The translations under genes were made by a program, and so were the position numbers. Below are positions 1 through 64,000 of a stretch of DNA of 64,000 bases, in pieces. Within the stretch, counting starts at the first letter, position 1, and the number at the start of each line of letters is the position of its first letter. Under the pieces are notes generated by a model. The model saw only the letters and a program-made list of their open reading frames with translations, did no database searches and was not told the origin of the DNA. Origin of the DNA: Chlorobiaceae bacterium (GTDB lineage: Bacteria; Bacteroidota; Chlorobiia; Chlorobiales; Chlorobiaceae); NCBI GenBank assembly GCA_013334335.1, contig JAAXXR010000002.1:19126-83125 (forward strand). Reading direction: 5' to 3'.

Positions 1-160
1 ACTCGAGGTGGATCAGTTCGTAGACGCCGAGGCAGCCGTGACAGCAGAAGCGCCTGGTCTCGGTGCCGATGGTTGCCGTGACGGCCGAAGCTGCAGAAAC
101 CTCCTGCAGGCAATGGTCACAGCGAAGCTGTCCGGCAGCTGTCTTGTCAGTCGCGGACAT
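1..160 (-). CDS. ccoI: Heavy-metal P-type ATPase, N-terminal part only (CcoI/FixI-like), truncated by window edge
   Basis: Reading back from ATG at 160: MSATDKTAAGQLRCDHCLQEVSAASAVTATIGTETRRFCCHGCLGVYELIHLE; Cys-rich metal-binding N-terminus (CDHC, FCCHGC) typical of CcoI/FixI; directly downstream of ccoGH. Confidence 0.75.
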   Translation of the reverse strand, partial: MSATDKTAAGQLRCDHCLQEVSAASAVTATIGTETRRFCCHGCLGVYELIHLE

Positions 161-593
161 TGAAGGTGAACGAGGGGTTCGCGAGTTCCGGACTGAGGAG
201 GGTCACCCGCCATCGGGTACGTCCGCTCATGCATTTGACAATGATTCCTTTGCCTTCCCAGGTACCGTAAGTATTCTGCTTTATGGCCAGCTGGTTCCTG
301 CCCATGACCATGCCCGGCATGCTGAGGTCCAGCAGCAGGGTAGAGGGCAGGCCTTCACCGGGGGTGATGGTCACCCTGAAGGTCAGTTCAGCCATGTGCC
401 TGACCGGTTTCGGGTCGATCTCGAGCGTCACCTTCCGGTTGCCGGCCTGTTTCGTGCATGGCCCGGTATGGATGGCCGTGCAGTCGGCGGGTTCAGCACT
501 GGCTGCAGCCGTACTCGTCTGGAGCAGGAAGAGCAGGATCGCAACACGGTGCAACGTGATGCTCCATGTTTTCATTCGACGTCGTAGAACCAT
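147..593 (-). CDS. FixH/YtkA-like secreted protein within the cco accessory operon
   Basis: 148 aa with signal-like N-terminus; LTFRVTITPGEG...LDLSMPGMVMG motif; lies between ccoH and ccoI and overlaps ccoI. Confidence 0.65.
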   Translation of the reverse strand: MVLRRRMKTWSITLHRVAILLFLLQTSTAAASAEPADCTAIHTGPCTKQAGNRKVTLEIDPKPVRHMAELTFRVTITPGEGLPSTLLLDLSMPGMVMGRNQLAIKQNTYGTWEGKGIIVKCMSGRTRWRVTLLSPELANPSFTFNVRD

Positions 594-1009
594 GATCTGC
601 TGGTTTTAATCTGCTTGTCGCCCAGATCCAGCCGCACAAGCCATTTGCCTTTGGCGGGGAAGTGTGCTGTCGTTTCATACACACCTGGGGAGGTTTCGAG
701 CAAACGGGTCGAAACGTCGTGTTCTTTTGTCGACACGCTGCCAAAAAACAGGCGGGCGTCCGCATTCCGGAGCGGTTTGCCGTGTTCTGTCAGCGTGAAC
801 CTGACGGTGTTGCTTCCGGTCTGGAGCCTCTCCGGAGCGGCCACTTCGAAACCGAGCCGTTTTTCGGCGTCCTTCGTCCTGAACCAGGCGTTGCCTTTTT
901 CAAAGTAGTCGTTTTCAACCAGACCTTCGGAATTCCGGTAGGCGACGGTGATGCCACAGGCCATGGCGAAAAGAAAGAGGGCGTAAAGCCCGACGATAAA
1001 AGGCTTCAT
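572..1009 (-). CDS. ccoH: FixH/CcoH family cytochrome oxidase accessory protein
   Basis: 145 aa, N-terminal TM, NDYFEKGNAW motif; overlaps ccoG by 4 nt. Confidence 0.8.
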   Translation of the reverse strand: MKPFIVGLYALFLFAMACGITVAYRNSEGLVENDYFEKGNAWFRTKDAEKRLGFEVAAPERLQTGSNTVRFTLTEHGKPLRNADARLFFGSVSTKEHDVSTRLLETSPGVYETTAHFPAKGKWLVRLDLGDKQIKTSRSWFYDVE

Positions 1010-2121
1010 AGAAATCCGGTGGTCTTGCTGATCGAGATGCCGTTGCCTTCAAGGGTAAGGGTGACCTGATCACGCTTTGAAGCAGCCTTCAGCAGCAGTT
1101 TGCCACGGGCGACTCCGTACGGAACTATCCTGAGCGAATGATCCCCGATGACCGTAACGCCTTCAGAAGTAGAGAGCTCAAGGTCAAGCACCTTGCCGCT
1201 ATTGTTGTATATGGTGTAGCTGTATCGGTTCAGGCCGGCCGGCAGGGGTTCCTGGATCCTGTTGACCATGAAGTCCACCCCGGGACGCATGGCGATCAGG
1301 AGTGCGAGCAGGAGCGCGGAAGCCACCGTGATGCCGCCAAGAAGGTAGAATTTGGGTCGAAGGATTTTTCCCCTGAAGTTCGGGAAGGGCGGAAGCCCTC
1401 GCTTGCTGCTTTTCTTCCAGCAGGCATCGATACACTCGGTGCAGGCGATGCAGCGATTGCTGAGCCCCTGCTTGATGTCGATGCCGACCGGGCAGGCACG
1501 CACGCAGTCGTCACATTTCATGCAGGTGGCGTCGCGTGACTTGTCGTATTCGATCACGAGCGTCTCGCTGTCGAACAGGGAGTTCTGCATCATGGCATAG
1601 GGGCAGATCGAGGTGCAGAAGTGCCTGCCGAGTGTGGCGAGTTCAAGCCAGACCGTTGCCCAGAGGACGAAGAAGAATCCTGCTATCAGCGGCGACGAGA
1701 AGAGTTGCCGTATTGCGTCGAAGGGCGGCACGAAATACCAGATCATGGTCATCGCGACAAGCGCCGAAACCGGGACAAGGATCAGTTTCTGTATGGAGTT
1801 CCGGTGTTTGCGCCCGAAGACTGAGGCCAGGCTTTCGGTGAGGTCGAGCAGCACGGTCTGGGGGCAGAGCCATCCGCACCAGATGCGTCCGAAGATCACG
1901 GTGACCATGGCGATGAAGAGCAGCAGGAAGAGGGTAGCCGCCAGAATGAGGTAGAATTCGCCGATCCGGATGACCGTTCCGAAAAAGTAGAGGTTCAGTT
2001 CGCCGACATCGAACCGGAGTGCACTCTGACCGTTGATCCTGAGGAAGGGAAGAGCGGTCAGGAGCAGGGCCTGGAGGATTTCGACCGTTCTTCTGTAGCG
2101 TTTCCAGATGATCTGCTTCAT
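1006..2121 (-). CDS. ccoG: Cytochrome c oxidase accessory protein CcoG/FixG (polyferredoxin)
   Basis: 371 aa; TM segments plus CMKCDDCVRACPVGIDI and CIACTECIDAC 4Fe-4S motifs; GRIWCGWLCPQTVLLDL. Confidence 0.92.
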   Translation of the reverse strand: MKQIIWKRYRRTVEILQALLLTALPFLRINGQSALRFDVGELNLYFFGTVIRIGEFYLILAATLFLLLFIAMVTVIFGRIWCGWLCPQTVLLDLTESLASVFGRKHRNSIQKLILVPVSALVAMTMIWYFVPPFDAIRQLFSSPLIAGFFFVLWATVWLELATLGRHFCTSICPYAMMQNSLFDSETLVIEYDKSRDATCMKCDDCVRACPVGIDIKQGLSNRCIACTECIDACWKKSSKRGLPPFPNFRGKILRPKFYLLGGITVASALLLALLIAMRPGVDFMVNRIQEPLPAGLNRYSYTIYNNSGKVLDLELSTSEGVTVIGDHSLRIVPYGVARGKLLLKAASKRDQVTLTLEGNGISISKTTGFL

Positions 2122-2284
2122 GGTACTGCCTTGGGCAATGGTGGAGGTCTTTACAGTTATTCATATAGCCCCGGTGTTCAACCAGGGGGTTCAAGCGGCT
2201 CGAGCATACAAGATGCGCACATGTCCGGGGACCGAGTCCCTCTCGAATGCACGCCGGTGATTTCCCTGCCGGGTTCTCATGAGA

Positions 2285-2320
2285 CGCCGTCGCCCCGGTA
2301 TGTTTCCCGGGGCGACGGCG
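2285..2320 (-). terminator. 14-bp GC-rich hairpin after ccoP
   Basis: cgccgtcgccccgg / ccggggcgacggcg perfect inverted repeat 8 bp past the ccoP stop; no long T tract. Confidence 0.55.
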
Positions 2321-2327
2321 GTGGCGG

Positions 2328-2789
2328 TTATTTCCTCAGGCTCTGGAGGAATGCGATGAGCTTGTAGGCCTTTTCGTTACCCAACTGTTGCTGGAAGGGC
2401 GGCATGCCGTTCGGGCGTCCCAGCGAGATCGATTCGAACATCTTGTCAGGTGTCGAACCGTATTTGAGGTTGCCCTTGAGGTTCGGGCCGATTCCGCCGC
2501 TGGCATCGGCCATATGACAGGCAGCGCATGATGCGGCGTACTCGGCCTTGCCTTCGGCAATCGCGCCGGCGTTGCCGATGTACTTGCCCGGGTCGGCGGT
2601 TGCTGAAGCGGTGGCTTTCTCGCCGGCTTTCATCTCCTGTTCGAACTCCCTGTAGAATGACCAGCCGGAGATCGCCGGGGTATAAGATACGATATACCAG
2701 ACCAGAAAGACGATCATGCCGAAAAAGAACGCCAGCCATCCTTTCGGGATTTTGTTGTGGCCTTCCTGCGGTATTCCGGAATCGTTCAT
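2328..2789 (-). CDS. ccoP: cbb3-type cytochrome oxidase subunit III, monoheme CcoP-like
   Basis: 153 aa; N-terminal TM GWLAFFFGMIVFLVWYIV; one heme c motif CAACH; in ccoNOQP order. Confidence 0.82.
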   Translation of the reverse strand: MNDSGIPQEGHNKIPKGWLAFFFGMIVFLVWYIVSYTPAISGWSFYREFEQEMKAGEKATASATADPGKYIGNAGAIAEGKAEYAASCAACHMADASGGIGPNLKGNLKYGSTPDKMFESISLGRPNGMPPFQQQLGNEKAYKLIAFLQSLRK

Positions 2790-2842
2790 GTGAGTCTCCT
2801 CCTGATGTTACTTGAACTGTTACAGTTGTCCTGCATACCCCA

Positions 2843-2986
2843 TCAATCGTCGTCGCGGAGCATTCTGAGCTTGGGTTCTTCGACCTCCTGCCTCCGGGCG
2901 GGGTTGTAGTAGTAGATGATGATGCCCGCCATCACGACGGCCAGGGAGATGGTGAAGACGGTATATGCGATCGCCTGGAAACTCAT
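2843..2986 (-). CDS. ccoQ: CcoQ/FixQ-like small subunit (below ORF-track size cutoff)
   Basis: Manual translation from ATG at 2986: MSFQAIAYTVFTISLAVVMAGIIIYYYNPARRQEVEEPKLRMLRDDD*; single TM plus YYNP motif; between ccoO and ccoP. Confidence 0.8.
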   Translation of the reverse strand: MSFQAIAYTVFTISLAVVMAGIIIYYYNPARRQEVEEPKLRMLRDDD

Positions 2987-3654
2987 TGCCTTGCCTCCAT
3001 GGATTTGACGTCGCGCCCGAGCTTCTGCATGTAGGCCACGATGGCGTCCATTTCGGTCAGTTCACCTCTCAGTCCGGCCGGTGTCACCAGGTCACGCGTC
3101 TCCCTGGAATCGTACTCGGGAGCGGTGACTTTCGCTTTGTACTCGGCGATCTGCTGCTTCACCTGCTCCTCCGTATACCCGTAACCGAGGGTCGAGGTCT
3201 TTTTGAACGAGATGGAGGTGTCGAGCCGGTTGGCGGCGAGCCATCCATAGGGAGGCATGTTCGACAGGGCGAACATGCTCTGCGGACTCTGCATGTGCTT
3301 GTAGTGCCAGGAATCGGGATATTTCCCGCCGACACGGTTCAGGTCCGGACCGGTACGACGTGATCCCCAGAGGAACGGACGGTCCCATGCGAACTCTTCG
3401 GCCTTGGAATACTCGCCAAACCTGAGTACCTCGGTCCTGAGCGGGCGGACCGTCTGGGTGTGACAGTTGTTGCACCCTTCGCGCATGTAGATGTCGCGCC
3501 CCTCCTGCTCGATGGCCGTATAGGGCTTCACAAAAGCGCTGACCGGCTGGGTCGAAGGCAGGAACATCGGCACGAACACCGTGACCACCGTGCCGATGAG
3601 GATGACCAGCGCCGACACGACCGCAAAGACAACCGGTTTTGAATAGATCCCCAT
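2983..3654 (-). CDS. ccoO: cbb3-type cytochrome oxidase subunit II (monoheme)
   Basis: 223 aa; EGCNNCHTQTVRPLRTEVLRFGEYS. Confidence 0.93.
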   Translation of the reverse strand: MGIYSKPVVFAVVSALVILIGTVVTVFVPMFLPSTQPVSAFVKPYTAIEQEGRDIYMREGCNNCHTQTVRPLRTEVLRFGEYSKAEEFAWDRPFLWGSRRTGPDLNRVGGKYPDSWHYKHMQSPQSMFALSNMPPYGWLAANRLDTSISFKKTSTLGYGYTEEQVKQQIAEYKAKVTAPEYDSRETRDLVTPAGLRGELTEMDAIVAYMQKLGRDVKSMEARQ

Positions 3655-3684
3655 GATTCAAGCTCCTTGTTGAGATTTGATGGT

Positions 3685-5076
3685 TTACGCTTCTGCGGTT
3701 TCAGGCTGCTTCCTTGCTGTCTGGAGCACATTCCATGCAAAGATGAGGATGCCGATGAAGTAGACGATCCCGGCGCCGAAGCGCATGCGGTAATAGGGAT
3801 AGAGCGATGTCAGGCCGTCGAGGAAATTGTACATGAGCGAACCGTCAGGGTTGGTGGCCTTCCACATCGCCCCCTGCTGGATGCCGCCGATCCACATGGT
3901 GATGGTCCAGGTGAGCTGGCCGATAAGTATGAGCCAGAAGTGGATATTGGCAAGCTTGATGCTGTACAGATCGCGGCCGCTGATTTTGGGAATCATGTAG
4001 TAGAACGAAGCCGAAATGATCATGGTCACCCAGCCCATGGTGCCCATATGGACATGGCCGACCACCCAGTCGGTGTAATGGAAGAAGGCGTTCAGCGTCC
4101 TGAGGCCCTGCAACGGACCCTGGAGGGTCTGGAGGCCGTAGAAGGTGATGCCGATGATGAAGAACTTGGTCAGGTAGTTCGACCGCATCTGGTCCCAGTT
4201 GCCCTGGAGGGTGTAATAGCCGTTCACGACCGAGCCCCACGATGGGGCGATCAGGAAGATGCTGAAGGCGATCGCCACGGTCTGGATCCACTCCGGCAGA
4301 GGGGTCAGCATGAGATGGTGTGCGCCGGTCCAGAGGTAGGCGAAGATCAGCGACCAGAACGAGACGATCGAGAGGCGGTGGCTGTAGATCGGCAGGCCGG
4401 TGGCCTTGGGAAGGAAGTAGTAGAACATGGCCAGCACCGGCACGGTGAAGATGAACCCCACGATATTGTGCCCGTACCACCACTCGACGTTGGCGTCGTT
4501 GGCTCCTGCATAGAGGCTGTAGGACTTCGTGAGGGAGACCGGGATTGCGAGGTTGTTCACGATATAGAGCACGGCGACGGTCACAGTCATGGCGACCAGG
4601 TACCAGAGGGAGATGTACATCTGCTTCTCCTGGCGCTTGACGAGGATGGCGAACACGTTGATGGCGAACATCACCCACATGATCACCACACCGATGTCGA
4701 GTGGCCATTCAAGCTCGGCGTACTCCTTGGTGGTGTTCATGCCGGCCATGAGGCTGACGGCGGCTGCAGCTATGGCGAGGTTGAAGACGTAGAGGTGTGC
4801 CTTGGCGAGTTTCGGGAAAGGGAGCGGAGTGCGGGTGAGGCGTTGCAGCATGTAGTACGCCGTCGCGAAGATGCCCGACATGCCGAAGCCGACGCCAAGG
4901 CCGTTGGTGTGCACGACGCGCAGTCGGCCGAAGCTCAGCCATGGCGTGATGTTCAGCGAGGGATTGAACATCTCGAAGGCTATCCAGAGGCCGATGAGGA
5001 GGCCGACAATGAGCCATAACAGTGCTGAATAGGCAAAACCCCGAACAATCGAATAATCGTAACCGGTGTCTTTCAT
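3685..5076 (-). CDS. ccoN: cbb3-type cytochrome oxidase subunit I
   Basis: 463 aa; VEWWYGHNIVGFIFTVPVLAMFYYFLPK, TGAHHLMLTPLPEWIQ, HYTDWVVGHVHMGTMGW. Confidence 0.95.
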   Translation of the reverse strand: MKDTGYDYSIVRGFAYSALLWLIVGLLIGLWIAFEMFNPSLNITPWLSFGRLRVVHTNGLGVGFGMSGIFATAYYMLQRLTRTPLPFPKLAKAHLYVFNLAIAAAAVSLMAGMNTTKEYAELEWPLDIGVVIMWVMFAINVFAILVKRQEKQMYISLWYLVAMTVTVAVLYIVNNLAIPVSLTKSYSLYAGANDANVEWWYGHNIVGFIFTVPVLAMFYYFLPKATGLPIYSHRLSIVSFWSLIFAYLWTGAHHLMLTPLPEWIQTVAIAFSIFLIAPSWGSVVNGYYTLQGNWDQMRSNYLTKFFIIGITFYGLQTLQGPLQGLRTLNAFFHYTDWVVGHVHMGTMGWVTMIISASFYYMIPKISGRDLYSIKLANIHFWLILIGQLTWTITMWIGGIQQGAMWKATNPDGSLMYNFLDGLTSLYPYYRMRFGAGIVYFIGILIFAWNVLQTARKQPETAEA

Positions 5077-5280
5077 GCCCTCCTCCTGGGATATGGTTGA
5101 GAAAAATGGTAGAGACGGGTGTCTGGGCAGTTATGATAAGGAGCTACTACGAACTAAGCAATAGTGGCATCTGCTCACAATTTACGAAACAATTCGAGAT
5201 ACAACCAAGGTAAAAAAAGATATCAAGTCCTGATGAAAGAATGGGTTGGGGGATTGAACCGGGAGGAGGGGGGCGTTTCC

Positions 5281-5310
5281 AAAAAAAGAAACCCCGGCGA
5301 AGCCGGGGTT
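5281..5310 (-). terminator. Rho-independent terminator of mtnA
   Basis: aaccccggc/gccggggtt hairpin followed on the minus strand by a T-rich tract. Confidence 0.8.
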
Positions 5311-5335
5311 GTACAGGAGGGCCGAACGGTCGAGG

Positions 5336-6400
5336 TCACTCGTTGCAGATGCGGGCGAGCGATTCGTTGTAGTTTCCGACGACAGCCTCTTTTTCGGTGA
5401 TGATGCCGCGGATGAGCGTGCCGGGGGTGACATCGAACGCGTAGTTCAGCACCGGAGTGGTCGGTGTTGCGACCTGGGTGCCGAAGATCGTGCGGAGTTC
5501 GTCGGCGCTCCGCTCCTCGATCGGGATCAGCGAACCGTCGGAGAGGGTGATGTCGATGGTCGACACCGGGGCCGCGATGTAGAACGGTATGCCGTGGTGG
5601 CGCGCGCTGACGGCGTGGGCATAGGTGCCGATCTTGTTTGCCGTGTCGCCGTTTGCCGTGATGCGGTCGGCACCCACGACGGCGAAGTCGATCTTGCCCT
5701 GATGCATGATGAATGCCGACGATGAATCCGAGATCGAGACGAACGGGATCCCGTCGTGCTCCAGTTCCCATGCGGTCAGGCGGAGACCCTGCAGGAGCGG
5801 GCGGCTCTCGGAAGAGATGACCCGTTCGATCAGGCCCTCCTGCCACGCGAGCCGGATCACGCCAAGTGCCGTGCCGGTGCCGCAACAGGCCAGGGTGCCG
5901 GTATTGCAGTGGGTCAGCACGTTGAGCTTACGGGTTTTCAGCACGTCGGCGAAGTCGCGCTTGAGCAGTTCGACGCCGTTGCGCGAGATGCGGTCGCAGT
6001 TGTCGATTTCGTCCTTGTGGATCTTGCAGGCCTCGGCGGTCATTTTAGCGAAAAGCTCCTCAAGGGTGTCCTGCGTGAAGTTGGCCTCATAGACGGACTT
6101 GATCTTTTTCGTGGCGAAAAAGAGGTTGACCGCCGTCGGGCGCGAGGCTTCGACGTCGGCGATGAGCTTTGCAAACCAGGCCGGAAACTCCTCTTTGGTT
6201 CCCTTGAATTCGTTGATGCCAAGGATGACCGTGTAGGCGGCGGAAGCCCCGATCAGCGGAGCGCCCCGGACGGCGAGGGTCTTGATGGCTTCGATGGCCT
6301 CCTGGTGGTCTCTGGTCTCGACATGGAGCTCCTGCAGCGGGAGGTAACGCTGGTCGAGGTAACGGAACTTGCCGTCAGAAAATGAGATGGCGTCGATCAT
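5336..6400 (-). CDS. mtnA: S-methyl-5-thioribose-1-phosphate isomerase
   Basis: 354 aa; AVRGAPLIGASAAYTV, THCNTGTLACCGTGTALGVIR, ADRITANGDTANKIGTY. Confidence 0.93.
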   Translation of the reverse strand: MIDAISFSDGKFRYLDQRYLPLQELHVETRDHQEAIEAIKTLAVRGAPLIGASAAYTVILGINEFKGTKEEFPAWFAKLIADVEASRPTAVNLFFATKKIKSVYEANFTQDTLEELFAKMTAEACKIHKDEIDNCDRISRNGVELLKRDFADVLKTRKLNVLTHCNTGTLACCGTGTALGVIRLAWQEGLIERVISSESRPLLQGLRLTAWELEHDGIPFVSISDSSSAFIMHQGKIDFAVVGADRITANGDTANKIGTYAHAVSARHHGIPFYIAAPVSTIDITLSDGSLIPIEERSADELRTIFGTQVATPTTPVLNYAFDVTPGTLIRGIITEKEAVVGNYNESLARICNE

Positions 6401-6427
6401 GTGTTGTTGGTATCGTTCCGGTTTGAA

Positions 6428-7249
6428 TTAAAGGTTTGCCACGACGTTCCTGAAGATGGTGGTCATCTTGGGCTCGGCATGGTTGGAGACCTCGATGATC
6501 TCTTCGATGCCAACCGGCACGAGGCAGTCAGGGAAGCACTCGTCGGTGACGATGGACATGCCGAAGACCTCGGTTCCCTGATGCACGGCCGCGATCACTT
6601 CGGGAACGGTCGACATGCCAACCACATCGGCGCCGAGCGCCCTGAGCATGCGGTATTCGGCGCGGGTCTCGAGGCAAGGACCCGTGACGGCGACGTAGAC
6701 GCCGCGCTGCACCTTGATGCCGTTCTCAAGCGCAACCTTTTCGGCGATGTCGAGGATCCTGGGCGAGTAGGGTGCGCACATGTCGGGGAAGCGCGGCCCC
6801 AGTTCAGGGTCGTTGGGCCCGATGAGCGGGTTGGTGCCGAGCAGGTTGATATGGTCGTCGATCAGCATGATGTCGCCTTTGCGATATCCGGGGTTCATTC
6901 CTCCGCAAGCGTTGGTGATGCCGAGCGTCTTGACGCCGAGCTGTTTCATGACCCTGACCGGAAAGACGATCTGCGTCATCGAATAGCCTTCGTAAAAGTG
7001 GAATCGACCCTGCATGGCGACGACCTTCTTGCCGGCCAGAGTGCCGAAAATCAGCTTGCCGTGATGGGTCTCAACGGTCGAGATCGGGAAGTAGGGGATG
7101 TCGGCATAGTCGAGCGAGAACTCGACTTCAATCTCCTTGACCAGACCGCCAAGGCCGGTGCCGAGCACGATGCCGACCGGGTACTCCTCGCTGGTTTTTT
7201 TCCTGATGAACGCTACGGCTTCCCTGATTTTCTGCCTTTGTTCGGTCAT
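6428..7249 (-). CDS. Purine-nucleoside phosphorylase
   Basis: 273 aa; GIVLGTGLGGL, QGRFHFYEGYSM, ITNACGGMNPGY, VGMSTVPEVIAA. Confidence 0.93.
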   Translation of the reverse strand: MTEQRQKIREAVAFIRKKTSEEYPVGIVLGTGLGGLVKEIEVEFSLDYADIPYFPISTVETHHGKLIFGTLAGKKVVAMQGRFHFYEGYSMTQIVFPVRVMKQLGVKTLGITNACGGMNPGYRKGDIMLIDDHINLLGTNPLIGPNDPELGPRFPDMCAPYSPRILDIAEKVALENGIKVQRGVYVAVTGPCLETRAEYRMLRALGADVVGMSTVPEVIAAVHQGTEVFGMSIVTDECFPDCLVPVGIEEIIEVSNHAEPKMTTIFRNVVANL

Positions 7250-7409
7250 GATATGCCCTGTTGTTTGTTGGTTTGATAAATCGGCCCGGAAAAAGACTTT
7301 TAATATAAGCTCTGGTGGGGAGAGATGGAAACGGGTGGCAGAGGAGTTGCTAATGGATAATGGATACTGTCAGGAGGGGATCTCCCGATATTTTTCATCG
7401 ATCAACGGT

Positions 7410-8099
7410 TTATCTCCAGCCGAAGATGGCGGTGCCGATACGGATCATGGTCGTCCCCTCCATGATCGCCTCTTCGAAGTCCTGGCTCATGCCCATGGAG
7501 AGTTCGGTGAGCAGGTGGGGATCCGGCGCCGCGTGTTTCAGCTGCTCAAGGCATTCGCGAAGTTCTGCGAACTCCCGGCGGGCCTGGCTTGGGTCGGGCG
7601 ATGCGATCGTCATGAGGCCGCGGAGCCTGATGTTGGGAAGGGTGAAGCACGCCTCGGCAGCAGTCGTGAGCGTCACGGGGTCGATGCCATACTTGGAGCT
7701 CTCCCTGGAAACGTTCACTTCGAGGAGGAAGTCGATGTCGATGCCGTGCTGAACGGCGCGCTTCGAGAGCTCTTCGGCCGTGGAAACCTTGTCGATGCCG
7801 TGGATCATCGCTACCTTTCCGGCGACCTGACGAATCTTGTTGGACTGCAGGTGACCGATGAAGTGCCATGAGAGCGGTAGTTCCGCAAGTTGCGGGTCGT
7901 CCAGTTTTTCGAGGAACTCCTGGACATAGCTCTCCCCGAACTCCTTCTGGCCGGCCTCCCAGGCGGCTCTGACCGCGGTTGCGCTCTTGGTCTTGGAGAC
8001 AGCGATCAGGCGGACCTCTTCAGGCCGCCTGCCTGCCGTGCGGCAGGCAGTTTCGATCTGTTCCCGGACAGCGGCGAGGTTCTCGGCGATGCTCTCCAT
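7410..8099 (-). CDS. PLP homeostasis protein, YggS family
   Basis: Start set at MESIAENLAAVREQI; LIAVSKTKSATAVRAAWEAGQKEFGESYVQE, LSMGMSQDFEEAIMEGTTMIRIGTAIFG. Confidence 0.92.
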   Translation of the reverse strand: MESIAENLAAVREQIETACRTAGRRPEEVRLIAVSKTKSATAVRAAWEAGQKEFGESYVQEFLEKLDDPQLAELPLSWHFIGHLQSNKIRQVAGKVAMIHGIDKVSTAEELSKRAVQHGIDIDFLLEVNVSRESSKYGIDPVTLTTAAEACFTLPNIRLRGLMTIASPDPSQARREFAELRECLEQLKHAAPDPHLLTELSMGMSQDFEEAIMEGTTMIRIGTAIFGWR

Positions 8100-8103
8100 C
8101 GTC

Positions 8104-8598
8104 TCAAGCGTTCTCGGTGACAGGCTTGATGGTTTCGATGGTAACCGGTTTGAGGGGGTTGTCCCGCATGTCGGTGTCGACCACGGCGATACTGTCCACC
8201 ACCTCGATGCCCGACTCCACGACGCCGAACACGGTGTACTCCCCATCGAGGAAGGCGTTGTCCGCCTGGTTGATGTAAAACTGGCTGCCGGAGGAGGCTT
8301 TCTGTGGGTTGTTGTCCCGTGCGGCTGCGAGCGTTCCCTTTTTGTTCGGGTGCTTGATCTCGGCCGGAATACGTTGCTCGGGGCCGCCGGTGCCGTGCAG
8401 GGCTCGCTTGTCGTCATGGCGTGACAGCGGGTCTCCGGTCTGGATCATGAACCCTTCGATGACCCTGTGGAATCGTATGCCGTCGTAGTAGCCTTCACCG
8501 ACGAGCTTCGTGAAGTTGTCGCGGTGCTTCGGGGTGTCGTCATACAGTGCAATGGCGATGTCGCCCATGCTGGTCTTGATGATGAACTTTTGTGGCAT
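8104..8598 (-). CDS. Cyclophilin-type peptidyl-prolyl cis-trans isomerase
   Basis: 164 aa; YYDGIRFHRVIEGFMIQTGDP, GSQFYINQADNAFLDGEYTVFGVV. Confidence 0.93.
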   Translation of the reverse strand: MPQKFIIKTSMGDIAIALYDDTPKHRDNFTKLVGEGYYDGIRFHRVIEGFMIQTGDPLSRHDDKRALHGTGGPEQRIPAEIKHPNKKGTLAAARDNNPQKASSGSQFYINQADNAFLDGEYTVFGVVESGIEVVDSIAVVDTDMRDNPLKPVTIETIKPVTENA

Positions 8599-8634
8599 GT
8601 CTGGTTATTGAGGAGTGGTTGTTGGAGTTGCCCG

Positions 8635-9303
8635 TTACGGTGCTGGTACCTGGACGCCCTGGCCTGACAGCTTCCACAGGGAGCGCTGGGCTACAGCAGC
8701 CGACGAGGTGCCCGGCCAGCTCTTGATGATCTTGTCGAACAGCTTGACCGCCTCATCAGGCTTGCCTGCGGCGATGAGGCTTTCGGCCGCCCGGTTCAGG
8801 TACATCGATTTCAGCGCTTCGTTCTCGGCGGTATCCGAGGCCTTTTGATAGCTGTCGGCTGCGGCGGAGAATGTTTTCTTCTGCACGTGGCAGGCGGCGG
8901 TGCCGGCGAGTGCGGAAGCCTGGAGGTCCTTGTTCGGGCTGCTGAACTCCTTGTAAAGGGGGAGCGCCTCGTCAGGCTTGTTCATGGTGTAGTAAATCGT
9001 GGCGAGGTAGAGTCTGGCCATGTTGCCGCTCGGGGTACCGCCATAACCGGCGATGATCTCCCTGAGGCCTTTGGTCGCGTGATCGGCGTCGCCCGTCTGG
9101 ATCCACGGCACGACCTTCGAAAGCGCGAGGGAGGCCTGTTCCTCATCGGCTTTGGTTTTCTGCATCCAGAAGAATGCGCCTCCAGCCACTACGGCAAGCA
9201 GCACAATGACCGAAATGATGATCTTTTTCTTTTCGAGGACAAGGTCGATGATGGTCGGCTTCGGGAGCGCCTGAGGTGTGTGTGCAGTGTGTATCTCGTT
9301 CAT
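8635..9303 (-). CDS. TPR-containing membrane-anchored protein (YfgM/BamD-like repeats)
   Basis: Start at MNEIHTAHTPQ; one TM then TPR helices. Confidence 0.75.
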   Translation of the reverse strand: MNEIHTAHTPQALPKPTIIDLVLEKKKIIISVIVLLAVVAGGAFFWMQKTKADEEQASLALSKVVPWIQTGDADHATKGLREIIAGYGGTPSGNMARLYLATIYYTMNKPDEALPLYKEFSSPNKDLQASALAGTAACHVQKKTFSAAADSYQKASDTAENEALKSMYLNRAAESLIAAGKPDEAVKLFDKIIKSWPGTSSAAVAQRSLWKLSGQGVQVPAP

Positions 9304-9569
9304 TGATAGCGGTCGTTGTCGTTGAAATTTTTCTGTATCCTCTCTTGACGGTGAAAGCACCCGCCGTTCCTGGCCGGTCATCGGCATCCGTTCGTCGCGG
9401 TTTTCAACCTACGCAAGTTGCAATGAATTTCAAAATGAGTTCCCTTCCGCCCGAGCTGGAGCGTGGAGAAGGGGGCGATTGAAATTCGTGGTTTCCGAAG
9501 TTGTACCGGATTTTAACCTGGGGTTCAGGGGAGAACCGGGTTGTCATGCAAGATTGAATGTCCGGGGTC

Positions 9570-10361
9570 TCAGCGGCCTGCTGCATGCGGGAGGGGGATC
9601 CCGAAAAGCCTGCAGGCGTTGCCGACCAGCGAATTGGCCACCGTTTCGAGCGGTTCCTGGCGTGCGTCCGCGATTGCCCGCACCGTGTGGGTCACATTGG
9701 CAGGCTCGTTACGTTTGCCGCGCATGGGTACGGGGGAGAGGTATGGTGCGTCCGTTTCCGACAGAAGCGCCTCAAGCGGCATCGAGGCCACGATCTCAGG
9801 CAGGTTCGATCGCTTGTAGGTAATGGTGCCCGGCACCGAGATTTTCATGCCGAGTCCGATGCATTGGCGGGCGATATCGAGATCGCCGGAAAAGCAGTGC
9901 ATCGCACCCCTCAGGGTCGATGACCGCTCTTCTGAGAGCACCCTGAGCATGTCCGGCCAGGCATCACGGCAGTGGATGACCACCGGCAGGTCGAGTGAAA
10001 CGGCCAGTCGCAGCATTTCGCGGAACGCCCCGATCTGCAGGTCGCGGTCATAGCCGGGCCAGTAGTAGTCGAGTCCTATCTCTCCGATACCCACGACCTT
10101 GTCGGCCCGGGCGAGCCCTGCCAGTTCGTCCAGCAGCTCCGGCCCGTAGGGCGCGCGGACTTCCCCCGGGTGAAGTCCGACATTGGCGTAGATGAAGTCG
10201 TACCTGCCAGCCAGTTCGACCGACCTCCTGCTCGTCACGGGATCGGTTCCGGGATCGATGAGCAGTCCACCGCCTGCAGCCCGAAAGCGTGCGATCGCCT
10301 CGTCGCGGTCGGCGTCGAATTCGGGAAACGACAGATGGCAATGGACGTCTGCGTACCTCAT
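9570..10361 (-). CDS. TatD family metal-dependent hydrolase
   Basis: 263 aa; DVHCHLSFPEFDADRDEAI, GIGEIGLDYYW, LPVVIHCRDAWPDM, LLSETDAPYLSP. Confidence 0.93.
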   Translation of the reverse strand: MRYADVHCHLSFPEFDADRDEAIARFRAAGGGLLIDPGTDPVTSRRSVELAGRYDFIYANVGLHPGEVRAPYGPELLDELAGLARADKVVGIGEIGLDYYWPGYDRDLQIGAFREMLRLAVSLDLPVVIHCRDAWPDMLRVLSEERSSTLRGAMHCFSGDLDIARQCIGLGMKISVPGTITYKRSNLPEIVASMPLEALLSETDAPYLSPVPMRGKRNEPANVTHTVRAIADARQEPLETVANSLVGNACRLFGIPLPHAAGR

Positions 10362-10882
10362 CAGCCCTTATGCTCTTCTGGAGTGAAGATCCGGTCGTAC
10401 AGGAATACAAGCATGCATGCGCCGATGGTGATGCAGGAGTCGGCCACGTTGAAGATGGGCCAGAGCGACAGGTACCTGCCGAACAGCACGCCTTCGTAGA
10501 GGTCGAAATGGATGAAGTCGACCACATGGCCGAGCATCACCCGATCGATGAGGTTCCCGACACCACCGCTCAGGATGAGCGCAAAGGCCGTGATGAAGAG
10601 CGGGTTGCGGTTTTTCGATCTCGAAACGTAGACGATGACGCCAGCCGATATCGCGAAGGTGAGCAGCAGCAGGCTCTGGGGAGGCAGGAACCTGACCCCG
10701 AAGGCGATGCCCAGGTTCTCCGCATAGGTGAGCTTGAGCCAGTCATGTACAAGGATCATGCTCTGGTTCATGTCGCGAAGATAATTGATCGCGAGGATTT
10801 TGGTTACCCGGTCTATAAGCGCGAAGAGCACGGCGAGAAGGTAGAAAAGCGCCATGGATGGTGTGTGTTGTTTGTCGTTCAT
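10361..10882 (-). CDS. lspA: Lipoprotein signal peptidase
   Basis: 173 aa; YAENLGIAFGV, ILSGGVGNLIDRVMLGHVVDFIHF, FNVADSCITIGACML. Confidence 0.94.
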   Translation of the reverse strand: MNDKQHTPSMALFYLLAVLFALIDRVTKILAINYLRDMNQSMILVHDWLKLTYAENLGIAFGVRFLPPQSLLLLTFAISAGVIVYVSRSKNRNPLFITAFALILSGGVGNLIDRVMLGHVVDFIHFDLYEGVLFGRYLSLWPIFNVADSCITIGACMLVFLYDRIFTPEEHKG

Positions 10883-10950
10883 CTGCAGGTATGTGTTGGG
10901 AATGGGAATGTATCATGCGATCCGGCATTTTTCAAGCAGGACCGTTCACT

Positions 10951-11859
10951 TTACCTGCAGTTGTGGCCGTCGGCCTCTCCGATTTCGTGCATGAGTACGT
11001 TCCTCACGGTGTCGACGGGCATCTGGCAGCCAGTCCAGATGAAAAAGGCGCTGGCCGCCTGGGCGAGGAGCATTTCGATGCCTGATACCGTTTCCGCTCC
11101 GGCCGAGCGTGCTTCGGCAAGCAGTGGGGTTTCCAGCGGATTGTAAACCATGTCGTAGACGATCTGGCCCGGATGGAACAGCTCCCTGCCGGACGGTACG
11201 GCGCTCTTGCCGGCGTCCGTGCGTCCAGCGGTACCGACGGGTGTGGCGTTCACGATCACGCTGCACTCCTGGAGCTGCTGGCCGCCGAGCGGAAGTTCGA
11301 GGTCGCTGGTCAGGCAGGGGGTGACCAGCGACCGGTGCAGGTACCCATCGAGCATCTCGTCGGCCTTATGCAGCTCCCTGACGAAGAGCAGGATCGAGGA
11401 GGGTCTGAAGTGCAGCCGAAAGGCCTCGATAGCAGCGAGGGCGGCACCGCCGTTTCCGAAGATGCAGACCCTTTTGCCACGGATGCGTTCGGCCCATGGC
11501 AAAAGAGGGGCGGCAAACCCCGAGATGTCGGTGTTGTGTCCGGAGAGATGGCCGTTGTCGTTGACGATGGTGTTCACCGCGCGGATGGTCTGCGCTTCCG
11601 GCGAGAGCTCGTCGAGGAAAGGCACGACGGTTTTCTTGTACGGTATGGTCACGCTGAAACCCTGGATGCCGAGCGCCCGGCTTCCCCGCAGGGCGTCAGC
11701 GACCAGTTCAGGGCTGGCGATGTTGAAGATCGTGTAGACACACGGCATTCCCAGCGTTTCAAACGCCGTGTTATGGATAAGCGGGGACCAGGAGTAATCG
11801 ACGTTTTTTCCGATGAGCCCGAATATCCTCTTTGCCCGGTTGGCGGAGACGACGGTCAT
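10951..11859 (-). CDS. aroE: Shikimate dehydrogenase
   Basis: Start at [67 protein letters not shown]. Confidence 0.93.
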
Positions 11860-11869
11860 GGCCAGGAGG

Positions 11870-13267
11870 TCAGGAGATCCCGAGCAGCATGCGGACGGCA
11901 TCCTGCTGATAGAGCTCGGGGAAGGTGCTCTGGAAGAGCTGCTTCTTGTCCGGATCGATCTTGAACGCCTTGCTGAGGGCCTTGAGGGTGCTCTGCTTGT
12001 CGCCCAGGGCAAAATAGGCGGCGGCTATCTCGAAATGTGCGTCCGCCGAAAGCGGCTGCAGCGTGATCGACTCCTCCAGGGCACGGATCGACTCGTTCAT
12101 GTCTCCGGATTCGCGCAACACCATGGCGTAATCGAGCCAGATCTGCGGGCTTTCCGGATCGAGATTGATCACCGAGCGATAGGTCAGGAGCGACGCTTCG
12201 ATCAAACCGATATTGTACTCGATCTCAGCCTTCAGCAGGAGGTACTCGACGCAGTCAGGCATCTCTTCGAGGGCGTGGGCGATGGCTTCGAGCGACGCCG
12301 GGAAATCCTCGATGGCTTCATGGCAGCAGGAGAGGGCGAACCAGGCGTCTGCGAACTCCGGATTCAGCTCGATACAGCGCCGGTAGCAGGTGATGGCAAG
12401 GTCGTACTCTTCCAGCTCCTCCCTGGCGATCCCGAGATTATAGAGAGCGTTGATGTCGTCAGGTTCGAACTCAAGGGTCTTCAGGTAACTCTTGGCCGCC
12501 TCCTCGATTTTTCCCGTGATGGCCAGAACGTTTGCCCGGTTGTACCATGCCGAGCTGAACTCATCCGAGATGGCAAGCGCCATGTCGTAGGCCGAAAGGG
12601 CCTCGTCGTAGTGCTTGAGCTTGCTCATCACCAGTCCGCTGTTGTACCAGGCGTTGATGTTGTAAGGGTCCAGGTCGATCGCTTTACGATAGGACTCGAG
12701 GCTCTCCTCGAGCCGTCCGAGGATGTCCTGGGAATAGGCTAGCTCGTACCACCCTTCAGGAAACTCAGGTTCAAGGTCGATACAGCGCAGGAAGTTCTGC
12801 TCCGCCTCCTCGAAACGATCGAGGCGCTGCAGGACGAGTCCCCGGTAGAAGTGTGTCTCCTTTTCGGTCGACGAGTCAGTGACGACCCGGTCGATCTCTT
12901 CGAGGGCCTGCTCGAGATGTCCCGTGTTGAACCAGGCCAGGGCGAGGTTCAGGGTCATTTCACTGTCCGCAGGACTGAGGACCACAGCATGCCTGAAGGC
13001 GTCGAGGGCCTCGTCGAACATGCCGTTAAGGGTGAGGCAATTGCCGAGGTGGAACCAGCTTTCCGCATTGAACGTATTGACCTCTTCAAGCCTTCTGGCT
13101 GCCTTGAGGGCAGCTTCGTGTTCGCCCTCTTCGTTCAGCTGGTTGATGATATCGATAAGCTCTTCGGGGTCGTTCAACGACTCGGGATCGGTCAGGCCAT
13201 CCGGTTGATCCTCGAAGGAACCATCCGGTCGGGTATGTTCATCGTCGAAAAAGTCAAGGAGACTCAT
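11870..13267 (-). CDS. Tetratricopeptide repeat protein
   Basis: Start at [16 protein letters not shown]; multiple consecutive TPR units such as [28 protein letters not shown]. Confidence 0.85.
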
Positions 13268-13364
13268 ACACTCTTGTTCATGGCATTTGACACGATCACA
13301 AAGAAGATCATTACGAGAATATAGCAGTTTTTTTTCAAATCCAGCGACCAGCAAGGCCCGACAC

Positions 13365-15245
13365 TCAAGGCTTTGCGTCGCGTTCCGGGTGGAAATGACG
13401 GTAAATGCTTTCGGCGGTTTTCTTTCCCGTCACCAAAGAAATTTCTTCGGGTGTCAGCAGAGCGACGGCTTCCACAGATCCGAATCGACTGAGCAGCCGT
13501 TCAGCAGTTCCGTTGCCGACGCCGTGGATTTCCGTCAGCTCGGTGCGGATCGTCCGGTCTGTCCTGACCTTGCGGTGGTAGGTTACGGCAAACCGGTGCG
13601 CCTCGTCGCGAAGCTGTTGCAGGAGCTTGAGCGCAGGAGAGGTTTTCGGCAGGTTATGCGGATCTCGTTCGTGGGGCAGCCATATCTCCTCGAGCCGCTT
13701 CGACAGGCCGGCCACCGGGAGGGTGACGCCTGCTTCCTGCAAGGCTTTCAGCGCGACGTTCGCCTGTCCCTTGCCGCCATCGACAATGAGCAGGTCAGGC
13801 ATGGGCAGCGTTTCGGAGAGCGAGCCTCCATAACGGCGGGTAATCGCTTCATGCATGGCGGCATAGTCGTCGGAACCCTCGAAGCTCCTGAGCCTGAATT
13901 TCCGGTAATCCGATTTTTTCGGCCTGCCGGACACGAAGGTGACCATGGCGCTGACGTAGTCCGAACCCTGGATGTGCGAATTGTCGAAGCACTCGATCCG
14001 TTCGGGAACCCGCTCGAGACGCAGCACCTGCTTCAGGGCTTCAAGTGATGGGGGGATGCGGGCGATCTCGCCCCGTTTCTGTTTCTGCACCATGAACTCA
14101 TGCAGATGGTGCTCGGCATTTTTCAGGCACATGTCGAGGAGCTGGGCTTTTTCACCGATTTTCGGCACGATGAAGCGTACCTGCCGTCGGTCAGGCTGAC
14201 GTGAAAAAATCAGCTGGCGCAGTGCATCGGACTCATCTTCCGCCAGTGCCTCCTGCAGGAGGATCTCTTCCGGCATCAGATCGGGAGTCTCCAGGTAGTA
14301 GTGCTCCAGGAGCGCCGACAGAAGCCCGGGGGTGTCGGCGTGCCCCGTGTTCGACAGGTAGAGGTGCTGCGATCCGATCAGTTTGCCCTCGCGGATCTTG
14401 AACACCACGCCGCAAGCGTCGTCGTTGCCAGCGGCTACGGCGAAGAGGTCGCGGTCGACCGGGTCGGCGCTCACCACCTTCTGGCGTTCCGCATAGCGTT
14501 TCAGGCCGTCGATCTGAGCCTTCAGGGAGGCAGCCTCCTCGAACTGCAGGTTCGTCGCATGCCGCTGCATCTCGGCGGTGAGCGAGCGGATGAGGGCGGC
14601 GGTCTTTCCCTTCAGGAGCTGCACGATTTCGCGGATGATCTCCTGGTACTCCCCTTCCTCCTGGAGCCCTTCGCACGGTCCTTTGCACTTGTGGATGTGG
14701 TAGTCGAGGCAGACCTTGAACTTTCGTGATGCTACCGCCTCTTCGGTCAACCGGTACTTGCAGCTCCGGACCGGGAAGATTGAGCCGATCAGGTCGAGGA
14801 TCAGCCGGAGTTGGTGGGCCTCGGTATAGGGCCCGAAATAGAGCGAGCCGTCGCGCCTGACCTGACGGGTCAGGAAAATCCTCGGAAACCGTTCGTTGGT
14901 GATGACCAGGTAGGGGTAGCTTTTATCATCCTTCAGGCTGACATTGTAGCGGGGGCGCAACTCCTTGATCAGGTTGTTTTCAAGGATGAGCGCTTCGACT
15001 TCGGAGGAGGTGATGATCACGTCGAGCCCGGCGATGTGACTCACCATGACGGCGGTCTTGCCGGTTATCTGCGAAGCGTCACGGAAATATGATCGGACCC
15101 GGTTTCGCAGATTCTTGGCCTTGCCGACGTAAATCACCGTGCCCTTCGCGTTGCTGAAGCGGTAGACACCGGGGTTGGTCGGCAGGGAAGCAAGCTTTTC
15201 CTGCAGTTCCGTGGAGCGTTTCTGGGCCTTGCCCGGAGCGGTCAT
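13365..15245 (-). CDS. uvrC: Excinuclease ABC subunit C
   Basis: [70 protein letters not shown]. Confidence 0.95.
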
Positions 15246-15300
15246 GACAAATCGATTGGTTCCTTCTTGCCGATATCGCAATGTAGGGATTCCCTGATAG

Positions 15301-15337
15301 AAAAAAAGAGGGGCGCCGTGTTGATGCGGCGCCCCTC
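15301..15337 (-). terminator. Rho-independent terminator
   Basis: gaggggcgccg/cggcgcccctc hairpin followed on the minus strand by a T run. Confidence 0.8.
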
Positions 15338-15362
15338 TTCGGTTTGTTCTGTCGGGACAGCG

Positions 15363-15587
15363 TCACTCGATGGACTCATATTCACCCTTGAGGGCGAACA
15401 CGCCGAAGGTGATCAGGCTGAACGAGATGATCGGCATGAGCACGACGAGCACGATGGACCAGAAGATCCAGTTCTCTTCACTCGGCTTTTTTGCGATCTC
15501 CGACATCGCCTGCCTGATGGCGAGCGGAATGATGCCTACTCCCAGGGCGGCCCAGACGATACCCATTAATTTCTGAATTGCTGACAT
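15363..15587 (-). CDS. Small two-TM membrane protein
   Basis: 74 aa; two hydrophobic segments; same orientation as MFS gene. Confidence 0.6.
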   Translation of the reverse strand: MSAIQKLMGIVWAALGVGIIPLAIRQAMSEIAKKPSEENWIFWSIVLVVLMPIISFSLITFGVFALKGEYESIE

Positions 15588-15614
15588 AGTGTAATTTTTT
15601 AAATAGTTGCCTGT

Positions 15615-17189
15615 TTATTCGACATCCAGGTGGTTCGCCTTGTTCGACATGTAGAGCGTACCGATCAGGAAGCTGACCGCCGCGATGATGATCGGATACC
15701 AGAGACCTGCGAGCGGGTCGGCGGGCGGCAGGTCCGGACCGGGACGGGTGGCTTCGACAAGCCTGGTCGAGATGAGCGGCACGAGTCCGCCGAACACGCC
15801 GTTACCGATGTGGTAAGGCAGCGACATGGAGGTGTAGCGGATCCTGGTCGGGAAGAGCTCGACGAGGAACGCGGCGATCGGGCCGTAGACCATGGTCACG
15901 AAGATCACCTGGATCAGGACAAAGCCGATCATCTTGTAGAAGATGTTCTGCGGAAGCGTGGTCTCTTTCTTGGTTTCAGGCTTCAGTTTGCCCGCTGCGG
16001 CAAGCTCGGCCTTCTTGGCCTCGTCGAGCGGGACGGTCAGCTTTTTGGTTTCCTTGTACTTGGTACCGTCGGTGAAATTCTTTTTGGTCACCGTGGTGGT
16101 CACCGTATTTTCACCCTTGACCGCTTCCTTGGTTTCGACGGTGGTCTGTTCGACAATTTCGGTCTTGGTCTTCAGGTTGGCATCGTCATACATCAAGGTG
16201 TAGATCGGCCGGTAGGAGACGAAGGCGACCAGCATGCCGGCCATCATGATCCACTTCCTTCCGATCTTGTCGGAGAGTGCGCCGAACACCACGAAGAACG
16301 GGGTGCCGATGATCAGGGCTGCGGAGATGATGATGTTGCTCTGGACGAACTCGATGTTACAGGCGTTCTGCAGGAAGGAGAGTGCATAGAACTGGCCGGT
16401 GTACCACACGACGCCCTGTCCTGCGGTGGCGCCGAGGAGGGCCAGCAGCACCATCTTCAGGTTGTCCTTCTTCTGGAAGCTTTCAGCCAGCGGATTGGCA
16501 GAGGTCTTGCCCTCCTTTTTCAGCTTGGCGAAAAGCGGCGACTCGGACATCTTCATGCGGATGTAAACCGATATCGCGACGAGGAAGATCGAAAGCAGGA
16601 ACGGCACGCGCCAGCCCCAGTCGGTGAATGCTTCGATACCGAGCGTCTGACGGACCACGAGGATCACGCCGAGCGAAACGAACAGGCCGAAGGTAGCGGT
16701 GGTCTGGATGAAGCTCGTCCAGAATCCGCGCTTGTCGGTCGGAGAGTGTTCGGCGACGTAGGTGGCCGCACCGCCGTATTCGCCACCGAGCGCAAGGCCC
16801 TGCAGCAATCTCAGGACAAAGACGATGGCCGGGGCCCAGAAACCGATGGTGGCATAACCGGGGACCAGACCGATCACGAAGGTCGAACCGCCCATGATGA
16901 CGAGTGTTACGAGGAAGGTGTACTTACGGCCGATGAGGTCGCCGAGGCGGCCGAAAAAGAGTGCACCGAAAGGACGGACCACGAAGCCTGCCGCGAAGGT
17001 GGCGAGAGTCGCCAGCAACGCTGCGGTCGGGTTGTCTTTCGGGAAGAACTGTTCGGAAATGATCTTCGCGAGCGAACCGAAGATATAAAAGTCGTACCAC
17101 TCGATGAGGGTTCCGACGGAAGAGGCCGCAATGACCCTCCGCGTGCTGGATACCTCTTCGGTGTGTGGTGCAGAGACATTTTGTGCCAT
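15615..17189 (-). CDS. MFS transporter (metabolite:H+ symporter-like) with charged insertion
   Basis: 524 aa; IEWYDFYIFGSLAKIISEQFFP, RPFGALFFGRLGDLIGRKYTFLVTL, GLALGGEYGGAATYVAEHSP. Confidence 0.9.
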   Translation of the reverse strand: MAQNVSAPHTEEVSSTRRVIAASSVGTLIEWYDFYIFGSLAKIISEQFFPKDNPTAALLATLATFAAGFVVRPFGALFFGRLGDLIGRKYTFLVTLVIMGGSTFVIGLVPGYATIGFWAPAIVFVLRLLQGLALGGEYGGAATYVAEHSPTDKRGFWTSFIQTTATFGLFVSLGVILVVRQTLGIEAFTDWGWRVPFLLSIFLVAISVYIRMKMSESPLFAKLKKEGKTSANPLAESFQKKDNLKMVLLALLGATAGQGVVWYTGQFYALSFLQNACNIEFVQSNIIISAALIIGTPFFVVFGALSDKIGRKWIMMAGMLVAFVSYRPIYTLMYDDANLKTKTEIVEQTTVETKEAVKGENTVTTTVTKKNFTDGTKYKETKKLTVPLDEAKKAELAAAGKLKPETKKETTLPQNIFYKMIGFVLIQVIFVTMVYGPIAAFLVELFPTRIRYTSMSLPYHIGNGVFGGLVPLISTRLVEATRPGPDLPPADPLAGLWYPIIIAAVSFLIGTLYMSNKANHLDVE

Positions 17190-17263
17190 ACAAGTGCTCC
17201 TAGGTTGTTGAACGGTAATTCAGTTTGAAAAAAAAGTGCCTGCTGCCGCGGCAGCCCGCCGGT

Positions 17264-17701
17264 TTACTGGATGAACTCGTGTTCGTTCTCCTTGACGACA
17301 AGTACCGGGCAGGGGGCGCGGCGCACCACATGCTCGGCGACGCTGCCGAGGATCATGCGCTTCAGGCCGCGGCGGCCATGGGAGCCCATGATGATGATGT
17401 CGGCTTCCTGACGATTGGCGTAATCGAGGATGCACTCTTCGGCGAAGCCTTCGTAGATCGCGAAATCGGCCACGATGCCAGCCATCTGCTCTTCGTCGAT
17501 CAGGGCGGCGAGCTTCTGCTCCTCGTCGGCGCGCTCCTTTTCAAGGCCATGTGAGTAGTTGATGGTCGGGTCGTTCTCCACGACGCCTACCAGGAAGACT
17601 TTGGCGTCCGAAAGGCGTGCAAACTCATTCGCATACTGCATTGCCTTGCGGGACAGTCCGGAAAAGTCAACCGGGCAGATGATCTTTTTGATTTTAATCA
17701 T
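17264..17701 (-). CDS. Universal stress protein, UspA family
   Basis: 145 aa; KIICPVDFSGLSRKAMQYA, ADIIIMGSHGRRGLKRMILGSVAEHVVRRAPCPVLVV. Confidence 0.93.
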   Translation of the reverse strand: MIKIKKIICPVDFSGLSRKAMQYANEFARLSDAKVFLVGVVENDPTINYSHGLEKERADEEQKLAALIDEEQMAGIVADFAIYEGFAEECILDYANRQEADIIIMGSHGRRGLKRMILGSVAEHVVRRAPCPVLVVKENEHEFIQ

Positions 17702-17851
17702 AGCCAGTCTATGGGTTTTGGTTTATTGAACTTCAGGATCGTCAAAAAAAATGATAAGCCCCCAGTGCCTGCAGCAATGGAGTGAGAACTTCCTTTCCGG
17801 AGGTGTGAAAACCGGGTGTGGAATGTTCAGTGGAACGGTTATGTCCTGGTA

Positions 17852-18010
17852 ATAAAAAAAACTCGCCAGCGAGACTGATGTGGCGAAAAGAACAAGGGTT
17901 TTTCGCGGGGGGCGGAATCAATGGCCCCTGACTCACCGGCGGTTGTTGTCGAGCTTCTTGCCAGTGTGACTTTTCAGGTGATGGTCCGCATATCTCGAAC
18001 GATATGCTAC
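17852..18010 (-). ncRNA. Candidate minus-strand sRNA or long attenuated uspA leader
   Basis: TTGGTG-N17-TATATT promoter-like pair (18045-18017), immediate 5' hairpin gcatatc/gatatgc, then tcgcca/tggcga hairpin plus T8 (minus strand). Confidence 0.4.
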
Positions 18011-18093
18011 ACGAGTAATATAATTATATGGAACATAAGCACCAAGCGTTGCCTCAAATTATTTGGTCTGAAAGTCAACGGGAGGGAGGGGTA

Positions 18094-18120
18094 AAAAAAA
18101 AGCCGCAGTTTCCTGCGGCT
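18094..18120 (-). terminator. Rho-independent terminator of the porin gene
   Basis: agccgcag/ctgcggct hairpin followed on the minus strand by a T run. Confidence 0.8.
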
Positions 18121-18140
18121 TTCGTAGCTGCGGAAGCGGC

Positions 18141-19244
18141 TTAGAAGGTAACCGTTGCAACAAGTTCCGTGCGGAGCCTGCTGTAGTCGGACTCGACAGC
18201 GCCCTGCTCTGCACCAGCTGCCCAGTAACGGACAGTCGGGATCAGGCTGAACGTTCCGGCTGCGGACTCGTGCACCTTGAGGTTGTACTGCGCCCAGACG
18301 AACAGGTTGTCGTAGTTGCCGTTGTAGATTGAACCGGCGGTGTTGTCGTCGGTCTGGTTGTAGTCGACCCAGGCCATGAACGGACCCACTTCACCTTTCA
18401 GGCGGACGAGGTAGCCGCTGTAGTCAACGTCGGCTGCGGTAGCCAGCGAGTTGGTGCGGCCGTCCTTGTCGTCGCAGACGGTGTAGAAGCCGCTGATACC
18501 GATCTTGGCGGAGCCGGCAGGGATGGTGATATTGGCACCGAAGGTGTTCGGTGACACGTTCTGGTACTCACCACCGTTGGCGTCGGTCAGGGCGATAACA
18601 GCCTGAGGATCGACGGTCACGTCACCAAGGTTGAACTTGTAGGAGAGGTGGAGCACATAGCCGTCGTTGAAGATACCGTTGCCTTTGATGCCATCGTAGC
18701 CGTCGGCATTGTCACCCGTGAAGTTGTCAAACACGACAAGGGTCGCGTTGGCTTCACCGGGGCCGAACTTGCCGCCGTAGTTGAGGCCGTACACGCGGTC
18801 CATGTTGAAGGTGGCAACGGGGATGTCAACCGGAGCGAACGGATAGAGCGCCAGGTCGAAGATCGGGTTGTTGGCAGAGTTCAGCGGTACGCGGCCAACC
18901 ATCCAGTGGCAGCCTTCGAGCGCGCGGCCGAGGTAGAGCTGCGAGATGCTGATCTGGGGGTTTTCCGAGGTGCCAACCGTGTTCCAGCCGCCGGCAGCGT
19001 TGTCGGTGGTCAGGACGCTCTTGACGAAGTAACCGTTACCGAGGTCGGCTGCGGCTTTCAGGCGGAGGCGATAGGCGAAGTTGATGTCGTCTTCGTCATT
19101 GGTCTCGGTGCCGTTGGTTTCCGTGTCGACGAACTGGCCTCTCAGGCGCATGGAGGCGTCTCCACCGATCTTGAGTTCAGCTGACGCAGGAGCTGCGTAT
19201 GACAGTACTGCGAACATCGCAGCAAGTGACAGCATTTTTTTCAT
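18141..19244 (-). CDS. Putative outer membrane porin
   Basis: 367 aa; signal peptide MKKMLSLAAMFAVLSYAAPASA; aromatic/alternating beta-strand pattern; C-terminal ELVATVTF. Confidence 0.8.
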   Translation of the reverse strand: MKKMLSLAAMFAVLSYAAPASAELKIGGDASMRLRGQFVDTETNGTETNDEDDINFAYRLRLKAAADLGNGYFVKSVLTTDNAAGGWNTVGTSENPQISISQLYLGRALEGCHWMVGRVPLNSANNPIFDLALYPFAPVDIPVATFNMDRVYGLNYGGKFGPGEANATLVVFDNFTGDNADGYDGIKGNGIFNDGYVLHLSYKFNLGDVTVDPQAVIALTDANGGEYQNVSPNTFGANITIPAGSAKIGISGFYTVCDDKDGRTNSLATAADVDYSGYLVRLKGEVGPFMAWVDYNQTDDNTAGSIYNGNYDNLFVWAQYNLKVHESAAGTFSLIPTVRYWAAGAEQGAVESDYSRLRTELVATVTF

Positions 19245-19491
19245 TGTGTGTTCTCCGTTAGGTTGTGTGATGCGTAATGCTAAGACAAATGGTGACCGCT
19301 GGGGCGGTCTGTCGCCTCGAACTGCATGGCAACGGAATGAAAGGAAAGAACGAGTGTGGTTATGGTAAACGTTAAAATAAGTGATTATTATCCATTAGTC
19401 CAAATAAAAGATGTTTTATCTGTTCTATGGTCATTAATATAGATGGTCATACAGTAATTCATATGCATGATCATTGGAAGATTCTGGTTCG

Positions 19492-20736
19492 TCAGGACCC
19501 GGTTCTGCTGTTCAACGCCGTGTCGAGACCGTAACGTTTTGCCAACACCTGGACATGTTCCGGTACGAGCAGGTCGAACTTTTCAGGGTTGTTGAGCCTG
19601 ACGAAGCAGTAGTTCCTCAAAGCGTGGATATGGACCGAGTATCGGGCGAACTCCGTGCCGAACGGACCGAGCACCTGGCCGACGAGGCACAGCGCGTTTC
19701 CTGCCAGTCGCGGCATCGGTTTGCGTTTGAGCATCGATTGCGGATAGAGGAGCGGTTCAAGGGTAGTCTCCAGTCCGGCTTTCACTGAACGTTCCGCATC
19801 GCCGCGCTTCTGCTCGGGAGCGGTCTCCACCTCTTTTGAAATCAGCTCGAAAAGGCGCTCCCCCCTGTCTGTCCGGATCGTCATCCACTGCAGTTTCCAG
19901 TCGCGGCTGAATGGTGCGCCGAAATAGCCGACGGTAAGGTCGGCCAGGCCGTTGGTGTAATCGAAACAGCTCATGCAGCTGTTGGCGAAGACGCCCGGCC
20001 TGACCACATCCGGCGGCAGGCAGAAGAACGGTATCTTTTCCGTATCGCCTCCGGCATGCCGGAGGTGCACCCGGTAGTCCTGCATGAACTCCATGCTCGT
20101 GATGCTCTCCGGGCTCCTGCTGATCAGGCTGAGCACCCAGCGGAGGTGGTCCGCTTCGAGGTTGTCGGTGCAGGGGATGCCGACCACGAAGAGCTCCATA
20201 CCCTCAAGATGCGGGTTTCGGGCGTGGAAGTCCCTGATTGCGTGCACATGGCAGGGCGCACCGATGACGAGCACCTTCTTGAGGCCTTTTCTCCACGCAT
20301 CATGCAGTGCGGTGAGGGTGGGCGAGAGGACCGGTTTGTTTCCGCGGCCCTCGAGTACCGCCGATGGGGTCGTGGCCAGGGCTGCTTTCGGATGCATCAT
20401 GCTGCCGTGCAGGGTGAGCACCCCTTCGACCAATCCGGTTTCGATGGCGCCGAGGGCGATCCGGGTGATGATGCCGCCCCATTGCGCCCCGTCGACCGGC
20501 CGCTTCATTCTTGCGTTGAAACGGCGCAAGGAGATGCCGAAGGCGAGTTCGTCATCGTCGTGCGGATCCCTTTTCCGCCCGAAGAGCCGCTCTTCGTGTT
20601 TTCCGAGCCAGCCGGTATTGAAGACGCAGCTCTGCAGGCTCTCCTGTACCGGCCAGGCGTCGCCCATGCAGAGACCGCAATGGCTGCAGAGTTTTTCGTT
20701 CAGGCGGGGGGTGGCTATTTTCGGCGGAAGTTCCAT
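19492..20736 (-). CDS. bciB: 3,8-divinyl (bacterio)chlorophyllide reductase, BciB type (FrhB family)
   Basis: 414 aa; CSHCGLC, GAQWGGIITRIALGAIETGLVEGVL, GIPCTDNLEADHLRWVL, SPESITSMEFMQDYRVHLRH, NSCMSCFDYTNGLADLTVGYFGAPF; matches cyanobacterial BciB as I recall it. Confidence 0.85.
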   Translation of the reverse strand: MELPPKIATPRLNEKLCSHCGLCMGDAWPVQESLQSCVFNTGWLGKHEERLFGRKRDPHDDDELAFGISLRRFNARMKRPVDGAQWGGIITRIALGAIETGLVEGVLTLHGSMMHPKAALATTPSAVLEGRGNKPVLSPTLTALHDAWRKGLKKVLVIGAPCHVHAIRDFHARNPHLEGMELFVVGIPCTDNLEADHLRWVLSLISRSPESITSMEFMQDYRVHLRHAGGDTEKIPFFCLPPDVVRPGVFANSCMSCFDYTNGLADLTVGYFGAPFSRDWKLQWMTIRTDRGERLFELISKEVETAPEQKRGDAERSVKAGLETTLEPLLYPQSMLKRKPMPRLAGNALCLVGQVLGPFGTEFARYSVHIHALRNYCFVRLNNPEKFDLLVPEHVQVLAKRYGLDTALNSRTGS

Positions 20737-20990
20737 GTGCTGACGGCATCATATGGTTGACGATACGAGCGTAACAATATAAAATAAATAGATGCGCCCC
20801 AAATGGGGGTAAACCCGTCCGGCCGTTCACGGGGAGCGAATTATTTCGTTCATTGAGTGGAGGCCTGCCTTGTTCTGCCGGAATTGCCCGTTCGAAAGAA
20901 TTGCCTGGATGGTACGGGGCGAAGCGACGGGATTCAGCTCTCTTTATCACTACTCCCGGCACGCTTGCCGGGGAAACCGAACCATGTCTT

Positions 20991-21518
20991 ATGTCATCAT
21001 ACCCGAGAAGTATCGTCGATCTGAGGGTCTGCGCCCTTTGTGTACAGGAGGGGCATGTCCTCCTGGTCGAGCATCGCAGCTTCGCTGCCGGAGACCCCGG
21101 TTTGCCGGACAGCTACTGGATCCTCCCCGGAGGTGTGGTGGAGCGAGGAGAGACCCTCGAGGAGGCGGTGAGGCGGGAGATGGTCGAGGAGACCGGGCTT
21201 GAGTGCCGTGTCGGCGGGATGATCTTCGTCAAGGAGCTGCTCTATCCCCATCCTGGCCTGTCGGGAGCGGTGCCCGGAAGCAGGCATCACTCGGTCTCGC
21301 TGGGATTCCACTGCGAAGTCACCGGCGGCAGGCTCATGACCGGCCGGGATCCGGAGTTCCCCGACGACCGGCAGGTGATTCTCGAGACGAAATGGCTGCC
21401 GCTTGCCAGTCTGGATGGTTACCATCTCTATCCCCCGTTTCTTCCAGGGTTCATCGAAACCGGACTCCGGAAGGGTTTCGAGACCCTCTGCCCCGAATTT
21501 TTCGACTCCCGGCTCTGA
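20991..21518 (+). CDS. NUDIX hydrolase
   Basis: Nudix box GGVVERGETLEEAVRREMVEETGLE; start at MSSYPRSIVDLRV. Confidence 0.88.
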   Translation: MSSYPRSIVDLRVCALCVQEGHVLLVEHRSFAAGDPGLPDSYWILPGGVVERGETLEEAVRREMVEETGLECRVGGMIFVKELLYPHPGLSGAVPGSRHHSVSLGFHCEVTGGRLMTGRDPEFPDDRQVILETKWLPLASLDGYHLYPPFLPGFIETGLRKGFETLCPEFFDSRL

Positions 21519-21563
21519 AAAGAAAATCCGGGCTGCAGCCCGGAGATACACGCTTCAACCGCC

Positions 21564-21596
21564 CCTGGACCCCCGGCTCCAGGCCGGGGGTCCAGG
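21564..21596. terminator. Hairpin between convergent genes
   Basis: cctggacccccggc/gccgggggtccagg 14-bp inverted repeat with 5-nt loop; no T tract. Confidence 0.5.
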
Positions 21597-21602
21597 CCCG
21601 TT

Positions 21603-22481
21603 TCACAAATCGATGATCATGCCGAGCGAGGTAAAGCTTTCGGACTTGTTGAAATACATGCCCTGCCGGCTCATGCCGCTGAAGTAGTTGCAAGCCACCC
21701 TGACGTTGTCGATGCCAAGAGCCGTAAGCCGCATTCCTGCCTGCAGGTTCCAGGTGCCCCTGAATGCGTCGCTTTTTTCTTTGGCGCTGTCCCATACCGG
21801 GAGCAGCTTGAAATCCGCCGCCAGGTAGGCGTTGTAGGGAAGCCCCACTTCGGCGCCGGCCTGGAAGGCGTGCGGGCTGACGTCGCCGGGCAGGGTATGG
21901 AACATGTACTGGTAGCCGAGGTAGACTTTGCGGCCGGGGGCGCTCAACGCGGTCGTGAGGTTGATGAACTCGCGGCTGAAGGTGAACGGGATGGTGCCGA
22001 GCGGGGTCAGTTCAGGGTGCAGCCATGCACCGGTCGCATCGGTGTGGCCATCCTCGAAATGGGCCGAGATGTGGCTGAGGCGGAGTTTGGTGGTGGCGGT
22101 GTCAAATGGCAGGGAGCTGTCGCCGAGCTTGTGCTGCCAGGTGGCGTTGACACCGAACAGGTAGTCGATGGCGTCGACCGGGAACTTGAAGTTATTGGTG
22201 CGTTTCAGGAGTGACCAGGTGGCGAAATCGACACCGGCAGCGAAGGTTTTGCTCTCGTTCTGGTACAGGTCGGCCGACGTGCCGATGTCGAGCTGGAGCT
22301 CTTTTTTATCAAGCTTCGGCATGACGGCGATGTGGGGTTGCATCGGATCGGCCAGAAGTGGCTCGAACAGGGTGTTGAACGGGCGGACCGATGATTCGGC
22401 CATGGCTGCCGACAACGGGGTGAACGCGGTCACTGCGGCAAGCAGCGCGCTCGTGATCAGGGGAAGGCGGCGATGGTTCAT
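21603..22481 (-). CDS. Outer-membrane protein of unknown function (DUF1207-like beta barrel possible)
   Basis: Start at MNHRRLPLITSALLAAVTAFTPLSAAMA signal peptide; beta-strand-rich; C-terminal LGMIIDL. Confidence 0.6.
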   Translation of the reverse strand: MNHRRLPLITSALLAAVTAFTPLSAAMAESSVRPFNTLFEPLLADPMQPHIAVMPKLDKKELQLDIGTSADLYQNESKTFAAGVDFATWSLLKRTNNFKFPVDAIDYLFGVNATWQHKLGDSSLPFDTATTKLRLSHISAHFEDGHTDATGAWLHPELTPLGTIPFTFSREFINLTTALSAPGRKVYLGYQYMFHTLPGDVSPHAFQAGAEVGLPYNAYLAADFKLLPVWDSAKEKSDAFRGTWNLQAGMRLTALGIDNVRVACNYFSGMSRQGMYFNKSESFTSLGMIIDL

Positions 22482-22521
22482 GGTGTTGGGTGGTTCTCTG
22501 GTTGATGTGAGGTGAAACTGT

Positions 22522-23448
22522 TCATATCGACAGAAGCCGGTGCAGTACCGCCATGCGGACAGCCACGCCGTTGGTGACCTGCTCCATGAGCATGCTGCTT
22601 GAATAGCCTGGTGGCTGGATTCGGTCGGCAACGTGGTTGGAAATTTCAATCTCGCGATTTATGGGTCCCGGATGGAGGACGGGAAGGTGCTTGCGCAACC
22701 GGTCGAGTTTTTCGTCGGTCAGGCCGTACGTGGCCGAGTACTCCTGGAGGGAGGGGATATAACCTCCTGTCGCACGTTCGAGCTGCAGGCGCAGCACGAT
22801 GGCCGCATCTGCCCAGGCGATCGCCTCGTCGATGCCGGTGAAAACGCGGATGCCAAGCTGCGAGATTCCTCCGGGGAGCAGGGTCGCCGGCCCGCAGACG
22901 GCGATTTCAGCGCCAAGGGAGCTGAGCCCGAAGATGTTTGACCGTGCCACGCGGCTGTGGAGAATATCGCCGAGGATCATGATCTTGAGACCGGCGATCC
23001 TGCCAAAGTACTCCCTGAGGGTCAGGATGTCGAGCAGGGCCTGGGTCGGGTGTTCGTGAGTACCATCGCCGGCGTTGACTACCGGCCGGTCGGTGATTGA
23101 TGCCACGAAGTCTGCCGCGCCTGACGAGGGGTGACGCAGCACGAAAGCGTCCACCTGCATGGCTTCGAGGTTCCGGATGGTGTCCGAAAGGGTCTCCCCC
23201 TTGCTGACACTGCTCGAGGCTGCCGCGAAGCTCAGGGTGCTGGCCCCGAGGTGTCGGGCTGCGAGTTCGAATGAAAACCTGGTGCGTGTCGAATTTTCGA
23301 AAAAGACGAGCGCGATCCGCCGGTTCCCGAGGCGCGGAGGGAATGAGGGGTTCCCTTTTTTCAGGTCTGACCGGTAGCCTGCCGCCAGGTCAAGCAGGTC
23401 GTTGAGTGCGTTGGGCGACAGACCGTAGAGTCCTGTAAGATGTTTCAA
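22522..23448 (-). CDS. pyrB: Aspartate carbamoyltransferase catalytic subunit
   Basis: 308 aa; FFENSTRTRFSFELAARHLGA, NAGDGTHEHPTQALLDILTL, VLHPGPINREIEIS. Confidence 0.96.
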   Translation of the reverse strand: MKHLTGLYGLSPNALNDLLDLAAGYRSDLKKGNPSFPPRLGNRRIALVFFENSTRTRFSFELAARHLGASTLSFAAASSSVSKGETLSDTIRNLEAMQVDAFVLRHPSSGAADFVASITDRPVVNAGDGTHEHPTQALLDILTLREYFGRIAGLKIMILGDILHSRVARSNIFGLSSLGAEIAVCGPATLLPGGISQLGIRVFTGIDEAIAWADAAIVLRLQLERATGGYIPSLQEYSATYGLTDEKLDRLRKHLPVLHPGPINREIEISNHVADRIQPPGYSSSMLMEQVTNGVAVRMAVLHRLLSI

Positions 23449-23636
23449 AACTGAGTATTGATTTCTGATGGACGGCGCGTATATGCCGCTAAATTACAAA
23501 AAATTTGCGGATCATGCATTTGTGTCGGTCCGTACCGGTTTCGGGAGCACTGCAGCGTTATATCGTTGAGGCCTGTCGTGATTGCGCGCTTTTTTTGCTT
23601 TCTTTTCTTAACATGCTAACGAACTAACTTTCTGAC

Positions 23637-23978
23637 ATGCACGAAATGTCCATAGCGATCTCGATCGTCGATGCCGTAGCCGACAGGGTCTGCCAGGAAG
23701 GGTGCACTACGGTCAGCAGCATCGAACTCGTTGTCGGCCGTCTCTCTGGGGTCGAGGTCGAATCGCTTCGATTCTGTTTTGCTGCTGCAGCAGCCGACAC
23801 TTCCGCCGCCGGAGCCGAACTGCTCATCGTGGAGCGTGAGGCGGCAGGCGCGTGCGAGGATTGCGGCGCAGAATTCCCCATCGCGAGCTATCATGCATGC
23901 TGTCCCTCCTGCGGCAGGTTCAGGGTCAGGGTGACCTCGGGCGAGGAGCTGGCCGTTAAGTCAATAACCATCGAGTGA
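23637..23978 (+). CDS. hypA: Hydrogenase maturation nickel metallochaperone HypA
   Basis: 113 aa; MHEMSIAISIVDAV; zinc motif CEDCGAEF...CCPSCGRFRV. Confidence 0.93.
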   Translation: MHEMSIAISIVDAVADRVCQEGCTTVSSIELVVGRLSGVEVESLRFCFAAAAADTSAAGAELLIVEREAAGACEDCGAEFPIASYHACCPSCGRFRVRVTSGEELAVKSITIE

Positions 23979-24042
23979 AGGCGTCCGGAAGGATTTCCGG
24001 CCGATCATTCGAAACCCTTGAAATTCAACAGAGGATACTGTC

Positions 24043-24864
24043 ATGTGCGATACCTGCGGCTGTTCTTCCGGAGAGGGTGCGGTACTCCGCAAACCCGGTT
24101 CGGAAGGTTACCACGTTCATATCGGCGAAGACGCCGCTCACCAGCATCACCATCATGAACACGATGGTGGGCATGGTCACAGCCACGGCCACGAACACGA
24201 GCACCGGGAGGCGCGAAAGGTCGAGGTCGAGCAGGATGTCCTGCTGAAGAACAACCTGCTTGCCGAACGCAACCGCGGATGGTTCGAGGCCCGTCGGGTG
24301 CTGGCGCTGAACTTCCTGAGCTCTCCGGGTTCCGGCAAGACCACCCTCCTCGAAAAAACGATCCCCATGCTTGCGGGCGAGTGGCCGGTGGCCGTCGTCG
24401 AGGGGGACCAGCAGACCACCAACGACGCAGAGCGTATTCACGCCCTCGGCGTTCCGGTCATCCAGGTCAATACGGGCACCGGTTGTCATCTCGATGCCCT
24501 GATGGTGCAGCGCGCCATCCGCGAGCTCGACCTGAAGGGGCGATCCCTGCTCTGCATCGAGAACGTGGGCAACCTGGTCTGCCCGGCCATGTTCGATCTC
24601 GGCGAAGCCGCCAGGGTGGTCGTCATCAGCGTGACCGAAGGGGAGGACAAGCCCCTGAAGTATCCGACCATGTTCCATAGTGCCGATCTCTGCATCCTGA
24701 ACAAGACCGATCTGCTGCCCTACGTCGATTTCGATGTGGAGCGGTGCCGCGAGTACGCCATGCAGGTCAACCATCACCTCGAATGGCTCGAGGTCTCGGC
24801 CAGGAGCGGAGAGGGGCTCGACCGCTGGAAGGCATGGCTGACCTCCAGGCTGGAGAAGATCTGA
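24043..24864 (+). CDS. hypB: Hydrogenase nickel incorporation GTPase HypB
   Basis: 273 aa; MCDTCGCSS, His-rich HQHHHHEHDGGHGHSHGHEHEH, NFLSSPGSGKTTLLE. Confidence 0.96.
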   Translation: MCDTCGCSSGEGAVLRKPGSEGYHVHIGEDAAHQHHHHEHDGGHGHSHGHEHEHREARKVEVEQDVLLKNNLLAERNRGWFEARRVLALNFLSSPGSGKTTLLEKTIPMLAGEWPVAVVEGDQQTTNDAERIHALGVPVIQVNTGTGCHLDALMVQRAIRELDLKGRSLLCIENVGNLVCPAMFDLGEAARVVVISVTEGEDKPLKYPTMFHSADLCILNKTDLLPYVDFDVERCREYAMQVNHHLEWLEVSARSGEGLDRWKAWLTSRLEKI

Positions 24865-27167
24865 GCGGGTCTGCCCAGCAGGCTCCCGTAGATCCTTGCC
24901 GACGCCGGATCGAGGTCGGGGGCATCGTGCAGGGGGTCGGGTTCCGCCCCTTCGTCTGGCGGCTTGCCACCCGCTACGGGCTCGGGGGGTTCATCCGGAA
25001 TACCGCATCAGGGGTGCTTGTCGAGGTCGAGGGGGTTTCAGGACTGCTCGACCGGTTCACGAAAGCGCTGAGGTCCGAAGCCCCACCGCTTGCCCGGATC
25101 ACCTCTTTCGCATCGCTTGAGATCGAGCCGCTCGGCCTCTCCACCGGGTTCGAGATTGCCGGTTCAGCTGGTGGCGAAGCGATCGACACGATGATTTCGC
25201 CGGACATCGCGACCTGTGACGAGTGCCTTGCCGACCTGAAGGATCCCGCCGGTCGGCGTTACCGCTACCCCTTCACCAACTGCACGAACTGCGGGCCCCG
25301 CTATACCATCGTCGAGGGAATTCCTTACGACCGTCCCTTCACCACCATGAAAGCCTTCACGCTCTGCCCCGACTGCGAGCGCGAGTACCGGGATCCCGGA
25401 GACCGCAGGTTCCATGCCCAGCCCAACGCCTGCAAGATCTGCGGTCCGCAGGCTGAAATCGTGGCGGCCTCCGGTGTGCGGTGCTCAGTTCAGGATCCGG
25501 TGGCCTTCGCGGCCAGCCGGCTCGCCGCGGGCAAGATCCTGGCCGTCAAGGGTATCGGAGGTTTTCATCTCGCCGTCGATGCCTCCAACGACGAGGCCGT
25601 CCTGCGGCTGCGCCTGCGGAAGGGGCGGGAGGAGAAACCCTTTGCCGTCATGGTGCGTGACCTCGAGACGGCGCGTGCCCTCTGCATGGTTTCCGGCGAG
25701 GAGGAGGCGAGCCTCGTCTCGCCCGAAGCGCCCATCGCATTGCTCCTCAAAAAAGAGGCGTGCCATGTCGCCCCCTCGGTGGCCCCCGGCAACGACCGGC
25801 TGGGAGTGATGCTTCCCTACTCACCGCTGCACCACCTGCTCCTCGCATCGGCTCCCCCCGTTCTGGTCATGACGAGCGCCAACCTCAGCGAGGAGCCCCT
25901 GGCCGGCGACAACGGCGAAGCGATCGAGCGACTCCGCGCGATCGCCGACCTGTTCCTCATGCATGACCGCCCCATAGCCCAGCGTTGCGACGATTCGGTC
26001 GTGGCGCGCATGGCCGGCCGGATGCGCATGATCAGAAGAAGCCGTGGCTACGTTCCGGCGCCGCTCTTTCTTCTGGAGGGTGGGCCGTCGGTGCTCGGCA
26101 CTGGAGGCGAACTGAAGAGCGCGCTTTGCCTCTTGAAAGGCGCGGAGGCCGTCATGAGCCAGCATATCGGAGACATGAAGAACTACGAGGCGTACCGACA
26201 CTTCGATATTGTCGCGGAGAATCTACTCCGGATTTTCAGGACGGAGCCCGAACTGGTGGTGCACGATCTCCATCCGGCCTACATGACGACACAGTGGGCC
26301 CGTTCAGGAACCCGGCCGGTGCTCGGCGTTCAGCACCACCATGCCCACCTGGCATCCTGCCTGGCTGAACAGCGGTACGATGGGCCGGCCATCGGGATCA
26401 TGCTCGACGGTTCGGGTTACGGAACCGACGGCACGGTCTGGGGTGGCGAGGTGCTGGTCGGCGACGCGGCAGGGGCGGTCCGGTTCGCCTCGCTCGAACC
26501 GATGCCGCTGCCTGGCGGTGACGCGGCCGTGCGGCAGGTATGGAGAACAGCGCTCGGTTACCTCTACCGCAGCGGGGTGGATGCTGCAGGGTTTCACTGC
26601 GGCTCGGTCTCCGGAGCCGTGATGGTTCGGGAACTGCTGGAAAAAGGGATCGGATGTGCCGAGAGCTCAAGTTGCGGTCGCCTGTTCGACGCGGTTGCCT
26701 CGATCTGCGGCCTACGGCACGACGCGAGCTACGAGGGGCAGGCCGCGGTCGAGCTGATGCAGGCTGCCGGCGGCAGGATCTCAGCGGAGGGATTCAGCTT
26801 CGGCGTCGAACGTCGCAACGGCCGGTGGTCGCTGCTGGTCTCGACGATCGTCCGCGAAGCGGCTGGCGCGGTCCGCGCAGGCATGGATGCCGGAGAGGTC
26901 AGCCGGCGATTCCACCGGACGCTTTGCGGCATGTTTTCAGAAGTGGCCCGGATGGCCTATCTTGAGACGGGCCTGAAAACCGTGGCCCTCGGCGGCGGGG
27001 TGTTCCAGAACGCCCTCCTGCTCGAAACCCTGGTGCACGACCTCGAAGCCGGAGGGTTCAGGGTCCTCCTGCACGAAGCGGTGCCGGCCAACGATGGGGG
27101 CCTGTCGCTCGGCCAGGCGGCAATCGGCAGGGAGTATCTCAAGGGCAGTTACTGCGGCGTGACGTAG
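24834..27167 (+). CDS. hypF: Carbamoyltransferase HypF
   Basis: GIVQGVGFRPFVWRLA acylphosphatase domain; FTNCTNCGPRYTIV; VQHHHAHLASCLAEQ; start inferred at 24834. Confidence 0.95.
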   Translation: MADLQAGEDLSGSAQQAPVDPCRRRIEVGGIVQGVGFRPFVWRLATRYGLGGFIRNTASGVLVEVEGVSGLLDRFTKALRSEAPPLARITSFASLEIEPLGLSTGFEIAGSAGGEAIDTMISPDIATCDECLADLKDPAGRRYRYPFTNCTNCGPRYTIVEGIPYDRPFTTMKAFTLCPDCEREYRDPGDRRFHAQPNACKICGPQAEIVAASGVRCSVQDPVAFAASRLAAGKILAVKGIGGFHLAVDASNDEAVLRLRLRKGREEKPFAVMVRDLETARALCMVSGEEEASLVSPEAPIALLLKKEACHVAPSVAPGNDRLGVMLPYSPLHHLLLASAPPVLVMTSANLSEEPLAGDNGEAIERLRAIADLFLMHDRPIAQRCDDSVVARMAGRMRMIRRSRGYVPAPLFLLEGGPSVLGTGGELKSALCLLKGAEAVMSQHIGDMKNYEAYRHFDIVAENLLRIFRTEPELVVHDLHPAYMTTQWARSGTRPVLGVQHHHAHLASCLAEQRYDGPAIGIMLDGSGYGTDGTVWGGEVLVGDAAGAVRFASLEPMPLPGGDAAVRQVWRTALGYLYRSGVDAAGFHCGSVSGAVMVRELLEKGIGCAESSSCGRLFDAVASICGLRHDASYEGQAAVELMQAAGGRISAEGFSFGVERRNGRWSLLVSTIVREAAGAVRAGMDAGEVSRRFHRTLCGMFSEVARMAYLETGLKTVALGGGVFQNALLLETLVHDLEAGGFRVLLHEAVPANDGGLSLGQAAIGREYLKGSYCGVT

Positions 27168-27238
27168 GGACTGGTTCCCGTGCCAGTCCGATCCGTCTGA
27201 TCGGACTGATCGTTGAAAGAAGAAAACCATTGAAAACC

Positions 27239-27508
27239 ATGTGCTTAGCCATACCAGGGAAACTCATCGAAATCCGAGACGAGAACGGGCTGAAGATGGG
27301 CACTATCGACGTCAGCGGAACCCTGACCAAAGCATGTCTCGAGTATGTGCCCGACATTGCGATAGGCCAGTACACCATCGTGCACGCCGGCTTCGCACTC
27401 AAGGTGATCGATGAGGACGAGGCCGCCGAGAGCCTCAAGCTCTGGGACGAACTGATCAGGAGCGGTGCGTTCGACCTGGACAACGACCTGCCGTCATCCT
27501 CCATCTGA
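27239..27508 (+). CDS. hypC: HypC/HybG/HupF chaperone
   Basis: MCLAIPGKLIEI start motif; VGQ-like IAIGQYTIVHAGFALKVIDEDEA. Confidence 0.94.
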   Translation: MCLAIPGKLIEIRDENGLKMGTIDVSGTLTKACLEYVPDIAIGQYTIVHAGFALKVIDEDEAAESLKLWDELIRSGAFDLDNDLPSSSI

Positions 27509-27520
27509 CGTCGCTGCCCC

Positions 27521-28615
27521 ATGAGATTCATTGACGAATACCGCGATCCTGAGCGAGCCAGGGCCCTGCTCGAAGAGATACGGCGCGTGGCGTCGAGGGA
27601 GTGGACCATCATGGAGATCTGCGGCGGCCAGACCCATTCGATCATGCGCAACGGCATCGACCAGCTCCTGCCGTCGAACATCCGGCTCGTGCACGGTCCC
27701 GGTTGCCCGGTCTGCGTCACGCCGCTCGAGACCATCGAGCGCGTCCTTGCCATTGCATCGCGACCGGGCGTCATCATCACGAGCTTCGGCGATATGCTTC
27801 GCGTACCCGGCAGCACGAAGGACCTGTTCATGGCAAGAAGCGAGGGAGCAGACGTCCGCATCGTCTTCTCGCCGCTCGAAGCACTGCAGATCGCGCGTGA
27901 CCATCCGGATCGTGAAGTCGTCTTCCTGGCGGTAGGTTTCGAGACCACTGCGCCAGCAAACGCTATGGCCATCCGGCAGGCGGCTCGCGAAGGGATCGGT
28001 AACTTCAGTGAACTGGTCAGCCAGGTGACGGTGCCTCCGGCCATGCGGGCCATCCTGTCGTCGCCCGGCAACAGGGTGCAGGGATTCCTGGCCGCAGGGC
28101 ACGTCTGCGCCATCATGGGTTGGGAGGAGTACGAGCCGGTTTCCGCCGAATTCGGGGTACCGGTCGTGCCGGCAGGTTTTGAGCCGGTGGATCTGCTCGC
28201 CGGTATCCTGACGGTTGTCGAAATGCTCGAGGCCGGAGCGTCGGGCGTGAAAAACGCTTACGGCCGGATCGTCACGCGCGAAGGGAACCCTGAAGCCATG
28301 CGCGTCATGAACGAGGTGTTCGAAGTTGCCGACCGCCCCTGGCGCGGCATCGGCGTCATCGCCAAGAGCGGCCTCGTGCTGCGTGATGCCTTCCACCGGT
28401 TCGATGCCGAAAAGCGTTTCGACGTGGGGCACATCGCCCCCCAGGAGTCGCCGCTCTGCCGGAGCGGCGAGGTGCTGCAGGGGCATCTGAAGCCATCGGA
28501 TTGTCCGGCCTTCGGCCGCGAATGCACGCCATTGACCCCGTTGGGCGCCACCATGGTCTCGTCGGAGGGAGCTTGCTCCGCCTATTTCAAGTATCACCGC
28601 AACGCAACCCTTTAG
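27521..28615 (+). CDS. hypD: Hydrogenase maturation protein HypD
   Basis: 364 aa; [44 protein letters not shown]. Confidence 0.96.
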
Positions 28616-28617
28616 CC

Positions 28618-29655
28618 ATGCAACTCAGCTGTCCCGCCCCGATCCTCAGGCACGAAACCGTCCAGATGGCCCATGGAGCCGGAGGGCGGCTGTCTCAGGA
28701 ACTCACGGCACGGGTCTTCATGCCGCACCTGCGGAACCGCTTTCTCGACCAGCTCGACGACCAGGCGAAGTTCGATGTCGCCCCCGGCCGGATGGCCTTC
28801 TCCACCGATACCTACGTGGTCTCGCCCCTGTTCTTTCCCGGTGGCAATATCGGGGAGCTTGCCGTGAACGGCACGGTCAACGATCTGGCGGTCGGCGGCG
28901 CCGTTCCGCAGTACCTCAGCGTCGGTTTCGTGCTCGAGGAGGGGTTGCCGCTCGCCGAACTTGACACCATCGTGAAAAGCATGGCCGAGTCGGCACGAAA
29001 GGCCGGGGTAATGATCGTCGCAGGTGACACCAAGGTGGTGCAGAAGGGGCAGTGCGACAAAATATTCATCAACACCTCCGGGGTGGGTTATGTCCGGGAG
29101 GGGGTCGACATTTCCTGCCGCAACCTCTGTCCTGGGGATGCAGTCATCGTATCGGGAACGATCGGTGACCATGGCATGGCGGTCATGACCACCCGAGAGG
29201 GGCTCTCGTTCCAGAGCAGGATCGCAAGTGACACTGCCGCCCTGAACGGCCTCATCCATGCCGTGCTCGACGTAGTGCCCGGCGTGCATGCCATGCGCGA
29301 TCCCACCCGGGGTGGCGTCGCGGCGACGCTCAACGAACTGGCATCGTCGTCGTCCGTCGGCATCGAACTCGACGAAACTTCCATTCCGGTTCAGGATGCG
29401 GTGCGGGGCGCGGCTGAACTGCTCGGCATCGACCCGCTCACCGTCGCCAACGAAGGAAAGCTGCTGCTCATCCTGCCGGATGGCGTCGCCGCAACAGCGC
29501 TCTCCATCATGCATGCCCATGAATTTGGACATGACGCCGCGATCATCGGGCGGGTCGTGGAGGAGCATCCCGGCATGGTGGTCATGCGCACCCCCTTCGG
29601 CAGCCGTCGCATCGTTGAGATGCCGCTCGGCGAGCAGCTTCCGAGGATCTGCTGA
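28618..29655 (+). CDS. hypE: Hydrogenase maturation protein HypE
   Basis: MAHGAGGRLSQEL, AFSTDTYVVSPLFFPGGNIGELAVNGTVNDLAVGGA; C-terminal PRIC. Confidence 0.95.
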   Translation: MQLSCPAPILRHETVQMAHGAGGRLSQELTARVFMPHLRNRFLDQLDDQAKFDVAPGRMAFSTDTYVVSPLFFPGGNIGELAVNGTVNDLAVGGAVPQYLSVGFVLEEGLPLAELDTIVKSMAESARKAGVMIVAGDTKVVQKGQCDKIFINTSGVGYVREGVDISCRNLCPGDAVIVSGTIGDHGMAVMTTREGLSFQSRIASDTAALNGLIHAVLDVVPGVHAMRDPTRGGVAATLNELASSSSVGIELDETSIPVQDAVRGAAELLGIDPLTVANEGKLLLILPDGVAATALSIMHAHEFGHDAAIIGRVVEEHPGMVVMRTPFGSRRIVEMPLGEQLPRIC

Positions 29656-29658
29656 AAA

Positions 29659-29720
29659 CTGGGGTCAGGCCTTGCAAAATTTGCATTTTTTAATGCAAAT
29701 TTTGCAAGGCCTGACCCCAG
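29659..29720. repeat. 62-bp perfect hairpin (29-bp stems, 4-nt loop), REP/BIME-like
   Basis: ctggggtcaggccttgcaaaatttgcatt-tttt-aatgcaaattttgcaaggcctgaccccag. Confidence 0.85.
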
Positions 29721-29745
29721 GTGTTCACGTGCTGCTGTCGGCCTT

Positions 29746-30495
29746 TTATTTCAGTTCATATCCCCACTTTTTCAGGACGGCCTTCGCTTCGGCGCTGTTC
29801 AGATACTCGAAGAATCCGGTAACCTCCGGGTTGGAAGCGGCACGACTGGTGACACCCATGGTATAGGGCACCCTTGCGTAGAGCTCCTGCGGCACACGGA
29901 AGAGGATTTGCGCCTTTTTTGCCGTCATCGCCTCGGTCCTGTGGACGAACGATGCGTCGACCGTACCCGTTTCCGCGTACATAAGGCTTTCGAGGACGTC
30001 TTTGGCCAGCACAATCTTGCCTTCAAGAGCCTTTTCCATTCCGGCTTTACGAATCGCTTCCATGGCCATCTCTCCCGCAGGTGCGCTGCGCGGGTTTCCC
30101 ATGGCGATCTTGCTGGCCTTGGCCAGGGTGTCCATGGAATTGATGCCCGAAGCAGGGTCGCCGATGACGACGATGGAGTTCCAGGCGAACGGCGCGATCC
30201 TCGTGTTGTCGAGCAGGGTTTTGTCCCTCAGGTAGTAGGCCCATTTCTGATTCGCGGAGATGAAGAGGTCTGTCGGCGCACCGTTTTCGATCTGGGCAGC
30301 GAGCGCACCCGATGGTCCCCAGTTCCTGATGATGGTGATGCCCGGGTGCTTTTTTGCATAGGTGTCGGCCAGTTCATTGAGGACATCCTTCATGCCAGCC
30401 CCGGCTGACAGTCGGATCTCTCCGGCCATCGCACTTGTCGATATCACGGCCGCAAGAATGGCGGAGAGCAGCGTTTGCAAGGTTCGGTGCTTCAT
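29746..30495 (-). CDS. modA: Molybdate ABC transporter substrate-binding protein
   Basis: 249 aa; signal peptide; LSAGAGMKDVLNELADTYAKKHPG, NWGPSGALAAQIENGAPTDLFISANQKW. Confidence 0.93.
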   Translation of the reverse strand: MKHRTLQTLLSAILAAVISTSAMAGEIRLSAGAGMKDVLNELADTYAKKHPGITIIRNWGPSGALAAQIENGAPTDLFISANQKWAYYLRDKTLLDNTRIAPFAWNSIVVIGDPASGINSMDTLAKASKIAMGNPRSAPAGEMAMEAIRKAGMEKALEGKIVLAKDVLESLMYAETGTVDASFVHRTEAMTAKKAQILFRVPQELYARVPYTMGVTSRAASNPEVTGFFEYLNSAEAKAVLKKWGYELK

Positions 30496-30508
30496 GGTCG
30501 ATAGATTA

Positions 30509-30532
30509 CGTTATAGTTATAAAGATATAGCG
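30509..30532. promoter_or_regulatory. ModE-like operator upstream of modA
   Basis: CGTTATA-N10-TATAGCG imperfect inverted repeat ~14 bp upstream of modA ATG; modE is the adjacent gene. Confidence 0.55.
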
Positions 30533-30629
30533 ATTGGCGTGAAAATCAACAGATTCAAGGGACAAGGAGTCCGGGGAGCGAAAGGTCGAAGCCGGAGGGG
30601 CGGGCCACCCTTCAGGTATCATTTCCGGC

Positions 30630-31490
30630 TCAGTTCACCCCGATAATCACGCTCGAGGCTTTGAAAAGCGCGCAGGCGAAGTCCCCCTCTTTCAGGTCAA
30701 GCCGTTCCCGGCTGGTGTGGGTAATGATGGCAGAGATGATGTTTCCGCCGCCGATCTCGAGATCAACTTCGCTGCTGACCGGCCCGTCGATGACCCGCTG
30801 TACGTTGCCGCACATGATGTTGCGGGCGCTGAGGCTGGATCCTTGAAGATCCTTGCCGACCATGACCGAATTCGACTTGATGATAGCGTAGGCGCTCATG
30901 CCCGTTTTGAGTCCGAGGTTGTCCACGGCGCCGTTGGTGATGATCGAGGCGATATGCTGGCCTCCGGTCAGGGAGAGAATCACTTCGGCGTTGACCGCAC
31001 CTTTTTTCACCGCTTCGATTTTCCCCCCAAAAACATTGCGGGCGCTGATCCTCATGGAGATCCTTCGCAGGAAGCGGTAGAGGTCGCCGGTGTCCCCGAG
31101 ACGCTCCTCGAGGTTTTCGAGGAACTTGCGGTGCTCCTCCTGCACGACCCGGTACTGTTCGATCACCTGCCGTCCCTCGCGGGTCAGCACAGTGCCGCCG
31201 CCGCCCTTGCCTCCGGTCATTCGATCGACGAGGGGTTTTTCCGAGAGGTTGTTCATCATGTTCACCAGGTGCCAGGCGGTCTTGTAGCTGATTCCAATCT
31301 CCTTGGCGGCGCTGTTGATCGAACCCATCTCGTCGATTTTTTCAAGCAGGGCGATCCGGTCGCCTCCGAGAAACCGGTTCTGCGATTTCTGGAACCAGAT
31401 GGAACCCTCCAGTTCGATAGCGTCTTTTGTCCTGTTCACGATGTGGCGTTGATTATTGTAAGGTCTTCTTCCATGCAATATAGGTCCCAT
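30630..31490 (-). CDS. modE: ModE-type regulator: LysR-like wHTH plus two Mop/TOBE domains (start uncertain)
   Basis: DRIALLEKIDEMGSINSAAKEIGISYKTAWHLVNMMNN; two SARNVFGGKIEAVKKGAVNAEVIL-type Mop repeats. Confidence 0.88.
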   Translation of the reverse strand: MGPILHGRRPYNNQRHIVNRTKDAIELEGSIWFQKSQNRFLGGDRIALLEKIDEMGSINSAAKEIGISYKTAWHLVNMMNNLSEKPLVDRMTGGKGGGGTVLTREGRQVIEQYRVVQEEHRKFLENLEERLGDTGDLYRFLRRISMRISARNVFGGKIEAVKKGAVNAEVILSLTGGQHIASIITNGAVDNLGLKTGMSAYAIIKSNSVMVGKDLQGSSLSARNIMCGNVQRVIDGPVSSEVDLEIGGGNIISAIITHTSRERLDLKEGDFACALFKASSVIIGVN

Positions 31491-31694
31491 GGAGATAAAA
31501 TCCCGACGGCGGAGAACCGCCGGGAAGGTGTAACGGAGAAAGAACAGGTACGTCAGGAGAACAATGGGTCGGAGAGGATGCGATTCGTAGCGTTGGCAAC
31601 ATGATGACGATACGTGCAATCACGACACGGTCGTTCATGAGGGATTGGCGTACAACGGTTTTCGATATGTAAATCAGGTTATAGCGAATCGTCA

Positions 31695-31738
31695 GAAAAA
31701 AGTGCTGTCCTCCGTCTCCAGTTACGGAGGACAGCACT
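31695..31738 (-). terminator. Rho-independent terminator ending the nif cluster
   Basis: agtgctgtcctccgt/acggaggacagcact 15-bp stem followed on the minus strand by T's. Confidence 0.82.
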
Positions 31739-31752
31739 GTCGGAGAGGCGGG

Positions 31753-32061
31753 TCAGTTGATCAGATGATCCTCACAGGCCTCGCCCTCCTCAAGGGCATC
31801 GAGAATCTCGTCAACCTTCTCCTCGCTGTCGATTTCGCCATACCAGAAATTTTCGGGGTAGACGACCACGATCGGGCCCTTTTCACAGAGGTTCAGGCAG
31901 GCGGTCGCCGAGACGGCGACGTCGCTCATGCCCCGGTCGGAAAGCTCGCTTTCGAGGTAGGGGATCAGGCCGAGCGCCTCTTTTTTGTGGCAGATGCCCT
32001 GGGGAGCACCCTGCGCCCTGAAGCTGGCGCAGACAAAGATGTGGTGTTTCGGTTTGTCCAT
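31753..32061 (-). CDS. (2Fe-2S) thioredoxin-like ferredoxin
   Basis: 102 aa; HHIFVCASFRAQGAPQGICHKKEA...ATACLNLCEKGPIVVVYPENFWYG. Confidence 0.9.
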   Translation of the reverse strand: MDKPKHHIFVCASFRAQGAPQGICHKKEALGLIPYLESELSDRGMSDVAVSATACLNLCEKGPIVVVYPENFWYGEIDSEEKVDEILDALEEGEACEDHLIN

Positions 32062-32202
32062 GATGATGTCGTGTTGTTGTTTATGGTTAGTTTTGTAGTC
32101 CCATGTTCAGCAGGGTTTCAACCCTGCGGACATTGAAATAGTTACATTTTCCTGTGTTGCCCCGGGCTCCAGCCCCGGGGGGATCAGGCCGACCTCGATT
32201 TT

Positions 32203-33477
32203 TTATCCGCACCCATTTCCTGTTCCACTGCACCCCGACTTGCAGGCGTGGATCTGGCTGCTCTTCATCAGATGCTTCAGGTTCTGGCCGGTGAAGACCC
32301 CGTAGACCGCCTCCTCGATCACCCCTTCAAGCGACATGACGTCGATACCCCTTGCGGTGAGCACGTTTTTCGGTGAGTCGCCAGCGCTGTTGACGAGCAG
32401 GGCCCGGCAGTCAGAGAGCCGTTCAGCCAGCGCTTCCCAGCGATCCTTTCCTCCACCCGGAGGCGGTGCCTGGCGGGAATCGACCAGTTTGCAACTTTTG
32501 TTCACTTCGTCGAGCGCGTACACCAGGAAGCGGTCGGCTTCTCCAAGATGCTGGTTGATAAGCACCCCTTCGATGCTTCCGACAGCGATGAAGGGCCGGT
32601 ACTCATCCGGATTTTTCGGCAGGCGCGACGCTTCGGCCATTTTTTCCATGATCTCTTCGCTGTTGATCTCACCGATGATGCCGACCGCGTCGGCGCGGCA
32701 GCGGGCGCAATGCTTCATCTGGGGCAGCAGCTTGCCGGCCTCCTCCTGGATCTCCTGCACCATGGCCGGTTCCGGTTCGGGGATGTTCTCGAACACGGTT
32801 TCGGTCGTGTTGTAGTAGGGCAGGGCGTTCAGGATGTCCGCACCCATAGCGGCGACCTGACGGGCCACCTCGATTACGTGCGAGTCGTTGACGCCGGGGA
32901 TGATGATCGAGTTGACCTTGGCGGTCACACCGAGCCTCTTGAGCTTCTGCAGCGCCGCGAGCTGGTTTTCAAGCAACAGCTGTGCGCCCTGAAGGTCGCG
33001 GTACATGCGCTTCTGGTAACGCACCCATGCATAGATCTCGGCACCGATCTGGGGGTCGATGGCGTTGATGGTCAGCGTCACATGGCTCACCTGGAGATCG
33101 GCCAGTTCGTCGATGTAGGGCAGTACGTCGAGGCCGTTGGTCGCGACGCAGAGCAGCATCTCCGGGTAGTGTTCCCTGACGAGGCGCAGGGTCTCCATCG
33201 TCTCCTCCGGGTTGGCGAAGGGGTCGCCTGGGCCCGCGATGCCTACGACCGAGATGTTCGGGGAAAGCTTCAGGGCGCTGTCGAGGTAGTGCAGTGCCTG
33301 CTTCGGAGAGAGTACCTTGCTGGTCACGCCAGGGCGGTTCTCGTTCATGCAGTCGAACTTGCGATTGCAGTAGTTGCACTGGATGTTGCATTTCGGCGCC
33401 ACCGGCAGATGGATTCGTCCGAACTTGTGCCTCGACGTGTCGTTGAAACAGGGATGGTTTGCGATGTTCAGTGTCAT
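32203..33477 (-). CDS. nifB: Nitrogenase cofactor biosynthesis radical SAM protein NifB
   Basis: 424 aa; APKCNIQCNYCNRKFDC; C-terminal NifX-like domain; KSGCSGTGNGCG tail. Confidence 0.96.
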   Translation of the reverse strand: MTLNIANHPCFNDTSRHKFGRIHLPVAPKCNIQCNYCNRKFDCMNENRPGVTSKVLSPKQALHYLDSALKLSPNISVVGIAGPGDPFANPEETMETLRLVREHYPEMLLCVATNGLDVLPYIDELADLQVSHVTLTINAIDPQIGAEIYAWVRYQKRMYRDLQGAQLLLENQLAALQKLKRLGVTAKVNSIIIPGVNDSHVIEVARQVAAMGADILNALPYYNTTETVFENIPEPEPAMVQEIQEEAGKLLPQMKHCARCRADAVGIIGEINSEEIMEKMAEASRLPKNPDEYRPFIAVGSIEGVLINQHLGEADRFLVYALDEVNKSCKLVDSRQAPPPGGGKDRWEALAERLSDCRALLVNSAGDSPKNVLTARGIDVMSLEGVIEEAVYGVFTGQNLKHLMKSSQIHACKSGCSGTGNGCG

Positions 33478-33491
33478 GATGATGTTCTCCC

Positions 33492-34853
33492 TTACATATA
33501 GGTGTAGCCGATGTGCGATGAGTTCTGACGTTGTTCGATGACCGTGTTGACAATGCGGTCGAACAGCTCCTGGGTCCCGCGATAGCCGAGATGGTGCAGG
33601 CGCTGGCCTCCGAAACGGTCGTGGATCGGAAAGCCTATCCTGACGAGCGGGAGTTCGTGTTTTTTCGACATGGTGAATCCCTTGCTGTTGCCGATCAGGA
33701 AGTCGGGTTTCAGCGTTTCGGCTTCGTTTTCTATGTCCACGAAGTCCACGCCCTCTCGAGTCGTGATGCCCAGTTCATCCATCCCGGGAATGCGTTCAAG
33801 CAGGCGTTTTTTCATCTGTCCGCTCTTGCCTCCCGAAGCGCACAGGACCGGCACGACGCCGATTTCGTGCAGGAACGCAGCCATGGAGATGACCAGGTCC
33901 TCTTCGCCATACACGATCACCCTTCTGCCGAATACGTACTTGTGGCCGTCGGAATAGGCGTCAACCAGGCGGCGGCGTTCGTCCAGGTGCTTTTCAGGCA
34001 TTGGCGTGCCGCTCAGCCGTTCGAGCGTGGCGAAGAACTCGTCGGTGGCCTTGATGCCGATGGGCAGGGCCATGCTGTGGCGAGGCACGCCGAATTTCTC
34101 TTCGAGGTATCCGGCTGCGGACTTCGCAGCTTCAAGGGTCGAGCCGAACTCGATGCTGGCTGTGGCGCTTCCGGTGCTCGAAATGGCACTGGTCGTGGTG
34201 CCTCCGGGCGGAATCGTGTGGTACTCGGCCCATGGTCCGCCGTCGAGCGTCTGGGAGTAGTCGGGAAGGAGCACGAAGGGAATCCCGAAGTCGCCCATGA
34301 TCTCTTTCATATACCGGATGTCCGACGGGGAGATCATGCCGGGGAACAGGTTCACGACATCGCTCTTCGGACCCTTTTCGGCCAGCGTTTTCACGGTCGC
34401 CCTCACGGCTGCGTGGAAGCCCTCCATATGGCTGCCCTGATAGCTCGGCGTGGAAGCGAAGATCATGATCGGCAGGGGAGCGTCGCCCATGATTGCCCGG
34501 TACTCTTTCAGGATCATCGGAACGTCGTCGCCGATGGTCTCGGACAGGCAGGTCGTGGCGATGCCGATCACCGCCGGCTTGTACTGCTGCGTCACGTTTT
34601 TCAGGCCGAGCTTCAGGTTGTGGCTGCCGCCGAACACGGCGGTCTCTTCATTGAAGTTCGACGAGGCGATGTCGATTGGCTCCTTGTAGTGGCTGATCAG
34701 GTAGCGGCGGATGTAGGTCGCACACCCCTGTGAACCATGCAGGAAGGGCACGGAGTTCTCGATGCCCCTGAAGGCCAGGCATGCGCCCAGCGGATTGCAG
34801 AGCTTGCAGGCGTTCTGTGTCGCCGTTTTGGCTGTCGTCTTCATGGTCGTCAT
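33492..34853 (-). CDS. nifN: Nitrogenase cofactor scaffold NifN
   Basis: ACKLCNPLGACLAFRGIENSVPFLHGSQGCATYIRRYLISHYKEPIDIASSNF; ATGA overlap with nifE. Confidence 0.95.
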   Translation of the reverse strand: MTTMKTTAKTATQNACKLCNPLGACLAFRGIENSVPFLHGSQGCATYIRRYLISHYKEPIDIASSNFNEETAVFGGSHNLKLGLKNVTQQYKPAVIGIATTCLSETIGDDVPMILKEYRAIMGDAPLPIMIFASTPSYQGSHMEGFHAAVRATVKTLAEKGPKSDVVNLFPGMISPSDIRYMKEIMGDFGIPFVLLPDYSQTLDGGPWAEYHTIPPGGTTTSAISSTGSATASIEFGSTLEAAKSAAGYLEEKFGVPRHSMALPIGIKATDEFFATLERLSGTPMPEKHLDERRRLVDAYSDGHKYVFGRRVIVYGEEDLVISMAAFLHEIGVVPVLCASGGKSGQMKKRLLERIPGMDELGITTREGVDFVDIENEAETLKPDFLIGNSKGFTMSKKHELPLVRIGFPIHDRFGGQRLHHLGYRGTQELFDRIVNTVIEQRQNSSHIGYTYM

Positions 34854-36217
34854 TTCAAGCCTCCTTTTCTTGGAGCGAACTGCCACACGGGGCTCATCAC
34901 CGATTCATAAACCTCTTTTGCGAAATTGTACATGCCGACAAATCCAGCCAGGGGAATCTTGCGCTCATGGTTGTGGTCGCAGAATCCGACGCCGAGCTTG
35001 AAGGCGATCGGACGTTCCTTGACGCCTCCGATGAGCAGGTCGGCCTCCTTTTCGAGGATGAACTTCGAGAGTTCGACCGGATTCGAGTCGTCGACGATCA
35101 CCGTGCCTTCGTCGCACATCTCCTTCAGGCGGCTGTAGTCATCCTTGTTTCCCGTCTGCGAACCTGCGAGCACCACCGACATGCCGATCGTGCGAAGGGC
35201 CTTGATGAGCGAGAAGGTCTTGAAGGCGCCACCCACGTAAATCGCGGCTTTCTTGCCGGTGAGTGCGGCCTTGAACTTCTGCATCTCCGGATAGTATTGC
35301 CGGATCTCGTCGCGTACGATCTCCTTGGCCTTCTCCATGATCTCCGGTCGGTCGGGGAAGAGCTGTGCCACGTCGTAGAGCGACTTGGACATATCCTCGA
35401 AGCCGAAGTAGGAGACGCGGATGAACGGGATACCGTATTTCTCCTCCATATCCTTGGCCAGGGAGGTCATCGAACCGGAGCACTGCACCACGTTCAGGCT
35501 CGCGCCGTGCGAGCGCCTGATGGCGTCAATCCTGCCGTCGCCGGTCATGGTCGCCACCACCTCGATGCCCATTCTTTCGTAATATTCCCGGATGATCCAG
35601 GCTTCCCCTGCGAGGTTGAACTCGCCGAGGATGTTGATACTGTATTTGCTGATCCCCTCGGTCGAACCGGTGCCGATCAGCGTCATGAGGGCCGAGCAGG
35701 CGGCCTTGTAGCCATCCTTTTTGGTACCCTTGAATCCTTCGGAATGCACCGGCATGACCGGGATCCCTTTTTCTTTGGCAACTTTTTTACATACTGCGTC
35801 GATATCGTCGCCGATCAGGCCGATGATGCAGGTCGAGTAGATGAACGCTGCGTTTGGCTGGTACTGGTCGATCAGCTCGATGAGCGAGCGGTAGAGCTTC
35901 TTCTCCCCGCCGTAGATCACGTCCATCTCCTGGAGGTCGGTCGAAAAGCTGAGCCGGTGGAGTTCCGGTCCTGACGACACGGCTCCGCGGATGTCCCAGG
36001 TGTAGGCGGCGCAGCCGATAGGGCCATGGACGATATGGATGGCGTCGGCAACCGGATAGAGCACCACACGGGAACCGCAGAAGACGCAGGCCCGCTGGCT
36101 GACCGAACCCGACAGGCTCGTCGTGTCGCAGGCGATGTCTACCTCTGCGCCACCCTGCCGCTTTTCGTAGACCTGTTTTTCCCTTCCCTCGAGAAGGCTG
36201 ATGTTCTGCGTATCCAT
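34850..36217 (-). CDS. nifE: Nitrogenase cofactor scaffold NifE
   Basis: 455 aa; SQRACVFCGSRVVLYPVADAIHIVHGPIGCAAYTWDIRG. Confidence 0.95.
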   Translation of the reverse strand: MDTQNISLLEGREKQVYEKRQGGAEVDIACDTTSLSGSVSQRACVFCGSRVVLYPVADAIHIVHGPIGCAAYTWDIRGAVSSGPELHRLSFSTDLQEMDVIYGGEKKLYRSLIELIDQYQPNAAFIYSTCIIGLIGDDIDAVCKKVAKEKGIPVMPVHSEGFKGTKKDGYKAACSALMTLIGTGSTEGISKYSINILGEFNLAGEAWIIREYYERMGIEVVATMTGDGRIDAIRRSHGASLNVVQCSGSMTSLAKDMEEKYGIPFIRVSYFGFEDMSKSLYDVAQLFPDRPEIMEKAKEIVRDEIRQYYPEMQKFKAALTGKKAAIYVGGAFKTFSLIKALRTIGMSVVLAGSQTGNKDDYSRLKEMCDEGTVIVDDSNPVELSKFILEKEADLLIGGVKERPIAFKLGVGFCDHNHERKIPLAGFVGMYNFAKEVYESVMSPVWQFAPRKGGLK

Positions 36218-36294
36218 TATTGCCGTCCGTTATCGGATTCCCCCGGCATGACCGGGGGGTCCGGTTGATCAATACTGCTGTTTCGTGTACGGTT

Positions 36295-37674
36295 TTACAT
36301 GACGAGTTCGAACTTCTCCTCAAGGCACGTGCGGTCCTGACGGTCCATGAGTGCGCTGAGGATCTTCTCGACCAGCCTCAGGCTGCCACTGTACCCGACG
36401 TTCGGGAAGTAGCTGTGGCCGATGCGGTCCAGGATCGGGAAGCCGAACCTGATGAACGGAATGTCTTCGTCACGGGCAATATACTTGCCGTAGGTGTTTC
36501 CGATGAGCAGGTCGACCGGCTCGTTCTTGATCCACTGGTGGAGCAGGAACATGTCGGCGTTGAGCCCGTTCTTGAAGTTCGCGTACGGAGCCCTTTCCAG
36601 GATCTCCTGCATGCGCTTGTCGAACCGCTGGCCCGGCGTGCCGCTGACGATGTGCACCGGTTTCATGTTCAGATCGAGCAGGAACTCGGTCAAGGGGATC
36701 AGATGGTCGGGGTCGCCGAACAGCGCCACCTTCTTGCCGTGGAAGTACTGCTCCATGTCGGCCATCACGTCCACGAGGCGTCCTCGTTCGGCAGTGATCT
36801 CCGCAGGGACAGCCACGCCCGCCGCCTTGCTGAGCGACATGACGAATCGGTCGGTTGCCGACAGGCCGATAGGCATGTCGAGTGTTTCGAACGGCACCTT
36901 GTGCTTCTTTTCGAGCGCGATGGCTGCCGGTTCGGCGCTGATGCAGCCGAGGGCAAGCGAACAGATGCTGTCACCCGAGCTCTGCAGTTCGCTGACCGTG
37001 ACGCCGCCTTTCGGGTAGAGCTCGTGCTTGCCGGTCTGGGGAGCGTCGAGCACGTCGGAGGTGTCAGGGAAAAGGACGATCTTCACCCCCATCTCTTTCG
37101 ACAGGCGCTTGATTTCGCGCATGTCGGAGGGCTCCATCCAGCCAGCGATGATGTTGATCTGCTCCTTCTTTTCACCGGTTGAAACAGAAAACTGCTCGGC
37201 CATTCCGGTCACCATGTTGGCGTAGCCGGTGATGTGCGAACCCACGAAGCTCGGGGTGCTCGCATAGATCACGTACTTGCCTTCAGGGATCTTGCCGTCG
37301 TCTTTTGCCTTCTTGGTGATCTGCTGCAAGTCGTCGCCGATCGTCTCTGACAGGCAGGTCGAGTGGACGGCGATGATGTCGGGATCATAGACCGTGAAGA
37401 TGGTCTCGATCGCCTGGAGCAGGTTGGCCTGGCCGCCGAATACCGAAGCGCCTTCGGTGAACGAACTGGTGGCGGCCATCACCGGCTCCTTGTAGTGGCG
37501 GGTAAGGGTGCTGCGGTGGTAGGAGCAGCATCCCTGCGAACCATGGCTGTGGGGCAGGCAGCCATGGATGCCGAGCGCGGCGTACATGGCTCCGATCGGC
37601 TGGCAGGTCTTTGCCGGATTGATCGTCAGCCCTTCGCGCGCCATGACCTCTGTTGGTGTGTGTCTTAATAACAT
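36295..37674 (-). CDS. nifK: Nitrogenase MoFe protein beta chain
   Basis: 459 aa; NPAKTCQPIGAMYAALGIHGCLPHSHGSQGCCSYHRSTLTRHYKEP. Confidence 0.97.
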   Translation of the reverse strand: MLLRHTPTEVMAREGLTINPAKTCQPIGAMYAALGIHGCLPHSHGSQGCCSYHRSTLTRHYKEPVMAATSSFTEGASVFGGQANLLQAIETIFTVYDPDIIAVHSTCLSETIGDDLQQITKKAKDDGKIPEGKYVIYASTPSFVGSHITGYANMVTGMAEQFSVSTGEKKEQINIIAGWMEPSDMREIKRLSKEMGVKIVLFPDTSDVLDAPQTGKHELYPKGGVTVSELQSSGDSICSLALGCISAEPAAIALEKKHKVPFETLDMPIGLSATDRFVMSLSKAAGVAVPAEITAERGRLVDVMADMEQYFHGKKVALFGDPDHLIPLTEFLLDLNMKPVHIVSGTPGQRFDKRMQEILERAPYANFKNGLNADMFLLHQWIKNEPVDLLIGNTYGKYIARDEDIPFIRFGFPILDRIGHSYFPNVGYSGSLRLVEKILSALMDRQDRTCLEEKFELVM

Positions 37675-37695
37675 GATGCAATAGTCTCCTTATCG

Positions 37696-39324
37696 TTACT
37701 GTGTGACATAGCTGGCTTCCAGGGACCCGGCTTCCTTTTCCCAGGGGGCCTTGATGAGCTTCCATACCGGATTGTTGACCATACGGTCGATATCCTTGTA
37801 GAAGTTCACCGCACCTTCGAAGCCCGTGTAGGGGCCGCCGTAGTCGTAGCTGTGCAGCTGCTTGAGCGGCACGCCCATCTTCTGGACCACATACTTCTCC
37901 TTGATGCCGGCGCAGAAGATGTCGGGCTTGTAAAGCTCGATGAGCTTCTCGGACTCATAGTGGCTGACGTCATCGATGACGAGCGACCGCTTTTCCATCT
38001 GCTTCATCATTCCCTGATAGCCGTTGATCTCGAGTCCCTTGCTTTTCAGCTCCTCAAGTTCCGCTTCCGTTTTCCTCGGGTTGTAGAGCTCGGGGTCCGG
38101 GGTCACCTTCAGCTCCTCGATGTTCTTGCTGTCGGCATCGATCTTGATGTTCGGCAGCACTTCGCGGCCTTCGTAGTCGTCGCGGTGCGCGAATTCGTAA
38201 CCTGCAGCCACCGTCGTCATGCCAAGCTCCGAGAAGAGGTCCTGGTAGTGGTGGGCGCGTGAGCCACCGACGAAGAGCATCGCGGTTTTGCCTTCGGTCC
38301 TCGGGCGGATCTCGTCGATGATCGCCTTCACCTTCGGCATCTCCTCGGCGATCACCTCTTCGACCCTCGCCTTGAGCCCGGCATCGCCAAAGTACTCGGC
38401 GATCTTGCGCAGCGATTTGGCGCTCGATTCGGCACCGACGAAGTTGACCTTCATCCACGGGATACCGTATTTGGTCTCCATCATGTCGCCCATGTAGTTG
38501 ATCGAGCGGTGGCACAGGATGACGTTCAGGTCAGCCATGTGCGAGTTTTCGATCGCTCCGACCGTCGAGTTGCCGCTGAACGAGGCGACCAGCGTGATGC
38601 CGCATTTTTCGAAGATGCGCTCGATTTCGAATGCGTCGCCGCCGATGTTGTACTCACCCAGCAGGTTGAGCTTGAACTTGCCCTCCACGGGTGCGTTGTT
38701 GCGTCCGACCATGTGCTTGAACACGCCGTTGTTGGCGATATGGTGGCCGGCCGACTGGCTGACGCCGCGGTAGCCTTCGCAGCTGAAACCGAACACGTTG
38801 CAGTCTCCCAGTTTCTCTTTCATCTCGCGGGAAGCGGCATGCACGTCGTCGCCGATCAGGCCGACCGGACAGGTCGAAAAGATCGCGATCGATTTCGGGT
38901 GGAACAGGTCATAGGCCTCCTGAATAGCCACCTTCAGCTTTTTCTCGCCACCGAACACCACGTTTTCCTCCTGCATGTCGGTCGAGAAGCAGTAGGTGAT
39001 GTAGTTTTCATCGGTCGGGGTCTCGGGTCTGGTCTGGTTCCGCCTGGTCAGCCAGGCATAGAAACTGCACCCGATCGGCCCGTGAACGATGTTTACGATA
39101 TCGCGGGTAGGTCCGAGGACCACACCCTTGCACCCGGCGTAGGAACAGCCGCGCTGCGTGATGATGCCCGGCACCGTACGGACGTTTGCCTGCACTTCAG
39201 GGACCGTCTCCGGGTCGTTGATCACGATCGACTTTCCCCGCTTCTTGGCGACCTTGGCCGGGTATTTGTTGATCAGCTCCTCCTTGATGACAGAAGGATC
39301 TGGAAAATGAAATTTCGCCTCCAT
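37696..39324 (-). CDS. nifD: Nitrogenase MoFe protein alpha chain
   Basis: 542 aa; CSYAGCKGVVLGPTRDIVNIVHGPIGCSFYAWLTRRNQ; long anaerobe-type insert. Confidence 0.97.
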   Translation of the reverse strand: MEAKFHFPDPSVIKEELINKYPAKVAKKRGKSIVINDPETVPEVQANVRTVPGIITQRGCSYAGCKGVVLGPTRDIVNIVHGPIGCSFYAWLTRRNQTRPETPTDENYITYCFSTDMQEENVVFGGEKKLKVAIQEAYDLFHPKSIAIFSTCPVGLIGDDVHAASREMKEKLGDCNVFGFSCEGYRGVSQSAGHHIANNGVFKHMVGRNNAPVEGKFKLNLLGEYNIGGDAFEIERIFEKCGITLVASFSGNSTVGAIENSHMADLNVILCHRSINYMGDMMETKYGIPWMKVNFVGAESSAKSLRKIAEYFGDAGLKARVEEVIAEEMPKVKAIIDEIRPRTEGKTAMLFVGGSRAHHYQDLFSELGMTTVAAGYEFAHRDDYEGREVLPNIKIDADSKNIEELKVTPDPELYNPRKTEAELEELKSKGLEINGYQGMMKQMEKRSLVIDDVSHYESEKLIELYKPDIFCAGIKEKYVVQKMGVPLKQLHSYDYGGPYTGFEGAVNFYKDIDRMVNNPVWKLIKAPWEKEAGSLEASYVTQ

Positions 39325-39359
39325 TGTAGTGTTCTCCGTTTACACCTTGATTGTTATCC

Positions 39360-39737
39360 TCAGTTCAGCGCCTCGTCGCCCTCTTCGCCGGTCCTGACCC
39401 TGATGGTGTCGAGGATCGGTGTCACAAAAATCTTGCCGTCTCCAGGTTTGCCGGTCTGGTTGGTCCTGATGATCGTGTCGATGGCCATCTGGCACTGATC
39501 GTCCGGGACGACCACGGTCAGAATCCGCTTGGCCACGAGCCTCGGGGCGTTGCCGAGCTGTGCGATGGCTTCGGGATGCCCCTCTTCGGCACCATGCAGG
39601 ATGTCGAAGTGAACCTGGCCCTTGCCGCGTCCCATCACCCTGCCGGTTGCCGTGAAGGCGGGTATACCAGCGTCGATCAGCGCCTTCTTGGTCTCGTTCA
39701 CCTTGTTGATCCGTATGACTGAAATAATCTCTTTCAT
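39360..39737 (-). CDS. nifI2: PII-like nitrogenase regulator NifI2
   Basis: 125 aa; KEIISVIRINKVNETKKALIDAGIPAFTATGRVMGRGKGQ; between nifH and nifD. Confidence 0.93.
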   Translation of the reverse strand: MKEIISVIRINKVNETKKALIDAGIPAFTATGRVMGRGKGQVHFDILHGAEEGHPEAIAQLGNAPRLVAKRILTVVVPDDQCQMAIDTIIRTNQTGKPGDGKIFVTPILDTIRVRTGEEGDEALN

Positions 39738-40087
39738 CAGGCCTCCTTTGCTGCCAGCAGCGCTTCGCTTTCTTTGGTTCCGGAGCTGATGGTGTAGACC
39801 TCCTCGACTGCCGAAACGAAGATCTTGCCGTCGCCGAACTTGCCTTCACCAGTCTTCGCGTTGTCCAGAATGGCGCGGATCACGAAGTCCTTGTCGGTAT
39901 CGGGAACCACGACGAAGAGCATCTCTTTCGGAAGTTCGTCGTAGACCACGTCACCCACGCGCAGGCCGCGCTGCTTGCCGCGACCGACGACCGAAATCTT
40001 GGTGACGGCCGGGTATCCGGCATCGAGCAGCCCCTGCATGACTTCGTGGGCCTTCTCCGGCCTGACGATTGTTCTGATCATTAACAT
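39737..40087 (-). CDS. nifI1: PII-like nitrogenase regulator NifI1
   Basis: 116 aa; MIRTIVRPEKAHEVMQGLLDAGYPAVTKISVVGRGKQRGLRVGDVVYDELPK. Confidence 0.93.
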   Translation of the reverse strand: MLMIRTIVRPEKAHEVMQGLLDAGYPAVTKISVVGRGKQRGLRVGDVVYDELPKEMLFVVVPDTDKDFVIRAILDNAKTGEGKFGDGKIFVSAVEEVYTISSGTKESEALLAAKEA

Positions 40088-40107
40088 GTGTGAGTTCTCC
40101 GTTGTTT

Positions 40108-40977
<870 letters not shown>

Positions 40978-41020
40978 TCAGGTTGTTGTAATGGAGTTCC
41001 TGAATAATTAAGCATAGTTA

Positions 41021-41036
41021 TGCAAATGTCATGCCA
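41021..41036 (-). promoter_or_regulatory. Sigma-54 -24/-12 promoter of nifH
   Basis: Minus strand TGGCAT-GACAT-TTGCA, ~90 nt upstream of nifH ATG; consensus TGGCAC-N5-TTGCW. Confidence 0.8.
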
Positions 41037-41188
41037 GAGTCAGGGCGGATGCCGCGATTATATTCCAGGAGGGGCAGGGGATCTTATAAGTATTTATTTT
41101 ATAAACACTTCGATCTTGCCAGAGCTCCGGGTCGGCCGGCGTGATGGCGATGGATTGGCGGTTGGGCGGGTAGTTGTGGCGATTTTAT

Positions 41189-41232
41189 GCTACAGGAATG
41201 TAGGAATGGTCCCGATTCTACATTCCTGTAGC
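41189..41232. promoter_or_regulatory. Tandem palindromes CTACA-N4-TGTAG, candidate enhancer for nifH
   Basis: ctacaggaatgtag (41190-41203) and ctacattcctgtag (41218-41231), 28 bp centre to centre; also pair as a 15-bp inverted repeat. Confidence 0.5.
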
Positions 41233-41413
41233 ACATCCTCAGGGGGCCTGTCCTGTCTGCTGCTTTATTATTACTGCAGTGTGCCGGACGATCGGCTGGA
41301 GGCGACGACCAATTGCAACCGCCGGCGGTGTGTCGATGGACTCATGCCGGTATCCGGAGCAATAAAAGCTACCTATATGTAGAATATTGGGGGTCGGAGA
41401 TTATCTGGCAGAG

Positions 41414-42598
41414 TTATTTCAGCCGTTTCGGACTGCCTGGTGCGTCAGGGGGTTCAATCCTCAGCAACCTGCCGTTGTCATGGTCGGTCAGCAGGTAAAG
41501 AAAGCCGTCAGGGCCCTGACGTACATCCCGGATGCGTTCATGCAGGTCCCGCAGGAACTCCTGCTGTCCGGTCACCTTGTTGCCGTTGAGTATCAGGCGC
41601 CTGAGGTGCATTTGGACCAGGGAGCCGATGAAGAGATTCCCTTTCCATTCCGGATAACGGTCGCCGGTGTAGAAGGCCATGCCGGATGGGGCGATGCAGG
41701 GGCTCCAATGCAGGATTGGTGCGGTTATGCCAGGTGCTTCGGTTTTGTCCGAAATGACACTTCCTGAATAGTCGATGCCGTAGGTGACGATGGGCCAGCC
41801 GTAGTTAGCCCCCTTTTTCAGGATGTTCAGTTCATCGCCTCCCAGGGGCCCATGTTCGTGAAACCATATTTCTCCCGAGACGGGGTGTATGGCAATGCCC
41901 TGGACGTTGCGGTTCCCGTAGGTGAAGATTTCCGGGCGGGCACCAGGCTTGTGCCTGAATGGATTGTCTTCAGGAACCGTCCCGTCGGGATTGATTCGAA
42001 TGATGCTTCCGAGATGATTCTGCAGGTTCTGGGCCTGGTGCATCTCGGTCTTTTCTCCGAGAGTAATGAGGAGCTTGCCGTCGGGAGCGATCAGGAGGCG
42101 TGAACCGAAATGCTTGTTGACCGGCGTTTTCGGCTGTGCCCTGAATATGATCCGCAACTCGGAGAGCCTCGTGCCGGTCAGCTTCGCACGGGCCACTTCC
42201 GTTCCGGTGCCTCCCGGTCCCTGGGCTGTATAGGAAAAGAAGATCGTTCTGTTTGAACGGAATGACGGATCGGTAATGACATCGAGGAGTCCCCCCTGTT
42301 CTTCTGCCACGATGGGGGGCAGGCCAGTGATCTTTTCCCGATTCCTTCCGTCGCCGCTGATCTTGAGGAGACGGCCGCTTCGCTCGGTCACCAGGAAGGA
42401 GCCGTCGGGAAGGAAGGCGATCGCCCAGGGGTGGTCAAGGTTTGCTGCAATGGTCACGGTGCCGTATCGCCTGCCTTCAGCATAAATGGGAGGCGGCGGC
42501 GGAGCCGGATGTATCTCACAGGCAGTTATGGTAAGGGGGAGCAGCAAAAGGAAGCGAAGGATCGTCCTGTGCTTCGACTGAACTGCAGTTGTTTTCAT
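41414..42598 (-). CDS. PQQ-dependent glucose/sorbosone dehydrogenase family lipoprotein
   Basis: 394 aa; LTITACEIHPAPP lipobox-like; NLDHPWAIAFLPDGSFLVTERSGRL, EQGGLLDV, NRNVQGIAIHPVSGEIWFHEHGPLGGDELN. Confidence 0.9.
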   Translation of the reverse strand: MKTTAVQSKHRTILRFLLLLPLTITACEIHPAPPPPPIYAEGRRYGTVTIAANLDHPWAIAFLPDGSFLVTERSGRLLKISGDGRNREKITGLPPIVAEEQGGLLDVITDPSFRSNRTIFFSYTAQGPGGTGTEVARAKLTGTRLSELRIIFRAQPKTPVNKHFGSRLLIAPDGKLLITLGEKTEMHQAQNLQNHLGSIIRINPDGTVPEDNPFRHKPGARPEIFTYGNRNVQGIAIHPVSGEIWFHEHGPLGGDELNILKKGANYGWPIVTYGIDYSGSVISDKTEAPGITAPILHWSPCIAPSGMAFYTGDRYPEWKGNLFIGSLVQMHLRRLILNGNKVTGQQEFLRDLHERIRDVRQGPDGFLYLLTDHDNGRLLRIEPPDAPGSPKRLK

Positions 42599-42804
42599 TG
42601 CGGCAGTGATTGAGTGTCTTCATCGTGTCTGGATCCGGATGGCCGCCGTGCTCAACGCGTACCTGATGACGGCTGCCTCAGGCTCTGAAGGAACATTTAG
42701 GAGATGCTTTTTCTTTAATATGATGATCGAACGGAACAGGGGCGCGGAATCCGAGGTCTGTGACCTGAATCCGCCAGCGCATCAATAATCGAAGATACGA
42801 AATC

Positions 42805-43764
42805 ATGCAGACCCGACAATTGGGCAACACGTCCATGCAGGTAACGGCGATCGGTCTCGGTACCTGGGCGATCGGCGGCGCCGGATGGGCTTACGGATGG
42901 GGAGCCCAGGACGACAGTGAGTCGATAACGGCCATCCGGCGTGCCGTTGAGCTGGGTGTCAACTGGATCGACACGGCGGCCGTGTACGGCCTTGGGCATG
43001 CCGAGGAGCTTGTCGGCAGGGCGCTGGTCGGCATCGGCCAGCGGCCATATATTTTCACCAAATGCGGGCTGGTCTGGGGCCGCGAACGGAAGATCGGGAA
43101 CAGCCTGACAGCCGCCTCGGTCAGGCGGGAGTGCCAGGAGAGCCTGAAGCGGCTCGGTGTCGACACCATCGACCTGTACCAGATCCACTGGCCGAATCCC
43201 GAAGAGGAGATCGAAGAGGGGTGGTCGGAAATGGCCAGGCTGAAAGAGGATGGGCTGGTCAGGCATATCGGTGTGTCGAACTTTACGTCAGCACAGATGA
43301 AGCGTGCTGCGGCCATTGCGCCGGTAGAGACGCTCCAGCCGCCCTATTCGATGCTTCGCCGTGCAATTGAGGTGGAGCTCCTGCCCTGGTGCCGGGATGA
43401 GGGGATCGGCGTGATCGTCTACTCCCCGATGCTTTCGGGGATGCTGACTGGCACGATGACCAAAGAGCGCGCTGAAAACCTGCCCGCAGACGACTGGAGA
43501 AGGAACAACATGGAGTTTCAGGAGCCGCGCCTGTCACGCAACCTCAGGCTGGTCGAGCTGTTGCGCGACATCGGCAAGCGCCACGGGCGATCTCCGGGAG
43601 AAGTGGCCATCGCCTGGACGCTCAGGGACCCCGTCGTGTCAGGAGCGATCGTCGGCGGACGGAACGCCGCGCAGGTCGAGGGGGTTGTCGGAGCGGCCGA
43701 TTTCAGGCTCGACGCCGTCGAAATCGGAGAGATCACGGCCTTCATCTCCGGCATGTCCTCCTGA
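42805..43764 (+). CDS. Aldo/keto reductase
   Basis: 319 aa; MQTRQLGNTSMQVTAIGLGTWAIGG, NWIDTAAVYGLGHAEELVGRAL, IDLYQIHWPNP. Confidence 0.93.
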   Translation: MQTRQLGNTSMQVTAIGLGTWAIGGAGWAYGWGAQDDSESITAIRRAVELGVNWIDTAAVYGLGHAEELVGRALVGIGQRPYIFTKCGLVWGRERKIGNSLTAASVRRECQESLKRLGVDTIDLYQIHWPNPEEEIEEGWSEMARLKEDGLVRHIGVSNFTSAQMKRAAAIAPVETLQPPYSMLRRAIEVELLPWCRDEGIGVIVYSPMLSGMLTGTMTKERAENLPADDWRRNNMEFQEPRLSRNLRLVELLRDIGKRHGRSPGEVAIAWTLRDPVVSGAIVGGRNAAQVEGVVGAADFRLDAVEIGEITAFISGMSS

Positions 43765-43794
43765 ATTATCAGTCAAGCATCAACAGTTGCGTAT

Positions 43795-44085
43795 ATGGGA
43801 AACGGTCTGAGCAATCAACTTCCGGTCGGTGCGGAGCTGCGGGGCTCGGCTGCCGGTAAACGAGGTATACGCCGAATCGGGTCATCGCCGGAAAGAAGCT
43901 TTCCGGTGCTCTCGGCAGGAGCCATGGCGTTTGGTGCTTTTGCCGTTGGAGCCCTTTCGATAGGGGTTTTCGCCATTGGACGGTTGCTGGTCCGTCGGGC
44001 CTGGATTGACCAGAAGGAGATCGGGGTGCTCAGCGTTGGCAAGAATCAGCTTGCCGGCCAGGCAAGCGTCACCGGCTCTCCGTAG
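43795..44085 (+). CDS. Hypothetical protein with GA/IG-repeat hydrophobic segment
   Basis: 96 aa; SAGAMAFGAFAVGALSIGVFAIGRLLVRRA...IGVLSVG. Confidence 0.5.
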   Translation: MGNGLSNQLPVGAELRGSAAGKRGIRRIGSSPERSFPVLSAGAMAFGAFAVGALSIGVFAIGRLLVRRAWIDQKEIGVLSVGKNQLAGQASVTGSP

Positions 44086-44097
44086 ACGGCGCGCCGA

Positions 44098-46149
44098 TCA
44101 ACCGGTGGGCGTGACTGGCGCCCAGCGTTGCACCAGTTCGGCTATCGTCCTGAGGGTGATGGGCTTTGACGTGTAGTCGTTCATGCCGGCGGCGAGGCAG
44201 CGTTGACGGTCCTCTTCCATGGCGTTTGCCGTCATGGCGATGATGGGGACCTCCGGGTTGACCAGCATCTCTGGATATTTTCTGATGTTTCTCGTCGCTT
44301 CCAGACCGTCCATGACCGGCATCTGCAGGTCCATGAAGACCATCTCATACGCGTTTGTCTTCAGCCGTTCGATTGCGACAGCGCCGTTTCCGGCAATATC
44401 GACCAGGAACCCGAGCTTCCTGATCATGGCGGAAGCCACGCTTTGGCTGGTCAGATTGTCCTCGACGAGCAGAATCCTGACTGCTGGCAGGCAGCAGGAC
44501 GGTCCGGCCGGCTCCTGGATGCTCTCCTGAGGAGTGTCAGGCTGCACGTCTGGCGCGATGGCTCCCTCAGCGGGTGAGCCTTCAAGGAGTTGGACGCTTG
44601 CCGGGCCGTCACGTTTCGCTGTGGCCAGATCGATGGTGAAAAAGAATTCAGAACCGGCGTTCTCCCTGCTCCTCAGTTCTATCCTCCCACCCATGAACCG
44701 GACCAGCTTCGAGGCGATGGCCAGTCCGAGGCCGGTTCCGCTGGTCTGCCGGACTTCGGTGGAATCGATGCGGGTGAAGCGCTGGAACACCTGCTCCTGC
44801 ATCTCATCAGGAATGCCGATGCCGGTGTCGCGGACCCCGATCCTGACTCTCGCGGTTTCGGGGGTCACGGAGATCGCCGAAGCCGTGACCGATATTACGC
44901 CCGAATCGGTGAACTTTACCGCGTTCTGCAAGAGATTGATCAATATCTGGCGAAGGTAGACCGGATAGCCTTCGAACAGCTCCGGCAGTTCCGGCGCAAC
45001 CGTGCTGATCAGCTCCAGCCCTTTTTTTGCTGTGCTGGTGATCATCATGGCCTGCAGTTCACGGATGAGGCTCCGCAGATCGAATACGGTCGGTTTTTCG
45101 TCCAGATGTCCCGATTCTATCCTGCTGAAGTCGAGAATGTCGTTGATGAGCTGCATCAGCAGTTTGGCGCTGTTGTGCGCTGTTTCAGCGAAAAACCTCG
45201 CCTCCCTGTCCAGATTCGACGCCAGCAGCAGTTCGCACATGCCAATCACGGCGTTCAGCGGGGTTCTGATCTCGTGCGACATGTTCGCCACGAACTCGGA
45301 TTTGGCCCTGTTTGCAGCTTCAGCCTGATTTCGCGCGGCTTTCAGCTCCAGAACCACCGTCTTGAGTTCCCGTTCCTTCTCCTCAACCAGACGTTTTTCA
45401 TTACCCAGTTTTTCGTTGAGTTGCCGAGCCTGTTCGAGGGCCTGTTCGATATGCTCTTTATGCATTTTTTCCTTCTGGAGCAGCTCTCGCAGGTCAGCGT
45501 TGAGTACGGCGATGATCTTGTACAGTTCGTCGATGGGTCGGTTCCCTATTGCGGGAAGCATGACGGGCATCGGCGTATCCTGTTCATAGATGAGCTTGCC
45601 GCATCGCGCCGCGAACTCCTCGACCTCCCGGATCGAAAGGTCCATGCTTCCCGAAGCATAGGTCTCGGAGGGGAGTTTACGGGTGTTGTTCAGGGCATCG
45701 AACGCCTTGTCGATGGTGTCGATAAAATAGAAGCGTTGCTTCACATACAGGGCGAACAGCCGGAGCGTGGTCTTCAGGAGGGGAGACGCTCCGCAGACGT
45801 ACGTGGTTTCCGGCCAGGAGTTGTGGCTTTTGTTCAGTCGGTTGAGCGCGTTGGCGTACTGGATCCTGGTCTGTACCGGAGGCTGGATGACTTTGGTGTA
45901 GTCTGCGATCCTGATGTAGCGACAGTCGGTGAACTGTCCATCGGAGAAAATCGCCGTGAGCGTTCTGATGACCTGTTCCATATCTTCAGGGCTCGCCAGG
46001 CCTCCCATGGAGGTATAGAACAGTTTGCCTGGAATGACGCCGCTGGAGTAGTGGAATCCGGTTTCAGGATTGTCGACGCACCATTCAGGGCGGAATTCAA
46101 TCTGACTGAAATGATATGGCTCGAGAGCGCTCCTTGTCCAGAGATTCAT
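44098..46149 (-). CDS. Hybrid sensor histidine kinase/response regulator
   Basis: 683 aa; [44 protein letters not shown]-terminal [23 protein letters not shown]. Confidence 0.93.
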
Positions 46150-46407
46150 AATGATCCGGGGTTATCTGGCATAACGAGTCGACGAACGATCCTGGCCCGG
46201 TTGGGACGGGGATAGGCATACTTCGAAAGGGGGCTGTAGTGGTCATGCCCGTTTCAAACAATAAGGTAACAAAATTGATGGTTCATACACAACGTTTCTA
46301 TATACATGCCGGGTATTCACGATGAACTTCGCGGCACGTTTTGAACGGCGTGATTCACTTCCGGGGCGATGAGCGCATACCGGCAGGATAGGGGTGGCAC
46401 AGACCGG

Positions 46408-48036
46408 TCAGGTCCTGAATTTGCGGTAATCGATGTCGAACTTCTTCATCCGCAGTCCCATGATCCTGTCGGACAGTCCAAGCTGTGCAGCAGCTCGTGA
46501 CATATTGCCCTTGGTACGTTTGAGCGCTTCGATGATCATTTCGTTTTCGATGGCGTCGAGTTTCTGCTGGAGGGAACCGGTGTAGGGGGTTCCGCTCGAC
46601 TCGGCCGTCTGGAGCGATGGCGGCAGATGGTAGCCGTGGATGACGTTGTCCTCGCTCAGGATGACCGCCCGTTCGATGCAGTTCTGAAGCTCCCTTACGT
46701 TGCCAGGCCAGTGGTAGCGAACGAGCATGTCGATGGCGGTTGTGGAGATGCGCCGTATTCCCTTGTGGTTCAGCGTGTTGAACTTTTCCACAAAGTAGTC
46801 GGCCAACAGCATGATGTCGGTTTTCCGCTCCCGGAGGGATGGCACGGTGATCGGGAAGATGTTCAGCCGGTAGTAGAGGTCTTCGCGGAACGCCCCCTCC
46901 CGTATCTGCTCCTCAAGGCTCCGGTTCGTGGCCGCAATGATTCGGACATCGGTTTTGATCGTTTTTGTGCCTCCCAGCCGCTCGAACTCCTTTTCCTGGA
47001 TGATCCTCAACAGTTTCGCCTGGACCGTCAGGCTCAGTTCACCTACCTCGTCCAGGAAGATCGAGCCTCCGTCGGCGAGCTCGAAGCGTCCCTGACGTTG
47101 GGATGCGGCTCCCGTGAAGGCTCCTCGTTCATGGCCGAACAGCTCGCTCTCGACAATGCTTTCAGGGAGGGCCGCGCAGTTGAACTTGATGAATGGCTTG
47201 CCGACCCTGAGGCTTTTGAAGTGTATGGCATTGGCCACGAGCTCCTTGCCGACCCCGCTTTCACCAAGGACGAGGGCCGTGGCGCTGGTGCGGGCAATCT
47301 TGTCGATCATCTTGAAAAGCGAGAGCATCGGCTTTGAATTGCCGATGATGTTTGCCGGCCGTTCGGTCTCGTCGATCTCCTCGTCGATCTCGTCTTCGCC
47401 AGCGCTCTGGGCCGGAATGTGGATGGTCGGAGCTGACGGACGCGGTGAGATCGACTTCTCTTCTGCGGCGAGCTGCTTGAGCCTTACCGCCTGCGAGATC
47501 ATGGCCCCGATGATGGAGAGCAGGTCGACGTAGTACTGGAGCGTATCTTTGCGGAGCTCCTCGGCTTTGCTTTTCCTGCCCGATCCGTTGTCGGCAGGCG
47601 CCGAGAGCCGCCGGTCGGCGCTCAGCGTGCCGATCACCTCGACTCCGGCCTTGATCGGCACGCAGATGAAGCAGAGTTCCTCCTTCTTTTCCTTCGATCT
47701 TGAACCGGTCCGGTCAAGGAATAGCGGCTCCTCGTTGATTCGTGGCACGATCGCCGGCTTGCCGCTTTTGACCACTTTGCCGATGATGCCTTCGCCGATC
47801 TTGTACCGGCCTCTCTGGCTCTCCGTTTCGGTCAGTCCGAATGATTCGTTGATGACGATTTCGCTGGTGTCCCTGTTCAGAATGGTAACCATGCCCCGAA
47901 GCATATTCATATGCTCCGACAGGATGAACAGCACGAGCCGGAGGACCTTGCTTATGTCCTCTTCGTTGTTGACCGTCCTGCTCACTTCCGCGAGAAGGCT
48001 GATGCTGCTTTGTTCCTGCTGATGTGATATGAGCAT
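46408..48036 (-). CDS. nifA: Sigma-54-dependent activator NifA (GAF-AAA-Fis)
   Basis: 542 aa; GAF N-terminus, GESGVGKELVANAIHFKS, GAFTGA motif, C-terminal HTH KGNMSRAAAQLGLSDRIMGLRMKKFDID; adjacent to nifV. Confidence 0.88.
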   Translation of the reverse strand: MLISHQQEQSSISLLAEVSRTVNNEEDISKVLRLVLFILSEHMNMLRGMVTILNRDTSEIVINESFGLTETESQRGRYKIGEGIIGKVVKSGKPAIVPRINEEPLFLDRTGSRSKEKKEELCFICVPIKAGVEVIGTLSADRRLSAPADNGSGRKSKAEELRKDTLQYYVDLLSIIGAMISQAVRLKQLAAEEKSISPRPSAPTIHIPAQSAGEDEIDEEIDETERPANIIGNSKPMLSLFKMIDKIARTSATALVLGESGVGKELVANAIHFKSLRVGKPFIKFNCAALPESIVESELFGHERGAFTGAASQRQGRFELADGGSIFLDEVGELSLTVQAKLLRIIQEKEFERLGGTKTIKTDVRIIAATNRSLEEQIREGAFREDLYYRLNIFPITVPSLRERKTDIMLLADYFVEKFNTLNHKGIRRISTTAIDMLVRYHWPGNVRELQNCIERAVILSEDNVIHGYHLPPSLQTAESSGTPYTGSLQQKLDAIENEMIIEALKRTKGNMSRAAAQLGLSDRIMGLRMKKFDIDYRKFRT

Positions 48037-48038
48037 GA

Positions 48039-49211
48039 CTACAGGGGTAGGTTGATGCGTGTATTACGGTATCGCTGGTGTATCGCGTCGAGTTCTTCCG
48101 CGCGAAGCGCCCTCTTGTGCTGCTCTGCGGCGCTCCTGACCAGTTCGAGCACCTCGAGTGACTCTTCGCGTGAAAGGTCGATACCCTTTTTCTGGAAATG
48201 GTCCCTGATGGCCGCCGTACCTGAATGCTTGCCGATGACCATCTCGAAGTTTTTCCGGCCAACCCGGGAAGGGAGGAAGGGTTGATAGGAGAGCGGCTCG
48301 CGGAGCAGCGCGGCACAATGGATTCCCGACTCGTGCTGGAAAACGGCCCGCCCGACCACGGGCTTCTGTTCCTGGATCGGCCGTCCGGATGCAGCCGATA
48401 CCACGTCGCAGAGCTCGGCAAGTTTCGACGTGTCGATGCGGCAGCCGTGTTTGCCCGACATCGCGAGAGCGACGGCAAGCTCTTCCAGGGAGGCGTTGCC
48501 GGCCCGTTCTCCGAGTCCCGTCACGGAGACGCTCACCGCCTGGAATCCGGATTCAAGCGCCGTAAATGCGTTCGCCGTTCCCATGCCGAGGTCATTGTGG
48601 GCATGGAACTCCAGCGTTATCGCGGTCCGGGCCAGCAGTCTGTTCGCCATTTCCATGATCGAAAGCGGGGTCGAAATGCCTACGGTGTCGGCGATCCTGA
48701 CCCTGTCGGCTCCGGCGGCAACCGCATCGTCGACGAACTGTTCAAGGTGTTCCAATCCGGCTCTGGTGGCGTCCTGTCCGCCGACGCTGACGTAACTGAA
48801 CATCCCCCTGGCATGATTCACCAGATGGTGGAGCTGCTCCTGAACCCAGGCGTACTCCCTGTTCATGAGGTCAAGGTAGAGCGGTGAGAGTGGAAAGCTG
48901 ATATGAACGGCCTCAGTGCCGCATTTTGCGGCAAAATCGATGTCGTTCCGGTTGGCCCGTGACCAGGAGGTGAGCCTGACGGGGAGGTTCATGGCGGAGA
49001 TCTCGCTGATGACACTCCGTTCTGCGCTTCCTATGGCGGGGTATCCGACTTCGATCTCATCGACACCAGCGTCAGCGAGCAGCCGGGCGATATGTTTTTT
49101 TTCCGGTGGCCTGAATACCACGCCGGGGGCCTGCTCCCCATCCCGGAGGGTTGTGTCGATGATCCATGGCACCGGTATCGCCCCGGGCGTAGCGGTCACT
49201 CCTTCAGGCAT
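48039..49211 (-). CDS. nifV: Homocitrate synthase
   Basis: Start at MPEGVTATPG; WIIDTTLRDGEQAPGVVFRPPEK, FHAHNDLGMGTANAFTALESGFQAVSVSVTGLGERAGNA. Confidence 0.92.
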   Translation of the reverse strand: MPEGVTATPGAIPVPWIIDTTLRDGEQAPGVVFRPPEKKHIARLLADAGVDEIEVGYPAIGSAERSVISEISAMNLPVRLTSWSRANRNDIDFAAKCGTEAVHISFPLSPLYLDLMNREYAWVQEQLHHLVNHARGMFSYVSVGGQDATRAGLEHLEQFVDDAVAAGADRVRIADTVGISTPLSIMEMANRLLARTAITLEFHAHNDLGMGTANAFTALESGFQAVSVSVTGLGERAGNASLEELAVALAMSGKHGCRIDTSKLAELCDVVSAASGRPIQEQKPVVGRAVFQHESGIHCAALLREPLSYQPFLPSRVGRKNFEMVIGKHSGTAAIRDHFQKKGIDLSREESLEVLELVRSAAEQHKRALRAEELDAIHQRYRNTRINLPL

Positions 49212-49408
49212 GCGCAAACTGCGGTTTAAACCCCTTACACTACTTTTAATTAAGGTGAATATAAAAAAGTTCCTAAAAATATTAGGATAAAAAAGGAGTG
49301 CGTTTGAGTAAATCAGACGAAAATGTAGCATGTCAGGCGGGAGTGCGGGATCAGGAGAGGGGCCCCGCTCCTGTTTCGCAGTGATGAAGTGCCGATCCCA
49401 TGGCGCTT

Positions 49409-49930
49409 TCAGGTTTCAGGTATGCCGATGAATGGCAGCTCCCGGAACCTTCCGGCCATGTCCAATCCGTAGCCGACGACAAAGAGGTCGGGAATGGTGA
49501 ATGCGGTGTAATCTGGCCTGACCGCTTTCTTTCTGGCCGAGGGCTTGTCAAGCAGGCAACAGCTTTTCAATGAGGCGGGATTGAGTTTCCGCAGCTCTTC
49601 GGTGATGCAGGCCAGCGTCAGGCCGGTGTCCACGATATCTTCCACCAGCAGTACGTTACGGCCTTCGATCGTGAGATCGTGGGTGAGCAGCACCGTGCCG
49701 GAAGAGGTGCAGTGGGAGCCGTAGCTCGATGCCCGGATGAACTCGATGCGGCAGGGAAGTCCGATATGACGAACCAGGTCGGCCGTGAAGATGAACGCTC
49801 CCTTCAGTACGCAAACGACCAGGAGTTCTCCATAGTCTGCAAGCTCTTCGGTGATGGTTCTGCCGAGTTCGCGGACCCGGTCGGCAATTTGCTCTGTCGA
49901 GATGAACTCCCTGAACTGTTCTTCGGGCAT
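49409..49930 (-). CDS. hpt: Hypoxanthine phosphoribosyltransferase
   Basis: 173 aa; VVCVLKGAFIFTADLVRHI, VLLVEDIVDTGLTLACI. Confidence 0.93.
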   Translation of the reverse strand: MPEEQFREFISTEQIADRVRELGRTITEELADYGELLVVCVLKGAFIFTADLVRHIGLPCRIEFIRASSYGSHCTSSGTVLLTHDLTIEGRNVLLVEDIVDTGLTLACITEELRKLNPASLKSCCLLDKPSARKKAVRPDYTAFTIPDLFVVGYGLDMAGRFRELPFIGIPET

Positions 49931-50233
49931 GTTGCTTTTCTCTGAAACGGTGTCTCATTTCGGCGTTCATCTTCAAGGTACCTATTTTTTTCTGTATCCG
50001 AAATGCCATATACGACAATAAGTTAGCTGCCTGTTCCTTGTGGGTGCGGTTGATCGCTGCCGAAGCGCCGGTGGAGCGTACCGCAGATCGTACGATCACG
50101 GCTGAGCGATTGCAGGAACGTAACCGGTGGCGGCTGGGGTTAGTGTTCAATGTTGGGTACGTTTACCTGGCATGGACGGTTCACCACTTCTCCACTGGGT
50201 GCCATTTGTCGATTTCATGACCGAGGAACTTTC

Positions 50234-51421
50234 ATGAGGCCTGTGATCACTATTCTTGCCGTCAATACCGGCTCTTCGAGCATCAAGTTCTCCTTATACG
50301 AGAGCGGCGCTGCGGATGAACTGCTTCTTTCAGGTTCGCTGACCAGGATCGGCCTCAAGGACGGCCGCTTTTCGGTCAAGGATGCCGAAGGGCGTTTTAT
50401 CGATTGCCGGCGCATGGAGATCCCTGACCATGAGGCGGCGTGCAAGCAGGTTTTTTCGTGGTTTCTTGCCCACGGGCCAGGTTTGCCCGATGCCGTAGGC
50501 CACCGGATTGTCCATGGCGGCCCCCGCTACACCGCTGCCGAAAAGATATGCCCGGAACTCATCTCGTCGATTGCCGAACTCATTCCCTACGCCCCTGAGC
50601 ATCTCCCCCAGGCGCTGAATGCCATCAGGCATGCGGGCTGGGTCTATCCAGGCGTTTACCAGGTAGCCTGTTTCGATACCGCCTTTCATGCCACCATGCC
50701 TGCTCCGGCCCGTATCTATCCACTTCCCGAGCCCTTCCGGCGCGAAGGTGTCCGTCGTTACGGTTTCCACGGACTTTCCTACGAATATCTGCTCGCAGAG
50801 CTGGCTGCCGGTCGCGACCAGTTCGCCCGCAAGGGAAGGCTCATCCTTGCACACCTCGGCCACGGGGCCAGCATGGCGGCCGTGCGGGACGGCAGGAGCA
50901 TCGATACCACCATGGGGTTTTCTCCGGCGGGCGGGCTGGTTATGGGCACCCGGACCGGTGATCTTGATCCGGGTGTGATCCTCTATCTGATGCAGAACCG
51001 GGGTATGACCCCTGACGCCATCAGGGATCTGGTGAACCGGAAGTCCGGGATGCTTGGCGTGTCGGGGCTGAGCAACGACATGAAGGATCTTCTCGAAGCC
51101 GAAAAATCCAGTGAACCGGCCCACGCCGCAGTTGAGCTTTTCTGTTACCACGTACGCAAGCAGATCGGAGCCCTGGCGGCGGTGCTTGGCGGACTCGACC
51201 TGCTCGTCTTTACCGGAGGCATCGGAGAGCAGGCGTTCGACGTGCGTCGCCGAATCTGCTCGGGACTGGAGTTTCTCGGCATACGGATCGACGCCCTGAA
51301 AAACCGGGATAATCTTATGGTCATCTCGCAGGAGGGTTCCCCGGTGAGCGTCAAAGTCATGAAGAGCAACGAGGAACTGACGATCGTGCGCCAGACCAGG
51401 AAGGTTCTCGAAACGAGGTGA
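50234..51421 (+). CDS. ackA: Acetate kinase
   Basis: [62 protein letters not shown]. Confidence 0.95.
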
Positions 51422-51473
51422 ACCTCACCGCGCGCTGCACGAAGTGTGCCCATCAAACGAAACAAACGATGCG

Positions 51474-53858
51474 ATGAAGAACATGCCAGAAGAGAATCTT
51501 CCACTCCTGCCACAGGAGCTCGAACTCATGCATGCATGGTGGCGTGCGGCCAATTACCTGTCGGTCGGCCAGATCTACCTGCTCGACAATCCCCTGCTCA
51601 AGGATCCGTTGACCGCAGAACAGGTCAAGCCCCGCCTGCTGGGCCACTGGGGTACGACGCCGGGACTGAACTTCATCTACGTGCACCTGAACCGCATCAT
51701 CCGGAAGCGGGACCTCGATATCGTCTATATCGCAGGACCTGGTCACGGAGGACCGGCGCTGGTCGCCAATGTCTGGCTCGAAGGGACCTACAGCGAGTTC
51801 TACCCCGACGTGTCGTTCGACGAAGCGGGCATCAGAAAGCTGTTCCGGCAATTCTCTTTCCCCGGAGGTATCCCGAGCCATGTCGCCCCCGAAACTCCAG
51901 GCTCGATCCACGAGGGCGGTGAACTCGGCTATGCGCTGTCGCATGCCTACGGTGCGGTGTTCGACAACCCCGGGCTGGTCACTGCGTGCGTGGTCGGAGA
52001 CGGGGAGGCGGAGACCGGTCCCCTGGCGACGGCCTGGCACAGCAACAAGTTTCTCAATCCGAAGCGCGACGGTGCGGTGCTGCCGATTCTGCATCTGAAC
52101 GGCTACAAGATCGCCAACCCGGCCGTGCTGGCCCGGATTCCGCGTGAGGAGCTGGAAAGCCTCATGACCGGTTACGGTTACCGGCCACACTTCGTCGAAG
52201 GGGATGAACCGGTCGCCATGCATCAGGCGATGGCCGCGACGCTTGATCGCTGCTTCGACGAGATTGCACAGATCCAGCAGCGTGCCCGCCAGCATGGAGT
52301 GGTTGAGCGGCCTCGCTGGCCGATGATCGTCTTGCGCTCGCCGAAGGGTTGGACCGGCCCGAAGGTGGTTGACGGCAAGCCGGCCGAGGGCACCTGGCGC
52401 TCGCACCAGGTGCCTTTCAGCGAGGTACGGCAGAATCCGGAGCACCTGAAGCTTCTGGAGTCCTGGATGAAGAGTTACCGGCCGGAGGAGCTCTTTTCAG
52501 CCGAAGGGGTGCTGCGGCCTGAGCTGCAGGAGCTGGCCCCGGAGGGGACGCGCCGAATGGGCGCCAACCCGCACGCCAACGGCGGGTTGCTGCTCAGGGA
52601 GCTTCGCCTGCCCGATTTCAGGGACTATGCGCTTGATGTGCCTTCGCCCGGAGCGGTTGAGGCGGAAGCTCCGAAGCCGATGGCCCGGTTTCTTCGCGAC
52701 ATCATGAAACTGAACGAAACGAGCGCCAACTTCAGGGTGTTCGGTCCTGATGAAACCGCCTCCAACCGGCTCGGCGAGCTGTTCGAGGAGACCGACCGGT
52801 GCTGGATGGCCAGTGGCCTGCCTGGCGACGAACATCTCTCTCCGGACGGCCGGGTGATGGAGATCCTGTCGGAACACACCTGCCAGGGGTGGCTCGAAGG
52901 ATACCTGCTGACCGGTCGGCACGGCTTTTTCTCCTGCTATGAAGCCTTCATCCACATCGTGGACTCGATGTTCAACCAGCATGCGAAGTGGTTGAAGGTC
53001 ACCGACAGCGAAATCCCCTGGCGGCGTCCGATCGCCTCGCTGAACTACTTCCTGACCTCGCACGTCTGGCGTCAGGATCATAATGGATTCTCCCATCAGG
53101 ATCCAGGGTTCATCGACCATGTCGTCAACAAGAAGGCCGAGGTGATCAGGGTTTACCTGCCACCGGATGCCAATACGCTGCTGACGGTCACGGACCACTG
53201 TCTGCGGTCGCGCAACTACATCAACGTGATCGTGGCAGGCAAGCAACCTGCGTGGCAGTGGCTGGACATGGAGTCGGCCGTTCGGCACTGCACGACCGGC
53301 ATCGGGATCTGGGAATGGGCATCGAACGACCGGGGGCATGGCGCTCCCGACGTGGTCATGGCCTGTGCCGGCGACGTGCCGACGCTGGAGACGCTTGCCG
53401 CGGTCAGCATCCTGCGTCGCATGGCGCCCGATATCAGGATCAGGGTGGTGAACGTGGTGGATCTCATGACCCTGCAACCGAAGGAGGAGCATCCGCACGG
53501 CCTGGCCGACCGCGAATTTGACGATCTGTTCACCACCGACAGGCCGGTCATTTTCGCCTATCACGGGTACCCCTGGCTCATCCATCGGCTGACCTACCGG
53601 CGGACAAACCATCGTAACCTGCATGTGCGGGGCTACAAGGAGGAGGGCACGACGACGACGCCCTTCGACATGGTCGTGATGAACGACCTGGACCGGTTTC
53701 ATCTGGTGGCCGATGTGGCTGACCGGGTACCGAAACTCACCGAGCGGGCGGCATATCTGAAACAGTTCGTCCGGGACCGGCTCATCGAGCACAAGGAGTA
53801 TATCAGGAGGTACGGCGAGGACATGCCGGAGATTCGCGACTGGCAATGGGAGTCGTGA
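51474..53858 (+). CDS. xfp: D-xylulose 5-phosphate/D-fructose 6-phosphate phosphoketolase
   Basis: [72 protein letters not shown]. Confidence 0.95.
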
Positions 53859-53953
53859 AAACTCTGATCCGGATTTTTCAGTGACTGTCGACCGGTTTCA
53901 GGGCGAAATCGGCCTCGAACGTTATTTTTGAAGTATCGCATTGCGTATGTTGC

Positions 53954-54238
53954 ATGAACACAGCGACCTGTTACCCTCAAGAGCACCCCATGGCCATTCC
54001 TGCCGCCACCCCGACTGCTACCTCGAAAGACGGGGGTGCGTTCGTTCCGGACGAGGTCATCGACCTGCTGTCGGTTCATGGGGCCTCCGCGGAGCGTTAT
54101 CGGCTGATGTCAACAGCTTCGAGCATCTCCAGGGAGTTCCACGGCAACGCGGCGGTGGCACATGCCCGGCCAGCGCTGACCATTGCGGTGTGCAGCGGTA
54201 ACTGTGTTTTCTGCTTGTTTGCCGAAGTTATCCCATGA
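53954..54238 (+). pseudogene. N-terminal fragment resembling a BioB-type radical SAM protein, ends just after CX3CX2C
   Basis: 94 aa; ASSISREFHGNAAVAHARPALTIAVCSGNCVFCLFAEVIP*; CX3CX2C like BioB; ATGA overlap with corA. Confidence 0.45.
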
Positions 54239-55359
54239 AAAAGAAGAGACAGAAAATCGAGGGCCGGAAGCCTGTGGATGTTGCGCTGAAGAGCAGCGAA
54301 AAGGTTCTCAAAAGCCGCAACAAAACCGTCGGTCAGCAGGCAGGGTCGCTGATTCATATCGGCGAAAAGCTCATCGAGCGCCCGTTGATCACCGTGTATC
54401 TCTATGATGGGATGGGCGTCGAATCACGCACGCTCAAGGATCTTGGCGAGTGCCGCTCATTACGCCAGAGCGGCCGCGTGCTCTGGCTCAACATCGACGG
54501 CCTGCACGACACGTCGCTCATCGAGAAGGCCGGTGATATTTTCGGAATCGAGCCCCTCACGCTTGAGGATATCCTGCATACAGGGCAGCGACCCAAGGTC
54601 GAGGATTTCGATCGCTATCTCTATCTGGTGCTGCAGATGCTTGAGTTCAGCGGTGAGCCAGGGGGTATGTCACGAGAACAGCTGAGCATCGTCGTCGGGG
54701 AGGGGTTCGTGCTCACGTTCCAGGAAAAGAGCGGCGACATGTTCGACCCGTTGCGGCAGAGAATCGGTTCCGTACTCAGCAAGCCAAGGAAGCACGGCGC
54801 GGACTATCTCGTGTATGCACTCTGTGATGCCGTGGTTGACCACTACCTGTCGACTCTCGAAGAGATCGAGAACACCATCGACCGGCTCGAAGGTGAGCTC
54901 ATGGATAATTACAACAGTACGGTGTTCGGATCGATCTATACGCTCAAGCGTGAGCTGATCATCCTGCGCAAGTCGGTATGGCCGTTGCGGGAGGCCATTG
55001 GTCGCATCACCCGGGACGATTTTGCCGTGATCGGCGATGAAGTCGAACTGTACTTCCGGGATGTCTATGACCATGTCATCATGGTTATCGACACCATTGA
55101 GGTGTTCAGGGACATTGTCACCGGCATGCATGAAACATGGCTGGCGGCGGTCAACAACCGGATGAATGAAGTGATGAAATTCCTGACCATGATCGCGACC
55201 ATATTCATGCCACTCTCGTTCATCGCCGGCGTGTATGGGATGAACTTCCGCTATATGCCTGAACTTGCATGGCGATGGGGTTACTTCGCCGTGCTGGGCG
55301 TGATGGCGATAACCTTCACCGGGATCATCTGGTTTTACCGGTCGCGGAAGTGGTACTGA
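54235..55359 (+). CDS. corA: CorA family Mg2+/Co2+ transporter
   Basis: 374 aa; C-terminal GMNFRYMPELAWRWGYF; IATIFMPLSFIAGVYGMNF. Confidence 0.95.
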   Translation: MKKKRQKIEGRKPVDVALKSSEKVLKSRNKTVGQQAGSLIHIGEKLIERPLITVYLYDGMGVESRTLKDLGECRSLRQSGRVLWLNIDGLHDTSLIEKAGDIFGIEPLTLEDILHTGQRPKVEDFDRYLYLVLQMLEFSGEPGGMSREQLSIVVGEGFVLTFQEKSGDMFDPLRQRIGSVLSKPRKHGADYLVYALCDAVVDHYLSTLEEIENTIDRLEGELMDNYNSTVFGSIYTLKRELIILRKSVWPLREAIGRITRDDFAVIGDEVELYFRDVYDHVIMVIDTIEVFRDIVTGMHETWLAAVNNRMNEVMKFLTMIATIFMPLSFIAGVYGMNFRYMPELAWRWGYFAVLGVMAITFTGIIWFYRSRKWY

Positions 55360-55404
55360 ATGAGGCCAGGTGCGCTTCTGCACGCGCAGCCACGCGCAAC
55401 CCCT

Positions 55405-55869
55405 TCACTTCTTGCCTGAGGAGAGGAACCAGGTCAGGGCGGAAACGACCAGCGAGATGGCTGCGCCGATCCATATGATCTCCTGCTCACCGTGCCAGTT
55501 GACGACATGTCCAAGAAATACTACGGCCATGACGACGACGATGACGCCGATGAGTTTCTTTTTCAGGTCGTCGAGAGTATGGATGACGAGCCAGTCGGGA
55601 ACCGGGATCTTGTCGTCGATGAAGAGCTCGTAGAGGCCAAGCGCGATGATCTGGAAGACGGTGCCGAGCAGGAAAAGGTCGATGGTCTCGATAAAGCCGA
55701 GGGCAAGCATTTTAGCCGCTTTGCCGCTGAAATCTCCGGTCAGCAGGAGGTCGTTGATGAGGCGGAATACCGAGTAGCCGCCGAAAACCAGCATGCTTGT
55801 GCCGGCGATGAACGAGCCCGCTACGGCCAGGAGCAGGAGCCAGCGGGTGGAGGAGAAGAACGTATGCAT
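55405..55869 (-). CDS. YqhA/UPF0114 family membrane protein
   Basis: 154 aa; FIETIDLFLLGTVFQIIALGLYELFID. Confidence 0.82.
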   Translation of the reverse strand: MHTFFSSTRWLLLLAVAGSFIAGTSMLVFGGYSVFRLINDLLLTGDFSGKAAKMLALGFIETIDLFLLGTVFQIIALGLYELFIDDKIPVPDWLVIHTLDDLKKKLIGVIVVVMAVVFLGHVVNWHGEQEIIWIGAAISLVVSALTWFLSSGKK

Positions 55870-55974
55870 GATGATGGGTCAAACGTGGGTGAAGCGCCGA
55901 ACACGGCTGAAGCCGCAGGTGAAGTTTTTCCTTAATGTAGCCAACGCGCAGAGATAACGGAAACGCTCCCTGCT

Positions 55975-56430
55975 GTGCCCGGGTCGAGGCGAACCCTTAC
56001 GGTTACGGGCGGGGGATGGATGTTTAAAATCTACAACAGGATGAAGATGGGTGTTATGACGCGAAGCAGATTGATTTCCGTGGCCAAGGTGCTCCTTCTC
56101 GTTTCAGTGGGCTTCATCATGTACGAGGCGGTGGTGAGCCATCCGATCAACCCCCATGTGGAGGGTGGCGACAAGATTCTTCATTTTCTTGCCTTTTACG
56201 TGCTTGCAATGCTTGCCGATTTCTCTTTTCCCGATTCGCGATTCGGTATCACCAAGATGGCGATGCTTATGGGATTCGGGATGCTGATCGAGTACGAACA
56301 GTCCTTTATTCCCTGGCGGCGTTCTGATCTGATGGATCTTGTCGCGGACGCGGCGGGCATGTTCGCGTATCTGCTGACCATACCGATCCTGCTGCACATT
56401 CCCCTGCTGAAGCTCCGCTGGAACCGCTGA
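55975..56430 (+). CDS. VanZ family membrane protein (start uncertain)
   Basis: GGDKILHFLAFYVLAMLADFSFP, IEYEQSFIPWRRSDLMDLVADAAGMF. Confidence 0.8.
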   Translation: MPGSRRTLTVTGGGWMFKIYNRMKMGVMTRSRLISVAKVLLLVSVGFIMYEAVVSHPINPHVEGGDKILHFLAFYVLAMLADFSFPDSRFGITKMAMLMGFGMLIEYEQSFIPWRRSDLMDLVADAAGMFAYLLTIPILLHIPLLKLRWNR

Positions 56431-56526
56431 AAACCACGGATGCGATGACTCCCGGTGACCGGCGTTCGTGGCCCGGATGGCGCGGTTTTCGCGACGAGGT
56501 CACGAGCGGGGCCCACCCGTCACTGC

Positions 56527-57282
56527 TCAAAGCCTGACGGCGATGCCCCTGTCCCGCAGATACTCCTTGGCTTCGCGGATAGAATACTGGCGGAAATGGA
56601 AAATCGACGCAGCCAGGGCCGCATCGGCCTGGCCCTTGGTGAAGCCCTCGTAGAGATGTTCGAGGTTTCCGGCTCCTCCCGAAGCGATGACCGGGATGTG
56701 CACCGAGGTCGAGATCCTGGCCAGGATCTCGTTGTCATACCCCTCCTTGGTGCCATCGCGATCCATGCTGGTGAGCAGGATCTCGCCGGCTCCCAGACTC
56801 TGTACCCGGTGGGCCCACTCCACAGCCTCGATGCCCGTCGAGTTCTTCCCGGAGTGGGTATGGACGATGTACTCGCCACCGACCTTCTTGACGTCGATGG
56901 CTACGACCACCGCCTGTGAACCGAACTTTTCGGCAATCCGCGAAATCAGCTCGGGCTCATTGACGGCTGCCGTGTTCACCGAAACCTTGTCGGCGCCGTG
57001 AAGGAATGCGTCACGGGCCCGGTCAACCGAACTGATGCCACCACCGACCGTCAGGGGGATGAAGACCTCGCCGGAAACTTTGAGCACCTCTTCCAACGTT
57101 GTCCTTCGGGATTCGAGCGATGCCGAAATATCGAGGAATACGAGCTCGTCGGCCCGTTCCTCGTTGTAGAACCTGGCCTGTTCCAGAATGGATCCGGCGT
57201 CTCTGAGTCCTTCGAAATTTATGCCCTTGACGACACGCCCGTCGCGGACGTCGAGGCAGGGTATGATCCTTTTGGCTAACAT
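56527..57282 (-). CDS. hisF: Imidazole glycerol phosphate synthase cyclase subunit
   Basis: 251 aa; [61 protein letters not shown]. Confidence 0.97.
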
Positions 57283-57589
57283 CGTGTGGAGGTCTGTTAT
57301 AAAATCAAAAATGTCGATGCTGACAGAATAGCAACGCTCTTAAGAAATCACAAAACTTTGAATCTGCAACAATATATTAAAGGTGTTATATTTGGGCCGC
57401 ATTCACCAGGCGCTGCCTGCCAGTTCGTTTCAGGACCCGTCCTGCATGCCTTGCAGCTCCTGCAAGCACCGGTTTTGGCCAGAACGCCCGTTACGGAGAC
57501 CAGGCTCCGCCGGAACTGGCCGGAGCTTCTTCAGGCTTTCAGCGGTGCAGCCCTCACAAGCAGCTACGAGATAAAAGGAGAAAAGCAAT

Positions 57590-57913
57590 ATGAAATTCCC
57601 TATTTGCGACTATGCCGAATCGGAAGAGGGGTTTTACTCACAGTGCGCCAGCTGTCCGATCAAAACCGCCACTCCCGGTTGCGCCCTCGACGAGCTTGAG
57701 GACGGTACCTACCGGTTCGAAGGGCCGACACCCCATGGAGGTGTCATGGCCACATTCTATTTCAAGAACGACGCCGGCGATCAGGTTATCAAACAGGATG
57801 CCGTCCATGTCGAGATCCACGAGCTTGATGAAAGCGGCCATCTGATCGCCATCCTCTATGGCATGGTCGATCCGGAAGGGATGATCTACCTGAAAAAGTC
57901 GGATCGCAACTGA
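57590..57913 (+). CDS. Conserved hypothetical protein with Cys-rich N-terminus
   Basis: 107 aa; CDYAESEEGFYSQCASCPIKTATPGCALDE; good RBS-like aaaaggag upstream. Confidence 0.65.
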   Translation: MKFPICDYAESEEGFYSQCASCPIKTATPGCALDELEDGTYRFEGPTPHGGVMATFYFKNDAGDQVIKQDAVHVEIHELDESGHLIAILYGMVDPEGMIYLKKSDRN

Positions 57914-59005
<1,092 letters not shown>

Positions 59006-59010
59006 CCGGC

Positions 59011-59922
59011 ATGCCAACCACTGTTATCACAACTCCTTCGGCCCTACAGGCATGGATGCTGGCCATCAGGCCCAGGACCCTCCCCGCAGGCGCCATTCCG
59101 GTCGTGCTTGCATCGGCGCTTGCTGCCGCCGACCAATCGTTCAGCCCCGTTCCGGCGCTGGTCGCGCTCGTCTGCGCGCTCGGTATCCAGGTCGCGACCA
59201 ATTTCATCAACGAGATCTATGATTTCCGAAAGGGAGCGGACACCAGCGAACGGCTTGGTCCCACCAGGACCGTTGCTGCGGGTATCATCAGTGAAAAAAC
59301 CATGATCCGCGTATCGGCGGTGCTCCTGATCTCCGTATTCCTCCTGGGGCTCTCCCTGGTCTGGATCGGCGGCTGGCCGATACTGCTCATCGGGCTGCTC
59401 TCCATGCTCTTCGCCTGGGCTTACACCGGTGGGCCTTTTCCCATCGCCTATTCGGGACTCGGGGATGTGTTCGTCTTCATCTTTTTTGGACTTGTTGCCG
59501 TGGGTGGCGCCTATTACGTCCAGGCGCTCGCCCTGCCGATGCCGGTGCTTGTGGCCGCTGCGGCGCCAGGGGCCTTTTCGGTCAACATTCTCCTGGTCAA
59601 CAACATCCGGGACATCGACACGGATCGGAGGGTAGGCAAAATGACGCTGCCGGCGCGCATCGGTGCTGCCCGGGCCCGGATGCTCTACGTCCTGCTCGCC
59701 GTCGTCGCTTACGCCGTCCCCTTTTTCATGGTCCACGCAGGCTACTCCGTCTGGTGCCTTCTTTCGCTCCTCAGCCTGCCTCTCGCCGTCGGCATGGTGC
59801 GCAAGCTCTACCGGTCGGAGGGAAGAGAGCTCAATATGGTACTCGCCGGCACGGGCAAGGTGCTGACTCTGCATGGCCTGCTTTTCTCCGCCGGGCTGAT
59901 TATCCACTCAATCACTCCATAG
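59011..59922 (+). CDS. menA: 1,4-dihydroxy-2-naphthoate polyprenyltransferase
   Basis: 303 aa; AWMLAIRPRTLPAGAIPVVLASA, NFINEIYDFRKGADTSERLGPTR, VNNIRDIDTDRRVGKMTLPARIG. Confidence 0.93.
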   Translation: MPTTVITTPSALQAWMLAIRPRTLPAGAIPVVLASALAAADQSFSPVPALVALVCALGIQVATNFINEIYDFRKGADTSERLGPTRTVAAGIISEKTMIRVSAVLLISVFLLGLSLVWIGGWPILLIGLLSMLFAWAYTGGPFPIAYSGLGDVFVFIFFGLVAVGGAYYVQALALPMPVLVAAAAPGAFSVNILLVNNIRDIDTDRRVGKMTLPARIGAARARMLYVLLAVVAYAVPFFMVHAGYSVWCLLSLLSLPLAVGMVRKLYRSEGRELNMVLAGTGKVLTLHGLLFSAGLIIHSITP

Positions 59923-59924
59923 TC

Positions 59925-60800
59925 ATGCATTCCCACCCCGTCCGTCTCGCGCTCGTTCAGATGTCATGCCGGCAGAGCCCGGCCGAAAACCTTGAAAAAG
60001 CTGTCGGCCGCATCAGGGAGGCCGCAGCTGGCGGGGCACGCATCGTTTGCCTTCAGGAGCTGTTCACAACGCCCTACTTCTGTCAGACCGAGGCGTATGA
60101 GCCTTTCGGATATGCCGAGACGATACCCGGCCCATCGACCGCCATCCTGCAGGAGCTCGCCAGGGAACTCGAGGTGGTCATTGTGGCGTCGTTGTTCGAA
60201 GCGAGGGCAAAAGGGCTTTACCACAATACCGCCGCGGTCATCGATGCCGACGGCAGCTATCTGGGCAAGTACCGCAAAATGCACATCCCGGACGACCCCG
60301 GTTTCTACGAGAAATTCTATTTCACTCCCGGCGACCTGGGTTACCGGATGTTCAGGACCCGCTATGCGAATATCGGCGTGCTGATCTGCTGGGACCAGTG
60401 GTACCCGGAAGCGGCGAGGCTGACCGCCCTGCATGGCGCGGATATCATCTTCTACCCCACGGCCATCGGCTGGGCGGCATCAGAGGGTTCGGCCGCCGTC
60501 AGGGCGTCACAGCGACAGGCGTGGAAGAGTGTTCAGATCGGCCATGCCGTCGCCAACGGAGTCTTCATTGCGGCGGCCAATCGTGCCGGCATCGAAGGGG
60601 AGCTCGAATTCTGGGGCAACAGTTTCGTCTCCGACCCGTTTGGACAGGTGATCTCCGAAGCCGGCCATGCAGGGGAGGAGATTCTCTACGCCGACTGCGA
60701 CCTGTCGCGCATCTCGTTTTACCGTTCGCACTGGCCGTTCATGCGTGACCGCAGGGTGGACTCGTTCGGCGACCTTACCCGCCGCTGGATCGACGAATAA
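59925..60800 (+). CDS. aguB: N-carbamoylputrescine amidase
   Basis: Nitrilase fold; IVCLQELFTTPYFCQTE, YRKMHIPDDPGFYEKFYFTPGD, VLICWDQWYPEAAR. Confidence 0.92.
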   Translation: MHSHPVRLALVQMSCRQSPAENLEKAVGRIREAAAGGARIVCLQELFTTPYFCQTEAYEPFGYAETIPGPSTAILQELARELEVVIVASLFEARAKGLYHNTAAVIDADGSYLGKYRKMHIPDDPGFYEKFYFTPGDLGYRMFRTRYANIGVLICWDQWYPEAARLTALHGADIIFYPTAIGWAASEGSAAVRASQRQAWKSVQIGHAVANGVFIAAANRAGIEGELEFWGNSFVSDPFGQVISEAGHAGEEILYADCDLSRISFYRSHWPFMRDRRVDSFGDLTRRWIDE

Positions 60801-60811
60801 TCCTGATACGC

Positions 60812-62062
60812 ATGAATATTTTCGGCCTTCTCATTTTACTGACCCTCGTCGGCACCTACATGGTCAGGTTCGTCGCAGACCTCCTGAACCTCAGGGCCGC
60901 TTCGCCGGAGATTCCCGAAGCGTTTCGAGGCGTTTACGAGGATGACGCCTATCGCCGCTCACAGGAGTATCTCCGGGCCACGACGCGCTTTTCGCTCGCT
61001 GAGGCTTCTGCCGACCTTCTGCTGCTCCTCCTCTTCTGGTTCTCCGGCGGCTTCGATCATCTCGACCGGTTCGTCAGGGGATTCGGTTTCGATACGGTGC
61101 CCACCGGCGTCCTCTATACCGGTGCGCTCCTTATGCTCCAGTCGCTTACCGCGCTGCCCTTCAGGGTGTACAAAACCTTCATCCTCGAAGAGCGTTTCGG
61201 TTTCAACAAGACCACGCCTCGCGTTTTCGTCACCGATATGCTGAAAGCCATGATGCTCGGCATGTTGCTCGGTACGCCGCTACTCGCACTCATCATCTGG
61301 TTTTTCGAGCACGGCGGGCCGTATGCCTGGCTCTGGGTCTGGTCCGGCGTGACGCTGTTCAGCCTCCTGCTGCAGTATGTGGCGCCGAGCCTCATCATGC
61401 CGATGTTCAACAAGTTCACCCCGCTTCAGGATGGCTCGCTCAGGGAGTCCATCATGCACTATGCCGCGAGTGTCCGCTTTCCCCTCGCCGGCATCTACGT
61501 CATCGACGGATCGAAGCGCTCGTCGAAGGCCAACGCCTTTTTTACCGGATTCGGCCGGCACAAGCGCATCGCGCTGTTTGACACCCTTATTTCGAACCAC
61601 ACCGAAGATGAGCTGGTAGCCGTGCTTGCCCATGAGATCGGTCATTTCCGCAAGCGACACATCCTGGTCTCCATGCTCCTCAGCACGCTCAATCTCGGCA
61701 TGGTTTTTTTCCTGCTCTCCCAGTTCATGAACAACAGGATGCTGTTCGACGCCTTTTTCATGCAGGAGACATCGGTATATGCCAGCCTGCTTTTTTTCAT
61801 GCTCCTGTACACTCCGGTCGAGTTTGTGCTTTCCGTGCTCCTGCAGATGCTGTCGAGACGGCACGAGTTTCAGGCAGACCGGTTTGCCGTGACCACCTTC
61901 GCCGGGGGCAGGGCGCTTGCCACAGCCCTCAAAAAGCTTTCACGTTCGAACCTTTCGAACCTGACCCCTCATCCTTTCTACGTATTTCTGAACTATTCGC
62001 ATCCGCCCGTGCTTCAGCGCATTTTGCGTATTGAAGCGGAGTCGGCAAGTCATACCACATAA
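60812..62062 (+). CDS. M48 family metallopeptidase (Ste24/CAAX protease-like)
   Basis: 416 aa; ELVAVLAHEIGHFRKRHIL (HEXXH), EFQADRFAV, multiple TMs. Confidence 0.93.
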   Translation: MNIFGLLILLTLVGTYMVRFVADLLNLRAASPEIPEAFRGVYEDDAYRRSQEYLRATTRFSLAEASADLLLLLLFWFSGGFDHLDRFVRGFGFDTVPTGVLYTGALLMLQSLTALPFRVYKTFILEERFGFNKTTPRVFVTDMLKAMMLGMLLGTPLLALIIWFFEHGGPYAWLWVWSGVTLFSLLLQYVAPSLIMPMFNKFTPLQDGSLRESIMHYAASVRFPLAGIYVIDGSKRSSKANAFFTGFGRHKRIALFDTLISNHTEDELVAVLAHEIGHFRKRHILVSMLLSTLNLGMVFFLLSQFMNNRMLFDAFFMQETSVYASLLFFMLLYTPVEFVLSVLLQMLSRRHEFQADRFAVTTFAGGRALATALKKLSRSNLSNLTPHPFYVFLNYSHPPVLQRILRIEAESASHTT

Positions 62063-62087
62063 CCGTCATTGTTCACGAGGAGTCCCG

Positions 62088-63131
62088 ATGACCGAAGCCC
62101 GATACTGCATGCCGCCCGAATGGGCCCACCACACCTCCACATGGCTTTCGTGGCCGCACAAGCTTGAGTCGTGGCCGGGTAAATTCGAGCCGGTTCCTGC
62201 CGTGTTCGCTGAGCTCGCGTTCCAGCTCAGCCGCTCCGAGCAAGTCAACATCAATGTGCTCGACGAAGCGATGGAGTCTCAGGCCCGACGGCATATGGAA
62301 CTTCGGGATCCCGAAGGCCACTTTGCGAAACGGATACATTATCATCGTATTCCGACCAATGACGCCTGGTGCCGCGACCATGGCCCAAACTATGTATTCC
62401 GGGATCAGGATGGGCGGCGCGACAAGGTGATCCTTGACTGGGACTACAACGCATGGGGAGGTAAATACGAGCCCTACGACGACGATGACGCCGTGCCGTC
62501 GAGGGTGGCCGAGATCCAGCACCTGCCTCGAGTGTCGCCCGGTATGGTGCTCGAGGGCGGCGCGATCGATGTGAACGGCCAAGGGTTGCTCCTGACCACC
62601 GAGGCGTGCCTTCTCAACCCGAACAGGAACCCCTCGTTGGGTCGTGAGGAGATCGAGGAGCGCCTTTGCCGGTACCTCGGCATCCGCAAGGTGCTGTGGC
62701 TTGGCGATGGCATTGCGGGGGACGATACCGACGGGCATGTCGACGATATGACGCGTTTTGTCGGGGCATCGACGGTGGTCACCGCTGTCGAGGATGATCC
62801 GTCCGACGAGAACTATGCGCCGCTGCAAGATAACCTTCGCCGGTTGCAGGGCTTTACCGGCCTCGACGGTCGCCCTCTCGAGATAGTCAGGCTGCCCATG
62901 CCGGACCCGCTCTATTATGACGGCGAGCGCCTTCCGGCAAGCTACGCCAACTTCTATATCGCCAATACCGCGGTCCTGGTGCCGACCTATCGTTGCGCTC
63001 ACGACAGCCGTGCAATCGAGACGCTCCAGAGCTGTTTTCCCGGCCGCGAAGTCGTCGGTATCGACTGTCGTGACCTGATCTGGGGGCTGGGCGCCATCCA
63101 CTGTGTCACTCACGAAGAGCCTGCCCTCTGA
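62088..63131 (+). CDS. aguA: Agmatine deiminase
   Basis: MPPEWAHHTSTWLSWPHKLESWPG, WCRDHGPNYVF, GGAIDVNGQGLLLTTEACLLNPNRNP, GAIHCVTHEEPA. Confidence 0.95.
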   Translation: MTEARYCMPPEWAHHTSTWLSWPHKLESWPGKFEPVPAVFAELAFQLSRSEQVNINVLDEAMESQARRHMELRDPEGHFAKRIHYHRIPTNDAWCRDHGPNYVFRDQDGRRDKVILDWDYNAWGGKYEPYDDDDAVPSRVAEIQHLPRVSPGMVLEGGAIDVNGQGLLLTTEACLLNPNRNPSLGREEIEERLCRYLGIRKVLWLGDGIAGDDTDGHVDDMTRFVGASTVVTAVEDDPSDENYAPLQDNLRRLQGFTGLDGRPLEIVRLPMPDPLYYDGERLPASYANFYIANTAVLVPTYRCAHDSRAIETLQSCFPGREVVGIDCRDLIWGLGAIHCVTHEEPAL

Positions 63132-63160
63132 ATGTCAGTCAGGCCTTCTGATGTCCCGGT

Positions 63161-63214
63161 TGTCTCATATTGCGATAATTGTCTCATAATAAAACAAATA
63201 TTCTCACATTGAGA
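63161..63214. promoter_or_regulatory. Putative enhancer: phased TCTCA elements
   Basis: TGTCTCA at 63161 and 63180, ATTCTCA at 63200 (19 and 20 bp apart); third is a palindrome TCTCA-CAT-TGAGA, first TCTCA-TAT-TGCGA. Confidence 0.45.
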
Positions 63215-63313
63215 TTATTTGTTGCACTCAGGGATACATTGACATTTATATACATTTCCTATAAGTACATGTAATTGTTATACATAACTGCGTTGGTGTT
63301 TTATTCTGTGTTC

Positions 63314-63329
63314 TGGCATACATATTGCA
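63314..63329 (+). promoter_or_regulatory. Sigma-54 promoter for sRNA copy 1
   Basis: TGGCAT-ACATA-TTGCA. Confidence 0.75.
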
Positions 63330-63339
63330 CAATTATTAT

Positions 63340-63430
63340 TGGTCTGCACAGTAACGTCTTGCGCAAGTAAGGCGGAACAGGTGAAATGGGGGACACCTGT
63401 TCACTAAAAAGCGGTCTCAAGCCGCTTTTT
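63340..63430 (+). ncRNA. Chlorobi-1-like sRNA, copy 1
   Basis: Stem 1 cgtctt/aaggcg, stem 2 gaacaggtg/cacctgttc with AAATGGGGGA loop, terminator aaaaagcgg/ccgcttttt. Confidence 0.8.
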
Positions 63431-63529
63431 CATGCAGACCAAATTTTATGATAGGTTGTTGTTCAGCAACGTTGACAGGGTTTTATCGTTCCAGGCAAGG
63501 GCCGGAACGGGTATCTTGAGTCATAGCTA

Positions 63530-63620
63530 CCTATAGATGAGCTGTCTCGTGCAAGCGAGACTGGGCAGGTGAAATGGGGGACACCTGTCCACAAAAGAAG
63601 CGGCTTTGCCGCTTTTTTTG
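63530..63620 (+). ncRNA. Chlorobi-1-like sRNA, copy 2 (5' end approximate)
   Basis: Stem 1 gtctcg/cgagac, stem 2 gggcaggtg/cacctgtcc with AAATGGGGGA loop, terminator aagcggc/gccgctt plus T7. Confidence 0.78.
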
Positions 63621-63729
63621 TTGTATACCACGCTTCTTTTCCGACTTCAGTACCGTTCAGATGAGCAGTAGCTCCATGAAGCGGACCCATCATTCCACGG
63701 TTTCATTTTTTGCTGGTTGTATTTCTTTA

Positions 63730-63757
63730 TGAGACACCTTTGCGTCGAATTGAGACA
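63730..63757. promoter_or_regulatory. Putative enhancer: two TGAGACA elements
   Basis: TGAGACA at 63730-63736 and 63751-63757, 21 bp apart; reverse complement of the TGTCTCA elements at 63161. Confidence 0.4.
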
Positions 63758-63854
63758 TGCCGAAACAGCCATGCGTGCGGGCCTTCGGGTGGTTGTGTCT
63801 GAAAAGCGTTGCTGGGTAAAGGTTTACAGCAGTTCCAGGAAAGCGTCTGCCAAC

Positions 63855-63870
63855 TGGCAGGCTTCTTGCA
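63855..63870 (+). promoter_or_regulatory. Sigma-54 promoter for sRNA copy 3
   Basis: TGGCAG-GCTTC-TTGCA; same 42-nt offset to stem 1 as copy 1. Confidence 0.75.
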
Positions 63871-63880
63871 CCACTACTGT

Positions 63881-63973
63881 TGAATTGTCAAGAAATGTCT
63901 CGCGCCAGTGAGGCTCGGCAGGTGAATGGGGGTCACCTGCCAACAAAAAAAGCGGCTTTTGCCGCTTTTTTTG
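63881..63973 (+). ncRNA. Chlorobi-1-like sRNA, copy 3
   Basis: Stem 1 gtctc/gaggc, stem 2 ggcaggtga/tcacctgcc with ATGGGGG loop, terminator aagcggc/gccgctt plus long T tract. Confidence 0.8.
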
Positions 63974-64000
63974 TTGGATCGGTCAATGTCCGCCGGTCGG

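Follow-up and report, generated by a model that had tools for sequence, protein, structure and literature searches.

Tandem Chlorobi-1 RNAs of green sulfur bacteria with predicted sigma-54 promoters and a co-distributed candidate activator

Introduction

Three hairpin units lie close together near the end of a 64-kb stretch of Chlorobiaceae DNA—hereafter the window, by which we mean the whole stretch that was analysed—and raise the question of which RNA family they belong to, what drives their transcription and which activator, if any, controls them. The units belong to Chlorobi-1, which Weinberg et al. (2010; PMC2864571) presented as a structured RNA of Chlorobi and tabled as not cis-regulatory; the main text of that article gives no function, promoter, regulator or copy architecture for it.

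A tandem cluster of Chlorobi-1 RNAs

All three units match Rfam family RF01696 (Chlorobi-1) above its gathering score of 50 bits, with copy 1 at 63351-63416 (66.2 bits), copy 2 at 63539-63605 (59.9 bits) and copy 3 at 63892-63957 (63.5 bits), each on the forward strand. Copy 1, with three hairpins, extends over 63340-63441, where an outer stem (5' strand 63340-63348, 3' strand 63433-63441) encloses the unit and a terminator hairpin with a short U-tract is found at about 63405-63430. Copies 2 (63539-63621) and 3 (63881-63973) both end in a strong seven-T terminator, and copy 3 has no outer stem. The fold z-score is -7.6 for copy 1 including its outer stem and -6.95 for copy 3. The window copies share with the published family the three-hairpin RNA, the G-rich loop and the Chlorobi host, and a fourth copy is present on a different contig of the source genome.

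Searching across the class, we detected Chlorobi-1 in 47 of 99 genomes, from which 98 credible copies with their flanks were extracted as the comparative set—leaving out the low-scoring Rfam matches G038:C33, G048:C82 and G047:C52 (without the loop). An alignment of 86 distinct sequences reproduced the three-hairpin consensus, with most pairs formed in 95-100% and many compensatory changes, and its G-rich loop AAUGGGGG(A) was almost invariant. Copies overlooked in sRNA-negative genomes were rejected as a complication, since a renewed search of 39 genomes, with more candidates scored, returned only weak matches of 19-25 bits apart from G042.

Two further genomic locations were noted. The six sRNA-positive genomes of the window genus hold a second, syntenic copy (L035 12181-12245 on G000:C30, L048, L050, L051, L053 and L056) with the variant loop GAUCCGUGGGGGAAC, a strong terminator and no sigma-54 element. 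At a third location (L037, L039 and L041; genomes G021, G028 and G038), the RNA lies directly 3' of a gene with an acidic C-terminus, again with no sigma-54 element, and is possibly a 3'-UTR-derived form.

Conservation of the -24/-12 elements

The preliminary description of this DNA had placed -24/-12 elements before copies 1 and 3, each starting 42 nt before the first G of stem 1, and both are found exactly there: TGGCATACATATTGCA at 63314-63329 and TGGCAGGCTTCTTGCA at 63855-63870, on the forward strand, with GG at -24, GC at -12, the correct spacing and a start 37 nt before that of the Rfam model. The pattern TGGCA-N6-TTGCA occurs at three sites in the window against 0.13 expected, a number that no shuffle reached; besides the two elements, these sites include the nifH promoter. 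The shared offset had been considered hard to explain by chance, on the ground that the intervening sequence was not otherwise similar. The offset is real; the premise is mistaken, as the 29 nt between element and stem 1 are identical at 17 positions and differ mostly by transitions. Copies 1 and 3 thus look like duplicates that inherited their equal offset, which for this reason is weak evidence when taken alone. Functional evidence comes instead from a comparison of about 61 promoters in 35 genomes, in which GG and TTG(C) are retained and the spacer has diverged—the GG and the G of TTG being invariant columns and the spacer a variable one.

Orthologous loci had been proposed as a check on the spacing, and there it held, with an offset of 37 nt in all ten copies of the window genus. 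Among the 82 Chlorobiaceae copies with enough upstream sequence, 60 carry an element (at least 9 of 12 consensus positions, at -45 to -22), located 26-38 nt upstream, against 2.5 expected when windows of the same size are placed at random upstream (200 draws, with a maximum of 7). For a second genus of the family, the offset ranges from 26 to 38 nt and is exactly 27 in 35 of 53 copies, a distance that puts the predicted start either on base one of the RNA or on the base preceding it. Start sites in the window would be expected about 12 nt past the -12 GC, near 63340 and 63881. In the literature searched, we found neither transcriptomes nor mapped start sites of green sulfur bacteria; a dRNA-seq study of Chlorobaculum tepidum has reportedly been published.

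Moreover, each of the 75 good genomes has rpoN, and the source genome contains seven strong matches to enhancer-binding proteins. The elements of copies 1 and 3 are almost certainly sigma-54 promoters, judging from their sequence and conservation, and the predicted control by sigma-54 and an enhancer-binding protein is strongly supported by the conserved promoter, the phased upstream sites described below and the presence of rpoN in every good genome. The -24/-12 element was found in none of the 12 Chlorobi-1 copies from other families, a pattern pointing to a change of promoter type in the descent of Chlorobiaceae. A sigma-54 element is likewise missing from the copies of G087-G098 (L049, L052, L054, L055, L057, L060-L064 and L067), which represent other families of the order.

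Palindromes upstream of the promoters

Upstream of copies 1 and 3 we found phased palindromes of the form TGTCTCA-N3-TGAGACA, conserved in relatives, which are candidate activator sites. Copy 1 is preceded by TGTCTCATATTGCGATA (63161-63177) and TGTCTCATAATAAAACA (63180-63196), at -153 and -134 from the -24 element, and by a weaker third candidate, ATTCTCACATTGAGATT (63200-63216), at -114; copy 3 is preceded by TATTTCTTTATGAGACA (63720-63736) at -135 and TGCGTCGAATTGAGACA (63741-63757) at -114. The distances of 114, 134/135 and 153 correspond to steps of about 20 bp, or two helical turns, and put these predicted sites within the region about 80-200 bp upstream where the activator of a sigma-54 promoter would bind. 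Applied to the 61 promoters on which it had been trained, a palindrome model recovered sites in 46, compared with 4.8 in shuffles. An independent test used a 7-mer taken solely from the window and applied to other genomes: it was found in six of eight regions of the window genus (0.24 expected; no more than 2 in any of 500 shuffles) and in 18 of 51 regions of the second genus (1.2 expected; shuffle maximum 5), where many promoters have no clear palindrome.

A candidate activator and its distribution

The regulator that we call E3 is encoded outside the window (G000:C79:25459-26952) and combines a receiver domain, an AAA domain with the GAFTGA loop and a Fis-type helix-turn-helix. Orthologues with at least 53% identity are present in 38 genomes, the next matches lying at about 42%. 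Across the 99 genomes, E3 and a sigma-54-driven sRNA occur together in 35, the sRNA only in one, E3 only in three and neither in 60 (Fisher 4e-22), with G076 counted as sigma-54-driven by assumption, as its contig holds just 11 nt upstream of the RNA. Within the window genus, E3 is found in all six sRNA-positive and in none of 15 sRNA-negative genomes. On a tree of 80 genomes built from one gene (RpoN), a model of dependent evolution outperformed the independent one, with a likelihood ratio of 39.6 and p of about 5e-8. The three genomes with E3 only (G023, G027 and G041) form one group on this tree, the genome with an sRNA and no detected E3 (G042) is 86% complete, and G021 and G058, whose Chlorobi-1 copies have no sigma-54 promoter, also have no E3.

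From this distribution, E3 is quite probably the activator of the sRNA cluster, and it would be expected to bind the palindromes, although its joint inheritance with the sRNA could also have a different cause. The gene is usually preceded by that of a short conserved protein with no Pfam match, which is possibly chlorosome-like, and its neighbourhood holds genes resembling bacteriochlorophyll and carotenoid genes (named by eye). Autoregulation of E3 was rejected, as the 700 nt preceding each of 13 E3 genes contain neither the palindrome nor a -24/-12 element. Elsewhere in the source genome, a palindrome and a sigma-54-like site lie about 115 bp apart before a CysQ-like gene (L112 5455-5586, G000:C94; by eye) and before a glycosyltransferase-4 gene (PF00953; L113 3006-3136, G000:C56); these pairs are possible members of an E3 regulon or possible chance occurrences.

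Paired transcription units

Copy 2 had been described as having no recognisable -24/-12 element, which we confirmed; of the explanations offered for this, read-through from copy 1 gains support from the recurrent order of copies and from an intact structure and terminator, and decay does not. In the six sRNA-positive genomes of the window genus, one type of copy (A) has a promoter and an outer stem, lacks the terminator hairpin or has only a short U-tract, and is followed by a second type (B) with no promoter and a terminator of six or seven T. Ten such A-B pairs were counted; in G013 and G016, the A copy had been missed by Rfam, was predicted by this rule and was then found by eye upstream. 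In the outer stem, the first bases of the transcript (GGUCUGCA) pair with UGCAGRCC just past the U-tract, and pairing in the stem reaches 91%, compared with 20-53% in slid controls. Double-sided changes affect three pairs, two of them the outermost two, and the covariation is modest, with 6 to 143 of 500 shuffles reaching the observed values, depending on the measure.

Since the A-then-B order recurs in six genomes, copies 1 and 2 probably form one dicistronic transcript, as far as their arrangement can tell, and some transcripts should end at copy 1, because its terminator hairpin is stable. Both A copies of G009 have lost the terminator hairpin, so that the B copies of that genome need read-through or an unseen promoter. 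Copy 3 and its counterpart in G010, each with a promoter and a strong terminator, look like single transcription units.

Alternative explanations

NifA had been named as one possible activator, in which case the sRNAs would follow nitrogen-fixation status. The window does encode a NifA-like protein (GAF-AAA-Fis; 46408-48036, reverse strand), and the nif genes share their sigma factor with the sRNAs through the nifH promoter (TGGCATGACATTTGCA, 41021-41036, reverse strand, 89 nt before nifH). The sRNA, however, does not follow this activator: in a census of ten genomes, with classes assigned by frame length and not by alignment, the sRNA-less G001, G002 and G019 keep three activators only, of the FhlA-like, NifA-like and short E5 size classes. 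Nor do the sites point to NifA. TGT-N10-ACA occurs upstream of the sRNAs five times against 2.4 expected, which is no clear enrichment, and words related to the nifH repeat (CTACAGGAATGTAG..CTACATTCCTGTAG) precede one of 98 sRNA copies, itself without a sigma-54 promoter; as the classical motif was not found upstream of nifH either, this comparison of sites counts as evidence and not as proof. That NifA drives the cluster is thus highly improbable, and we rejected it. The same census bears on the remaining activators of the source genome, which encodes E1 (FhlA-like), E4, E5 (short) and the AlgB-like E6 and E7, and a TCTCA-N3-TGAGA site with a sigma-54 promoter 126 bp away does lie near E7 on contig C96. 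Genomes without the sRNA, however, retain activators of the E1 and E5 size classes, and E4, found in 18 of 99 genomes, does not track the sRNA; E6 and E7 are absent from ten sRNA-positive genomes (G013, G028, G029, G038, G043, G046-G049 and G053) and present in the sRNA-negative G006-G008. E4, E6 and E7 were rejected for this mismatch, and it is quite unlikely that any activator of this group drives the cluster. E3 is preferred over NifA because it does track the sigma-54-driven sRNA.

Two other readings concern transcription itself. The -24/-12 matches might be chance, the sRNAs being made from a housekeeping promoter as may be the case in the outgroup families, whose copies have no such element and indicate that Chlorobi-1 can be made without sigma-54. 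Against this stand the excess of elements in Chlorobiaceae copies, their fixed offset, the phased upstream sites and the co-distribution with E3, and no sigma-70-type match was found within 62500-64000; we regard this reading as extremely unlikely. Copy 2, for its part, might be a decaying pseudo-copy and not the second half of a transcript, as its missing promoter would allow, yet it keeps the full structure and the strong terminator, and the A-then-B order is repeated in five other genomes, including G009 with its A copies devoid of terminator hairpins. Decay is accordingly improbable, and read-through from copy 1 is the reading that we retain.

Other regulatory sequences were seen in the course of this analysis. 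An inverted repeat of considerable length (TGCTACAGGAATGTAG..CTACATTCCTGTAGCA, at about 41187-41236) lies about 150-200 bp upstream of the nifH promoter and differs from the palindromes of the sRNAs. The sigma-54 site near E7 (TGGCATATATTTTGCA; L111 5458-5770, G000:C96:23457-23770) is a good match. The sequence after it has no annotation, contains GAATGGGGGGC and can form a very long hairpin (fold z -3.2), so that another RNA driven by sigma-54 may be encoded there. Sigma-54-like sites also precede an Hsp20-like gene with a dnaK-like gene behind it (L116 2832, G000:C85:6831) and an efflux-type operon divergent from the FhlA-like activator (L117, G000:C88:43667).

Discussion

In most relatives, the cluster lies between a gene of agmatine deiminase type (PF04371; 62088-63131, forward strand, in the window) and a convergent malate-dehydrogenase-like gene, and these conserved flanks suggest that it has no cis role. 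We favour an action in trans, which would proceed through base pairing of the G-rich loop. A 7-mer complementary to the loop was present in 23 of 674 ORF starts of the fetched loci, with matches near an oligopeptide-binding-like gene in three loci, in a scan run without a control from which no clear target emerged. The several hairpins with a GGA-containing loop, in several copies, recall RNAs of the CsrB/RsmY type; those titrate CsrA, however, which was found in only one of the 99 genomes of the class, and CsrA titration is hence very unlikely. The sole match (G067:C233:2726-2881; L347) is possibly a contamination.

Taken as a whole, our model proposes that sigma-54 RNA polymerase transcribes copies 1 and 3 from the promoters at 63314 and 63855, with an enhancer-binding response regulator—for which phosphorylated E3 (E3~P), and not NifA, is the best candidate—activating from the palindromes 114-153 bp upstream. 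Transcription of copy 1 would pass the weak terminator into copy 2 and yield a two-unit RNA with its first unit closed by the outer stem, while copy 3 would give a single-unit RNA. With their shared three hairpins and AAUGGGGG(A) loop, the sRNAs would most likely act in trans, either through base pairing with C-rich targets or through a bound protein that is not CsrA. This account builds on what the comparison of genomes established—the RNA family, the conservation of promoters and upstream sites, the co-distribution with E3 and the A/B architecture—and there is a good probability that it is correct in full. To the description of Chlorobi-1 it adds the sigma-54 promoter, the upstream sites, the link to E3 and the A/B units.

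The Qrr sRNAs of Vibrio are sigma-54-dependent. The arrangement proposed here resembles Qrr1-5 in that several homologous sRNAs, redundant or additive in copy number, answer to a response-regulator-type activator, LuxO in that case (PMC7602753). Here the copies and their promoters are seen in the sequence, and the regulator link takes the form of co-distribution; the sequences are unrelated, and the Chlorobi-1 copies are clustered and partly dicistronic. GlmY/GlmZ, CrcZ and NrsZ are similarly sRNAs under enhancer-binding response regulators, namely GlrR, CbrB and NtrC, respectively (PMC7602753), and that article cites a sigma-54 promoter for GlmY (its reference 48). These RNAs differ from Chlorobi-1 in being single-unit, proteobacterial, unrelated in sequence and provided with known targets or bound proteins. 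For this photosynthetic phylum, the literature searched described no circuit of the Qrr/GlmY type in which sigma-54 drives several sRNA copies.

More tentatively, and with somewhat less than even confidence, we propose a dedicated regulon of green sulfur bacteria in which E3, encoded beside a possible chlorosome protein and photosynthesis genes, would have the tandem sRNA cluster as its main conserved output, and in which one genus would make dicistronic 'twin' transcripts with a weakened terminator and an outer stem, in which the 5' end of the transcript pairs with bases beyond the U-tract. If true, the account set out above would extend multi-copy, sigma-54-dependent sRNA circuits like those of Qrr and GlmY to a photosynthetic phylum, and Chlorobi-1, to which its published description gives neither function nor regulation, would gain a class of promoter, candidates for its activator and binding sites, and an architecture for its transcripts.

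Follow-up and report, generated by a model that had tools for sequence, protein, structure and literature searches.

The Qrr sRNAs of Vibrio depend on both sigma-54 and Hfq. They are sibling RNAs encoded by scattered genes, activated by the response regulator LuxO, and they repress the mRNA of this same activator (PMC4211561). The array of small RNAs described here, from a green sulfur bacterium, resembles them by sequence in having sigma-54 promoters with upstream enhancer sites. Complementarity to the mRNA of the putative activator (hereafter E3) is seen in genus g2 and not in the array's own genus. On the other hand, the array is tandem, its copies match Rfam family RF01696 (Chlorobi-1) and not the Rfam Qrr family, E3 scores 342 bits against a LuxO cut-off of 800, and Hfq was not found in the genome. 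To our knowledge, PrrF1, PrrF2, and PrrH of Pseudomonas aeruginosa are not controlled by sigma-54. These RNAs are likewise tandem siblings, and read-through yields a double RNA, but they are under iron and haem control (PMC4211561). Pxr of myxobacteria is a multi-hairpin sRNA with a sigma-54 promoter whose tandem paralogues each have a sigma-54 promoter of their own; it differs in belonging to an unrelated lineage, in adjoining the regulator nla19, and in controlling fruiting-body development (PMC5568312). In Aquincola, the PrsK-PrsR/RpoN system places PEP-CTERM and aggregation genes under sigma-54 control (PMC9850573); E3, at 386 bits, falls below the cut-off of the PrsR model (TIGR02915, 502.6), and we found no publication linking an sRNA to this system. 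Sponges of the CsrB/RsmZ type differ in that CsrA was not found in our genome. The RNA chaperone search covered Hfq and CsrA and gave no match in this genome to PF17209 (control search positive in E. coli) or to PF02599 (same search positive in E. coli, B. subtilis, and T. maritima). Chlorobi-1 itself was described as two stem-loops followed by a terminator and listed as an RNA that is neither a cis element nor a switch (Weinberg et al. 2010, PMC2864571). The main text of that article mentions neither sigma-54 control nor an enhancer, activator, or target for it; the family is already known and functionally orphan, and we found no description of its control.

The analyzed stretch of 64,000 nucleotides (the window) had been proposed in an initial annotation to end in three tandem Chlorobi-1 copies. 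A cmscan run bore this out with three RF01696 matches above the gathering cut-off of 50; no other Rfam family reached its gathering score. All lie on the forward strand. Copy 1 (A type, 63341-63440; cmscan 63351-63416, 66.2 bits; fold z -7.5) comprises stem-loop 1 (63355-63374), stem-loop 2 (63375-63402, with GGGGG at 63388-63392), and a terminator-like hairpin (63406-63430), and is additionally enclosed by a closing stem of 8 bp, previously overlooked, in which 63341-63348 pairs with 63433-63440. Copy 2 (B type, 63539-63626; cmscan 63539-63605, 59.9 bits; fold z -5.8) has its stem-loops at 63544-63561 and 63563-63590 (GGGGG at 63576-63580) and its terminator at 63591-63621, while in copy 3 (63881-63978; cmscan 63892-63957, 63.5 bits; fold z -5.9) they are found at 63897-63914 and 63917-63941 (GGGGG at 63928-63932), followed by a terminator at 63942-63975. 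The anatomy first proposed, namely stem 1, stem 2 with a ..AATGGGGG.. loop, a GC-rich terminator, and a T tract, was thus recovered, except that loop 1 is a tetraloop (GCAA/GCCA) in the covariance model instead of 8 nt long. The compensatory changes noted between copies also stand, with U-A in copy 1 becoming C-G in copies 2 and 3 in stem 1, and A-U/G-U/G-C followed by A-U/G-C/G-C at the next outer pair of stem 2 (copies 1/2/3). Upstream, an agmatine deiminase family gene (PF04371, 62085-63131, forward strand) is a conserved neighbor that fixes the locus. The contig ends at 64000, about 25 nt past the terminator of copy 3, and so stops before the convergent malate dehydrogenase gene (mdh) that lies downstream of the array in relatives. 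Neighboring genes were rejected as cis targets since the downstream gene is convergent.

Our comparison covered about 100 genomes of green sulfur bacteria. A Chlorobi-1 match was found in 47 of the 99 genomes of the class (39 above the cut-off), often as two to four copies in tandem, in agreement with the proposed multi-copy regulatory sRNA. Across 82 copies, two-sided changes affected 24 of 26 base pairs, and the covariation score was 0.388 compared to 0.184 in shuffles, none of 500 shuffles scoring as high; the claim of selection on RNA structure is upheld. Both stems vary freely in sequence, whereas in loop 2 GGGG is invariant and UGGGGGA nearly so. Because the loop stays invariant while both stems change, it is taken as the working part of the molecule, as had been suspected of the G-rich loop. 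Copies of families f2-f4 (L083-L092) keep the UGGGGGA loop without a sigma-54 promoter, which indicates that the function of the loop is older than sigma-54 control. Kissing between loops 1 and 2 (GCCC/GGGG) was discarded as a general feature, as many g1 copies have a GCAA/GAAA loop 1, and a small ORF (ATG-GGG-GAC) was rejected since its ATG is not conserved outside f1.

Promoters were scored over the 70 nt upstream of each copy against TTGGCACG-N4-TTGC, out of 12. At least 10/12 was reached by 53 of the 85 f1 copies, 13 of them perfect, where about 0.4 would be expected (background 0.005 per 70 nt), and by none of the ten copies outside f1. Most of these f1 promoters keep a fixed distance from the RNA motif, lying either 11-12 or 18-23 nt ahead of it. 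In the window, copy 1 is preceded by CTGGCATACATATTGC (63313-63328, forward strand, 9/12), a score that is weak alone (10 of 100 shuffles were as good) but supported by the same position in relatives, and copy 3 by CTGGCAGGCTTCTTGC (63854-63869, forward strand, 10/12). No sigma-54 promoter of its own was found upstream of copy 2, nor were sigma-70 promoters found near the copies. In pairs of copies from the window's genus, the first carries a promoter and the 8-bp closing stem, which starts within one base of the predicted transcription start (63341), and the second has a strong terminator and no promoter. Pairing in the closing stem, as read from the loci, is kept by two-sided changes between species (GGUCUGCA/UGCAGACC, GGUCUGCA/UGCAGGCC, GUCCUGUA/UGCAGGAC), with a mismatch in a few copies. 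The first copies of G009 (L076) have lost the terminator hairpin and must therefore be read through into the second copies. Judging from this arrangement, copy 2 is probably co-transcribed with copy 1 as one unit, with copy 3 forming a second.

Most f1 arrays occupy one conserved place, in the order menA, N-carbamoylputrescine amidase family, M48 peptidase, agmatine deiminase family (aguA), one to four RNAs, and mdh, the latter named by eye. Among the RNA-less f1 genomes for which this place was fetched, aguA and mdh are in most nearly adjacent, separated by a short spacer, often a terminator alone, in which no array-type promoter or enhancer site was found; in some, other sequence lies between the two genes. 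As read from these loci, the module of RNAs, promoters, and enhancer is gained and lost as a unit. Such block gain and loss at one site, together with the variable tandem copy number, would also suit cis elements or mobile structured repeats devoid of trans function. We regard that as very improbable, given that the copies have their own terminators and a promoter at a fixed distance from the RNA 5' end, that the downstream gene is convergent, and that the 634-base stretch holding the array showed no spread through its own genome.

Upstream of the promoters lie putative enhancer sites. Two direct TGTCTCA half-sites (63161-63167 and 63180-63186, forward strand) and an imperfect palindrome, TCTCA-CAT-TGAGA (63202-63214), precede the unit of copies 1 and 2, and two half-sites on the reverse strand (63730-63736 and 63751-63757) precede copy 3. 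The palindrome was read by eye, and its N3 form recurs at other g1 loci. In 14.6 kb of array intergenic DNA, TGTCTCA/TGAGACA was observed 47 times compared to 1.9 in shuffles (about 25-fold), with spacings near multiples of 10 bp, and the full site resembles TGTCTCA-N3-TGAGACA.

The genome encodes seven clear sigma-54 activators. Five of these, other than E7 and NifA, were profiled by their non-AAA parts, completely except for E4 and E6. E1 and E5 occur in nearly all genomes regardless of the array. E3 does track it: an NtrC-type response regulator (REC, Sigma54_activat, and Fis HTH domains; PF00072, PF00158, and PF02954) encoded outside the window next to the chlorosome gene csmH (L095/L143), with AtoC, NtrC, and then PrsR as best-scoring models. 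The chlorosome gene beside E3 marks the host as a green sulfur bacterium. Orthologues were called at a receiver-domain identity of at least 47% together with frame length. In g1, E3 is present in all six array genomes and in none without the array. In g2 it follows the array with four exceptions, namely G042 (86% complete), where the array is present and E3 was not found, and G023, G027, and G041, a single clade with E3 and no array. Over 58 genomes, the counts for both, array only, E3 only, and neither were 29, 1, 3, and 25, so that E3 occurs in 29/30 RNA-bearing and 3/28 RNA-less genomes (Fisher p 6e-12, a value that overstates the independence of the genomes). On a malate dehydrogenase tree of these genomes, four independent pairs on supported branches (eight on all branches) differ in the array; E3 changes in the same way in 3.6 of the four on average and never in the opposite way, which is too few pairs for significance by a sign test. 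G021 and G011 each seem to have lost both array and E3 recently, in separate events. An E3-like gene is more divergent in G035, G039, G043, G044, and G077, where it may not be the same gene.

As an independent search, one half-site followed after 91-121 nt by a sigma-54 promoter was sought in 73 genomes. This pattern occurred at 29 places in 24 of the 38 genomes with E3 and at none in the 35 genomes without it (p 8.5e-10). Since it was designed on the array and on sites of E3-bearing genomes, its informative parts are the zero in genomes without E3 and the places outside the array. The latter precede an inositol-phosphatase family gene (adjoining a sugar nucleotidyltransferase), an SLBB export gene, a polysaccharide deacetylase, TpsA adhesin genes, LapA-type retention-module proteins, and two PEP-CTERM proteins; TpsB and an SLBB/Wzz operon were additionally found by searching for the palindrome. 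A place inside a gene in G033 is probably due to chance. Because these places precede surface genes, the array seems to be among the outputs of a surface-matrix regulon, and the RNAs may have a role in surface attachment. The search also bears on the idea that another enhancer-binding protein activates the RNAs, for instance NifA, which would tie them to nitrogen fixation. NifA sites are TGT-N10-ACA. The full site found here (TGT-N11-ACA) resembles them, and a NifA-like protein is encoded in the window (46408-48036, reverse strand), about 15 kb from the array. Yet the site-plus-promoter arrangement is missing from all 35 genomes without E3, where nif promoters are expected, and, among the five profiled activators, E1 and E5 do not follow the array, which makes this explanation quite improbable. 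The chain from sigma-54 promoter through E3 to sRNA is strongly supported by these genome comparisons, and we infer that E3 activates the array directly.

For the targets of the RNAs, the best-supported candidate is the E3 mRNA itself, in genus g2. In the first seven g2 genomes, every E3 leader had a CCCC tract within the 50 nt before the start, as did 9.5% of the 919 other gene starts compared. When 51 gene families were ranked by their pairing with the sRNA loop, E3 came first. Further genomes were fetched as a test, and a loop-matching C-tract was found in the E3 leader of 23/23 g2 array genomes with a canonical E3. The longest match, CCCCCAUUA, is 9 bp (G072) and lies just upstream of AAAAAGGA; in G050 the longest counted match is inside the E3 gene, but a CCCC tract is present in the leader too. 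Duplex energies averaged -12.3 kcal/mol for g2 E3 leaders and -9.3 for 1111 other gene starts (rank test p 5e-10, the leaders being orthologues and hence not independent), and no other part of the sRNA paired nearly as well as the loop windows. The three E3-bearing genomes without the array keep a shorter tract (UCCCC). No C-tract was found in the E3 leaders of the window's own genome and genus, nor in the five RNA-bearing genomes with a divergent E3-like gene, and loop pairing to the starts of the regulon genes gave nothing notable. Repression of the E3 leader by the sRNA is thus a supported prediction for g2 only, presumably acting on translation.

In six g1 genomes, exact 9-nt loop complements were neither enriched nor conserved. 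Each genome had about 4-7 of them outside the array, a number close to that of the reversed control, and no orthologous gene was matched twice in sense; the one shared match (L170, L184) was rejected because it is a ribosome-binding site, G-rich and oriented in the wrong sense. This lack of enrichment is what one would expect if the RNAs, still driven by E3 and sigma-54, acted as a sponge whose G-rich loop binds a protein, the E3 leader match being a coincidence of C-rich leaders. Protein-binding hairpins also show an invariant loop on drifting stems. We nevertheless consider a sponge unlikely, as it gives no reason to expect C-tracts at one site in all 23 g2 leaders, and CsrA, the classic candidate, was not found in the genome. 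In G009, G013, G016, and G018, the g1 leaders (L145-L148) contain, further upstream of E3, a hairpin whose loop is C-rich. This hairpin is absent in the window's genome; it is a possible kissing partner of the sRNA loop.

Taken together, we favor as the probable reading that all three RNAs act in trans as antisense sRNAs and owe their transcription to sigma-54 promoters. E3, a response regulator of the phosphorylation type, would bind TGTCTCA/TGAGACA and switch them on, copies 1 and 2 as one transcription unit and copy 3 as another, while also driving exopolysaccharide, adhesin, and PEP-CTERM genes elsewhere in the genome. Once E3 is active, the RNAs would build up and present the invariant UGGGGG loop for pairing with C-rich mRNA leaders, and in g2 with the E3 mRNA just 5' of its start codon, producing negative feedback as Qrr does on luxO. 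The likeness to Qrr drawn in the initial annotation is apt in that sigma-54 promoters precede copies, an NtrC-type activator co-occurs with them, and in g2 their loop matches the leader of the activator mRNA. More tentatively, at slightly less than an even chance, a Qrr-like circuit may have arisen independently in green sulfur bacteria without Hfq, with E3 co-activating a surface-matrix regulon and loop-seeded sRNAs that repress E3, and with copy pairs being made as one two-headed RNA in the window's genus; sRNA and target would then pair without Hfq. Chlorobi-1, without a function since 2010, is hereby given a predicted sigma factor, activator, binding site, set of co-regulated genes, and first target. 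If true, small RNAs would here form a control circuit in an organism whose genome yielded neither Hfq nor CsrA, and the circuit would offer a way into the regulation of surface attachment and aggregation in green sulfur bacteria.

Several additional observations were made. The NifA-like activator of the window scores 509.7 bits against a cut-off of 528.85 and adjoins a homocitrate-synthase-like gene. Two loci (L303, L309) encode small secreted proteins of no known family directly under predicted E3-type promoters. Reading of the loci also revealed more array copies missed by the covariance model (L079, at G016:C28 ~24671, and L081), one of them with a degenerate loop, AATGGGAGA. Loop 2 is shortened (TGTTGGGGGACA) in some array copies (L043, L044, L045, L053, L060, and L069), and most genomes with the shortened loop also carry the divergent E3-like gene. 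A fourth, weaker Chlorobi-1 copy in the window's genome (G000:C30:12181-12245, L033; 50.0 bits) represents a second, single-copy paralogue class (relatives L068, L071, L077, L080, and L082) with the loop CCGTGGGGGAAC, no sigma-54 promoter, and a conserved neighborhood, found only in the six array-bearing g1 genomes. A third class (L037, L039, and L074) has the stem GCATGCG, again without a sigma-54 promoter, and lies near a flavocytochrome-c-like gene recognized by eye.
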